The translations under genes were made by a program, and so were the position numbers. The notes below the pieces were generated by a model that did not search any database, was not told the origin of the DNA, and saw only the letters and a list, made by a program, of their open reading frames with translations. 64,000 bases of DNA from Tetraselmis striata. Taxonomy: Eukaryota > Chlorophyta > Chlorodendrophyceae > Chlorodendrales > Chlorodendraceae. The stretch covers positions 114,501 through 178,500 of the forward strand of contig VCJN01002135.1 in the NCBI GenBank assembly GCA_006384855.1, in the 5' to 3' direction. Shown piece by piece: positions 1-64,000 of the stretch (positions are counted from its first letter, which is position 1; each line of letters begins with the position of its first letter).

Positions 1-360
1 GGCAGGCGCGTGCTCCAAGACAACCTGTGGGATGCGATGGGAGGGGTGCCTACTCGGCACTTCAAGTTCGCTTGGTGGGCACACGCTATAGCAGGAGGAG
101 GGGCAGCCATAGTCAGAACACTATTGCTTTTACCGTGTGGTTTGTGCTCTGAATGCTGCCCTTGTGCCTTGATATGCACATCTACGTGTGTGGCAGCTGC
201 CCCCTACACAATATATGGACAATTTTGCAACTTTCTAATGGACACTAATGTTCACAGTACTTTACACAGTACATCAGCCAGCTACAAAAGTTATGGTGTG
301 TGTGTGCTGGGGGGGGGGGGGGGGGGGGGTATCTAGAACACACTTACAGTTCTTACTGGC
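1..360. other. no gene recognised; G homopolymer
   Basis: The stretch holds only short unconvincing ORFs and a run of about 20 G near 310-329. No family was recognised on either strand. It borders the left repeat of the YR element that begins near 361. Confidence 0.5.
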
Positions 361-513
361 CTTACGGCTTCTTTTATGTCTACTCGTGCTCCACACGAGC
401 GACGGGTGAACGAGTAACGACCCGTACGTACCAACACTTAATAGCACATTAGCCGGAAAAGCGGTTAGGAAAGGAGGAGACCCCATAAACTAATTTAGAT
501 TATTTTAGATCAT
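361..513 (-). repeat. Left terminal repeat of YR element copy 1
   Basis: The segment matches 3336-3698 once the SINE there is set aside, and also matches both terminal repeats of copy 2 (44338-44523 and 47275-47461). Shared blocks are CTTTTATGTCTACTCGTGCT, GAAAAGCGGTTAG and the GATCAT end. Confidence 0.65.
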
Positions 514-3335
514 TTTAAATTGAGTTTTTTTTTGCCAGTGATGAGTGAACGAAGTGAGTGGTAGATTGACAAAGGAGGGGTAGCGCCAGGTCACGAAGGG
601 GGCACCGGCAGGGCCACTGATGCGGAAACTTGTCGAACTTGGAAGAAGGGAAGGGGCGCGATGTTACCAAAGAAGAACCACGCGCTGGGTGAAGGGAATG
701 AGGACGTTATGGTCGATGTAGTCCGGAACGAGGTCGGAGTTAATTTGTGGCCCAACCATCGTGGCGAATGTGGGACAGCGGAACTCCGAGGGCGTTAGCA
801 GCAGAGGCTGCACCATGGCGCGGGGTGTGAGAACTCCATGAAGTGCCGGCGGGAGGGGTAGCAGCACCGACGAGGACGCGAACGGGCGTAGACAACCAGT
901 CCGACATCGTAGCGGCAGTCCAAGATTTGGACCGCTCGCTCGGGGGAACAGCCAAGAGGTTCGTCTCGGCCGAGGCAGCATGGACTAGGGGGGCAGCCTA
1001 GACGTTGTCGATCAAGCGGTGCTCCGACACGAGAAGAAGTAGCACACGTAGGTCGTCACGGCCGCGCCGTCCGGTATGCCCCTTCTCACGGTACACCTAC
1101 AACCTGGGTGATGTTGTAAGAGTCGACATGCACGTCCCGCACTTGGAAGGACACGCCAATAAGGCCCATGGCAAAGAACATGAAGTTGACAACTGAGGCC
1201 ATGAGTGCTCGGAAGTTTTACGGGTATCTGGGGGGAAGCGCAAATACAATCAATTCGGCCCGCTCGACGAAAGCGTAAGCGACATGAGCATGCAACGGAA
1301 CTCGCAAAGGGGCAGCCTCCATGCGGTGTTGCCTTAGCAACAGCATGCCACGACGCGCGGCGGTGAGGTGCATGCTGTCCTTAGCGACGTAGTCGATATG
1401 CACAGTTCGAAGAACGTGTTGATTACTGACAAGTAGGGATGCGGCGACTTAGCCCCAATGTGGCCCCGCCCGCTCGCCAATATCCAAGCAAAGTATTGGG
1501 CGACAGAGGTAGTTTCCGCCTCCAACGGGCAGATTTTCTCGGAGTCGTGGCAAAACTCCGCGAATTGAGATAGCTTGCCGGGGTAGGTCTTGAGCGTCTG
1601 GGCGGTGAGGCAGCCGGAGAAGAGGTTGAGGACGGCATGCAGTCCCAACTCGTCCGAGCCGAGCGCCTCATGTAGACGGGACCGGAGTGAAGCAGCCCAT
1701 GCATGGGGTGACAGCTTCGGGCTCGTCAATAACGTAAGTATGACGCTTGACCGACGGAGTAACAAGAGGTCGGTCCATTTCAGCAAAGTAATCGGTTGCG
1801 GCCGTTAGGTTGCCGGCAACAGTTGTCCGGTAGTAATTGTTGGACGGGTTAGGCTGAACACCATTACGGCTTTGCGGGGCACGGTTCATGTAATCCTTAG
1901 GAGGGCCGCCCCGCGCGCCCATCGCGCTCGTAGCTCATGTCTTGCGCGTAACCTACACGCGTGGAAGTTGGTTTTTGTTGCGAGCCTGTTGTAACACGTA
2001 GTGTAACCACCGACGGACGCTGTGATGTTAGTATTGGTAAGGGAGGCGGGTTGTTGAACCGCCATGTGTATGTGTGCAGATGGTTGAGCCGCAATCGGCT
2101 ACGGCTGTAAGAAGCTCCGCACCTAAGGTCTAAATGAAGTCTGTAGGGTAGGGGGGAGAGGTCGGACACATGGCGCTCATCCCGCTATTGAACTGCCAGG
2201 GCTCGCTCTGCGGCGGTCATCACCGAAAGGTGACCTCGCAAACCGCCAGCAACTCTGACGAAAGGCGCCCCGCGCCGTCACTCATGCTCACCTTCACAAC
2301 CACGCCCTCGACCACCACCGCGTCCTCGCTCGTCCACGCCCGCGACCTGCGAGCGTCGCTACCACCCGAGCAGTGGTGGCAACCTTCGCGTTGCTGGCGA
2401 CCGTCGCCTCGAAGACCCGACCTCGTAGTCCCTCACCTTGTCTCCGAAAATCGCAGAACCCAAATGCTCGGCTGCAAGCTGAAAATTCTGAGCCCGCAGT
2501 ACGTCAAGCACACCTTGCTCACCGTGTACACGCTTGATCTCGTTAAGCCTCCGCAAGAAGGCTAGACGAAAACGAAACGCCTTGTCGATGGCCTCGGCGC
2601 GATTCCGAACGCGCGAGAGGTAAGGGTGAGGTCTTGATTAGCAGCGGGGACGCAAGGTAGTAGCGTCAAGGTCCACAAAAAGAGCAGCGATGTGAGCCCA
2701 AACACACGTCATCCAAATGTTACAAATGTTACCGGAGGAGTACAGTACTCCTGCTGAGCCAGCAAACACCGGTCGTCCTTCTTAAGGTAGCCGTTTGTCA
2801 TGTCGTTACGCAAAGTAGAGAAAACCCCAGACACTCGGCTGACCGGTCGAACGTCACGGTAACCAGACTCTGCTCGTTGCAGTAGCTCTGGCACCGCGAG
2901 GTAGTCGTCCTCGTCATTAGCGGATTTTGCTCCGACACGGCCGCTCTGGGTGGGTCTATGAAGTTTGGGGGCGCGGCGGATCCCATATTGCATGTCGGTT
3001 GTCCTGCGTCGCGCGACCCGGAGCCAGAGCCACGCGTTCCGTCTCCGTCCATCAACACCACGTTCACGAGCCGTCAATTGGGCCAACGACGATGTGAGCT
3101 AGAGCAGCAATGTAGACATGGCCTCCCTGTCTGCCTGTAGCCATTCGAGCGTTGGCTTGGCGACGGGGTCTTGATTCTCCATCTGGCATGCTCAGTCACG
3201 CACGAACGTATGGATGAGATTACACACACGGATGGTGAGCCGGGTGTGGTCTTGAAGCAACATGTGACCTTGCTCGCAACAGGTTACGGGACAGTTATTC
3301 GCTGTGTGCAACACGGCGAAAATGGAATATGGCAG

Positions 3336-3698
3336 GCTCGGCTGTATCGGCTGCTTTTATGTCTTCTCGTGGTGTACACGAACGGGCGCGAGAGACCCGG
3401 GTTCGATTCCTGGCTGATGTATTTCGGCAATATCGGCCCGGCGTGTCCGGGTTTATCCGGTTGATGCATTAGCCCTTCGGGGTTCGAATGAGGCAATGGT
3501 CTATGGGCTATGCCAGACCTACGACTGCAGTTGGCGCACGAGGTCAAGTGCTGGGGCGGCTTCGGCCGATGTCCCGGGGCAACCTTTTACGAACGGGCGC
3601 AGCGACGGATGAACTAGTAACCCGTACCACTTAGCAGCACCGCGTAGCCGGAAAAGCGGTTAGAAAAGGAGGAAACCCTATAAACTAGTTTTGATCAT
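3336..3698 (-). repeat. Right terminal repeat of YR element copy 1
   Basis: This repeat corresponds to 361-513 and is split by a SINE at 3390-3588. The two halves, 3336-3389 and 3601-3698, continue the alignment with the copy 2 repeats across the SINE. Confidence 0.65.
3390..3588 (+). mobile_element. tRNA-derived SINE, 5'-truncated
   Basis: The segment starts at a pol III B-box-like stretch, GGTTCGATTCC, and runs to GATGTCCCGGGG. It is flanked by a perfect 12-bp target-site duplication, ACGAACGGGCGC, at 3378-3389 and 3589-3600. Related copies lie at 39100-39835 (+, interrupted) and 43870-44105 (-). Those two are longer at the 5' end and carry an A-box-like CCGCTCGGT region before the B box, as expected for a tRNA-type head. 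This copy has lost that head. It sits inside the terminal repeat of YR copy 1 and is therefore younger than that element. Confidence 0.75.
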
Positions 3699-4384
3699 AT
3701 GGACCAGACGACTCGAGAGGCGCGGCGCGCGTGCGTGCATCGCGAGCGTCAGCAGCGCCGACGCATCAGCCAACCACCATCGCGGCACCGAACGGTTTCC
3801 GCCACGCCCGCTGTCAACCACTGCGTTGTTACATCGCGCCCCCGGTGGGTAAGAGCCGCTGCGCCGTCAGCTTCCTGAGCGCCACGTCACCTCTTCCGGC
3901 CTTCGGTCGCGGGTCAGCAACAGCAACGGCAGCCATCCAGCGGCCATCCCAGCTGGCACTGCCGTCGGGGTATAGTGGTTGGTGGTCGCAGGTGACATCC
4001 GCCGGCGCTCGCGGCGTCCCCCGACCCGCCGGCCCAGCCTCACAGAAGCCTGCATCCCACCAGTTCCGCCGCGTTCCACCAGTTTCAAGCGCTCCACTGC
4101 CTGGGCTCAAGCGTTAGCCTGATCCGGCCTCATTCTCGGCGCCATAGTCGCTACTCACTCCTGCCGAGCGTTTGAGACCGAGCGGGGCGCCGGCTGGTGT
4201 TTATGTAGGGACACCAGGACGGTCCCTGCCGACGACGCGAAAACAGCGCGGCAGACCAGCGGAAGGTCTATTTAACAACTCCACCCTGCCCGACGGCCCT
4301 CGAAGCGCTTTGCATCGCCGGGGAAGCCGGCGCGATTCAATCATCGACGCGAAACGAGCTGTGGAGCTCTCCACTGACGCCGAG
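3699..4384. other. spacer, no firm gene
   Basis: GC-rich sequence between the YR element and the coiled-coil gene. The frame of the first proposed exon stays open upstream of its ATG at 4385 back to about 4172, so the true start of that protein may lie in here, in an extended exon or in one not recognised. The remaining ORFs match nothing recognised. Confidence 0.4.
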
Positions 4385-7300
4385 ATGACGGTACCGCTAG
4401 AGACGGCCATCAGCTTGGCCAACCTCAAGCGCGGGCAAGAGGAATGGTGCGGCCGGCATTCTGTCGCCACCCAGAGCCCGACCCCCTACAAGGCACAAAT
4501 ATTTATTCGGAATTAGCATATTATACATCCATATCATCAGAGCAAAGTTTTCGTACTGCCAAATTTCGCAAAACCGTCGTCTTTCGACAGCATTTGGGCA
4601 CTGTGCAACCCCGAACCAAATCGTACCTCCCCCTCCCCCCCCCGCCCCCCCCCCCCCCCCCCCCCCCCCTCACCTCCGCCCCCGGTCCGCCCCTTTTGGT
4701 GCCCGCGAAGTCCGCCTGCCCGACCCGCCCCGAGTCACCCGGGCGAAGCCGGACTGCATGCCACGGGGGGGGGGGGGGGGGGGGGAGCGTGTCGGGCCTT
4801 TTTATTTATTTTTGCGTGTTGGCATCCGCGCAGGTTCAATGTGCAGGACCCGGTGCGCTTCGCGCTGGAGACCATCGTGGGCCACCTGCAGGAGCAGTCG
4901 CGCGCCATCAGGCACGCTCCCATCCATGCTCCTGCATCAACCCCCTCCGACAGTCCTGGCAGGCCGGTATGCCATCCATCGCCCATGGCAGGTCGCCCGT
5001 GGCGTTGCTCATCGTGCTGCGGTTTATCTATTTATGTACCCGTGTATATGCATGTACGTATGTATATGTACGAAGGGCAATAGATAGCTGCTACACGCCC
5101 CTAATTACCTACATTCCTCAACGTCGAAGAATCCATCTGAAGGCTTCCCACACGTCAGGTCCCCTCGCTCTCCCTGTTCCCATAGCACACACTCTCGGCG
5201 ACACCACTTGTGTCCCCCAGCTGACAGGGCGCCCCGCTGTTTGCAAATGCGTCCCTGCAGCAAGCTGGAGCAGAGCACCACGGACAAGACAGGCGCGCGG
5301 CCAGCGTCCGCGCAGGGGCTAGACACGCTCCGCAGCCAAGTGTACGACTCACAGGTCCCCCCCCCCCCCCCCCCCCCCCCCCCCGCCCCATGCTCGCGCT
5401 CCCCCGGCCTGCTCCACGGGCATGGCCACAACTGTGTCCATCCGTCAGTGCGTCAATGCTGGTATGTGGATCCGGCCCAGCCTGCGATGGGATGTTTTCA
5501 TGTTCGTGGCATTGTGCATTCAAGGGAGGGGGGGGGCCGATGGCGCTGAGCGGGGGCTTCATGTGTGGCTGCGGAACAGGCGGAGCTGACGCGGCGACTG
5601 TCGGCGCTGGAGAGCCGGCAGGCGCCGGAGGGAGTGACGCACGGCCACCTGACGAGCGTGTTGCGCCAGCTGGAGGAGCACTTTGGGCGCGAGGTGGAAA
5701 CGGCGTCCAAGGCGACGGCAGATGCGGCGGCGGATGGGCTGCGAGAGCTGGAAGCGCGGCTGCGTACGGCAATGGAGGGCGCAGCCCGCGAGACGGAGCG
5801 CGGTGTGGGCCGACAGCTGGAAGAGCTGGCGGGGCGCGTGGACGGCGTGGGCGCGGAGACGCTCGCGCTGCGGCGGCAGCTGGAGGGGCTGGGAGGCCGG
5901 CTGGCGCTGCCCGAGTCGCTGGAGCGCCGGCTGCGCGACGCGGCAGAGGGCGGCGCCGCGGAGGTGCGCCGCCGCGTGGAGGAGCTCGCCGCGCGGCTGG
6001 ACACGACTGCCGCAGGCATGCAGCGCTCGCTTGCGGACGTGCAGGCCTCCGCCAACGACAGCCAGGACAAGCTCGCCAACAGCATGGCGGCTCTGCGGGT
6101 GGGAGCCCCCCCCCCCCCCCCCCCCCCCCCCCGCGCCCTCCACAACTTCCCCAATATGATATGAGCGGGTGCAGCATATCATATCATATGGTATGATGTT
6201 ATCACCATGGTACCTGGTGGAGTATTGGCGCACAGGTGTACCAATGCGCCTCCACCATACAATCAGTAACCCTTGTGCAAGTTGTTACACGCAATAAAGT
6301 AGCCCCGGCACTTGCACACCGTTGATGATCCGATCCACAGGGATACAGTAGGTACCCTTTGCCATCCTGCCCTGAGTATATGTACCCTTTGCCGGGTGGC
6401 ATATGCACAGATTGGATGCACCTTGGGCTATTTTTTACTCTGTTAGTATACCCTATAGTGCAGTATATATGTAACAAATCCACCCACAGTAGAACTGTTT
6501 ATATTCGTGCTTGTACATTCTAATTACTTTCATAATGGACACTCGTGATCAGAGGCAACGTGCCCAGACGTCACCCCGCAGTAAAATTATCCGCGGGTAT
6601 CTTTGCCCTTACGGAAGCACTTGGTAGCAGCTTTCCCCTGGTGTCTCAGAGTCATTGTTGCGGTGTCAAAGTAGGCACACCGAGTACCGTGGCCACTACA
6701 CCATCGTCTTGCGCACCTTGTCTGTCAAAACACATTGTGCAAGGGGGGGGGGGGGGGGGGTCCGTGCACCCATCTGGCGCTGTGCGCTTCCCTCCCCCTC
6801 ACGCCAGCGTGGCTATCGCTCACTGTAGAACACCGGCGCTCACGATCGTCACGCGTGCTGCATTGTGTGCCCAAAATTGCGGGTTGCCGCAGTCCAGTAT
6901 CGGTCCATTTTCGGGTAATAAGTGTCTCAAGCATGGCATTTGTTTCCCCCTGGGGGCTGACACACGCTGTCTGGACGGCCTGCTCGCTGCAGGAGAAGGT
7001 AGAGCGGGTGTCCGCGGCTTCGGTGGAGGTGGAGAGGCGGCTTGCGGCGGGCCTGCAGGACCTGCAGGCGGAGTGGCAGGCCACGGCGGCCAGCCTCAAG
7101 GCGGAGGCGGCCGCTGTGGCGGAGGCCAAGTGCGGCGACACAGAGCGCCGCCTGGGCGCCGCGCTCGGCAGCAAAATCGACACCAACGCGCACGCCGCGC
7201 AGCGCGAGGGGGCGGAGCTGCGCCGCCGCATCGCTGACCTGGAGCGCGGCAAGGTTGACAAGGCGTCTATGGAGAAGTTCACGACCGAGGTGCTGGACGT

Positions 7301-7535
7301 GAGTGCAGCAACAACATGCCTCTCGCCAGAAGCTCTCAAATTATTATCTTGTGCAGTTGTTTTTTACCACACCGGTAGTAACACATCATAACTATATGTG
7401 GGATGGTGTTAGTTGCTGTTGTTTATTAGTCCGAGATTAACATATTGATACAGCCATGGCCACACAATAGAATAGTTGTTGACTGTGCCCCCTCCACCCA
7501 CTTCAACTGTTGGACCCCCCTTCCCCCCAATTCCC

Positions 7536-7595
<60 letters not shown>

Positions 7596-9610
7596 CTTGG
7601 GGGGGGGGGGGGGGTGTAACTACTCCAGCGTATTGCGTTTTAAATCGCATTTCTTGACATTAAGGGAACAATATTATTCATATGCATTCCCTCTAAAATG
7701 GTTAGAGGGGCATCAACAAACCGTCCGTCTGAGGGAATATTGTTTGTTGGTGGCCTCGCCGTGGTTCAATAAAATAGAGACTCTCCATCAGTAGTCTATT
7801 ATTCGAGACTGGTGGTTGGGCGCGGTTGGAAAGGCATATGTACATCTCCGCTACGCCTGTATGCTGACCCTGTGCGAGCGCCGCCTTGCCGCAGGCTTTT
7901 GACAGCACCAACGCCGCGAACATGGAGGAGCTCGCCACCAAGTGGGACGCCCAGCTGGCCGCCGTGCGCACCGACATTGCCACGCAAGTGTCCTCACGCG
8001 CCTCCAACCGCGACATGCAGGTCAGATCCCCTCCCCCCCCCCCCCCCCCCACCCACCTGCCGCAACCCTAAAAACCCCAGACAACACCTGATTTTACCCG
8101 ACATGTGAGCCATTGAAGCAACAGATACAGCGAGTATATACAGAGTAGTCGATGTTGAATGTGCGGTCTGTTGAAACGGTGAGTAACATCACTATTACAT
8201 GGGACAAATAAAATGAGCAGACACCTTGTAGCGACACTACGAACCTCGTTGGTATGAGACAAATAAAACAGCGTATTATCGTTGTCAACCGTTTGGTTGA
8301 TAACACACATACGGGAGATGATTCATCATTTACAAATTGCACGTACGAACTGAGTTCCATACCGGTACTGCTCTTTGAGTTATTATTGGTACTGTTAGCG
8401 ACTACCCAGCGACCATATAGCGCAATTAGGGCTTCGACTATATATTTTGCGGGTATATATATTGCGGGTGCTGTATATATTTTGCGGGTACCAGTGCGAT
8501 ATTTGTACCTGTACTGGTACCGTGCGTCGCGTGGTGGCGCCTAAGTCGCTTCGTCCGGCAAGCAGCGGAATGCTGTATAACTCGGACTCGTACCACATAC
8601 CGCGGCACTCGCATGGACGCATACCGTAATCCAACCGCAACGATTATATAGTACGCGTGGCCATACTGCACAGAGAGAGAGGGGGAAGGGGGGGAGCTTA
8701 CATGGAGCTGCGCGTGCAATACTTTAGATGAACATATCTGGATGGACAGATGCTGTACGGGACGCCCTGCCGGTGCTCAGCAAGCCACATTGACTGCCCT
8801 CTGCTGTGAGGGTAACACCGCCGAGGGTTTCACTGTTGCCAGTCCTGCCCCGGAGGCAAAGAAAACGGTGCCATTGTGGACTTGCTGGTCTGTGGTCTTG
8901 GCTTCTTCTGACGGCTGCCCTCCCGGTGCTTGCTGCCTGCTCCAGGCGGCTGCGGAGCGGGTGGACGAGGTGATCGAGGGTCTCAACCTGCTGCGCCACC
9001 AGGTGGAGGGCCTGGAGCGCGAAGCGCACACACGCGAGACGTTCTGCACCAAGGACGATGCGCGCCGCGTGGCGAGCGAGATGATGCGGCAGCAGGAGCT
9101 GCAGCGCGAGCAGGGCGCGACGCTGAGCGCCGTCAGCAGTGCGTCCCCGGGCCGTGTATGTAGGTGTTTTTGAATTGTAGGTATCAATCTTCACATGATT
9201 TTTGTATTGAACTTATAACCAGTCGGCCGTAACTTCAATTCACCCTACAACACCCAAAGTGTTTAAAGTCAACCCTAACTTCATTTTACCGATGTACCAT
9301 CAACATGTGAAGTCGGCATTTTGCTTTACCTGGTATCCGCTTCTGCAGAGAAGCGTATACCAGGGAAACCAGGTAAAGCGTAAAAACACAAGATGCCCAC
9401 TTTGACATGACTTTGAGCATGTGCTCCTCTGTCCGCAGAGGCGGCCAGCACAGCGGCGGCCGCTCTGGCGGCCGCAGAGGCGGAGGCAGAGAAGCGGCGG
9501 CAGCTGGCTGAGAAGCTCGCAGCGCTGACGGAGGCCGTCTTTGGGCGACAGCCGCTCAGCGCTGGCAGCCCCGCGGGACACTCCCTGTCCGACCTCTTTT
9601 CATGTGCGCC

Positions 9611-9643
<33 letters not shown>

Positions 9644-9683
9644 TGCGTGCTCGCTCATTGTGAATTCGTGCGTATTGTTTAAG

Positions 9684-9734
<51 letters not shown>

Positions 9735-12700
9735 TGTTTTCGATGGTGTGTGGTGGTGTATGCGTTGCTTTACAGTATATCGCCTAGACTTTGGACTTTG
9801 GGAACTTGGCTTTTGGATTCGCAGTATAGCACCATCCCCCCCCCCCCCCCCCCCACCGCGCGCACCTGCGAAGAGCGAGGAACCCTATATCTCTCGAATT
9901 GTATCAGAACACAACACGAATACTTAACGGATCTCCCAACTTGTTGCTGCAAAATAGCTCATTATGTTTTGACCGCAAACCCAATCGAATGGATCGGTAT
10001 GAACGTTGGTGCGGCCCGATCATATTTCCCAAATGCCCCGTCTCTAGCGGCTGCTCACCTACGTGCACCGCCGTTTGCATGCCAGCCTCCTCGCGCAGCA
10101 AGTACGTCACGCCCGGCAAGAGCAGCCCGGGCGACGGGCTGGTGCGGCGCTTCACCGCCATGGAGAGCCTCCTTGACAAGCTGAGCTCCGAGCTGCGGGG
10201 CAAGCTCAGCGCGGTGGGTCCGCCCTCAGCGTGATGATGTGTGGCCTAGTTGTGAAGAACCAAGAGACCTCTGAGGGATTTATTTGGAGAAGTGTACTGT
10301 GTTGTGGTATCATTGATGTGCATGTAATAGTATGCGGTGACTAGCTTCCATAGGGGCATTTTTGGTTTAGTATCGTGCACATGGACCAGTATATACTGCT
10401 CCGTCTCGCCTGTAGCATTGTCAGGGCTGCTGCAGCGAGTGCGTTTTTTATCTATGAGCTGGTATATACAGGCAGCATAATATGCTACGCAGTGTGTGTG
10501 TGTGTGTGTGGATGGATGGATGGATGGATGGGGGCTCGTGATTGGATAATAATCGAACTTGGACTTGTATTTGGACTCGTAATTGCCATAAATGGGGGCC
10601 CAGACTGATGAGATTCCGGCACCGGCGCCCTCAGTCGGATATGGAGGCGCTGCAGGCTCAAGTTGCAGACCACAGCGGCAGCCTGGAGGACCTGACTACG
10701 GAGACGTACCGCCGTGCGGATGAGCTCGCGGCCGCCATCCAGTCGCTCCACAAGGTAAATATAAACACCAGGCCGGGCCTGCTGACGATCCCCTGGCCTT
10801 GGACCAGTGCACCGGCGGAGAGTGGCAGACCCCTCGCCAGGCGTCTATATCTGCCTGACAAAACGGAAAAACAGTCGCAAAGTAAATAAGCGCTTTGCCC
10901 GCAATGTGCTGCTGCTAACACGTGCAAAATAAACAGTGGGAGGATTCCTTGTCCAGTTTTTTGCATGCGCAATAAGTGCAGATCTGCAAAGAAGCAGTAC
11001 ATCAGTGTTAATGATATAAAATGCAAGCACAGGGGTTTAGGGTTTAATGTAGGGTTTACCTTACTACAGTATCTACGTAAAATGTTCACTCAGTGCCTAC
11101 CCATGTGACTCCGAGCTTTGACGGCCATGTAAGTGTGGTGCTGCACAGGAAGTGCTGCAGGACATAGGTCGCTGTGGCTTTTTCCTTCTTTCTCTCCCTT
11201 TGGCTCCCATGGTGCTGGGGTGAGCTGATGGCGGCCTCTGCTTGCAGGTGCTGGCGTCCAACTTTGCGGATCGGCCGACGCTGGCGAGCGTGCAGGCGAT
11301 GATAAAGGATATGGCGAAGCAGCTCGCGGAAGAGGAGGAGCGCCGTCTGGGACCGCTGCTGGACCACACTCACACGGTGGAGCACGCAGAGAGGGTGCCT
11401 CCCCCCCCCCCCCCCCCCCACCCTTTTCAAACACACACACACGAATCACCCCTTACTGGCGTGAACCACAGCGGTCAAACTGGAATACAACACATAAGAA
11501 GATCAATGAAATTAGACATGCGCGTCGGCGACTACAAATGTATCTGATTGGACTGAAGGCGTATCATATGCGGATCAATGGCATTAGGGTTTATGGGAAC
11601 CCTAAAATCGGGATGGGGATATGAGTGTAGTGCTTGTGCGGCGAGAGGGGCTGACGGGTATGGTGGGATGGACGGGGCGGGCCGCAGGTGCTGGTCCAGG
11701 AGGATGGGACCCGCGTGACGCTGGAGAGCGGCCCGCTGGAGGGCGTCAAGGTCGCGGACGACGGGCGCGTGAGCGGCGCCGTGTGGCAAAAGCTGTCGCG
11801 CCTGGAGGCGCGGTACGAGAGCGTGCTGCGCGCGCAGCAGGAGCTTGCCGGGCGGCTGTCCCCCGTGCGCTTCCGGGTGAGTCATCATGTATTTGCGCTC
11901 TGGTAAAATAGTCGCCCTTCAAGTACGTCATTCCACAAAAGTTTACCCACCCAGTTTTAGAAACGCTGATATATTTGTTGTTGATTCTCTGCTGCTCCGA
12001 AACCACATGCATGCCCCATAAAACCTATGATGAGCCCTAAATCATACAACTGAATTGAAACCCTGCATGAGAAGAGCAAGTTATTCTAGACCTTAATTAA
12101 ACCCTGGCATGTGAAAATGCCATGCGATACATCATTTCAATTAAGATTTTGACAGTGTATCTTGCTGTGACTCCATATATATGGTCCATTAAGCCTACCG
12201 AATATTTATGCTGCGGTCCAGAGCTGTAGTTCACGCCATGTTCTTCGGAATCCTTGACATGTCAACGCCCTGAAGAAATTGTCAACGCCCTGACTTTTCA
12301 GCGTTGCCTCCCGTTGCTATCTCCCTCTGTGCAGGGATCGCCGCAGAGCCCCGGGCCCGGCGAGGCCGTGGACGCGCCGAGCACCGCCGGGCTGCGGCAA
12401 CGGCTGGATGCGCTGGAACGCGCGCACGAAAGCGCCGTGTATGAGATAAAGGTGCCCCGCCCCCTCCCCTGACCATGGACTCCGGACCCCCTTCCCCATC
12501 CGCAGCCCGCACTCTTATTTCCTCGAGCTGACCAAACCGCTGTATGTTGCACATTTCATGTGAACACCTGTTGCAGGCATGTGGTATACATACTCGTACG
12601 GGCATACCTGCCCGCGCGCAGCCCGCGGTTCTCGGCGCCAGTACTGTACGAGTACCAGTACCCTGCAGTACTGCTGATATATGATGCGGTACACGTCGCA

Positions 12701-15025
12701 TACACGGGTGCTGCCCTTAACACCGTGTGCGTATTTCGAGAGAATATGGCGGAAGCTGTAGTAATCTCATAAATAATATGCCGGTATGATTTGGCAAATC
12801 GACGCGCACACGCGCAGGCACGCACGCCCACAGGGGAAAATTGATATAGTAGAAGGCTTTCAGTTGTCATGTTTTATGCACAGGCGTGTGCGATGTGCGT
12901 GTATCCTGTATGTGAACATATCCCCAACCCTGAATCGATACTTGAAACCCTAAATCATTCTCAGCCCTGAATGCTGCAAACCCTGACCTGAATCCCCAAA
13001 ATATATCCCAATCAAGTTGCCTAGTGTGGGCTGACTGCGGCGAATAATTACGGATCGCAGCACTTTTTAAAGCCATTCATCGTTGGTCGCATCCTCCGCA
13101 CCGCCCTGCCCTGCTTGCTTGTGTTGGTTTTGCTGCTGATGGCTTGAGTTGGCCGCCGATGTTGTTGCGCGCAGAATGTGCAGCGCAAAGTTGACGCGGC
13201 GCAGCCGAGTAGAGCGGCCAAGAGCTCCCCGGACACGGAGGACATGCGCAAGAGGGAGGAGGAGCGCTGGGAGGTGCGAGTGAGGGCGGGGAGGCAGGAG
13301 GCGCGTGTGTGTGTGGGGGGGGGGGGGGGGGGGGGCGGCTGAATCGCTGTCGGTAATCCCACAAGCACCTTAACTGACATATCATGAATATTGTCATAGG
13401 TATAGTCAGTTGTTACACCATTCTGCGTCATCGGCGTGCATGCTGCGGCAAGTGCGGGTATAGATCCCATCCTTTGGTGGGCATAAAGCATGTAGGGGAA
13501 GGTGAGGGTGGTGAGGGACCAGATGCTGATGAGGCGAGAATTTTCAGGGTTGTGACCTTCGCTTCGAGTTAGCTCTTAGGGTTTGTTTAGGGTTAGCGGT
13601 TGTGGATTGATATCAAAGATCAATCGATATTGAAACTTTGTGTTACTCGGGTATCATGTTTAGGGCTATGATAGTCAATGGGTTTAGGGCTGGATGTAGG
13701 GCCTGATTAGCTGGGGGCAACGGCCATGTGGTGTCTTGCTGAGAGGGCGGTGGTGGGGGCGCTGACGGCGGTGCGCTGCAGGTGCTGATGGACCGGCTGG
13801 GCTATATCCTGGACGGCAAGGCAGGTAAGGAGGATGTGGAGAGACTAGCGGGCGACTTGGAGCGCAAAATTGCCAGCGAGCTGGAGGGCAAGGTAAACAA
13901 ACCCTACTGATCCCCGGTCGTGACCCCCTCCATGGAACTCATTGACACGCATGCTGCTCCCTGCTGCGTAACACATTCGCCTTTTCCCTGGCTGTTAATG
14001 TTTTCCAGGTTGAATCTCAGTGTCATGTAAAACCCATCATTTTTTTGGAATGTTTATTTTTTCTGCAATTCGAAATTTGTTTTTTCCTATTAGTCCTGTC
14101 TGTCTAAATTATCGTAACAGCAGAGAAGGCGGAGGGAGGCCCCATATGAAAGGCTTGCGAGACAAGGAAAGCCTTAATTTATATAAGAAAATCCTGTTAA
14201 TTGGTATAATGAAAGGGACTGAGAACCATGAAAAATTATGTAATGAACCGAAGGAAAAATATTGTATAAAAATATCGGTCGACCTCTCTCAGTTGGCCCC
14301 TTATTTATGATTAACGCAAAGGGAAATTGCAGTTCACGATAGTTCAAGCGGCGGTCGCTTCGTCTAGGTCTATGCGCTATCGAAATCGACTTTCGAAATC
14401 ATTCTGCACAAACTGAGCTGCGCTCTCTCGGCGATGCCCTGTGGGTATGTCCGCTGGTGGCTGTTGCTATTTAATTATCTTTCCGCGCTCGTGATGGATC
14501 ACTCGCAGCGAGTATCCCGCGCACTCGTGCTCTTCGCGTAGCGAGTTCCAACGCCTCTGTGTCGCGTGCCAGGGGCTGGCGGGCTCGATGGAGGGCATCT
14601 CGCTGCACGGTACCACCGAGTCGCGGCTCAAGGCGATCATCAGCGGCAAGGCGGACAAGGAAGAGGTGGACGGCATGTTTCAGAGCCTCCGCCGCGCGCT
14701 GGACGCCAAGCCGTCGTACTCGGAGATGCAGTCGGCGCTGAAGGCCAAGCTCGACATCCAGACCTACCTCGACAGCGGCAGCAAGGCGCGCCGCCCCGCC
14801 GAGTCGGAGGCCTCGCCTAGCCCGACGCCGCCCTCGGCGCCCCCCGGCGCGTTCCGCCCGCGCTCGATATCGCCCCACCAGGCGCGATCCTTCTCGCCGC
14901 CGCCCGCCGCGCGCCGCCTCGGCGTGTCCCCGGACTACGGCTACGGCGCCAGCACGCGCTCCGTGCTGGAGGAGCAGGCGCGCACCATGTTCAGCAGCCG
15001 CATGTCGGACGCCTCCTTCTCCTGA
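4385..15025 (+). CDS. Large coiled-coil protein, 16 exons
   Basis: Proposed exons: 4385-4446, 4834-4911, 5261-5354, 5580-6098, 6993-7298, 7895-8020, 8946-9138, 9439-9586, 10099-10213, 10635-10754, 11248-11394, 11688-11876, 12335-12451, 13175-13273, 13782-13892, 14573-15025. All phases agree and give about 958 residues. The protein is almost entirely heptad-like helix rich in E, R, A and L (for example LRQLEEHFGREVE and RRRVEELAARLD). K-x-D spacers such as GKVDKASMEKF, CTKDDARRV and GKADKEEVDGMF recur. The C-terminus is Ser-Pro rich (RSISPHQARSFSPPP) and may be phosphorylated. One intron uses a GC donor (4912); the donor of exon 9439-9586 is weak and 9603 is an alternative. The start is uncertain because the frame is open upstream of 4385. 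A structural, perhaps ciliary or centriolar, role is inference; no family was recognised. Confidence 0.8.
4630..4668 (+). repeat. C homopolymer tract in intron 1
   Basis: Nearly pure C for about 40 nt, interrupted by single G or T bases, in the first intron of the coiled-coil gene. A G tract of about 20 nt follows at 4765-4785 in the same intron. Confidence 0.8.
7541..7592 (+). repeat. (TG)n microsatellite
   Basis: About 26 uninterrupted TG units followed closely by a G tract (7600-7614), inside the intron between exons 6993-7298 and 7895-8020 of the coiled-coil gene. ORFs rich in Cys-Val or Thr-His across it are artefacts of the repeat. Confidence 0.9.
9329..9364 (+). repeat. Inverted repeat / hairpin in intron
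   Basis: Arms 9329-9344 and 9349-9364 pair at 15 of 16 positions around a 4-nt loop. A second, outer pairing of GCTTTACC with GGTAAAGC adds to the fold. It lies about 75 nt upstream of the 3' splice site of exon 9439-9586. It may be a foldback element or an RNA structure; no target duplication was identified. Confidence 0.6.
9684..9731 (+). repeat. (TG)n microsatellite
   Basis: About 23 TG units in the intron after exon 9439-9586, between two C tracts (9612-9642 and 9837-9854). Confidence 0.9.
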
Positions 15026-15261
15026 TTGCGCGGACCGGTGGGCGAGCGGCGCCAGCCCCGCCACGCATAGCTGCTGCACCTGCGGCATCGAAGAGCGAGA
15101 GGGCCTGATAGCAGTCGCGATGCGCCCCCTGAGGTCTGTATTGTTTAAATTATTGTGATGTTTTGTTGCAACTTGCGCGGTCACAATGTGTGATATCCGC
15201 ACGCATCTGGGGAAAGGTGGGGAGGGGAGGGGGGGCTGGCGGAGTTCTGGATGGCTAATAT

Positions 15262-15266
15262 TGTAA
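15262..15266 (+). terminator. TGTAA poly(A) signal, coiled-coil gene
   Basis: TGTAA, the chlorophyte polyadenylation signal, is found about 240 nt downstream of the stop codon at 15023-15025. The motif is short, so the assignment rests on its position. Confidence 0.4.
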
Positions 15267-15269
15267 CAA

Positions 15270-18200
15270 GTGCGGGTTGTATTCTTGTGGGGCCATGTAT
15301 GGGAGCAGCGCAGGGGTATCTGGCGTTGGTGATAGCGGAGGTTATATCAGATATAGGAGATTTGATATATTTATAAAGCAAGCAGCATAGCAATTCGTGC
15401 CAGAAGTAAATCACCGCTTACCGTCAGTGGGAATGGGCATAAACCCGCCATCCGCATGTTCTATCTAAGGCCCATGTACCGCACCCGCCGTGGAACTAGA
15501 TGTGGCGCGGCTGGCGGTGATTTGGGAGACAAACCAGCGTCCTTAGTCTACCGCCCATGAAGTGCACGCCGCAACGCGTGATGAGGGCAGTGAGGGCGGA
15601 ATGGTGACTGCATTTATAACAATCACAATCGAAACGCCTTTACTTTGTCATCAGCGGAAAGTGCAGCAAGGTAGCGTCGTTAGCATGTATAGTGGCAAGT
15701 AATACGAGCATTATCAATGTATTAAACTAGCTTCGTCTTTCTTACTGTTCAAATATGCAATGCTCAATGATGGGATCGTTTCATCATGACGCTTGCATTC
15801 CGCTGGGAACCCGCACTGCAGTAGACATGCACATCCTAGTAGGATCATGTGTGATCCTGCGCATATTCCAATGAATAAGTAGATGACTGCTGTCGATGAT
15901 GATGTCCAGGGACATGTGTCTCGTTATTATTTATTTTAGGAAAGTGTACTCATCATGTGCTGTGCCAGGTAGCTGTTGGTTCATTGTCGCATGTAGGTTC
16001 TGTCAGCGATGCATGTGCAAGGTGCCCGCATATACAGATATAGAACACAATGGGATAATCCAATAAGTAGTTGCATGTGGGAGCCTCAGTAGTAGTGTAT
16101 GTTATTTATTGTTTTTATCGGTGATTGTTATTGAGGACTGGTGGGGCTGCAGCGCTGCTGTCGCCGAATAAACAGAGCGGTCCGTGACTGGTTCTTGCTG
16201 CCAAACAACTAATGAAAGGCCGACACATAGGGCGCTATTGCTAGTAGGGTCGTTTTACTTTTATTGCCAGTCCTGCCCCCGCACGCGCCGCGCGGGGATG
16301 ATGGGGCGAACTACTACAACATATGCATTATAGACCTTAATTTCCACGGAAGTCGCTCCATCTTGCTGTCTTGCGGATTCATGCAAAAAAAAAGAAAACT
16401 GTGGTTTAGTACTAACTATCATCTAGCTAGGGTTAATGACCTTAGGATGAAGTTAGTGATGTACATAAAAGAGCGATCACTATAAAATAATGCTTGGTAA
16501 AGACCTATTATTTTATGGCCCAAAATGATAATAGCTAAGTGGTTATCCAAGCATATGATAGGCCATGAGCTCAAATATATGGCGGCGCACCGCCATATGT
16601 GGTGGTAGTATATAAATGAATGTGTTGTTGTGTGCAAGTACTGAATGCAGTCACTGCTGGCTCAATGCACGTCGCTGAGCTTATTATTAGCGCTTTACAG
16701 CACGTGCGGCCGTCGATGCTATGCATGCAGCATGAACAGTATTGCGTGGTGAGATGGCCCTTGATGCGTGACGAACGTTCAAGAAATATAGTGCTCAGGC
16801 AGTAAACGTCGCTGCCTGGTTCGCTGGGCGGTGGCTACCTTAGTATTTAAGCTTATGTTGTTAGATTTTGTTGTTAGATATATTACACTTCCCCGATGTG
16901 CAGCTGTCTCGTATGAGGACTACAACGTGGCCGAGAGGGAATCGATTTTAGGGTTAAATCGTGTTGCAAGCAAAAATGATATTATTACATAATTATTTGG
17001 TGCTGGTCCGTGACAGTACAGTAATATAATAGATATAACTCCTGATGCAAGTGCAGTGGCAATGGCGCCCTCATTGTGATGGACGACGCAAGGACCGGCA
17101 GGATGGTTAAAACGCCGGTGCGAGAATCGCCCAGCAGAGGATTGCCAGATACTATATCTGCCGTAGCATCTGCCGTGTCCGTGGGCCCACAACGACTGAG
17201 ACAATCAATGACCTACGTGGTCAGATAGGGCTTCACATAGGGTTCCATACCCCGGTTTCAACCCCAGGTAGGGCAGCTGATATTCTAAAGTTTTTGACCC
17301 TATTTACAGCCCTAGACAGGGCACAAGGAGACCTACAGCCAAGCCCTTGCCGAGATTTGTGGCAAAGTGATGTGGGACTTATTGGCGAATTGTACAGTCG
17401 CTTCCCTTTGGGCGGCTGGACTTTGTGGCTAGGTGTACGGAAGTGCTAGTTGCTAGTTGCCAGGCTGGCAGCTGAAATCTGTGGAGAAGTGTACCTTTAC
17501 TGGCGGGTTGCACAAGCCCCCCCCCCCCCCCCCCCCCCGCCTACCAATACCGCCTCCCAAGGCGGGACCCCAGAGTGCACCCAGTTGTGACCCGAAGTGG
17601 GACCTCGAATGGGGACCCCTGCTGAAGAGAACGTATACCTACAGGAGAGGAAGCACTGCACTGCTGCTGGTACCGGGCGCAGGACTAACCCACACGACTA
17701 GCCGCAGCCAAGTAGCAATATTGCGTCTTCTGGGAAGAATTAGACAAGGACAAAACCTAACATAGACGCAGGCGGCCTATAAACCACCCTTCACCCGCGG
17801 AGCTACTCTCGTCCAAAGGCGCGTCCACCCGCCGCTGGGGCGACACGGCCTGCCGCACCTACAGCAAGTCCTACCATGGCTTCAAGGAGCACCTCGACGT
17901 GTGCGCGTGCGAGACGGCACGTGGCGCGTTCTCGCAGCCGACCAGCGAAGGCGCGGATCGTCGGGTGCTACTAGAGCTCCCCCCCCCCCCCCCCCCCCCG
18001 CCCCTTCTGGGTGGTCCCTCTCCCCCCATGTCTTGCATTTGAGACGGTTAGGCCGAGCCAGTGCACGAGATGAGTGCTGACGGTGTAAGAGATGGATCTT
18101 CGGCGTGAGAGACGGGGATCGCAGCAGGTGAGCAATGTACCTTAAGTGCTTGAGTGGCGGAGGCACGCGTACGGAAATTGAGCTGGTAACAGCGCTCCGG

Positions 18201-19019
18201 GCGGGAATGCTAAGATGCGACGGCATATCTCGGTAGTAAATAATAGGGCGTCGTGATAAGAGCCACTACCGCATATTCCTACCTTTGGAGAGCATCGAGG
18301 CAAGTCTTACTAGCTAGCTAGGCACCCTGACTACAGGGACATGTACTATTCATACATAGACGCAGTAAAATGCTATTAAATAATGAGACGTCGATGGCAC
18401 GATGTACATGTGCCATCCCGGCAATAACATGTGGCTTCCCGACATGTGCGTCTCCTCGCATTTGTTGCATCACACACTCATGCATTCAACAAGTCCCTGC
18501 CATTCGCATCCACTTGATGGCATGTGGCAACATGCGACAATGTTGCCAAGTAGTAACGCGCCGGCTCCATATCCTACAGAAGTGGAGCAGCTCCGCCTTT
18601 GTCATCATGCGCATGCAACGATGATGCGGCGGCCATGTCAAAGTGATAGTTTTTGCAGTATTTTGCATCCAACCACCCCGGAATCGGTTGAGTGTCTAGT
18701 ACACAAAAAATGACATATTTTCAATGATGCGTTGTGGATATTTCTTAAGGATTTTGTGGTGTGACAACAGCGCGGGAAGTGTGGCCCATGGCCGTGACTG
18801 GGCACACACACGCTCGCCGGTCTCAATGTCGCTGCAAATGGGCATGCTGCCGATTGAATTTGGTGCATAAAACTCATTCGTTTGTGGATGAGTGTACACT
18901 TGGCGCATGCATGTTTATACTAATGTGATAGATTATTGACTCCCTAACTAAATAGGGATACCGAGCAAGTACGCATATGGGCATGTTGCTCTAGTAAAGT
19001 CACATTGCCAGACACATGA
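15270..19019. other. intergenic region, possible gene relics
   Basis: This 3.7 kb is AT-richer than the flanking genes and holds no convincing gene. It contains two C tracts (17519-17538 and 17981-17999). ORFs at 16264-16485, 18402-18713 and 18696-18908 (-) match nothing recognised; the last two may be transposon debris. A separately listed stretch at 17771-17978 has coding-like composition. Confidence 0.4.
17771..17978 (+). other. isolated coding-like stretch (possible exon relic)
   Basis: One plus-strand frame reads through about 60 residues with algal-like codon use, including RRWGDTACRTYS and GFKEHLDVC, and stops being plausible at a C tract at 17981. No partner exon or family was recognised. 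It could be a lone exon of an unseen gene, a transposon relic or chance. Confidence 0.2.
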
Positions 19020-19024
19020 TTACA
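19020..19024 (-). terminator. TGTAA poly(A) signal, chaperone gene
   Basis: Minus-strand TGTAA lies about 225 nt beyond the stop codon at 19248-19250, fitting the chlorophyte pattern. Confidence 0.4.
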
Positions 19025-19247
19025 TCAAAACAGCTTACCATGATGAACTGCCGCCAGAATGAAATAGTGTCCCATTGATTCATCAGCCTGGCTAGCATAT
19101 ATAGTGTCCCTCCGTACGGACAGCCATGTGCATGAAATATAAAACCGGCCCCGCTGCGATTCGCCGCTGCTGTCCCTCCCTCACTTGTATGCATGTTGAG
19201 CCCCCGCCCCCTGCAGCGCCCCCGCCATCCTGTGCCTGCCCAACAAA

Positions 19248-22200
19248 TCACCCAAACATCTTCTTCGCAAACTGCTTCTCCTTCTCGAGGCGCTTGGCCC
19301 GGGCCGTCTTCACCCTCTCGCACAGCTTGATGATCATCTTGTCGTCCGGCTCCAGGTCCAGAGCTGCCTGGGAGTCCTTGTGCGCCTCGTCCAGGTACTG
19401 CGCGAGCGGGTGAGGGCCAGGCAACCGGGACTTGGTTCATGCCAAACCAGTGGGAGGGGGAGTACAGCAACTTGCGGGGGGAATTGCGCCACGACTATTG
19501 CATAGCAAACAGTCACAGTGGCATCAATATCCCATTGGAAGTTCCTTGGCCATGGAGAGGTTCCGCGGAAGAAGTTGGGAAAATAGCTATCAGTTCTCCC
19601 GACAAGAGTGTGAGCGCGAAGGAGAGCATAACCGCATGAAAGAGTACATGAAAGGGGGATATCTTTATCTACAAACGGTACCCGAACAGAGATAACACCC
19701 CGGGTTCAAATATACAGGTACAGTTACAGAATATGATATATATATGTAGCCCTGAAGTAACTATTGCACAGCAGTTCATTGAAAGTATATAATATCTGTT
19801 CTCCATGTTTCATCATGAGCAGGAAGGCGGAGAACCTCTGACGACGTAGTTTAACGATTATTGGTCACATTGGGCGCACGGAGCGAAGCGCGCGCTCGAA
19901 ACAGCGGGAGGGCCCCGCACCCCCAGTTTCTCCATGGCCGAGGCACGGCGGAACAGCGCCTTGACGCAGCCCGCATCCAGCTTGATCGCGTCGGTGCAGT
20001 GCTCCTGGACCTTGCGGAGGAGCTGCTCGGCCGCGTCCTTGGACACCTGCTCGACGAGTGCCGGAGTCCGTGTCAGCGCTCGGAAATGTGCGGCGGCGAG
20101 CCGGAGGACGTCAACCCGACACAAACGTGACTGTCGCCTCGTGTGAATGAGCACGAGATATTCACATAAGGGCAGTACTCTTTACGCAGTATTGCGGCAT
20201 TTTCGATGTCGAGTACGAGTGCAATATAACGACGCTTCAATACCGGCCGTCCGTAGATATACCCGATGGACATAAACGCGAGCACGCGTTTTCCCGTATC
20301 TTGGCGAGAAATCCGGAATTACTCGACACGGCCGACAAGAAGCTGCGGTCGCGTGTGAGAGTGTTGCGGCCCGATTTACCTTTGCAGTTTCTTCCTCGGC
20401 GAGTTTCAGGTACCCCATCGACAGGTTGAGGTGAAGCGAGAGCTTCAGGGCGTCCACCTAGCCGAGACACAGCGCGTGATGGGGGGGTCGTCAGCAGTCT
20501 GAACCTGTCGGGAGTGGGCGCATCAGCTACAGTCGGCTGCAAAGCCATGGGACGGAGGGGTGTTGGGAGGGGGGGGGGGGGGGGGGGGGGCAGGCATGCA
20601 GCAAGCGCCGCGCCGCACCTCTTTTTTGTCGTCGTCCGTGAGGTCGAAGAACTTGCCGGTGTGCTGCAGCGCCTTGGCCCAGCGCTGGATGGCAGGCGTG
20701 ACGTTGCCGCCCTGAACAGCACAGACCGCGGAGAGAGGAAACATACATTCAGCGGTTGTTAGGCAGCGCGTGGAGTGAGACTGCGCCAAAGTCTATATCG
20801 AGATCATGAAATATCAAAACGACATCGAAATCGATATGGACAACTGATGCTACTCTGGGACGCCTTGAAGCCCAGGCCAACCCGCGGCGGAATCCCGCAC
20901 CGGGAGTGACGACTGAGGGGCGCGCTACCTTGTAGAGCTCGTTGGCCTCGGACTTGTTGAGGTTGACGAGGCGCATGCGCTCCGGCTTGGCCAGCTTGCG
21001 GAAGTCGTGGTCCTCCTTCTCCTGTCCCTCCGCCTCCGCCTTGGCGGCCTCCGCCTCCGCCTTCATCTCCGCCTCCTTGCGCTGCTTCTCTGCCTCTTCC
21101 GCCTCGTACCACGCGGGGCACGCGGCGCGGACCTGCATGCGGCCAAATGCGAAAGCGTAGCGACGATGGTCAGTCCCGCGTCGGGCAGCATCTTCCAGGC
21201 CATGAATATAAATAGTCTTTGACATGAACATCCGTAACTTAACATCTGATTGGGGTTGGCGGGTAGCCCCCAGTTAATTGTTTCGCATCGGCACGGAGTC
21301 TCGGGACACATCCGGGCAGTTATAATCATGAAGTCGTATTCTCATACCCTGTAGAGTTCCAGATAATGCAGGTTTTCTCTCTTTTTCAGGAAGGGGGGGG
21401 GGGGGGGGGGGGCAAACACCAAGCAGATATAGCGAACCTAAAAGCGTCAGTAGCACGGCATGTTTATGCATAATTCTCCTGTACCCTGTACCTCTCTGGC
21501 ATTTCACTGACCTGCCCTTTGTAAACAAGATAATAAGTTCACCGAGGTACTTTCAGGGAAAGTCGCATCATTGATATGATGCTTTTGAACTAATAGAAAT
21601 GGGCCGCCCCGGGCTTGCATTCCGGTGATAGGAATGACACCAATTGTCGCTCTTGCATGGCAGAGGCCGGGGCCGACCTTCTCATCCAGCTGCTTCAGGT
21701 AGGTCTGGTACACCGCCAGCTCCGCGTCCTCGCCATCCCCGTACATCCAGTCCTCGGCCTCCTCCAGCATCGGCCCCACCGTCTCCTCGCGCAGCGCGCC
21801 GCCGTGCTTGCCCTCCGACACCGAGCTGCGGGTCTGCGCGCGGAGGACAGCGCGGCGAGGACACACGTTGAGCGACGCCGCTCAAGCCACCGAGCGATAG
21901 AGCCACGTACCGGTTGGGAAGAGATGCACAACAAAAAACGCTGATCGGAGAGGCGCCCCTCTGCCCCCTCAGGGTACCCTATAAGTCGCCTGCGTGTAAG
22001 GCGCCTCTGTCTCTGTCTTTCGATTCTCTAATCATGTGCATGAGCACACCTGCCATGCGTGGCATCCGCATGCTTTCACTTGCGTATGAGCGGAGCTCCG
22101 GCACGGGGTGCCACGTGCTACTCGTCCAATCGCATCGCGTAGGTCATGGAGCGACAGTTGCCGCGCCTACTGATGAGACAGTACTGGTAAGGAATGGTAG

Positions 22201-25200
22201 CCGGGCGTGGAGCTGCCCCTGGTATATGTAACACGTGAAGCGCATGACCGTGTTGCCGTTGGCTTGTGGCGGAGCTTGGGTGTAGCATGCTTGGGCAGCC
22301 TGCATGCGCCGATACTATACACGTGTAGTAACGACAACGATACCTGTGCGGTGCTTGCGGACGACACCACAGTAATGGACGCCTGCGCACCCCGTGCCAA
22401 GCTATGCACCCCTACCTGTACCTGCTAGTGATATGAGTATACTGCACACTCGTACTACGGGTGTCAGCACACCTACAAGAACCCATATCATTACAAGCTT
22501 CAGATTGGGCTCGCAACGCAACCTGTGCAAACTTTCGCTGTAGTTGTGCTTTAGTTTCGTCTACATTTGACCTCTGGCAGGCAGGGCGGGTTTCTTCCCT
22601 GCAGCGTTTTTATTATCGCGTCAGAACCGTGCAGTGTGACTGTATCTCACGTGTCAATCAAACGACCAGAGTCATCATTCATGGGTGGACACCGCCCACG
22701 TATCAAGCACATCCATGTTTAGACAGAGTGTGCGCTGGGCATCCGCCCCCTCGCATATGGTTCACATGGTGACCTTTTGGACATTTTCAGGTTCCGCCGT
22801 TTTTTCATGTTTGAGCTGGCAGCACAGGGCAGGACGACACCTCCAGCGGGTGTATACACAGCGGTGATGGGGAGGCAAGTAGGAGCGAGCCGTCACGCGG
22901 TGGCAGGCGCCCACCGAGAGGATGAAGCTCTCGAGCGCGTTGCGGGCATCCGCCTTGGCGGCCTCCTCCGCGTCCTGCTGCTGCATCGCGCCCTCCAGCG
23001 CCACCGCGGCCGCGAGGGCCTCGTCCGGCCACGAGGCGGAGGCCTCCGCGGCAAGGCAGCAGCTCTGCAAGGGCCGGCACGCGGATGATGCCCGCGCGCA
23101 GCTTCTCGACCGCCGCGGGGTCCTGCGAGGCAGGAGGCCAGGCCACACTTCTCAGCTGCGGACGTCCGCCTCCGCTGTGCTACTGACAGAGGAATTGCTG
23201 CCCGATCGGCATGAGCATGCCAGATTGCCGGATACGCCCGGTTTGAAAAGGACCGAAATTGCGCAGAGGTTGGTTGTGAGAGGGTTGTGGGATGGCGGGG
23301 TTTCATTCAGCACAACAGACTCAACACCGAAATCCAGGCCATGAGTTCAATGGTTCTCTGGAAGTCGGGGCATGAAAGGCTTTACATTAAGAATAACTTA
23401 GTACTCAGGCTGGCCCGAGTTCAACCTCAGCCAGGGCTCAAGTGAGCAGAATTCAGCCTGAAGTGAGAATGGACGAGTTCGGGTGATTGCCGGGAGGAAT
23501 TTCGCCGTCACTGACTTCAGCTAAGTCGAGACTTTCGTCACAAGGGCGCTGGTGTGCTGTGTTCAGGCCGTTTCAAAACAACCACAAGACACTTTATAAC
23601 TATGGGGGGTGGTCCATGGGGGGTGGTCCGGGGGGGGGGGGGGGGGGTTTACAACAAGGGCAGGGGCGCGGAAGGAGCAGATGTGGAGGAGGAGGAGGAG
23701 GAGGAGAGAGTGGGTTCGGGAGGGGAGGAGGCGGCGCGCTGCACATGGCATTCCACACGCACCTTGAAGCCCTCCGACAGCGTAGACTCCAGCTCTGCGG
23801 CCTCGACAATGAAGGCGGCGCCCAGGGCAAAGCAGGAGGAGCTGCACACCGCGCCGGGCGGAGGGGGGGGGGGGGGGGGGCTTCCTCAGCTCATCAGACA
23901 AGGAGGGGACCCCTCAGGGGTTGGGGTCTGTAGTGCAGGCAGTTGTCCCACTGACCCCCCCCCCCCCCCCCCCGCCCCCCATGACACCGGAATAGATGTC
24001 TGGGCGGCGCCCAGCTCGTCGCGGCATGCAGGCAAGCATGTCGCCCCTCCGGGGATGACACCCGCCTCACCTGTCCAGCATTGTGCTGAGGATGGACTCG
24101 CTGCCGAAGAGGGTGGCCACCGTCTTCTTCACCTACGGACAGAGCAGCCAGGGGCAGGGAAGCAGAGCCAGCCCTGAGCACCGCGGAACTTGAGTGCCTT
24201 GGCAGGGCAGGGTGGGGAAATAGGGAGGTAGAGGAAGGGGGGGGGGAGGGTAAGCTCGGTGATTCCATGTGATAGCGGCACTATTGCTGAAATGGCGGGG
24301 CCAAGGCCTGAACTCATCTGGTGACGATGGCGGGTATTGATCCAATCCGCAGTATATACTGTGTTGGTAATGTCATATTACGTACCAGACTTATAGTAAT
24401 GGGAATACAAGCGATGATTCAACTAAGATATCCCAAAGGTTTTTATACATTCCGGGTTTGAGGTTGCGAGCCATGGCGGGCACTTATGATGGGGTTCTAC
24501 TAAAAACTATCAAAATGTCAATCCAATGAAGCTTCATGGTACAGCATGACAGTGCCCGGGAGGGTGGAGGGAGGTCCCGGCGCGCACCCAGGGCACGCGC
24601 GACGTTCCGCCGGCAAGCTCCACTGCGGCAATGTCGCCGGTCGACAGGCCCGCCTGGCTCAGGACGTCCGTCAGCATGGCGCTCAGGCTAGCCTGCTGGT
24701 TGCTGGAGATGTCCTCAAACCTGGCGGAAGCATGGCCAAAGTAACCCGGGTCAGCGGCGCTCTAGCACCCCTTCCTCTGTGACCCCTGACACCCCTGTGA
24801 CCCGCCCTTCCCATGGGGGATGCCATTTACTGGGCAGCGGGAGGGCAGCAGCGGCGTCATTAGACGGCAAGTGCAGACTGAGAACAGAGATGTGCCCGTC
24901 GCTTTCGTCTGGAGTGAGCAGGGAGGGGGCAGCATGCGCTGGAGGTGGGCCGGGGTGCAGTTGCCCGCAGGTGCCCGGAGGTGCCAGGACCCACTTGCTG
25001 CGCGAGAGGGTCAGCTTGAGGTCCCGATCATCGTCGCCGACGCACTCCAGCACCGTGAAGGCGTCCGGGACGGTGCTCAGGGTGCGCTTCACCTGCGGAC
25101 GGAGAGGTGAAGGGGAATCAGGGTGTGTGGGTTGGGGGGGGGAGCCATGGCGCCAGCAGGCGAGCCTCCGCCCCCCCCCCTCTCATGCAGCTAGGGTGTG

Positions 25201-26436
25201 TCCTGCCCTGCCCCGCCCTGCCCTGCCCTGTTCTCACAGCAAAAGGGATGGCGAGGTGACCGGCCGCTCACCTTCTCGCACTCCACAAACAGGCGGTACC
25301 CCTGCCTGGACTTGGGTGACACCGTGACGCCGTTCCCCTCACACTGGGCCTGGACGCGGGTTCGCACATTGTTAGATGCCAGCCTGGCCGGCACGCCCAC
25401 CCTTCCCAGCCGCAGCCGCCCCTGATCTGCCCACCCCTGATAGGGCATGGTGTGGTGTGGACAGCGGCAGAGGGGGGGGAAGGGGGTTCTCGGAGGGATG
25501 CATGCACCGCGCCTGTGCCGCACCTGGAACTCTGCGGATATGGCGCTGTCCAGCTGGTAGCCTGCGTTGTTGCACGTGGAGGCGCAGGCCAGCTTGGTGG
25601 GGGGCGCGCCCGCCGCCACGCTGTAGATGGTGCAGCAGGTGAAGGCGTGGCCTGCGCGCGGCGGGGGGTGATGGAGGCAGGGACCGAGGCGGCGCCCTCA
25701 GACAACGCAGCCAGCCATGGCAGACAGCCCCATGCCTCTCAACGGTGCTACGTCAGAGCCCCCACCCTCCCCTCACCCGCCACGGTGTGCCTGCCCATGC
25801 GCATGTGAAAGGCAGGGAACGGAGCCGCACCAATGTCCAGGAGCATGATGTTCTTGGAGTCTGCGCCCTCTGGCAGGGGATGCTGCACGTTGTAGCACGA
25901 GATGGCAGCGTCGCTGGAGGGGATGACGGACATGCTGGCGAGGCCCGCGATCTTGCCCGCCGCGTACAGGCGCGCCACCTGCTGGCTGCTGTACGCGGGC
26001 GGGACGCAGAGCGCTGCGTGCGCGACCGGCACCTCGAGCTGCCCCGCCTGGGCGTGCTTCACCAGCTGAGCCAGCAACATGGCGATCATCTGCTCCGGCA
26101 GCAGCTTTAAACCGGCTCCCTTGTACGTCACCTGCGTCCCCCGCCACCACGCGTCAATGCCCCGCGTCATGGCTGGCTACGCCGGGAAGCTGCCACGTGC
26201 CACTGGGCAACAGTGAAAGCCTACGCCCCGCACGCACCTCAGCTACGGCAAAGCCATTCTCATCGGCCGTCAGCGAGTAGCGCATGTGCTCATCCGGCGC
26301 AGCCTCCATCTCCTCCATCGTCTTACCCAGCAACAGCATGAGCTGCAACAGGGAGCAAGGGATAACATCCCGTCTCTAAGCGGGCAGCGCAATAAAATCT
26401 GCGTGTGCATGCTTTTGATCTGCTTTATATTTGGGA

Positions 26437-26467
<31 letters not shown>

Positions 26468-26712
26468 ACGTTGTTGATCGTGTTCTGGGGGTTCACGCCG
26501 AGCTGCCCCTGCGCCTTCTCGCCCACCGAGCGCTCGCTGCCGTGGAACGACACCAGCGTGGGTGTGGCGCGGTTGGACATCTCATTGATCACCAGGTCCG
26601 CCTTGCCGACCTGTGCTCCCGCGGTGCTCCGCGCCACCACGGACTTGGAGTTGCCCAGGTCAAAGCCCAAGATGAGCCCCTTCTGGGCGTTGCCCCCCGC
26701 CACCGGCACCAT
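19248..26712 (-). CDS. Hsp110-like chaperone fused to FKBP-type TPR domain
   Basis: Exons on the minus strand: 26712-26470, 26342-26238, 26131-25777, 25651-25524, 25349-25272, 25092-24991, 24719-24588, 24132-24071, 23841-23763, 23122-22915, 21833-21678, 21132-20929, 20711-20619, 20457-20380, 20046-19921, 19397-19248; about 760 residues. The ATPase half has GFDLGNSKS (phosphate 1), a degenerate LDIGAAPFPAF (phosphate 2) and VELAGGTSRVP (adenosine). It continues to GFK and then to an alpha-helical lid with RNALESFILS and EDWMYGDGED, the Hsp110 hallmark. Most of the substrate-binding beta domain is absent. After a Glu/Ala/Lys linker comes a TPR domain (SEANELYK, SLHLNLSMGYLKL, VKALFRRAS) ending KQFAKKMFG, as in FKBP51/52/62 proteins. 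No signal peptide, so probably cytosolic. Exon 23122-22915 needs a 1-nt frame change or a 16-nt intron, and the 24991/24719 junction is off by one base. Two adjacent genes remain possible. Confidence 0.75.
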
Positions 26713-27324
26713 CTCGCCAGCAAGTGCCTCGACTGCCACAGCAGGAAGGACACCTGTAGCGACGAGACAGGCCTTCGTCAGGACGGCGCCCGGGCTATTC
26801 AGAGGCGGCCGCGGGATCAAGCTGGCATGCAGGTGTACCGGCGAGGGATCTGGCCGCGGAATTACGTGCCGCCCCGCTGTTAGCACAGCGGCCCTTTTCA
26901 CACACACCCCTCGGCGAGCTGCTTTTGTCGGCGGGGGGCTTGCCCCGTGCGTGCAAAGAATATGCTAAGCTAGTCCAAAAATGAAAGCTGGGCAAACCTA
27001 AAGTTTTGCTAGAGCGAGGAAAGCTGGGCGTCGAGGGGGTGGTGTTCCGGCGGCGCGGCGACAGGCGGCTACTCGAAGCTTCGGCTACCTGTACAGGTAC
27101 GGGGTGAGAACTGGATCGACACCCGCCGGGTCATCTGCTTTGCGCGGTCTGGCGGCGCTGTCCCTGGCCGCCGGTTGCCAGCCCGCGGCGCGACGCGCGC
27201 GAGATATTTTTGGAGCAGGGGTTTGGCCACACTCCTCAATTTAGTTATTTAAAACATATTATTTTAACACAGTACATTACAGTGTTCGCTCGAAGTGGCC
27301 AATGCCGCACAGTAGTTTTATTTA
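26713..27324. other. upstream region of chaperone gene
   Basis: The 5' flank and presumed promoter of the minus-strand chaperone gene. A splice-acceptor-like CTACAG stands about 40 nt upstream of the ATG, so a non-coding first exon is possible. No other gene was seen before the transposon that ends at 27325. Confidence 0.4.
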
Positions 27325-30040
27325 CTACCAGTTGTTGGGGTCCTGCCCTTTTTGTAATTCACACCAGTATACCAGTAGTTGCTGGGGTTTCCTTCCACCT
27401 GGCGATCGCTGCGCGCTCGCCTGCGTGCACGTTACAAATGACTTCAGCATGCCGTGCATGGCCTCCAATCCCTGGCAGCTGAAGAGTAGGCTCCCATACT
27501 CCCGCACAGTTGCCTCCACATGGCAGAGCATCCAGTGCATATACACAGTTGCCATGCGCGGACATGGAATGGCACTGAACACGTTCATGAAATCCTCAGC
27601 CAGCTCCCAAAGTGGATTTCGTTCCTGCAAATGGCGTTTGTATATATATTCTTGTCTTCTAAACATCAGGCAATTTCACATCATCAAATCATTACATGTC
27701 ACTGCGTCGGGAACTTACCATAATGTGCGTATCTCTCCTTCTTGCCGTGATCATTGCAGCCACGGACTGCTATATACAACCTGCAGACAGCATATATGCA
27801 TCCCAAAGAGCAACAGCCTGCTCGTAGGCCGGCAGATTCTCGGGGTACATATCAAGTTGATAAACATCCCGTAGCAGCCACTCGTAATGGTCCAGCAAGG
27901 CGTCATAGACGTTCCCATTCCATGACTCGTTGCCAGTAGTGCTGACAATTTTGTCACTCTTAGTTCCCCTGCTAAGAGGCACCTGCGCTGGCCACTGAGT
28001 ACGGCGCCGTATAATTATCTCGCTCGGCAAAAATTGTTTCAATCTGCATAATAATTGGGCAGACCGGAGCAGTTAGTACAGTCATGTTAAATATGTTCAG
28101 TTCCCACCACAATGCATTCAAAACTGCCAAATATTATCAAAAACACCATACTACACCCTTATGTACTGATTCCCATTGATCTGGCACATTTGCGCATGAT
28201 GTGCGTTGTAAATGAGTAAGAGTTTCCACCCTGGTTGGTGCGCCAACATCTTCAATAAAGTTTTTGATACATAAATGCCAATGCCAATATATAGCACACA
28301 ATCAACATTGTGCTTGCTTACCTCTAGCTGCTAGCGACCAGCGCTTGGCCATTTAGAGGATGAGCGACTGTCCAGAAGTAAAGCTGCGGCTCGATGCGCA
28401 GCTTAATGTGCAGCATGTCCATTATCATTTGCATGCCAGTAATCATCACGAAGAACCATGACCGTGCGAAAGCTGAAGTGCGACTGGCATTGGCGGTCAC
28501 GGTCGGCCGTGCATGCAAACGAGCCACCGCCGACGGCACAATCCTCCACGTGGTCAGGCTGGATGCACTCGCCACACGTCGGGCACGGGTACTTGCTGTC
28601 CTCCGGCTCGTGGTTTAGCGGGGTAGTGAGTTCTGCGGTAAGCTCCGTCAGGTCGTGAATAGCACACCCCTCCTCGTTAGAGGGCGTAGCAGCGGCATGG
28701 TCTTCGAGGGTGCGGTCGTAGCAATCCTTGCGGCAGCAACGGGTCGCGCACCCGTAAGATGGCTCGCCATCTTTTGGGCCTGCCAATAGTCGCATAACCT
28801 TGTAGTTGGCCTTGGCGGTCATCTCGACCTTGTAGTGCTTCCCGTTATGCCACAATCCGTCCTTATGCAGCTGCTCGAATTCCTTTCGGTAACTGGGAAG
28901 GTACTTGTTGACCTCCTTGGGCGTGTCATCGCGAACGAAGAAATTGCATAGCAACGTGTTGCGAATCGACGAGCATGCCAGGTGTTTTATGTTTGTTGTT
29001 CGGGCCTCAAGATGTACGCGATCGAAGCGATCATCGCTGTCCCACTCACCTATACGGCAGGTATACGCAACCGAGGGTACGACACGTAGTACACAGTTGT
29101 AAGAAGGTTGCCGTGCATATTCGTGCATCCGTGATATTCGGAATGGGTAAGGCAGCAGCACGCAATTACAACTACGACAGCGGCGTCATTGTTGGGATCT
29201 GCCTGATACCCTAGCACCGTCCGATACCCTAGCACCGCCCGGACACATGGTCACGCGCCTTTATTCCGCGCGCGCACTTGTCTCATCCCGGGCCGGCGCG
29301 TGCCTATATCATGGCCCGCCGGGCGCTATGTTTCCACTCTCTTCCTGTCCACAGTCCCCGCAGCTCGAGCCCCGCCGGCTCGATGCTCCCACTATAAAAT
29401 GCTCCGAGCACTTCCACTCACCATCACCGTCGCGGTTGAGCCGTTTAATCATACCTTGAGAAAATTCCACATTCTTGTCGCATCGTCGTCTCCGCCGTTT
29501 TGTGGCACAATCTTGTCGTCGTGTCCCGGCTTCGTGAACTTGACGCCATGCATGTCGAGTATCTTCAAACGGGCCCGGACGAGCTTGGTCACACTCGCAT
29601 TTCAAGTCAGGAAGTCCCGAGATATATACCCAAACGATGCGCGAGTGCACCCTTCACGGACCGTAGGCTGTATATCTTGCACATCTCGGTTTGTAGCGCA
29701 GCTTCAAGGGAACCAAGTTGCCAGTCACGGGATCTTGCACGTTGCTCAGCAGAGTCACCATCTGCTAATAGCCTTGGTCGGTCATCTCGCAGAATAGGTC
29801 GAGAGCGAGGCCAACATTCTCCCAGTTCGTCGTGATCTCTCGAAGCGTGTTGGCCTCGATAGCGGCCTTCCGCTTATCGGTCAGATTGTCGGGTAAACAT
29901 GCCGGCAGGTTGTCGTAGAGCTCTAGTTGAACTACGAGCTTGACAGCTCGCCGCCAATCACGGTCCCCGCCGTCACCGCCCAGGTAGGTTGCCCACGATT
30001 CCCCATAGATGTTGCTGAAGTACTTCGGGAAAACACCGAT

Positions 30041-30072
30041 GACGTGACGCCTCAGCGCTGAGGCGTCACGTC
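30041..30072. repeat. Perfect 32-bp palindrome
   Basis: GACGTGACGCCTCAGC is followed directly by its exact reverse complement, with no spacer. It lies in the transposon gene between the coiled-coil and globular parts. It may be the footprint of a foldback element or a protein-binding site. Confidence 0.85.
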
Positions 30073-30312
30073 GTTAGTTGACGTCCGTGCCATGATTGAC
30101 ATCTCTCCGCAGGTTCTCGGCGCCCAGCTCATGAGATGCCGCAAGCTGTGTCCTCAGGTCATCGATCGTCTTGAGGCCGGAGCGGTGCTGCACCTTGGCC
30201 GCACTCAAAGCTGCCTGCATGCGCTCAACCTCCGGCACGAGGCACTGATTCTCGGCTTGGAGGAAAGTAGCCCCTCCGCCTCAATGCTCTCGGTGTCGGG
30301 GTCCGCGGAACG

Positions 30313-30723
30313 TGTTAGCTATACTCGTACCGATACTCGGCTGCCCGGTATCGATGCTAGTATAGCGCGGTATACCAGTACTCGGCTGCCCGTGTACCGG
30401 CTGTATGGCTATATATGCGGCTGCCCGCGTGTATGTGACATGATCGGATCTTTTGAATTGCTTTCACTGGTTTCTCGGAGCCTTGGCTGCGATCCAGGAG
30501 GTCACTGGTTCGTAACTCCCTATCACCCGGAGAATCGAATCAGTCGTCCATGGATGGGACAGGATGGAATGTTAGCTATACTCGTACCGATACTCGGCTG
30601 CCCGGTATCGATGCTAGTATAGCGCGGTATACCAGTACTCGGCTGCCCGTGTACCGGCTGTATGGCTATATATGCGGCTGCCCGCGTGTATGTGACATGA
30701 TCGGATCTTTTGAATTGCTTTCA
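30313..30723. mobile_element. TRIM-like miniature terminal-repeat element
   Basis: Two identical 154-bp direct repeats (30313-30466 and 30570-30723) both begin TG and end CA, enclose 103 bp of non-coding internal sequence, and are flanked by a 5-bp target-site duplication GAACG (30308-30312 and 30724-30728). This is the architecture of terminal-repeat retrotransposons in miniature. A TGGT-starting stretch lies at the expected primer-binding position (about 30468) and purine-rich sequence precedes the right repeat (about 30552-30569). It looks whole as a non-coding element, and the identical repeats suggest recent insertion. It interrupts the coiled-coil region of the DNA-transposon gene. Confidence 0.85.
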
Positions 30724-32990
30724 GAACGCATCTTGGCGGTCGCGCGGCTGGACTGCCTATGCGCGGTCTTCAAGGCCCGTTGCTTGGCCTCCAGCACGAA
30801 CGCGAAGCTCTTGCAGAACGCAAGGAGTTGCCGAGTCACCGCGCGCTGCTCGACGAGCTCCTTTTCGGTCTCGGACAGCCGATCACGGAGCAGCAGGTAG
30901 TCAGTAAGTTGATCGGGCGCGATCGGTGGACGGGGTGGCTGGTCAAGAACGAACGAGTCAAACGTTACGGGGTCAAACGGATTCTAAAATTCGGTGTGCA
31001 TATTTAGTGCTGCCGAGTCAACATAAAGCCGTGGGGCCGGGCAGCTTCTTATTGCCAGTCGGACGAGCAGACGAGGCAGGAGGCAAAGAGCAGCTCTCGC
31101 TTGCCGACGCTGCGCTGCCCGGCACATTCGGCTGCGCTGTCGGTGCTGTAGCACAGTTCTCAGCACGATCCGCCGACGCAATCGACGACTGCACAGGTGC
31201 GGCGGGCTCAGGTCCACCTCCTTGACCGCTGCTCGGCACCCGAGCATGCTGGAACGCTGACATGACATGGTTGCCGTGGTGACAGCCAGCAGGCCGCCGA
31301 GGGTGACATCGCGCCCGGCGACGGAGCGACGGGCTACTGCCGTCTGTCCGGCCTTCAATCGGGCCTTCAGACCGGTAATTGGCATGGCGAATGCGACCGA
31401 AGACCACGGCATGACTATAGCTGCCGCTTGGGGGGGCGGGGGGGGGGGGGGGGGGCGGTTGTTGAAAGAGGAGTGTTAGATGGTGTCTCGCGAGGCATTG
31501 CATGAGGCTGCGCGGCGATGGGAAAGCCTTTTTGCATAGGCACTTGACGGCCGTCTTGCAACCACCACCCGCCCGCCGCAGCGACAACTAACTGTTGCGG
31601 AGGAACCTCGTGTAACAAAGATGTGACGCCCTTGTGGAATCCGGGCAAAAGTCGTAGCGCTGGGGCGTCACGTATGCCACAGGGACGCCAGCCTGGCAAG
31701 CACGTCATGAAACATGCCAGGCGGGTGACGCACTACTCGTATGCAGTACATCATAAGGATCCGGCACATGATAATAATCTGCGCGTTATAAAATGAATGG
31801 TACCAAATCCAAACCGCTTAACACCCGCTATAGCGATGTACCGCAAAGTACATGCGTCGGCAAAATTAAAACGTGGGAATTGTCTCGTATAGAAGTGAGT
31901 TCGCGCGGTGTTGTGAGGTGGTCGTTTTGGAATATATGTCCATGCACACAACGATGCAGTCCGTGGGCATGCCCATGTTCGTCACGGGTTTGAAAAGTAT
32001 CTCGTGGTCGGTAAAGTCAAAGGCGCCTTTGAAGTCAAAGTATACCGTGTACAATCCCCCTCGTAATAAGTTTTGCCTTGCTATACGTATCTGTCCGTAT
32101 CGCCACGTCAATACCGGCGCTGCCGACCGCCGAGTGGCGCATTTTTATGATGTAATTAACTTAGAATATTCATCACCGGCGTATGTGACAGATGGCGGGG
32201 GGGGGGGGGGGGGGGGGGGGAGAGCTGCATGTTACGCTCGTGATTATTCCGCTCTCCGCCGCTGGTCCGAATCATGCCGGGGCCCTCGGTGGAAATATAA
32301 CCGAGGGGGGTAGGGGGCGGGGGGGGGGGGGGGGGGGGGGGGGGGCGATGCAAATATTTTTAGGTTCTCCTACAAACCCTAGTACAGTGACTTACCGCGC
32401 GACCCGCGTCCCGATACAAAGGCGACGTACTCACCCCATGCGGGCGGATTTCCCCCGCGTAGGGGCCCGCACTAGGCGCAGCCCAATCGCAGACTATAAG
32501 AGCGTATTGATGGCCAGCCCTGCCACATACCCTGGACGATGCCCTAGCAGGTGACCATATGGACCCACCCGCTGACTGGGGGGCTGCACCCTTGCGCCGT
32601 ATGGGCTGAAGCCCGGCTCTACCAAGGACGCATTGAACGCGGACAACAGTTGTAGGTGGGATGGTTTTGGAGCAAGCCTTAATTGCAGTATTGGTCGTTT
32701 TGCAGGAATCGCTCACTGAATGCATGCTGACGCGGCGGCGAGAGCGTGCCTTTGTGAATGTGTTCTACGATAGTAGAGTAGCTAACTCTTGGCGTGCAGC
32801 CGTACACATAGAACCCGCGTACTTACGATGTAAAGTTCAAGCCCTTGTGGCAATTTGGTGGGCTGCGACTACGCATGATGTCATGTTCGAGTATGACACA
32901 TGGAAGGGCGCGGCCGGAAACGAAGGTGAGGGCTCATAATGGACCAATCTACATTTGATGCTTGACAAGGGGGGCAAGACTTGTGTGGTG

Positions 32991-33674
32991 TTATTTAGCG
33001 TCAGCGTATGCGGTCAGAATTTTGGTGAAACCGTCGTGTATCCGCATGCCCGGGACGAAGCCATCGTTTGTGCCGCAGCGAATGCCGTGTTCCCCGGCGC
33101 ACGCAGCCCCGATCTTGGGTAGACATGTTGTCCACATCAGCTTCAGCACGCAGTTCATGAGAGCAATGGGTCGATAGTTGCCGCATTCGGCCGGGGAGCC
33201 CCGTTTGTATAGCAGACATGTGACGCTCGTGCACCAGGTTGAGGGGGTGTACAAATGGTTAGCCATATGCTGGAAGAGGAAATGGAGGGCCGAGGTGGTG
33301 CTTTCCGGCAGCCACTTCAGAATTTCGTTCGGGATTGAGTCCGGGCTTGGGGATTTCCCGGAACTGAGGGAGCGTTTGGTCTCGTGCAGAAGCGTGCGGG
33401 AGTATTGGGAGGAGAGGCCGACGCTGTGGTCGCCCTTTGGTTCGGTCTTGAACGGGTCAGGGTTGGTCGGAAGTTCCCAAGGGAGTGTTCGTAGGGTGTA
33501 GGGGATAGCTTGAAGTTTGGTGAGTTGTGCGGCGTAGTGGCTTTCTATGGCAGCCCTCGCCGGGTCGGGTGTGAGACCTTTGGCTGAGCGGTGTCTATAT
33601 GCGTCGTCGGGGGGGGGGGGGGGGGGAGTGTTCTTCTGTCCTTGAGCTCGTGCTTTGAGGCGGCGGTGGAACAC
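32991..33674 (-). pseudogene. LINE reverse transcriptase, N-terminal part
   Basis: A 227-codon stretch carrying the early RT blocks: GKSPSPDSIPNEILKWLPES, then TSVTCLLYKRGSPAECGNYR and PIALMNCVLKL. It is part of the LINE at 31800-37870. The later catalytic part of the domain lies partly at 31866-32111 and is otherwise missing. Confidence 0.75.
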
Positions 33675-34331
33675 ACGGGGATTGGCGTCGTATGATTTGT
33701 TGGTTTTGTTTTTGCGGTACGCTTCGTATTTTCTTCTGGTGATTTTTATCTCGTGGTTGGTGCGTTTGCGACATTATTCAATAAGTTTGACGTCCGGCGT
33801 GAGGGGTGTGTCTTCGTTGTCGGGCTTGAGAATGCCCCGGGCTCTGTCGCACACCAAAGCCCATGTGGCGTTAACCACGGCGTCCGGGGTGCCTGGTTTC
33901 GGAGCCGTGAGGCGTCGCGCGTCTGGGGTGAGTCTGCGGAGGTGCCCGATGACGCGTTTGTGCTTGATGGGGAGATAGATGGGGAGATGTCCGCCGGGGA
34001 GGCGCGGTTTAGCGGTAGTGGCGGCGGAGGAATCCGGGGCTGGCTTTTTGGGCCAAATGTTGCCGCGTGGTCGAGGTTTAGGTTGCGGAGGACCAAAAGG
34101 TCGGCCGCCATGCCGTCGATATCTGTTGTGGTGTACTCTGTGGAGGCCCCCGGCCAGGACTGTGTAAATTGCTGGTCGAGTTGTTCAGTTTCGGCAATGC
34201 CATGTTGGTACGCAACCGCGGCCTCGGGGGTTATCGGGAGCGTAGATTGATATTTGCGCGTGGTCTACTCCCGCGGCGCGGGGACGCCGCATGCGGCTCG
34301 ACATGGAGAAGGGCGCTCGGGGGCCTAATCG

Positions 34332-34742
34332 TCATGCCTTTGTGGTCGCATGAGAAGTCCGGTTCAAAGGTTTCTGCTGTGAGGCGGTGGGTGGAGGGGG
34401 GGGGGGGGGGGGGGGGGGCGCGCCTCTAATGAGACAATGGTCGATGGGGGTGTTCGCTGGAATGAACATGGGCACCTCGTGGTGCCACTGCGTTATGCCG
34501 GCGTCCACTAGGAGATGTATATGTTCTTTCTTGTGGTGCGTGGCTGTGATCGGGAGTTGGAAGTCTCCTCCTACGACGTGTGGGGAGCCAACCTTCGTGG
34601 CAGTCTCGTTGATGGTGAAGACGATGTGGCGGATGACTACGTCGTTTTTGGATTTCTCGGGCGTCGTGCGGAGCTGCGGGAGGTAGGTCCCCGTTAAGTA
34701 TGTGGTCTGGTTGTTTGTGGCGGTTAGGCGGAGGACAAGCAA
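34332..34742 (-). pseudogene. LINE APE endonuclease, C-terminal part
   Basis: HVVGGDFQLP corresponds to the GDFN-type block and ANTPIDHCLI to the conserved S/T-x-IDH block of APE endonucleases. The N-terminal half with MILTETKR is in a separate frame at 34815-35105. A G tract follows at 34397-34417. Confidence 0.65.
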
Positions 34743-37700
34743 GGACGTGCGGGGTAAGGTAGGCCGGGATCGGAAGCGCCTCCGTTCTGGCGTAGGCGCC
34801 TTTACGGACCGCTATCATAAGTCATGCCGCCCTATGGCCTTTTCTGTATGATGAGGAATGGCCCCATGAATACTTTGCATCCGGGAAGGAGGAGGCGCCA
34901 ATCTCTGCCTAGGTTCGGACCGACGTTTTGTTTCTGTGAGTATCATCATGTCTGGGCAATCCATGAGCAAATATGTGTACACGTCATGGAGGGTGAATTT
35001 TGAGCCTCTGAGGGTAAAGGTTGTGAGGGTCGCCGGGGGGGCTGGGGGGCTGGGGTGTTCAGCTCGGCGGGCGGGGCGGGGGGGGGGGGGGGGGGGGTAG
35101 TCCAAGGTCGGAATTTGTTGGGTTGGAGGGCGGTGGGGCCTGTGGGGGGGGGGGGGGGGGGGAGGGGGGGGGGGGGAGTAGATGGGCAGACGGTGCCATT
35201 CAGGCTTCGGCTCAGCGGCATGGGGGGCGGAGTCTAGTTCTGAGGTGTATTCTGTCTCTGCGTTCGACGGCCTTTTCGCGCAGTGTTCTCGAGGTCTCGC
35301 ATAGTGCTCCGCTGAGAGTGGGGGCTAGGGCGGCCATGAGTCGGAGTAAAGATGGGCATGTGAGGTCATTTAACGAGTCCGAGGCGGGGGCGTGGGTGGT
35401 ATAGCGGCGGTGGGACCTCGTGGTAGCCGTCGGGTGGCATTAGTCGAGGATGTGGGACTTGGCTGCGGTTTTCTCTCTCAGGGTTAGCAGGGCCCGGAGC
35501 GGGCCGAGGTCAGCTCGGCTAGGGTATTGGCCGGTCGTGTTCCTGTACCGGAGAGGGCGGGTGTGAGATCGGCGGCGGGTCGGTTTTTGATCCTTTGGCC
35601 GTGTGTTGCTTTTGTGGTGTACGTTGGGCTGACATGCGGACCCCGGCGGGACAGAGGGGCCGTCACGGGTTGATGGAGGGAGTTGCCATTGGGATGGGAT
35701 GTCACGGTCGATAAGGTGTGCAACTCAGGGGTATAGAGTGTGTAGCTGTCTCGGGGGGGCACAGGTTTTGGTGAGGCGGTGGGCATCGGTGTAGTGCCCC
35801 CCCCCCCCCCCCCCCCCCCCCACCCAACATTGATTTGCGGTAGGGGTTGACCGTGGTGTCTGCCTTGGCGTGTAGCATATCGCCGATGTGTGGGTAGGTG
35901 TGGGTAGAGGAACTGTCTAGGGTCCGTGAGAGGCCGCTACCAATATATTGTAGAGCTCGGGAGTAAATGAGATGATAATCGAGGTTTTCATGGCTGATGT
36001 GAGGCGGGCATGTCCTGCGCGGAACCATGTATATATACCGTCCGGGAAGGAGAGTAGTGGGCTGGGGCGGAGAGTGGGAGCGGGGGCATAGGCAAGGAGG
36101 TTGTAATTGCAGTTTGTTTCTAATTTTATGAAGTATTTTTGGTAAATTGTGGTGGTCCGGGAGGACGCGCGTGTCTAGGTCTGGGCATGAGAGAGTGAGG
36201 AGGGACCATAATTGGATAAGGACACCGGTTTCGAGGGCCAGTTGCCAATGTGCCTCCCATTCTCCGGGGGCAGTTTTTGTGAGCACGGGGGAGTGAGGAA
36301 GGGGGGGGGGGGGGGGGGGGGGCTGTGGTGGTGATGGTGGGGCCCGGTGGTTGGGGGTGCCGCAGAATAACCGGTATCGAGGCTGTTTGTATGGGTGTGG
36401 GGAAGGACGGGGATGGTGAAGGAGAGGGAGGGGGTTGTGCGGGGCTGGCTTTTGTGGTCCTAACTGGTCCGAGGGGCTGGAGGGCGTCGGCCAAATCAAT
36501 CAGTGCTGCCACAGCCTCCGGCAGGTCCGAGTCTTTTGCCGCTCCAACTAGTGCGTCGCTGTGTTCCGGGCGGCCGAGTTCTTGCACCCGCGTGGCTAGG
36601 AGGGCTTCGCTGAGCAGATGGACGGCCTCCGGAGCCGAGAGGCCCTGGAACGTCGCGTTGGCGACCTGGGTGTCGTGTGATGTGTTGTGGTGTATTGTGC
36701 TACGCTGTGCTCTGCATGTTGCCGTCATCGGCCGACGCGCGAAAACCGGGATATGTGCGCGCAATACAGGTTCTAGCTCAGCGTCGTTGGGATAACGGTG
36801 TCGGGTCATGCGCTGCCACACCCGGGTGCCATCGGCTAGGGAGGCAAGGAGTGCGTATACATGACTGCCGGCTTCGACACGTATCTCTGCGTAGTGGTAA
36901 GCAGTGCGCGGGAGTTTGGAAGGGATCGATGGGGGCTGCGCCGGCGTTGTGTCCCACGCGAGAGAGGGGTGGGTGCCTAGCGGAACGACCTCGATGACGT
37001 CCATGGTGCCTGGGCTCAGTGTATAACCCTTAGTTGCGCACTCCATCGATTGTGCTGGAGTAGCCGGCGGTATTGTTCCGTTGCGCCGGGGGTGTGGGCC
37101 GGTCGGCAGTGCTGAATACGGAATGTAGTTAGTAGCATGCTCGCGGATCGGGATATCACTGTACTGACATGTGAGGAGGAGCGAGTCGAGGTGCTCCCCT
37201 CCGGACGGTAGAGTCAGCGGGGCCTGGCAGGATGTGGTCAGGATGTGGGCAGCGCATCATATGTTGTGTGGGAACGTTGATGCGGCTGAGAGTCTGGGAA
37301 GTCGGTAGGTAAGTCCGGGCGCCGCGCTGGAAAGCGGGGCGCCGCGGAGCATCGCGCAATTGTTTATCCCGGGATCCGCTGCGGCGGCGGCCCAGGGGGT
37401 TTTGGAAGGGAGGTCGTCCAGTTTTTGAAGGGGTCGACTTCCTGCGCGAATAGCGATGCCTCGGCGGGCGTCGAAGCGGGAGCGGCGCGGCGCATGTCCA
37501 TGGCTGTTGGCGCGGCGTGCTGCCGGTACTTTGGTGGCGGCGGCGGCGGGTGTGGCGTATCCGAGGGGCGACTCGCATGGTGGTCGTCGGCCGCCGGATC
37601 GATGTGTCTTTTGTTGCTGCGCACTCTCTGCTATGTATGTGTACTGTATGTGAATATTGTCCCGCGCGCGAGTGTCGCGGGTCGTTGCGGTGGTTTGAAT

Positions 37701-38025
37701 TACGAGTTCGGTTGTCTGTCGCCGCAACGACTAGCCGGATCAGAGTTTCCGGTCCACGCAGCCCGCGGGCGCTTTTGGCGTGGATAAACCGAGCCCCGTC
37801 TCCGTGGGGAGGAGGGGCAGTAATTGGCGTCGACATCCCGCAGGAGTGGTACGGCTTGGGGTGAGGGGGCACGCAACCCCCCTCCTCTGGGGATCGCAGG
37901 GTTTTTAGTACTTTTCGTGCTCTGAAATTCTCGTTTTGCGTGCGTCTGTACGTACCAATACCAGTCTGAGTGTGAGAGGAAGTATGGGGTAGAGAGTGTT
38001 GCTACTGGCACATATGTTGGAGGAG

Positions 38026-38270
38026 CACCCGCCCCCCGGGTTTGTGTGGACGTCGCACTCTCTCCGCAAAGGTGCGGCCAACGCGGCGTATGCCATCGGC
38101 GTATGCCATCGGCGTATGCCATCGGCTGCAGAAGATCAAGCACATCGGCGGTTGGGCGGCGTTGTCCAGCGTCGTGCTCGACTACATCAATCCCACGGCG
38201 CTGCCGTGTGCGGCATGCCAGCATCGTGGCTTGCCCCATGGGTGGGCGGCCCGCGACAGGCTGCCCGCCC
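38026..38270 (+). mobile_element. Tyrosine-recombinase C-terminal fragment
   Basis: Two overlapping frames carry TSHSLRKGAANAAYAIG and then IKHIGGWAALSSVVLDYINP, the R...H...Y part of a YR domain. It resembles, but is clearly different from, the recombinase of the element at 44338-47461 (SLRKGAASAANAIG, GGWATNSDVVLDYI). A 13-bp unit containing GTATGCCATCGG is tandemly repeated three times inside it (about 38088-38126). It is a broken fragment of a second YR lineage. A near-perfect inverted repeat built on CCATGGG follows at 38225-38275. Confidence 0.6.
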
Positions 38271-38690
38271 ATGGGCGGCATGATGGCAAATGTAGCCCCA
38301 CAATGGTTAAATGGTCATATTGGTAGTGTACAGAGGTTTGATTCCACCGGGCTATTTTGTCACCGGTAATGGTGCCATTAAGATTCTAGTTTGAATATTA
38401 GCTACTTGTACTCGTACGCGTACCGCTTGGACTTCCCGATGTCCGGCGGTGCTATTGACAACACGCGATAGCCCTGCTACATGACGCACTACCCGCACCT
38501 CTAGGGGAATCCACTTTATGCTTTTGCGCCAGCTGACCATAAAGCGCCACCCACCCCGTCCGCTATGCTACCTTTTTCGATGCGGGCAGTACGCCATGTG
38601 GGCCTACTCACACCCAAAAATGTAAGAGATTTACATTTTTAGCAAAGGAGCCCCCAGCATGGTTAAACAATGGTTTCCCTCCGTTTTTTA

Positions 38691-39055
38691 TTCATGTCTC
38701 CCCAGTTCCCCTTCTCTCTCTTTCCTCCCCTTTTCCCTCTTCTCCACACCTCCCCCCCCCCCCCCCCCCCCTCGTCCCGCCATTTTACCTCTTCTACCTC
38801 CGTTCACCTCTCTTTTCCCTCCATTTTTCTCCCATTTCCCCTCTCTTTCCGTCCTTTCCCTTCATGTCCCCCTCTACTCTTTCCTTCCCTTTCCTCCTCC
38901 CTATTCTCCCTTCCCCCTCCTTTCCCTCATGTTCCCCTCCTTCCCCTAATCGTATCCCTCCCTTCCCCCCTCTCTTTTCCCCGCTTTCGTCCCCTTCCCG
39001 CCTCTTTTTCCTCCTTTTCCCCTTCCTTTCCCCCCCATCTCCCCTTTCCCCGAAC
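38691..39055 (+). repeat. Polypyrimidine tract, about 365 bp
   Basis: The plus strand is nearly all C and T, with irregular units such as CCCTTTCC and TTTTCC and a pure C run at 38754-38770. Long ORFs across it on both strands are low-complexity artefacts. Tracts like this can adopt triplex structures. Confidence 0.8.
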
Positions 39056-39094
39056 ACAGTTATTATTTGTCCCGAGGCGGGGTTACTCGTCTTG

Positions 39095-39835
39095 GTACAC
39101 TCGTTGTCTGTCCGCTCGGTAAATAGGGCGGTGGTCTCCTACTCCCCGGATCGATTCCCGGCTCAGGCAATTCAAGGCAATATCGTTTGGGCCCGTGTCC
39201 CGGCTTTACCCAACAGTTGATGCATTACGCCCTGGTGCATGGTGTTCACCGGTACTACCCTTTCGTGGTTGAGGACCGCGGCCGCCTCGGAAAGTCCGCT
39301 TTGGCAATGGTCTACATCTTCGTGGTGTTGCTTGCTATGCGCAACTTCCCTGGCGGTCCGTCCGCATCGATTTCATGCTTCCTTCGTGGTCGTCAGTCGG
39401 TCCAGGCTCTTCGGAACTTTGTCGCCAACCGCCAGCATGTTAAGTTCCGCCATCACCTGTCGCGCACATGGCAGAGGTTGTTGCAACGGGTCTCTGCTTG
39501 CGTGCATGGCACCTTGGGCGGCATTCTCTGCGCCGGAGTGTAGACGGTCAAGTTTGATGCGTCTGCTCGTGCTCATCATTCCGCATCCTCTTCCGTTGCT
39601 GCTACTTCCACCTTGCAATTGTTGTGTTGGGCGTTTCCTATTGCATTTTCGGGTGATTTCCTGATCGCTTTGTTTTGCAGCTGGCTCAGCACGTATTTAT
39701 ATGCATTACCCTGCGAATTCGAATGGGGCAACGGTCTGATGGCTATGCCAGACATAAGACTGCAGTTCGCGCACGAGGTCAATTGCTGGCGGGGCGGCTT
39801 CGGCCGATGACCCGGGACGAACGTTACTTTTTACC
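39095..39835 (+). mobile_element. tRNA-derived SINE interrupted by another repeat
   Basis: The 5' part (about 39095-39228) has an A-box-like TCCGCTCGGT and a B-box-like GGATCGATTCC. The 3' part (about 39701-39835) contains GCTATGCCAGACATAAGACT and ends near GATGACCCGGG. Both parts align with the SINEs at 3390-3588 and 43870-44105. The two halves are separated by about 470 bp of repeat R2, with ATGCATTAC duplicated at 39220-39228 and 39701-39709. Confidence 0.7.
39229..39700 (+). repeat. Dispersed repeat R2, copy 1 (inserted in SINE)
   Basis: About 450 bp here is similar to 52414-52860. The shared core runs from GCATGGTGTTCACCGGTACT to the GATCGC-containing end. The longest conserved reading frame includes VVEDRGRLGKSAL, NFPGGPS and FRHHLSRT; both copies keep this frame for most of its length, so the repeat probably derives from a transposon coding sequence. 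A 9-bp duplication flanks this copy. No known family was recognised. Confidence 0.6.
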
Positions 39836-40739
39836 CGGGTACTACCTGTGCTGTAGCGACGAGTCGCTAACTCCGGACGAATTGTGGAACTGGCGCACCG
39901 GTGGCGCTAGTCCCTACCGGTACCTGTACGGAAAAGAAATAGCGACTAATGCTTTTAACTGGACGTGCGACGACAGGAGACCCGGCGCCGGGCACTGCAG
40001 GTTCAAGACAGGGTTGTGCTCAAAGCACCCTCAGGTCCGTGGCAACAACGGACAGCCCTTTTCAGGAACACCCTGCACCTGCTCCGAAGCAGAGCAAGCG
40101 GGAGCGGACTTGGTGCGCCAGAAGAACCCCGCGGGGGAACGGCGTGCCAGCGGCGCGCGCTGTTGGACGAAGCGGGCGCTCCTGTACACAGGTAAAGCCA
40201 CCCCCCGTCCTGGCAGCACCGGCCGGCGGGGCACCCCTGTTTCCGCACGGCACAGTTGCCGCTCTCCGTGTTGTCAGAGCAGGCTCGAAACTGCCCCGGT
40301 GAGCGGCTGACGATCCTCTAGAGTTGCGCCCGCGCATCTCCAATCATCTGGTTGCTCGCGAGCGAGTGTCTTCATTAGACTTGTGCCCCACGCCGCGACA
40401 GAGCCCATCCAACTCCGTTCAAGTGGCGCAGAGTCAGTGGATATGAGCGCGCAAAACGCTCCGTCCAAAGACTGTATTCGCGTTAACCGCGCCAGGGACA
40501 GGTGTCCTGTGGGGTATGCATGCTCAAAGCGAACCTTTCCGTATCGCGCATTTCCCTTCGAGTTTTACCTGGTCCAGGCTGCGAGAAGTTCGTACCCATC
40601 AAGCAGCTATCACGCGTGTGCGGTGGCTGCCGGACCTGCACAGCGCTCACCCCACGGCCTCTGGGATGACATCCGATGCGTCCACACCTGTCAGGTGCAA
40701 GGATTTCCACTGCTCTTGGCGAGGGAACTGCCTCTCGCC

Positions 40740-42137
40740 ATGTCCTCCGAGGGACCAGGAGCCATTCAGCGCTTGCAAAGCGGTATGACCCATCCCGCGC
40801 ATTCGGCAAGTAAACTGGACATAGTGGTACCGAACTTCGATGCTTGCTTCCAGCAGTTGCGTTCCCTAAATAAATGTATAAAGATGTTGCCATTAGATAC
40901 TGACAAGCCCGTGCATTACGCTCAATGCTTTGCGATGCGCAATTTGACGAACACGGATATGTACTCTTCATATGGTGTTTCGCAGAGCTGGATGGCGCCT
41001 TGGCCCGCCTGCCGGGCGTTTTGCGATCCGACTCGCCGGAAACAATGCTGGATTACCTTGCCACCGTCTTTGACGAGACAGATGGACAGCCAGCACCGTG
41101 GTAGGTGCCTGTCATGATCTGCAGCGATCCTCACCCTCACATTCCCACAAATGTGTAATGCCGACCGCTGTCATGGGGCACCGGATAGCATGCCCTAGCG
41201 CTGACGCCTGCCACCCTTGTCTAACCTATCTACAGTCTTTCCAGCAAAGCTGGCGGCTCTGAAGCCAGCAGCCAGCCATCCAACCTGCGCTGGACAGAGT
41301 ACGAGAGGCACCTGGGCGAGCACGTCCAGCCGGCTGACGCCCAGGCAGAGATCCAGCAGTTGTCAATTGCAGCCAGGACAGTGGAGCATGACATCACTGA
41401 GATGGACGCTGCTGCGTTTGAGATCAGCGGCCTTGATGCTGTTTCGAAGCTCGCATCATGCAGCGGCCGCATGGAGCTGGTCAGATGCGACCAATGCCTG
41501 CGAATCATGCTGGCGCCAGCCTTCCAGGCCCACGTCGAGCAGTGCAGGGGCCCCATGACGGATCACGACTCGGACTGGGGTGGCGAGATGGGCCAGGGCC
41601 GCTCCAGGCTATCGGCCCTGGGTCGCGGCGCGGACTTGCTCCTGGACGATGGGGACGACACCCCAGACTGGGATCCGGCAAGGCCAAGTTACGCCCCCAA
41701 GCCTAAGACACCGACTGACAGCGGCGCAGGCAGAAAGTGCGCCCCCCCCCCCCCCCCCCCCCCCCCGCCTTTCTCGTCTCCCTCTTCCCGCCCTTTTTGC
41801 TGGGAACACAATCAGCTCTGTCGCACAACCTGGCCACGTGTGTTCACTAGAGAACTCACCCCAGCGACCGAGCCATCATTGCTCATCATGTCCCTTTGGT
41901 GCCTGCAGGACACATTGGCGCAAGCTCGCGAGTCTGCAGAATGCAGTGTCACCTCCCGCCGTACCAAAAAAAAGGAAGCCATCTGCGGTCGACGTCCGCG
42001 CGGGTGTGCTGCGCATCACCAACAGCGAGCACATCCGCTCCTCCTTGCTCGTCGACGGCGCGCCGCCTCAGCAGCGGCCACGCAAGGCGCTCCTGAACAT
42101 CATCCATGCCAAGCTGCCGCAAGTAGTATCTTCCTAG
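40740..42137 (+). CDS. Zinc-finger protein, possible SAGA-type subunit
   Basis: Exons 40740-40782, 40986-41100, 41236-41736 and 41909-42137 join in consistent phases to about 295 residues. The acidic, helical N-terminus includes GALARLPGVLRSD and MLDYLATVFDETDG. A central CDQC...HVEQC cluster (C-x2-C-x12-H-x4-C; about residues 145-165) sits in LVRCDQCLRIMLAPAFQAHV, similar in spacing to the small finger of ATXN7/SGF73 and SGF11-type proteins. The C-terminus is basic (PKKRKPS, a likely nuclear localisation signal) and ends KLPQVVSS. The short first exon is chosen because its 1-nt overhang makes a sense codon at the junction. A C tract starts 6 nt after the donor at 41737. The protein is probably nuclear; the SAGA link is inference from the finger alone. 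Confidence 0.65.
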
Positions 42138-42332
42138 GCACCCTCCGGGATTGATTGGCAATAACATCCTTTGCGTGTAGGCTTGGCCTGGTCGCCTGTC
42201 ATCTGATTGTCCGCCTGTTAGCCGCTCGGGAATGTGCTCATGTGTATGATGACACACTGTTTGATATGCTCATAAGTAGTGAGTGTACAGTCTGCGAATA
42301 AAGACCGTGCGAGGGCGGCTGAGTGGCACTGC

Positions 42333-42337
42333 TGTAA
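42333..42337 (+). terminator. TGTAA poly(A) signal, zinc-finger gene
   Basis: TGTAA lies about 196 nt downstream of the stop codon at 42135-42137. Confidence 0.4.
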
Positions 42338-42339
42338 CG

Positions 42340-43490
42340 ATAAATCTGCCTTGAGTACGATGTGTATACCAATCTCGTAAGTCTGATGTTGCCAATAGAT
42401 AAGGGCAGTGCGAGATATATAACTTGTCTCCGGATTCGCTTATCCACATAAGCACCCCTGATGCACGTCTCTCTCAGTTCCAGTGCTGGCAACCCAACGG
42501 GCATACGCACGGGCATAAAAACCTTCAGCCCCCCCCCCCCCCCCCCCCCCCCCCCCGCCACACATACAAACACACCTGCCGCCGTGGGTGGGTGCATTTT
42601 GTCATAGGTAAAAAGGACAATACCATCTAATAATAAATAGTCAGGACGGTGAATATACCTCCTCACATAAGTCCCAGTGAGACGCTTTTTCGCCGAATCT
42701 GAGTTTACTGCTCAATGTACAGTTTATGACCTGTTGCCCAGGAACGTTGCATATTTTTACTCAAACTTTATCATTGCATCACCTATCACCTCGACCATCA
42801 CTTGTGCCCATGACCATCACCCATGACCCTAACACCCCCCAACCCCCCAAACGAAACCCTCAACACAATGGTTGGTGCGTCCCTGCACGTGCCGCCGCGT
42901 ATGCATTGCATGCTGGGATGGCCGTGGATGGGTGATGAGGAGACATGCCGGCAAAAAGGCCAGGGCGTTGTTGGGTGGGACGGGCCATTGGCTGCGCTTG
43001 TGCTTGATGATGTGGCGCAACATGACCATCACCAATCCAGTGGCGCCTTTTCGTGCAGGCGGTGAAGCTCTCAAAATCACTATCTTGCTCAATACCATGT
43101 CAGCAATACATTTCAAAAATACTACAAGAATGTACTGCTCGACCAGGGCTACATTTTCTTTAAAAGCACCGCGGTCCTCCAAGGTCGTTTGGGCAGTTTT
43201 CACGAATTTAGAAATAATAGCAGGTCGAAATTTGATGTATATGACCACGTGTGATCACCACGGCATGGGCGTGGAACTTTACGCCAAGTGGGTCTCAAGA
43301 CCTGATACCCGGTGGCGTGACAGTGCGCGAAGTGTACTCATGCAGGGACTACTCATACTTGCCCCATGTCCCCTTCGCACGATGCCAACTGGTGCCATGC
43401 CGGATCCCCCATCGCCCCCTTTTCATCATTGCAGTATTTCCATCTGAATCGTGCAGCAGTCTCAGCCGCTTAGAACAAAGGTGGGGAACT
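42340..43490. other. no firm gene; weak coding-like stretch
   Basis: A C tract lies at 42530-42556. Between about 43070 and 43445 two plus-strand frames look faintly coding (one with NTFQKYYKNVLLDQGYIFF, another with GGVTVREVYSCRDYSYLPH) but neither begins or ends as a gene and no family was recognised. Possibly exons of an unseen gene or transposon debris. Confidence 0.3.
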
Positions 43491-44240
43491 AAACAAAGGT
43501 GGTTATTAGCAGTGGTGATGCAAAGACGAGAGGCTTCGGTGTTTCTGACCGTACAAATGTATTGGTTACAAGGTTGCCACCACCCGCTGCTATATATACT
43601 ATTGTCGGCGTGAACACTAGTCGTCAGACCGTGCCGCCCTATAGCAGCACGCTCACTGCAAATAGCGTCACTGTGGAGAGTCGAACAGAAGGCCCAACGC
43701 CAGCCTTGTCATCGTGTGGCATTATAGGATATATATCTGGTACTGCTGGCAAGTACGGAGCAGACATATATATATAATGATGCTATAATACTGGCTGATA
43801 ATCATCGGCAGCCTCGGGTAGAAATAAAATATACCCGAGGTACATCCCCAAGATACGAATAAAAGTAAAGTTCGCCCCGGGCGGGACATCGGCCGAAGCC
43901 GCCACAGCACTTGATCGCTTGCAGTCGTAGGTCTGGCATAGCCCGTAGACGACCATTGCCTCATTCGAACCCCGAGGAAGGGCTAATGCATCAAACGGGT
44001 TAACCCAGGACACGCCGGGACGAAATTGCCGAAATACACCGGCCAGGAATCGAGCCTGGGACCTCTCGCGTCCGAGACGACAGCTCAACCGAGCGGACAA
44101 GGGATGTACCTGGGTATCTTGTACCAAGGTACGAGTACTCGTGCTCGCGCGGCATGCGCGCACTCGGACTGGTACCCGTTGTATTCCCCGTCGTAGAACA
44201 CAATGTACAGTAACAGGTTTCAAAGTTGAGCCTCGTTTTG
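43491..44240 (+). repeat. Dispersed repeat R1, copy 1, split by a SINE
   Basis: 43491-43850 aligns with 51833-52145: both contain GGTTACAAGGTTG, CTATAGCAGCACGCTCACTG, GAAAGGCCCAAC-type blocks and CCGAGGTAC. After the minus-strand SINE at 43870-44105 the similarity resumes with a GCGCGGCA/GCGCGCACT-type block near 44145 (compare 52155-52215). The sequence is non-coding and AT-rich, with TATATA stretches. Family unknown. Confidence 0.6.
43870..44105 (-). mobile_element. tRNA-derived SINE, near full length
   Basis: On the minus strand it begins near TTGTCCGCTCGGTTGAGC (A-box region), continues to GGCTCGATTCC (B box) about 40 nt later, then GATGCATTAGCCC and GGGGTTCGAATGAGGC, ending at GATGTCCCGCCCGGGGCG. 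This is the most complete of the three copies in the window. No clear target duplication was found. Confidence 0.7.
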
Positions 44241-44337
44241 CCAAAAGGTCGCGCAGGCCTTTTTACACGGTCAGGAGCCGAAATTGGCAGGAAGGTAAAG
44301 TGAAAAGCGTGGAGGGAGAAACGGAGTCAGTGAGGGC

Positions 44338-44523
44338 GCTGCGTGTAACGCAGCGAAAACTGGAAGATGGCAGGCTCAGCTGTTATGTCTGCTTTTATGT
44401 CTACTCGTGCTGCACCCAAAAGGGCGCAACGACAGGTGCCTAGTCCCCGTACCACTGAGCAACACTTGTAGCTGAAAAGCGGTTAGGTCAAGGGAGGAAA
44501 CCCCATAAACTAGTTTAGATCAT
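44338..44523 (-). repeat. Left terminal repeat of YR element copy 2
   Basis: Direct repeat of 47275-47461; both contain AACTGGAAGATGGCAGGCTC, CACCCAAAAGGGCGCAACG and AGCTGAAAAGCGGTTAGG. Confidence 0.85.
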
Positions 44524-47274
44524 TTCAAAGTTGAGTTTGGCTTTGCCAGTCATGAGCGAACGGAGAGAGCGGTGGATTGACGGAGAAGGGGTAGCGCCAG
44601 GTCATGAAGAAGGCACCGGGAAGGCCACCGCTGCGGATGGAGTCCTGTTGGACTTGGAAGTGGCGTAGGGGGGCGATGTGGCCAAAGAAGAACCATGAGC
44701 CAGGTGAAGGAAGAACGTTGGGGTCGATGTAGTCCAGAACGACGTCGGAGTTAGTGGCCCAGCCGCCTTGGTAGCGAATGTGGGACAATGGAACTCCGAT
44801 GGCATTGGCAGCAGACGCTGCTCCCTTGCGAAGGCTCTGTGAGGTCCAGGAAGTGCCGGCGGGAGGGGCAGCACCGACAAGACGGATGGCTGTAGACAGC
44901 CAGTCCGACATGGTAGCGGCGGTCCAAGGTTTTGATTGCTCGTTTGGGGTGGTCGCCCAGAAGTTTGTTTCGGCCAAGGCAACAGTAACCAGGGGGACAG
45001 ACTGTACGTTGTCGATGAAGTGGTGCAGGAGGCGTGCAACTCGGGGGTGTTCTGACACCAGAAGGAGAAGCACGCGCATGTCGTCGGGTCCCCGTCGGCC
45101 ATCGCGACCTTTCTCGCGGTACACCTGCAGGGTTATGTTATAATCGTCGACATGCACATCCCGCACTCGGCAGGAGACGCCAGTAAGTCCCCTGGCAAAG
45201 AACATGAAGTTGACAACCGAAGCCATGAGGGATCGTAAGTCGTGCTGGTACTCTGTGGTGGGAGCATACATAATCGACTCCGCCCGCTCGACCAAGCTGT
45301 AAGCGACATCAGCAAATGGACACGCAAAGGGGCAGCCTCCAAGCGGCGCTGTCGCAACATCAGCCCACGCCTAGCTGCAATAAGGTGTAAGCTGTCCTTG
45401 GCGATTGGGTCGAGGTTGTGCAGCTCGAAGAACGTGCTGATTGCAGACATGTAGGTTTGCAGTGACTTAGCTCCAATGTCTCCTCGCTCACCAATCCAAG
45501 CAACGTACGGGACGACAGTAGCTGTAGTCGCCTCGAGCGGGCTGATGTTCTCGGAGTCGTGGCAGAACTCCGCGAACTGAGACAGTCGCCCGGCGTACGT
45601 AGCTCTGAGTGTCTGAGCGGTGAGGGAGCTGGAGAGCATGTCGAGCGTCCGCTGTCCTAGCTCGTCTGAGCCGAAAGCATCATGCAGTCGAGATCGCAGT
45701 GAAGCAGCCCAGGGAGCGACAGCCTCGGGCTCGTCAATTACGTAAGTGCGTCGTCTTACCGATAGAGTGCAAGGGGGGGCGACTACTGTTTGCAAAGTAC
45801 TCGACAGCCGCGGTTAGGTTCCCGGCGGTTGGCCGGTAGTTGCTGGACGGGTTTGCAGTAGCACCAGTACGGGTTTGCGGGGCTAGGTTCAGGTAGGAGG
45901 GCCGCCCCGCGCGCCCTTCGCGCTCGTAGCGCATGTCACGTGCGTAACGTACACGCGCGAAGCTTGGTCGTTGCGAACCAGTTGTAACACGCAGTGTTAC
46001 AACCGACGGACGCAATGATGAATTGGTACGGGAGGCGGTTGGTTGAGCCGCCATGTGCATGTGTGCGGATGGTTGAGCCGCACTCGGCTGTAGCTGTAAG
46101 AAGCGCCGCACCGAGGAAGGTCTAAATGAAGTCTGTAAGGTGGGGGGGTTAGGTCCTGACACATGGCGCTCATCCCACCGTTGAGATGCAAGGGTGCGCT
46201 TTGCGGCGGTCACCGAAAGGTGGCCTCGCAATGCTCCAGCAGCTCCGACGAAAGGCGCCCCACACCGTCACTCGTGCTCTCCTTCGCGGCCACGCCCGCG
46301 TCCACCGCCACGCCCTCGATCGTCCACGCCCGCGTAATGCAGCTGCTGCCGCTACCCGAGCAGTAGCGGTTGCTTTGGCGCTGCTGGCCACGGTCGCCTC
46401 GAAGACGCGACGCTCGTAGTCCCTCACGAGGTCCCCAAAAATCGCGGAACCCAGATGCTCAGAAGCAGGCTGAAAGTGCTGAGCTCGCAGCACGTCCAGA
46501 ACACCTTGGTCACCGTGCACACGCTTGACCTCATTAAGCCTTCGTAAAAAGGCCAAACGAAAGCGAAACGCCTTGTCGATGGCTTCGGCGTGGTTCCGAG
46601 CTCTCGCGAGGTAGGGGGTGAAGTTTTGACTGGCAACAGGGACGTAGGGCAACAGCTCGTCGAGAGCCACGAAAAGTGTGGCCATGTGGGCGCCGAAACA
46701 CGACATCCATAAATACATACTCCTCTTGGGCCGGCAAACGCCGGTCATCCTGCTTGAGGTACTCGTTCGTTAGGTCGGTGCTCAAGGGGAAGAGTCTAGG
46801 CACTCGGCTGACCGGTCGAACGGCCTCGTAACCAGACTTTGCTTGCTGCAGTAGCTCTGGCACCGCGAGGTAGTCATCCTCGTCACTCACGGATTTTGCT
46901 CCGACACGGCCGCTCCGGGCTAGCTCTAGCAAGTCGGGGCGCTCTGCGGCTCCCCCGCTGCATGTCGGCTGTCCCGCGATGCGCTGCTGCCCGGAACTGG
47001 AGCCATGTGCCCATTCTCCATCAACAACGCGCTCACGAGCCGTCAGTTGGGCCAACGATGTTGCAAGCTCGCGCAGCAATGTAGACTGAGCCTTCACGTC
47101 GGCGTGTAGCGACTCGAGCGTCGGCTCAACGACGGGTTCTTCTCCATCTGGCATAGTAACGCACGGACGTACGGACGAGAATATCACACACGGGTGGTGA
47201 GCCGGGTGTGGTGTTGAACAACATGGGGTGACCTTGCTCGCAACAGGTTACGAGACACTTTTAACATCGCTGCG

Positions 47275-47461
47275 TGCGTGTAACGCAGCGAAAACTGGAA
47301 GATGGCAGGCTCAGCTGTTATGGCTGCTTTTATGTCTACTCGTAGTGCTGCACCCAAAAGGGCGCAACGGCATGTGCCTAGTTCCCGTACCACTGAGCAA
47401 CACTTGTAGCTGAAAAGCGGTTAGGTCAAGGGAGGAAACCCCATAAACTCGTTTAGATCAT
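47275..47461 (-). repeat. Right terminal repeat of YR element copy 2
   Basis: Direct repeat of 44338-44523, differing by a handful of bases, which suggests a fairly young insertion relative to copy 1. Confidence 0.85.
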
Positions 47462-48690
47462 ACAGCAGGGTACTTGCTTCATCATGCGGTACAGATACTC
47501 GTACAGTACTCCGCCAAAGATTATTCAGGACTAGTAAGACAACGGCATAGCTGTCACAATACATCTCTACCCCCTTGGACAACCCGATGAAGGCAGCGAG
47601 CTGGAAAATGGCACACGAGCTGCTGTTGGCTGTCCTAATAGCTCCCCGGACGGGAGCGCAAGGCTCGCGGGCGATGGGGCAGCCCGTACTGAAACCCGCT
47701 GGTACCAATTACTTAACAGGTTAAAACCACAAACATACCGTAACGTACGGGTCGCACTAGGACATTTAAATTGTTAGGAAACCCCCAAAACACGTTTAGA
47801 TCATTTCAAGAATGATGCAATCAAGTCTGATTTTGCCACTTTACACGCAGTTCGTGTACGATTGCGAGCGTGGGCAGTCGGCAGGCGTGCCGACCAGACG
47901 AAGGCAGAATATGCCTTGAGTTGTAGAAGGGGACTCGCGCCGGGAGGTTAAGAACCTTCATCGAGGCGCAGGCACACAAAGACGCGAACGGGAGATGTTG
48001 ACGGCGCGACATAGGCCGGTCGTGTCGCGGAATTAAGGCGCCGTCTCCCGACGGCTCCCTACAGCATTTGCCGCGCGCCGTGGCGGCGTGCGGCACGAGC
48101 CGGAATTGCAAGCCACTAGGAGCGGCCAAGTTGGCGACGAGTGCCCAGCAGAGCCGCGGCACATGCACCAGTAGGACGAGTACAGCTGCGCGCATGAGCG
48201 CGCGAGCGCGCCGCGTACAGCCGGGTGAGGTACTGATACGATGTACGCGACGCGAGATGGTAACTCTGCACATGTAGTGGCGATGCACATTACGAGGGTT
48301 GGACACGTAACCCCGCGCGATGACAGTGGTGTAAGGCCGCTGCCCTCGCCAGCGGCGGTTGTCTCGCCGCCTCGCGTGAAGCGCGGTGCGTGAAACGCAC
48401 AACGCTTTGGGGCGCGGGCACGTAGGACCCAGTGTGGTCATGCCGTACCAGCACCGGTCGGTTGTCTGTGGCGTCGCAGAAGACCCTCCGACTCGGTAAG
48501 CTGTCGCCGCGGGTCTTGCTTCGCGTAGTGCGGCCGCCGCCGCCGCTGCAGCATCATCGACGGCTACCGACCACCTCACAAGTCGCATGCCTATGTTGAC
48601 GCCACGAAACGCACAAGTCGCGTTGGGTGGCGGAGCAGTCCCTCGGTGGGCAGCTTGTGTTGTGATGTCGTGATGTCGTAACGCCGGGAG
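47462..48690. other. no gene recognised
   Basis: The longest frame here is a minus-strand ORF at 48771-47821, Arg- and Ala-rich and without a recognisable domain. It is probably chance in GC-rich sequence or repeat debris. Confidence 0.4.
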
Positions 48691-48699
48691 CGGGTTGCC

Positions 48700-49735
48700 C
48701 GGCGTAGAGTTATAGAGGTGGTGTCCGCCGTCTCCTCCGCGTTTCGAGCCGCCAGTCCCGCCAGCCCCCAATCGATCTCCCCCTTGATACCGACTGTGCC
48801 ACGCAAGTCGCCCTGCTACTCAGCAGTCTGGCGACCCGCAACCGTGCGACGGGGGTCGACCTGCGCCGCAGCCGTGTGTTCCAGATTCCGATCCGTTCCC
48901 TCGACCCCAAGCTCGGGGCATTCACATCCACTCACGACGTCCAGGCAGTGGCCCCACGCGCCCCTATACCGGCTGCTCCCGCTCCGGCAGGGGTGAGCAA
49001 AGCCGGACTCGCCACTAACACGGGATCCGACGCGAAACTCGTCGCAGCCAGTATCACGCACCTATATGGGCGGGAGAAGATCGCGACTGATCACCAACCG
49101 GCGCCGCCTATTACAGCCGACCAGTCGGCGATGCACCACGGCTAGCTCCCCCAAGAGCTCCAGCCACCACCAACTACCCAGCTACAAGCGGCCCTCGGCC
49201 CGGCCGCGGCAGCCCCTCAAGCCACGGAGATGGACGGCGACGACTCGCCACGGGCAGTCAATCATCCGGCGACAAGCGCCGATCCAGCCCCGCGCCCCGA
49301 GCCGTCTCCACCGGCCGCAGCCCATGCCCCCAACCGCGACAAGAGAGGCCTTGGAGGCCACCCCCCGCTCGAGCAATCCTACACAACGAGCACACCAGCC
49401 CAGGCTTCCCACCTGGCCCAGCTCGCGGCAGAGGCTCACCGCCCCCGTCGCCCCCCGCGCCGGAGAACCCCTTGCAGGTGCTGCAGGTAGGCCGTCTACG
49501 GATACCTTCCGCCGGCAAGGCGCCCAACCCCAAGCCGGACGCACGCCCGCGACTATCAGCGCCGCCACCCAAGAACTACGGACGTTTCTAGTCGATACGC
49601 CCGAATGCATGTTTCTGAATTTACCCGCACTTTCCCCGCAAGTATTACAGACAGTGTATCGCCCGACCAGCGGGCTTGGTATAGTATATGCACGATACGG
49701 AGTCATCATGCCATTAAAAGCAGTATAATGTGCCA
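48700..49735 (+). mobile_element. Pro/Ala-rich gag-like transposon ORF remnant
   Basis: Plus-strand frames read ATQVALLLSSLATRNRATG, VFQIPIRSLDPKLGAF and LVAASITHLYGREKI, followed by a long Pro/Ala/Thr-rich tail to about 49490. A short ordered segment near 49560-49730 contains FLVDTPECMFLNLPALSP. The globular head plus low-complexity tail resembles gag-like or nucleic-acid-binding ORFs of retroelements. No polymerase follows directly. It is broken in a few places; family unknown. Confidence 0.35.
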
Positions 49736-51255
49736 AATTTTCTTAAATATATATTAGAGATGGAGGGCACTGTAGCCCCCACCCCATCAAGCTAGCCGGC
49801 TCAGCGGTACATGAATACTGATGAGCACCATATAGCTATTTTGGTTAGCTCCCCTCCCCCATCACACCTCAATAGCAGCAGACGGGACACCTCCGGCTGC
49901 GTTAGCGTGCCTGTTGAGCTCTGGATGGAATGGGTCTGACTTAGGTAGGGACAGCATGGGGGCACTGCTGTCTTAGCTATAGCCCACTGGAAGGAGGAGG
50001 GGTTAGGAAACATAAGAGGATGGCCGGTAGCTTGAGCTGTGATAACACTTCGTGTTCCCCACTGTAGTTAGAGATAGCAGGTCCTAAGAGCAACTCAGTC
50101 TGAGCGAGTGGATGCAGCAGACTATACGTTGTAACAAATTTCAATTTCAATTTCAATTTTGATAGAGTTGGAGAAATTGGATTATCTACAGTAACATCAT
50201 GATTCGTGCTTCGCGAACTTGCTCGCGCGGTGCTCGGCGGGAAATACAGTAGCGGCTAGCGACTATATGAAGTTGAACTCGCGCTGCGCGCTCATCGTAT
50301 TGTATTTCCTGCCGTACACCCTGGTACATCACCACTCGCACTCGAGATGTCAAGAAACTCCCACGTTTGATCGGAACGATAAACCGCACCGGGTTCTGGC
50401 CAGTGGAATCGCAGGCCCCCTCCCCACGCATGGAGTAGGGTTGCGTGTCCGTTATGGCCCGAGCTGGTATGCATCCCCCAGCTTGCAACCGTGGGTGCAC
50501 CCCTCCCATTGCTGCAGGCGGCTTGCCCGGCGTGCGGCAGTGGGTGCGGCCGTGCGTCGGGGTCAAACCTTTCCGTGAAGTCCACTCAGCTCAAATCCCT
50601 GATGGAGCTGTTATTCCAGGGCCATGCTCTCAAATTGCGAGAAAGCCCTTTGAGCGCCCCGCTCCCACCCTCCAGCACAACACTCGGGGTTCCGAGAGAC
50701 GTTGAGCAACTCGGGTATGGGCAAAACGCGGGAGAGGGGCACGGAGATACACTTCCGTGCAGCGCCTGGTTCCCCAATTACCAGTGCCACCCCATGATCG
50801 GGCCACACGCAACCAAGCCCCTCCACCTGCGGCCGAGTGTAGAGCCGTGCCTGGCTATGACACGCAAAATGCTCGGAGGGGAAGGTTCAGAGACTAGACG
50901 GGAGCCGGTGCGGCGGGGCACCGCCGTGCTCAAGATATAGTCCCTCACCACCTGAGAGGGTGCATGTAGTGAGCTCCCCAGGGAGGGGTGAGCTATAGGG
51001 GCTGGGCCGTTCCTAGTTATGTGAGATCGTATAATATGGAGCTAGTATGGGAGTGATTGAGCTCCGCGGCTCGGGGGTCGGTGGAACGGCATGCCGCCCT
51101 CATAACTGCCCATGTTTGTAAATATATGATCTCGAGGCGAATTAGTGGCACCTCCTCCGTCAGTGGCATCTCCTTCCCTACTACAACCGCAGCCAGGCGG
51201 TACTACCGCTCCTCCCTCGGGTACGGGTACGGGTGCTGCCTCCGATGATCAACCC
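49736..51255. other. no firm gene
   Basis: ORFs at 50219-50578 and 50491-50940 (+) are GC-rich and match nothing recognised. A short tandem TTTCAA run (CAATTTCAATTTCAATTT) lies near 50140. The block is probably repeat-derived, lying between two transposon-like stretches. Confidence 0.35.
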
Positions 51256-51830
51256 ACGACCATGGTTGCTCAACTAACGCTACGGACCTCAGCCGTGCGA
51301 TTCGCTTACTTTTTGGCGTGACTTTTTGGCCCTCGCTTTTGGCTTCCAGCGTATGGGTGCCGCGGCCTCGCGACTTGATACCCTGCGCTTGCATAGCGCG
51401 TGCGGGCCGGGCTCCCTATCGCTTTTCCAGCCGGATCACGAGTCAGCCCGCAAGATTCCCCGTGCTGCTTATTCGGCCGCCGTTGCGCGGGTGCTGGGCC
51501 TTCGCCCGCGCGGGGTCCCGCGCTTGTCACATGCCCGGGCCCCACGTGTGGTATTGACCCCCTATAGCTTCGCTCTACGGATGGCTCGAACCGGAACGCC
51601 ACGGATTTCGTCGTGGATCATCTGCCCATCTGCCCCGTCGTCGCGAACTACAAGCACCGCATGCATGCCGCTTTGGAAAATCTGTGGGCATATTCCGTGG
51701 CGATTGAAGCGGGGGCGGTGCTCGACCGGGACCGCTCGGGAGTCGGTGACTTGACCCTTGAGACGAGTGGGCTGCGCCCAGCGGACCGCTCGCGGCCATT
51801 GCGACAGTCTCAACAGGATAGAGACTGCAA
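51256..51830 (+). other. coding-like stretch, transposon-related?
   Basis: Two plus-strand frames have protein-like composition: 51326-51600 (ARKIPRAAYSAAVARVLGL) and 51595-51760 (VVDHLPICPVVANYKHRMH, then LENLWAYSVAIEAGAVLDRD). They may belong to one protein. It ends where repeat R1 begins. No family recognised; location among repeats favours a transposon origin. Confidence 0.25.
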
Positions 51831-51832
51831 GG

Positions 51833-52230
51833 ACAAACAAAGGTGGGTGTGCAGTGGTGGTGCAAAGGCGAGAGGCTATAGTGTTTTTAGAATACAACAA
51901 TAATTGGTTACAAGGTTGTCACCACCCGCCGCTATATATACTATCGTTGGTGCCGGCACTTGTCGTCAGACCATGCCGACCTATAGCAGCACGCTCACTG
52001 CGAAGAGCGTCACCTTGGAGAGACGAACGAAAGGCCCAACGTCAGCCTAGTCACAGTATGGCATTGTATGTTATATACATATAACAATACTGGCCGATAA
52101 TCATCAGCAGCCTAGGGTATAAAATATCCCCCGAGGTACAGCACTTAGTACGCGCGGCACGCGCACACTAGTATTGGTATTATGCCAAAGGTAGCTCAGG
52201 ACTAGTTACAATACATTGTAACTGTCACAC
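51833..52230 (+). repeat. Dispersed repeat R1, copy 2
   Basis: Aligns with 43491-43850 in the same orientation and then with sequence beyond the SINE in that copy (about 44120-44240). This copy lacks the SINE, so it represents the uninterrupted state. Confidence 0.6.
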
Positions 52231-52413
52231 CATCAGATTTGACGCTGGCGGGGTGGGGGGGGGGGGGCGTGCGATTACATTATCGATTTCGCGTGCGTGT
52301 CCTCCACGACCCCCACTTGGGGCAACGACCCCCGCTGATGCACCCCGGGGATCGCGGCGACCGAGGCGGAGCACAACAAGCTAGCGGCCGACCGGGCGTC
52401 TTTCCGCCCCGGC

Positions 52414-52860
52414 GCATGGTGTTCACCGGTACTACCCTTTTGTGGTTGAGGATCGCGGTGGCCTCGGAAAATCCGCTTTGACGGTGGTCTACATCTTCGC
52501 GGTGTTGCTTGCTGTGCGCAACTTCCCTGGCGGTCCTTCCGTCCCGACATCATGCTTCCTACGTGGCCAGTCCGTCAAGGCTCTTCGGAACTTTGTCGCC
52601 AGCCAACTCGCTGAGTTCCGCCATCACCTGTCGCGCACGCGGCGGGGGTTGTTGCAGTGAGTCTCTGCTTGCGTGCATGGTACATTGGGCGGCATTCTCT
52701 CTGCCGGAGTGCAGACGGCCAAGTCTGATGCGTCACTCTGCCCCTGCTCATTCCGCACCCTGTTCTATCTGGTGCCGCTCCCACCGCGCAACTGTTGTAG
52801 TGGACGTTTTCTATTGCCTTGTCGGGGGTTTCGTGATCGCCTTTTGAAGCTAGCTCATGT
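52414..52860 (+). repeat. Dispersed repeat R2, copy 2
   Basis: Aligns with 39237-39693 at roughly 80 percent or better by eye, including GCATGGTGTTCACCGGTACT, CTTCCCTGGCGGTCC and TCTCTGCTTGCGTGCATGG. The conserved frame contains VYIFAVLLAVRNFPGGPS. Here it is not inside a SINE. Confidence 0.6.
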
Positions 52861-53639
52861 AACTACATCAGAACGAATAACGACCATGTGTACTAGAGGC
52901 ATCCATTAGTACATCGTGTTCTAGAGCATATAATCCTTAGTCGCTACGACCGGTGTATTCGCCAGCGCTAAGCAGTGGCGACTACCTGTAGGCGCTAAAT
53001 TTCGGGCTGTCGTACAGTGTGACAGCATGGTAGCGCTACATTACACGGATGAATGATGGAAAATACATCACCGCTAGCGCGCCACGCTGTCCCATTCGCT
53101 GTATTCGGACGGCTGATATGCAGCATCCTATATCTCCGTGGCATTAGTCGCTATATTGAACCATGCAGCATGTGCTGCTGTATCTACATTTAAAAGGATG
53201 GTCGTCGTTATGAGCGATTGTGTGTATAGCAGTACCCTGTACTGCCTGCACAGGGCTTTCCGCAACTACTGGATTACTGCCGAAACGGCCGTCGTAGACG
53301 CTGCAAGGGTTTCACTACAGGTGCCAGTCCTGTCCCGGGGCGGGAAAAAAAACAGCACTGGTGTGAATTACAAAAAGTGAAAAAGGGCAGTAACAAATCC
53401 ACCTACGTACGGCAGTGTACTGCTAAAAGCAGTAATCCTTAAGGATTTGCTAAAAGTACTGGTACCTGCTGTACTGCGCGGTAATAATGTCATGTGCGCT
53501 GCTGCTGCTGCTGTCGATGCCGCGCGCCTTGCTGCTGTCGCGCCACTTGCACGTCAGAACGGCGCGCGACGTCAGATCACACCCTCCAGCACAGCAAAGC
53601 TCTATTCTCATTCAGATTGCTTCGCTGCTGCTAACCGCC

Positions 53640-53670
<31 letters not shown>

Positions 53671-54903
53671 CAGCAAAGCCAGTGACCGTCTTCCGCTAGC
53701 CATAACCATATCTTCCCCGTAAACGCTATGGGAATCTCCGGTCTGAAGGAGGTTGCGCCCGCGCGACCTGCGGGCGCCAAGCCCAGCGCCAGCCCTGCAT
53801 GGGCGCGGGATGGCGACCTCGGCGTGCCCACGACTCTCGACGATGGCGTGACCGACCTCGGCAAGTGCTGGAGGTACCGTGACCCTGCCCCGCCGGATAA
53901 CCCACAGCACTGTCGCACCACTTCCTACATGGGGCGTGTGTTCGCATACTAGGAAGATCCCTTCTTACATTTTAGCGAGTAGTATGGTAGCCTTCATCCA
54001 GGTTCGTCGAGCTGTATTCGTTCGTACACGGTTTTAGTCCACCCAGATGATGAGCCGACCAGCCGGATGGGGCCCGGTTGTGTGAACGCCGTTCCCGCCC
54101 AAAAATTCCAACCCCACGCGACCAGCCACGTGTCCCGCTTCAGGGTAGCTTCCTCTTCGTGTCGTACGCGTACGTTATGTTGGCCGCAGCGACGGCTGCT
54201 GCTCTCTGCGGGAGGAGAGGGGGGGGGGGGGGGGGGGTACTCGCGGCCCCGGCTCGCCCCCAGCCCGCGGCCTCGCGCCGAGGCATCACAGGACGTCTGT
54301 GGCGACCACGCGGTCGGGGTCACCTCGGGGTCGCGCAGCTGAGCGACGCGACGTACATATCCGACGTCTGCTGGGGCTGCCAACTTTCTCACCCTGGTTG
54401 AAGTGCAATTTCCCTCTACCCTCCGGCCCACTTCAAACTGCGGCCTGGCCCACCCCACCGCTTTCGCGACGCTTTGCGTCACTGCTTTCTGTCACTGCGA
54501 GAAACATACAGCATACTTCCCGTCGCTGCCGCCGAAACTCCGCCTCCTCGTCGCATTCAGTGCAACATTTCGACCGAATGCCGTGCGGTCTCGATGCGCC
54601 CCACCCTCCAGGTTTGATAAGCTAATGCCAGGCCGATGACGAGGCCTCGCTCCGGCACCTAGCCGCCCAGGATGCGCGGTGTTTGTTTCGCTCATAGCTA
54701 TTAGGTGCACCGTGCAATAGTGAAGACTTTGCTATGGCGGCTGAGGGGGTCTGCTGTAGCGATAGATATACCTTTTGCGCGATCTACTAGGTATGATGTT
54801 GCGAACAGGTATGGTCTACCCAGTCCCGTGTGACCTCTATATGGCCGGCCCTCCAAGTCGCACAAGCTAGCGCCAGGCCGAGGTTGGCCTAGTGGCAGTT
54901 CGA
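52861..54903. other. upstream region of acyl-CoA synthetase gene
   Basis: No convincing gene. A C tract (53638-53665) and a G tract (54221-54237) are present. ORFs near 53728-53952 and 54299-54640 match nothing. Because the synthetase lacks the usual first 40 or so residues, a short upstream coding exon could lie here; an acceptor-like GGCCTAG stands just before the ATG used. Confidence 0.35.
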
Positions 54904-57900
54904 ATGGCGCTGACGATTCGCTGTGCCCTGGGCGTTCTGAGCAGGAACAGCGTGAAGAAGTTTGCCGACAGCCCCTGCCTGGGCAAGCGCGAGGGCACCG
55001 GCCCGTACACCTTCGAGACCTATGCGCAGATCGGCAAGAAGGTCGACGCTATGGGCGCCGCGCTGACCGGCAGGGGCGTCCAGCCCAAGTCCGCCGTGGG
55101 CGTATACGGAGCCAACTGCCCGCAGTGGATGGTCGCCATGCAGGTGAGACGCAGTGCGCTGCTCTTGCGCAGGAGGCACGGCCATGATGCACCGGACGAC
55201 GAGGACAATGACACACACCTCACCCCTCGCTGTGCAACCACCACAGGCATGCAACCGCCAGAACCTCATGTGCGTCCCACTGTACGACACGCTTGGCGTG
55301 ACGGCGGTGGAGTTCATTCTGAAGCACTCAGACGCGGCCAGCGTGTTCGTGGAGGGCGCCAAGCTGGCCACGCTAGCGTCGGCCCTGCCGTCCGTCAAGG
55401 ACCAGCTCAAGCTGGTGGTCTATTGGGGCGAGGCAACTAGTGAGGCGCAGGAGGTGTGTGTTTGTGGGCGCTGGCATGCTTCATCGAGCGAGCATTAGCC
55501 CTCACCTGAGTGACCACCCAGAGGCCCTTACCTGCGGTGGTACTTAACCTGCCGCCGCGCCGCAGGCTGTCAAAGCGCTGGGCATTGATCTGGCCTCCTT
55601 TGATGAGCTCCTGGAGGCCGGCACCAACAACCCCGTGCCGCACGTGGAGTGTGACCCCGAGGACCTGTGCACCATCATGTATACCTCGGGCACCACTGGC
55701 GACCCCAAGGGCGTCATGATCAAGCACAGCAACGTGCTGGCTGAGATCAAGGCCGCGTCGGCATTCACCTCCAACACCCTCGGCCAGGGCGTCGGCCCCA
55801 ACGACGTGTTCCTGTCCTACCTGCCGCTGGCCCACATCTTTGACAGGTAGCGCCCTCCCCCCCCCGCGCGCTGGGCGGGTGCCTCCCCTTCGCATGGTCT
55901 TCTGAAGGGGCGGTGGTACTGAGGCGCACGCTTGTGCAGGGCGGTGGAGGAGTACTTCCTTACGGTGGGCGGTTGTGTTGGCTACTGGCGGGGCGACATC
56001 AAGTACCTTCTCGAGGACATTGCCGAGCTGCGGCCCACCTTCTTTGCTGGTGTGCCGCGCGTGTTTGATCGCATCTATGCCGGCGTGATGACCAAGGCAT
56101 GCAAAGCCCCCCCCCCCACCCCCCCCCCCCCCCACCCCCCTTTCCAAACACACACACACCTGCCTTCCCTCACTCCCTTACCTTGCCTTTCCCTCATGCT
56201 GCGCGCGCACTCGAAGACACAGAGGCATGCTGACACCGGTATGCAAGTCGTCCTCAAGAGGGCACACGATGTTGTCCTCTCATCAGTGATCCTGACTATC
56301 CTGACTCTTGGTGCCAACACCATGTAGCCAGTGAGCTGCGCGCATGCGGCTCCCTTACCTGGTGCTGACCCCAAACTCTAGATGAAGGCGGCCGGATTTA
56401 TCAAGCACAGCCTGTTCAACTTTGCGTTTTCGCGCAAGAAGGCGTTCATGGCTCAGGGCCTGAAGCAGGATGAGGCTTCCCCCTTCTTCGACAAGCTCGT
56501 CTTTTCCAAGCTCAAGCAGGCGCTGGGCGGCCGCGTGAAGCTCATCATCTCGGGTGCCGCCCCGCTTAGCCCTCACGTCATGGAGTTCCTCCAGGTTTGC
56601 ATGATGTGCACTGTCACGCAGGTAAGCCAGCTGTGATTGCAGCGCCTATGCAAAGTTCAAATTGCCTTCGCGAGATCTCAGAAACAAACTGAAGAAACAG
56701 CGAGTTGGTCCCAAAAGTGATTAATTTAAGTTTCCATGTTTTTTTACATTCTCTATTCCAATATATTTCAAGACAACTATTTTTTTCTTTGTCCCTAAAG
56801 GGGGGGGGGTGCATCTAGTGTCACATGGCACATCCCAAGTGCGAGTTGTGCGTGGTGATTTTGTGCGAACCAACAGTGGCATCTAGGTTTGCATTGTGCC
56901 TGGGATTAAGCCTCCCGCTGGCCTCCCTCCCCTTTGTCATATTTTCTGCCTGTGAATCCTTTCACCGACCTTGGCCGCCTGCAGAGCGGATGCCGCTTAA
57001 TCAACTCGGGCATCTGAGAACCTCAGATGATCTGTGCGTGCAGGGATACGGCCTCACCGAAACGATGGCAGGCTCCACCATCTCTGTCCCCGGCAGCAAG
57101 GGCGCCAACGTCGGGCCCCCTCTCCCGGGCGTGCAGATCAGGCTGGAGTCGGTGCCTGACATGAACTACGACGCGCTGGCTGACCCCCCGCGCGGCGAGA
57201 TCCTGATCGGCGGCGACACCGTGTTCTCGGGGTACACCCCCCCCCCCCCCCCCCCCCCCCGGGGTTCTCCATCTGCTGCCCCTGGCCCTTGACTTTGTGC
57301 CTGCCAATTGCCAATCTTGCTTTATGCTGAACCTCTTGCTTTACGCTGACCCCCCCCCCCCCCCCCCCCTTCCCTTCTCACTTCTTCACTAATATCCTTT
57401 TCCAGCTACTTCAAGCGGGAGGACATCACCAAGGAGGTACTTGGTAAGCGCAACGGCGCCCATTCATCTTCACGCTGAGCAGCTCAGCCAAGCACCCGAT
57501 CGTACCTGCAGCTGACTTGCTCCCTTTGCGTACCTGCGTGTGCCGCAGAGAGTGATGGCTGGTTCCACACTGGCGACGTCGGTGAGATTGGCAAGGACGG
57601 GAATCTGAGGATCATCGACCGCGTCAAGAACATCTTCAAGCTGTAAGTCCTGATCGGCATAAGGTTGCGAACTTGCGGCTCGTTGTCTTCGCCGGAGAGC
57701 CCCGCGGTCTCATGCTCTTTGTATGCCTCTGCCTCTTAGGTCGCAGGGCGAGTACGTCGCTGTGGAGAAGGTGGAGGGCGAGCTCAAGAAGTTTGAGATG
57801 CTGGAGCAGCTGTGGGTGTATGGCAACAGCTTTGAGAACTGCCTGGTGGCCGTGGTGGTCCCTGTGGAGGCAAAGATGATGGCGTGGGCAAAGTCCCATC

Positions 57901-58247
57901 ACATCAAGGGCGACTTCAAGGAAGTGTGCGCCACCCCTCAGGTGAGCCCTTGGTGCCCTCATGTACCATGCAGCACTGATGTGAGGAAGCAGTTGGCGGT
58001 TGTTGACTTCAGTTAGCGACTTAAACTCATGCAGGCAAAGAAGATGCTGCTGGAGGGCCTGACCACCACCGGGAAGGAGGCCAAGCTCAAGGGCTTCGAG
58101 ATGGTGAAGGACCTCCTCGTGGAGACCTCTCCCTTTGACGTCGAGAAGGGCCTGCTGACCCCCACGTTCAAGATGAAGCGCCCGCAGCTGCAGAAGCACT
58201 ACCAGAAGGAGATTGACGCCATGTATGCGGCCATGAAGAAGAAGTGA
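54904..58247 (+). CDS. LACS: Long-chain acyl-CoA synthetase
   Basis: ATP-dependent activation of long-chain fatty acids to acyl-CoA. Exons 54904-55143, 55247-55453, 55566-55846, 55940-56096, 56382-56621, 57044-57231, 57406-57443, 57549-57642, 57740-57941 and 58035-58247 give about 619 residues in consistent phase, colinear with plant LACS4-type enzymes. Visible motifs: the AMP-binding loop [48 protein letters not shown], and the acyl-CoA synthetase signature around [20 protein letters not shown]. The C-terminus ends AAMKKK. Compared with about 660 residues in plants, roughly 40 N-terminal residues are missing, so a first exon may be overlooked. The intron after 56096 has a GC donor. C tracts follow the donors at 56097 and 57232. 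Subcellular site cannot be told; no clear signal is visible. Confidence 0.92.
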
Positions 58248-58298
58248 GACCTCTGCTGGGGCCAGTGACTTCATACAATCAAGCGGTGTGTGCGCAAT

Positions 58299-58303
58299 TT
58301 ACA
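58299..58303 (-). terminator. TGTAA poly(A) signal, LRRC51-like gene
   Basis: Minus-strand TGTAA about 200 nt past the LRRC51-like stop codon. It lies upstream, in plus coordinates, of the TGTAA used by the convergent synthetase gene, so the two transcripts would overlap at their 3' ends. Confidence 0.4.
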
Positions 58304-58339
58304 ACACCAGGCCGAATACACCGGCTTTTTGTCTAAGAA

Positions 58340-58344
58340 TGTAA
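58340..58344 (+). terminator. TGTAA poly(A) signal, acyl-CoA synthetase
   Basis: TGTAA about 93 nt downstream of the stop codon at 58245-58247, the usual position for chlorophyte genes. Confidence 0.55.
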
Positions 58345-58501
58345 CAAATGCTAAGCATCAGCTGCAGCAGCCCTGCCTTGCAGTGCCCATTGCCAATGCA
58401 CCAGCCCCGCATCATGCGCCAGATACAGAGCATATTATGGCTTCCGGTGACTCGTGCAACAGGCGAAGCAGCGGCCGTGTCATGAGCCACGGGTCGCAAC
58501 C

Positions 58502-59566
58502 CTACTTCTTTTTCATCTTGCTGGCGTACCACACGCTCGCCTTATCCTTGTCCACCTTTGTAATGGCAATGAAGTCCAGGGTTCGAAGGTTTGGCAAGTA
58601 GGCCAAGACTTGCATTCTGCGCATGTCATTGCGGGGCATGTGTCAATGCCGCAGAGGATGCTGATGTGGCCATGTATGGATACACACACAAGCACGGGCT
58701 GAGCAGAATGGCGATCCTCACTTGTATGTTCCCTGGTTCATTTCCTCCAAGGGGTTGCCATGCAGTGTGAGCTTCCGCAGGTTGGGCAGCTTTGCAAGCT
58801 TTTTTACCTCGCGGATGTTTGTGAGGCAGTTGGCATGCAAGTAAAGCACCTGCGATCAAAAGCGGGCGATGCAATTGTGGCTTAATTCAGGAACTCGTCA
58901 CAAGGGTGGCAGCCCGAGCAGCCTTTGCGGCCCGCTCAACGCAATGTAGTTTGACAGTACAATGCGGGGCGGTGGTGGCCTACCACAAGATTTGGGTACG
59001 TGGCGATGATGTCCTCAATCGAGGTGAGCTTGTTGAACGACGCATCAAGCCAAGACAGCTCCTCCTGGGATGGGCGTCGCCGCGAAGCAGTACGGGTGTT
59101 ACTCCAGGGTGTGATGTGACGTGGCACTGGTGTGTTTGCTGAATCGGGGATCAGCGTGGAAGCGCATACCGGCGCATCCATGACATGATCCAGCACCTCA
59201 GGCAGCCCCTGCAGCGTGGAGATGGTATTGTTGCTAATCCTCAAGCACGTGCTGTTGAGTTCGTACTTTGCCTTTTCCTCCGCCGACACATCAGCGCCCT
59301 TAAGGGTTCCGCTGTTGGGCTGCTCCTCGAGAATTTCTGGTGCGCAGTAAATCCACGCCGCCCTTGTATCAGACCGACCCAGGTCAAGTGAAGGTCTACC
59401 CATTCCCACCCCGCCCCCACCTCACAGCGCTTTCTATCCGTGCGCGGACAGGGTGCCGCCGCTCACCTGTCAGCGAGGTCAGCCACTTGAAGGAGTAGTC
59501 CAGTGGCTGGCCCGACTTGAGCTTCACATCGGCCAAGCTCTTCGCGTTCCCTAGGAATTGCTGCAT
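58502..59566 (-). CDS. LRRC51: LRRC51-like leucine-rich repeat protein
   Basis: Five exons on the minus strand, 59566-59467, 59336-59170, 59064-58984, 58849-58722 and 58616-58502, give 196 residues, against 192 in human LRRC51. Colinear matches: QPLDYSFKWL at the N-terminus, SWLDASFNKLTSIEDI, VLYLHANCLTNIREVKKL, LRKLTLHGNPLEE, then LRTLDFIAITKVDKDKASVW near the end. These are leucine-rich repeats closed by the LRRC51-type cap. The C-terminus is KMKKK. The family is found mainly in ciliated organisms; a flagellar or basal-body role is inferred. The gene is convergent with the synthetase, with 254 bp between stop codons. Confidence 0.88.
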
Positions 59567-61819
59567 TTGCGTTTTCCCAATATCATTTTTTTACCCCAGT
59601 CAGTGGGCTGCACAGACAAGCACTCGTGGTTGCGCATACCAACGGGGTGGGGATGCTATGCAAAGACGCTGCGCTGGCGCAACATGGCATGCGAAGAGGC
59701 GACTTGGGCCAACGTACGCGCTGCCGCTGCGCCTTGCTCATCGTTGGACTGACCACCCACGTCATGGCGCGGAGGTTTTAGACCTACAAGCCTCAAGACA
59801 GAGTAAGCCCACTCGGACCTCGCTGAACCCCGCTTACAGCGCTTCCCAGGCGTCGCCCGCGTAACCAAACCACACACCCCGCTTCACACGAATCCGACGA
59901 GCGCGCAGACTACGAGGCGCCCCCCTACGGCCGTACGCTCCAACTGCCGGCGACGGGTACGCGGCGTTCGTGGACGCGACCGGGCTGGCGGGCTCGTTGA
60001 TAGAGCGCTACGACTACCAAGGAGGTACAGTAGATGAGACTAGTTCCCCACGCTGAGTTGGGGTTCCTGAACACCGCGTCTTGTAGTTGGCGGGGGTTGC
60101 CGCGGTAAGTAACAATTCCGGTGGGAGCAGCAGCAGCAGCAGGCATGAGGCTGTCGTGGTGAAAAAAGAGGGCGCGCCGCGACATGCGCGCAACTACAGT
60201 AGGGACCAAGTACGTGTACACTACGCTTAAAAATAAATGGCAAGCCCTACTTGGGGTAGGGTCTGTGCTCACGCGCAATCGAAGCCCGTGGCGCCAATCC
60301 TAATATAGAGGTACTGTTCGTTGGGTAAGAGTGCTGGCTACAACCCCCGTGCTTTAGATTGAATCGATTTGGCCGTGTACATTGAGGTGTATGTAGATGT
60401 AAAAACGAGGCACGAATTTCGCAGCACATCTCGAGTTTACATAATTCGCGCAAATATTCAGAAAAATATTCCTACGCGCAGCGCATGAGGAGTCCTTGGA
60501 ATGGCTCTATAACAATAGACTGCCTATGGATGTGCTCGCATGGTACCGCGAGTGGTCCCGCATCGCGCATTCTAGCCGCTCATAATGCCCGCGTACATCA
60601 GCGTTAAAGTGTTACCCTGTCACGAGGCACGTACTCGCGTAGGCGGCGATTTTTTGTGCATGCGCACCTTTTGGCAACCGCTTCATGTGGTAGCGCGCTA
60701 CTAGCTCTACACGGTGGGGCAAGCACGTATCCAACTCTTACGGCGCGCGCCGCAGTCGCGCGCCGTAAGAGCATCTAAAAACACCCCTTCCTTTCTCATG
60801 GGACGCTGACAGTGCGTCACAGAAGCCCTACCAGATCCACCCCTTCCTTTCTCATGCAAGCGCAATCCTTTAGTGTTAAGGCGTAAGCACAGGCGTTCTT
60901 GGTAGGTTATGGTGTTGGTTAGTTTGCCTGGACAACGTTTAGAAGGATCAGCCAGCATCATTCCGTCAAATATGCGGTCAGGCGGAGCTTCGTAAGGCTC
61001 TGCATCAAGTATCGATCACACATAGTGATCAGATGCAGCAGGCAAATCAAGATCAAATCATTATGTTGATCTTGAGGAGCCAGTTATGGGGCATGTGCAT
61101 TGATGATTAGCCACCGAATTGAATGCCGCAAATGACCGTATGCCCTGCTTCTTGATCTTAAGGCTTTGATGCAGACGCGTACTCATGATGACGGTGATGC
61201 ATCACGTACTCATGATGACATCACGTATCCTTGACGCCATCACGTACACATGAGGACATAAAACCATAAAACACCAGCGGCGGGTTGGATTGTTGCGGGC
61301 GTACTTGCCCCTCAAGGAACGGCGTGCCACATGCCTAGCCGCCTCCCATGCGAGCTCATAAAGTTTGGCCATACGATAGCTCGCTTGCGGTGCTGCCCAA
61401 GACAGAGTTGCAGCAAACTTGGCATATGATATTTGCTGGGGGCACTCGGACAACGCATGGACATGGAAGCAGGCTCCGTGCGCAGACAAAGTGGCAGCGA
61501 AGAAACCATGTGCCATTTCCTGGTCACATATGCTTCGATACCCCGTTGGTCTCCATGATGGCATCATCCCAGAGACTGCATGCTGATGTCGTGGAAGTGA
61601 CCCAATCTCTCGACATTCACTAGCGGCGTTGGTGTGGATTACTTGCATGTAGCAAGGTCATCAATGAAGGCCAGCACGTACCCCCTAGAGCTCATTGCAA
61701 AATGTTCCAGCCGCTATGGCACCGCATAGCGCGTGGTGCATATACCCAATGCGTCGCTAGTCAAAAGCATATACGCTCCACATGTTGGTGGCGACATGGC
61801 CAACCTGCGGATCTAGCTA
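59567..61819. other. intergenic, no gene recognised
   Basis: Upstream flank of the LRRC51-like gene and downstream flank of the plastid protein gene. It holds an (AGC)n run near 60126-60143, a hairpin at 60735-60771 and the 19-bp direct repeat CACCCCTTCCTTTCTCATG at about 60782 and 60839. A minus-strand ORF at 61648-61202 has some ordered-looking segments (EMAHGFFAATLSAHGACFH) but no known relative. Confidence 0.4.
60735..60771. repeat. Perfect 15-bp inverted repeat, 7-nt loop
   Basis: CTCTTACGGCGCGCG (60735-60749) pairs exactly with 60757-60771 around the loop CCGCAGT. A very GC-rich stem in an AT-richer spacer; possibly a terminator-like or foldback structure. Confidence 0.8.
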
Positions 61820-62229
61820 CTATGCGGCGTTTGGAAGGATGGGCATTCCGGTGACTAGGCTTGTCAGGAACAAGCCGCCGACCAGATACGACAGCGTGCC
61901 ACAAAAATTTATGAAGAAGACCGTCAGGCCTGTCGCGACTGCAGGCTTCACCTGCGGATAGTGCACAGAAAGGGCTCAGGGCGGCTGGGTATGGCATGCA
62001 GAAAGATGGCGGAAGAGAGGAATAGGGCCAGACGGTTGGGCTGATGGGGCATACGTGGAAAACTGCCCCAATCTTCTTGATGATTCTGTCGAATACTGGG
62101 GAGATGGCTGCGGCGAGCATCAGGCGGAGCGGCCTGCCGGAAAGGGCATGTCAGAGCTGTGGCGATTCATCGGAACAGAGGTGTGGGTAGGCATGGCGCG
62201 AAGAGGAAGTTGGGGTTAGGTCCCGGAGT

Positions 62230-62260
<31 letters not shown>

Positions 62261-63104
62261 CGCACCGCAGCAGGTTTCCAAAGGTTGCGTAGAGCGCCGC
62301 GTATGTCAGCAGGTATGGCCCCCACTGCCCCTGCAGGCAGACCAGGGCGTGTCAGTGTCAACCCGTGACCCAGCACCGAAGATGGCTCCAACCTATTCGC
62401 CATTTTCATGCTATCCCATAAGTCACCCAGCGCGAGCGTGAGGCATACCGCTGCAAGTGGAGACAGCCCCGTCTTCACTGTGTACATGCTCCATGCAATG
62501 ATCAACAGCGTGATGGCATTGACGTTGGACACAAAGCCATACGAGAGCAGCGCGCTGGTGCCCATCTTCAGCAGCTGCTCCTTGCTCAGCTTGCGCTTCT
62601 GCAGTATGATCAGTAGTTTGAGTACCCCACGGCATTGGACTACTTCAGATGGTGAGGGAGATACACGACACACATCCGCACGCAGGGGGGGGGGGGACGT
62701 ACCGCAAACCACGCCTTGATTTTGCCCCACACCCCCTTTGGCTCCTCTTGCTGCGTGCCCGAGGCAGCAGCAGCGGCATCGCCAGCGCTGCCAGCGCTGG
62801 CTTGGGAATCCCCCTTTGTTTCCTGACCAGCCGGATGCGCATTTTCGCTCTTCTGCAAGCATCGCCAGAAAATCAGCACCGTTAGCCCTCATAATGCTCA
62901 GTGCGCATGCTTGCAGGCGCAGATTCCGGCGATTTCAACTTTTGGACGGGCTTATGCGAGCATCCATCGGACCTGGTTGGCATCCGGCCTGTAGTCCGGA
63001 GAGCCCGCGGCCGCCGCTGGCACACGAACGGCAACCGTCCTTGGTCGGCTGCTTGCGAATCCACGCGGTGCACCGCCACCGATCAGGCGCGTCGGAACGG
63101 ACAT
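61820..63104 (-). CDS. Plastid-targeted conserved membrane protein
   Basis: Exons 63104-62973, 62852-62703, 62598-62449, 62330-62266, 62133-62064 and 61951-61820 join in phase to about 232 residues. The N-terminus (MSVPTRLIGG, then Arg/Ser/Ala/Val-rich sequence without acids) looks like a chloroplast transit peptide. A charged spacer with WGKIKAWF follows, then KLSKEQLLKMGTSALLSYGF, a first membrane helix (NAITLLIIAWSMY), GQWGPYLLTYAALYATFGN, a helix with RPLRLMLAAAISPVFDRI, and a last hydrophobic segment (GLTVFFINFCGTLSYLVGGL). This pattern (LLSYGFVSN, TGLSPLA-x-GQW, LRP-R) is that of an uncharacterised plant and algal chloroplast membrane family, similar to DUF1279 proteins. Function unknown. 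Homopolymer C tracts lie just after two donors (62702 and 62265). Confidence 0.8.
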
Positions 63105-63755
63105 GTTCTGCTGATGAGCATGGCAGCGCTCGCTGTGTGCACACCGGGCGGGCACGGCGCGGGGAGTGATGGAGCGGGCACTGGCTTGCGAGCCCGGAAG
63201 CGGAGTGGTCCGGGGAGACATCAACGGCGAAGACGGAACGACGGGGGTTCGGCACGCCATGTCGCCTCCAGCCAGTACCTATCGTAACGAGAGAATCTGC
63301 GGCGGATACTGGCACACTGGCACACTCATGCAAGAACAGCGCAGCGAGGTGGGGACTAGTGCTGGCAGCAGAGGGTCAGCGGAGCCATATGCTGCGTGTG
63401 GCAACGCTGTGAGGACGCTGCTGATGCCAGCCCAGGAATATCACTACACGTACGAGAAGCGACCATACTCGTACGGGGTATAAGGATTGTGCGAGCGGCA
63501 GCAACCTTTTTAATATGAATAAACGCCAGCACCGCCGCGAGAGGGGCGGCTGGCGATGGACTTGGGTAGCATATGACAGGCAGATGGGCGGCATACGGTA
63601 CATACAATTATTCGCCAGATATGCAAGTAACGTCGTACAATGTACCAACGAATAACGCGGGTTTTATGGACTTTGGGAAGGCACAAAACACCGCACCTGA
63701 GCATGAGCTTTCATTCCTATGTAACTACAAGCCATAGGGGTCACGGGTCATATGC
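63105..63755. other. no gene recognised
   Basis: 5' flank of the plastid protein gene and spacer before the LINE fragment. ORFs at 63166-63483 (+) and 63356-63648 (-) show no recognisable features. Confidence 0.4.
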
Positions 63756-63759
63756 TTAC

Positions 63760-64000
63760 CTGAATTAATAAAACTTTAGACAGGGACAGTATGGTACGGG
63801 TTAAGACGGGGGTGGCCCCGGGAACACTATCAGACCCCATACCCATGGCTTGATACCAACAACTCCGACAGGGATGCCCCGCTTCCCCCATCCTATTTAA
63901 CATATTAACTAACGATATATTCGATGGGGTCGAATAACACCTAGGGTGTGATGTACCAGGGTGCACCGACACATTAGCGGCAATGCAACCACCAAGGGTG
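63760..64000 (+). mobile_element. LINE reverse-transcriptase fragment at window edge
   Basis: The plus strand encodes LRQGCPASPILFNILTNDIF, the conserved RT block preceding the catalytic YxDD region in non-LTR retrotransposons. Stop codons interrupt the frame on both sides of it. It runs off the window, so its extent is unknown. It is distinct from the LINE at 31800-37870, which lacks this part. Confidence 0.7.

Follow-up and report, generated by a model that had tools for sequence, protein, structure and literature searches.

A probable fusion of an Hsp110-derived ATPase domain and lid with a predicted EEVD-binding TPR domain in Tetraselmis striata

The Hsp110 family, described by yeast SSE1 and SSE2 and human HSPH1 and HSPA4, also has members in plants. 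In DNAJC7/TPR2, CHIP, HOP and Hip, the last of which carries a TPR, docking onto an EEVD terminus is coupled to the control of Hsp70. More specifically, the table of PMC5751217 lists DNAJC7 as a TPR combined with a J domain and CHIP as a TPR combined with an E3 ligase, and the same source assigns binding of the Hsp90 EEVD to the TPR domains of FKBP51 and FKBP52. For the exchange factors, the passages on SSE1 in the review PMC4753570 describe how SSE1 and Hsp70 meet ATPase domain to ATPase domain, with additional contacts provided by the helix bundle, and how SSE1 requires the binding of ATP and not its hydrolysis.

A locus on contig VCJN01002135.1 of Tetraselmis striata appears to combine elements of both systems. 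The window, i.e. the whole stretch of 64,000 nucleotides that was analysed, contains on its minus strand (26712-19248) 16 exons that join into a single frame of 727 codons plus a stop, with the predicted domain order Hsp110-type ATPase domain, Hsp110/Hsp70 lid, Glu/Lys/Ala linker and FKBP-like TPR. The reading that we put forward, with about an even chance of being right, is that of one gene for an Hsp110-derived Hsp70 exchange factor that lost its substrate-binding beta-sandwich (SBD-beta), gained a clamp TPR and is predicted to be tethered to an EEVD terminus. The features of the locus are the following.

Exons 1-5, minus strand: 26712-26470, 26342-26238, 26131-25831, 25651-25524, 25349-25272
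Exons 6-10, minus strand: 25092-24995, 24720-24588, 24132-24071, 23841-23763, 23064-22915
Exons 11-16, minus strand: 21833-21678, 21132-20929, 20711-20619, 20457-20380, 20046-19921, 19397-19248
23763..26712, minus strand: Hsp110-type nucleotide-binding domain, exons 1-9 (residues 14-395 match Pfam HSP70)
22915..23122, minus strand: exon 10, start of the lid; the acceptor at 23064 preserves the frame
21678..21833, minus strand: exon 11, remainder of the lid, EDWMYGDGEDAE (SSE1: EEWLYDEGFDSI), from Pfam and PDB matches
21133..21677, minus strand: intron 11, the decisive junction of the Hsp110 and TPR parts, in phase 0, with donor GTCGGC after AAG and acceptor GCATGCAG
20929..21132, minus strand: exon 12, encoding the Glu/Lys/Ala linker and helix 1 of the TPR, the latter with clamp residues K571 and N575, from the FKBP51 alignment
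19248..20711, minus strand: exons 13-16, rest of the TPR with clamp residues N621, K665 and R669, from TPR co-chaperones in the PDB
Within exons 13-16, minus strand: C-terminal helix ...EKEKQFAKKMFG, which closes the TPR part in the model
19248, minus strand: stop codon TGA, end of exon 16
19020..19024, minus strand: putative poly(A) signal TGTAA, roughly 220 bases past the stop

All 15 introns of the model are of the GT-AG type and internal stop codons are absent. GC3 amounts to 91% across the whole model and to 77-96% exon by exon; this is a eukaryotic gene, rich in introns and in GC3. With a codon table trained on exons 1-9, the lid exons 10-11 score 0.61 per codon in the model frame, which is the best of the six (the best antisense frame reaches 0.24 and both other sense frames are negative). 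The TPR exons 12-16 score +0.46 in the model frame, versus -0.76 and -1.01 in the other sense frames and -0.17, +0.04 and -1.22 in the antisense frames. TGTAA is the poly(A) signal of chlorophytes, and the copy downstream of the stop is weak evidence because 41 such motifs occur on the same strand of the window. The coordinates that the original prediction gave for the exons 21833-21678, 21132-20929 and 20711-20619 were exact, with joins in phase 0, and the lid, linker and TPR indeed follow one another in one open spliced frame, as it had claimed. Searches in collections where a eukaryotic nuclear gene would not be expected yielded 3 pattern matches in viral contigs with the C-terminal 318 amino acids as the query and 34 in the genomes of bacteria and archaea with the full-length protein, none of which was confirmed in either case; this outcome carries little information on relatives.

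The gene contains six single-base runs of C or G with a length of 18-27 (26464-26438, 23973-23955, 23880-23863, 23647-23630, 21412-21393 and 20590-20569), located in introns 1, 8, 9, 11 and 13; assemblies may slip at such places. Elsewhere in the window, the plus-strand ORF 55923-56324 matches AMP-binding below the threshold (5.2e-06; 25.9 bits, cut-off 29.9) and may belong to an acyl-CoA synthetase gene. Another plus-strand ORF, 14495-15022, has a GC3 of 93%, and ends in ...SSRMSDASFS; its sole Pfam match with an E-value of 1 or less lies below the cut-off.

The ATPase domain matches Pfam HSP70 with an E-value of 1e-64 over profile positions 1-372 of 599. Among the best 60 of 151 PDB matches of the whole protein, the top one is the Hsp110 SSE1 (3.5e-45), compared to 1.9e-39 for the best canonical Hsp70, and a second stretch of the SSE1 match (0.002) covers the lid. 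The simple statement that the ATPase domain is closest to SSE1 was dropped: the whole-protein score of 158 bits includes the lid, and in a phmmer search with the ATPase domain alone HSPA6 is slightly ahead (140.7 bits versus 136.9 for SSE1). In a tree of seven ATPase domains, including that of E. coli DnaK, the Tetraselmis domain was grouped with SSE1 and HSP105 against DnaK, HSPA1A, HSPA2 and HSPA6 with support 100/98, on a very long branch (1.87) that raises a long-branch warning and makes the placement unsure. At the 54 positions that split two Hsp110s from three Hsp70s, the domain has the Hsp110 residue at 19, the Hsp70 residue at 7 and neither at 28. The domain thus falls on the Hsp110 branch and not with the canonical Hsp70s, as far as the long branch permits, and considering the tree grouping, the 19 versus 7 diagnostic positions and the branch length we call the protein Hsp110-derived and divergent. 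The DIGH loop is as in SSE1; the likeness to the described Hsp110s comprises the tree grouping, this loop, the lid and the kept interface and contact residues treated below.

A difference from these Hsp110s concerns the substrate-binding part. Exon 9 finishes the ATPase domain (SEGFK) and exon 10 opens the lid, leaving a gap in the HSP70 profile from about 372 to 498; both SBD-beta and its insertion loop are absent from the model. The lid piece matches Pfam HSP70 over profile positions 498-593 (21.5 bits, cut-off 20.6; 7.6e-05) and its best PDB matches on its own are BiP (0.0024) and SSE1 (0.0062). A hidden SBD-beta exon in introns 9-10 was rejected: there are 29 sense ORF pieces of at least 25 amino acids, and among the 28 scanned with Pfam (all except a 27-residue piece at 22786) none matches HSP70, the scan giving two sub-threshold matches, both to non-HSP70 families. 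The absence of SBD-beta is the main addition to the earlier account of the locus, of which the Hsp110 parts and the TPR fusion stand and which overlooked this loss, the K69M-like change and altered ATPase residues treated below, and the probable frame slip in exon 10.

This slip relates to the 58 bases 5' of the acceptor at 23064 (23122-23065, minus strand), which are coding-like in another frame, with the codon scores switching frame; the stretch reads, off-frame, DPAAVEKLRAGIIRVPALA. When the best windows of the 15 introns are compared, it is the sole one within the exon range of 0.32-0.87 (+0.51). It may correspond to the final part of the beta domain that was lost, together with a base error, and a VP..EL motif resembling the one in this region is presumably present in plant Hsp110s. 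The upstream signal weakens the acceptor at 23064 as a full account of exon 10. Read literally from 23122 the exon departs from the lid frame, and when a one-base slip is allowed at about 23056 it scores 45.5 versus 31.4 for the in-frame acceptor, a comparison that favours the slip model because it covers more sequence and uses the best of the slip points tried. A one-base slip near 23056 is probable on these scores, and a base error, alternative acceptors and a true frameshift would each fit the signal.

The residues that matter for exchange were mapped on yeast SSE1, to which the protein is identical at 113 of 372 positions in the ATPase domain and at 32 of 99 in the lid. Of the residues compared, D8, G10, N11, R47, I163, D203-H206, G234, E272, K273, K275, S279, G343, T344, P348, E554, M557, Q560, D561, N572 and E575 of SSE1 are kept. 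Changed are N12, N13, K69 (M), D174 (S), V175 (S), S207-T210, G233 (A), T269, K276 (R), T345 (S), I347 (V), N555, E556, L558 (Q) and D369 (S). Among the kept ones, R47, I163 and M557 (R61, I177 and M436 in the Tetraselmis protein) are located at the ATPase-lid interface according to the part of PMC4664246 that deals with them, and N572 and E575 (N451 and E454) are lid residues that contact Hsp70; as given in PMC11479587 for this pair, N572Y/E575A leaves SSE1 with 20% of its Hsp70 binding and 5% of its exchange. At four sites targeted by mutation in work on SSE1 the Tetraselmis residue is another one (A280T, N281V, T365M and N367D). The pairs A280T/N281A and T365V/N367S are listed in PMC4664246 among further SSE1 pairs studied by mutation, and in the relevant section of PMC5440654 A280T belongs to a set of four substitutions which jointly impair the interaction between SSE1 and Hsp70.

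The change of SSE1 K69 to methionine (M83) corresponds to the K69M variant of SSE1. In the experiments described for it in PMC5440654 this variant is hydrolysis-defective, yet luciferase reactivation in yeast equals that of the wild type; the same section cites an earlier report in which K69M was inactive in Hsp104-independent disaggregation and a later one in which it was functional. The binding of ATP is not assured, since G233 is replaced by Ala and the residues aligned to D174 and D369 are Ser. Judged from the alignment, the protein looks hydrolysis-dead, with the lid contacts retained and residues of the ATPase domain altered. Unlike the described Hsp110s, it thus combines the loss of SBD-beta and its loop with K69 changed to M, altered ATPase-domain residues and a C-terminal TPR.

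The TPR part alone has 49 matches in the PDB, designed TPRs included, and among these are RPAP3, UNC45, AIPL1, Cyp40, FKBP42, FKBP52 and FKBP51; the best chains of the named proteins range from 3.5e-10 to 1.8e-06. For the first two repeats the best match is FKBP51 (0.0057), and the single-repeat Pfam models stay below the cut-off (TPR_2 with 19.9 and 22.8 bits versus 27). The domain resembles that of FKBP51 and FKBP52 in its three repeats, the clamp and the C-terminal helix extension, and differs in about 10 extra residues (within AEEETAKVSKDAAEQ) between repeats 2 and 3, as judged by eye, in the attached Hsp110 part and in the FK506-binding domain, FKBP_C being absent from the 4 Pfam matches with an E-value of 1 or less. 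The carboxylate-clamp consensus K5N9-N6-K2R6, as formulated in PMC2939883, was placed by hand with the help of the alignments with FKBP51 and UNC45, and all five residues (K571, N575, N621, K665 and R669) are found at the consensus positions. Both the presence of the clamp and the FKBP-type character of the TPR had been anticipated in the original prediction. It had also proposed an exchange factor docked on Hsp70; the fusion and the clamp agree with this, but as the dock Hsp90 is at least as likely, since repeats 1-2 match FKBP51 and FKBP51/52 bind the EEVD of Hsp90. In our own estimate, Hsp90 would be the dock with a probability near one half, Hsp70 is a plausible but lesser candidate and another acidic C terminus would be rather improbable.

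The fusion is probably real. The join between exons 11 and 12 is predicted from its splice sites, its phase and the drop in coding signal beyond exon 11 and ahead of exon 12. In leave-one-out scoring, the donor of intron 11 reaches 5.35 (2.99-11.02 for the donors of the gene) and its acceptor 8.56 (0.64-13.38 for the acceptors). Under a codon table that includes the exons under test, exon 11 read through to its stop gives 57 codons at -0.82 per codon, exon 12 extended upstream gives 47 codons at -0.53, and the best 25-codon window of intron 11 reaches +0.14; for reference, the median over 3614 stop-free 57-codon windows taken from outside the gene is -0.51. With the table trained on exons 1-9, all three sense frames of intron 11 are negative. 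These low read-through and extension scores suggest that coding ends at the end of exon 11 and resumes at the start of exon 12; exon 12 itself scores 0.83 per codon, again under a table to which it contributed. The linker was dropped as an Hsp110 tail and as proof of fusion: its likeness to the SSE1 tail falls short of significance (the score is attained by 140 of 2000 shuffles), and therefore exon 12 by itself does not tie the two domains. The same missing likeness would suit two adjacent genes, an Hsp110-like one that closes beyond exon 11 and an independent one for a TPR co-chaperone that starts at the ATG by the exon 12 acceptor (MQVRAACPAWYE...), an arrangement which we consider unlikely. 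This ATG (ATGCAG) is located two codons 5' of exon 12 in a frame open from 21273, and the donor GTCGGC is atypical within a gene whose other 14 donors start with GTG or GTA. However, the Hsp110 part would then close with the poorly scoring 57-codon read-through, a terminator, promoter and 5' leader would be squeezed into about 370 bases, in which context the absence of TGTAA from intron 11 is weak evidence, and the N terminus of the TPR protein would be a charged stretch of 40 residues, at the place expected for a continuation of the lid helix. In addition, the sole AG scoring above 2 within 21300-21050, with a matrix that included the site, is the exon 12 acceptor, in phase.

The locus might also represent a decaying pseudogene or an assembly artefact, with a broken Hsp110 copy beside, or running into, a TPR gene. 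Given the probable slip in exon 10, assembly error or decay has to be taken into account, and the divergent active-site residues, the long tree branch and the missing SBD-beta would be in line with it. We nevertheless find this explanation improbable, as the other 15 exons are open and uniformly within the GC3 range given above, a consensus error would equally produce a single-base slip, and the in-frame acceptor at 23064 bypasses it. Finally, a real fusion may have no exchange function, the ATPase domain and lid serving as a regulatory scaffold and the TPR targeting Hsp90 or another acidic C terminus. The changed ATPase-domain and catalytic residues and the FKBP-like TPR are compatible with such a scaffold, but the lid contacts and the residues of the ATPase-lid interface are kept, and its probability seems low indeed.

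For the single fused gene, a mechanism can be put forward tentatively, and we hold it somewhat less probable than an even chance: a tethered exchange factor, i.e. an Hsp110 without its holdase domain in which the natural K69M change holds the ATP-bound form and the TPR sits on the EEVD of Hsp90 (or Hsp70), would bring the resetting of Hsp70 and the hand-over of the client onto one polypeptide. The protein retains the ATPase domain and the helix bundle, the parts that touch Hsp70 in the SSE1 passages of PMC4753570. All steps beyond the domain order we infer. ATP would be bound and left unhydrolysed, K69 being Met, and the ATPase domain and lid would fold together as in SSE1. The lid would grip the ATPase domain of Hsp70 and open it, leading to the release of ADP, and binding of the TPR to the C-terminal EEVD of Hsp90 or Hsp70 would deliver the exchange locally. 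Docked on Hsp90, the protein would act as a HOP-like bridge and reset Hsp70 while the client is passed on; docked on Hsp70, it would form a two-point clamp that offsets the weakened contacts of the ATPase domain. By analogy, EEVD docking would be coupled to Hsp70 control as in DNAJC7/TPR2, CHIP, HOP and Hip, in contrast to which the part joined to the docking TPR would be a nucleotide exchange factor.

The word TPR is absent from the main text of the exchange-factor review PMC4753570, and the screen of plant and algal Hsp70s in PMC10687569 was confined to proteins of 50-90 kDa and did not include the Hsp110s. An Hsp110-TPR architecture was not found in titles and abstract openings of the open-licence PMC literature among the matches listed, in agreement with the original statement that no such architecture was known; the annotations of algal genomes may already include proteins of this kind. 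EEVD-binding TPRs are known to be joined to J domains, ubiquitin ligases and isomerases, and within the literature searched an exchange factor would be a new partner. If the proposed reading is true, exchange would be separated from substrate holding in an Hsp110, and the Tetraselmis protein would constitute a natural construct for asking whether the substrate domain of an Hsp110 is required for the resetting of Hsp70.
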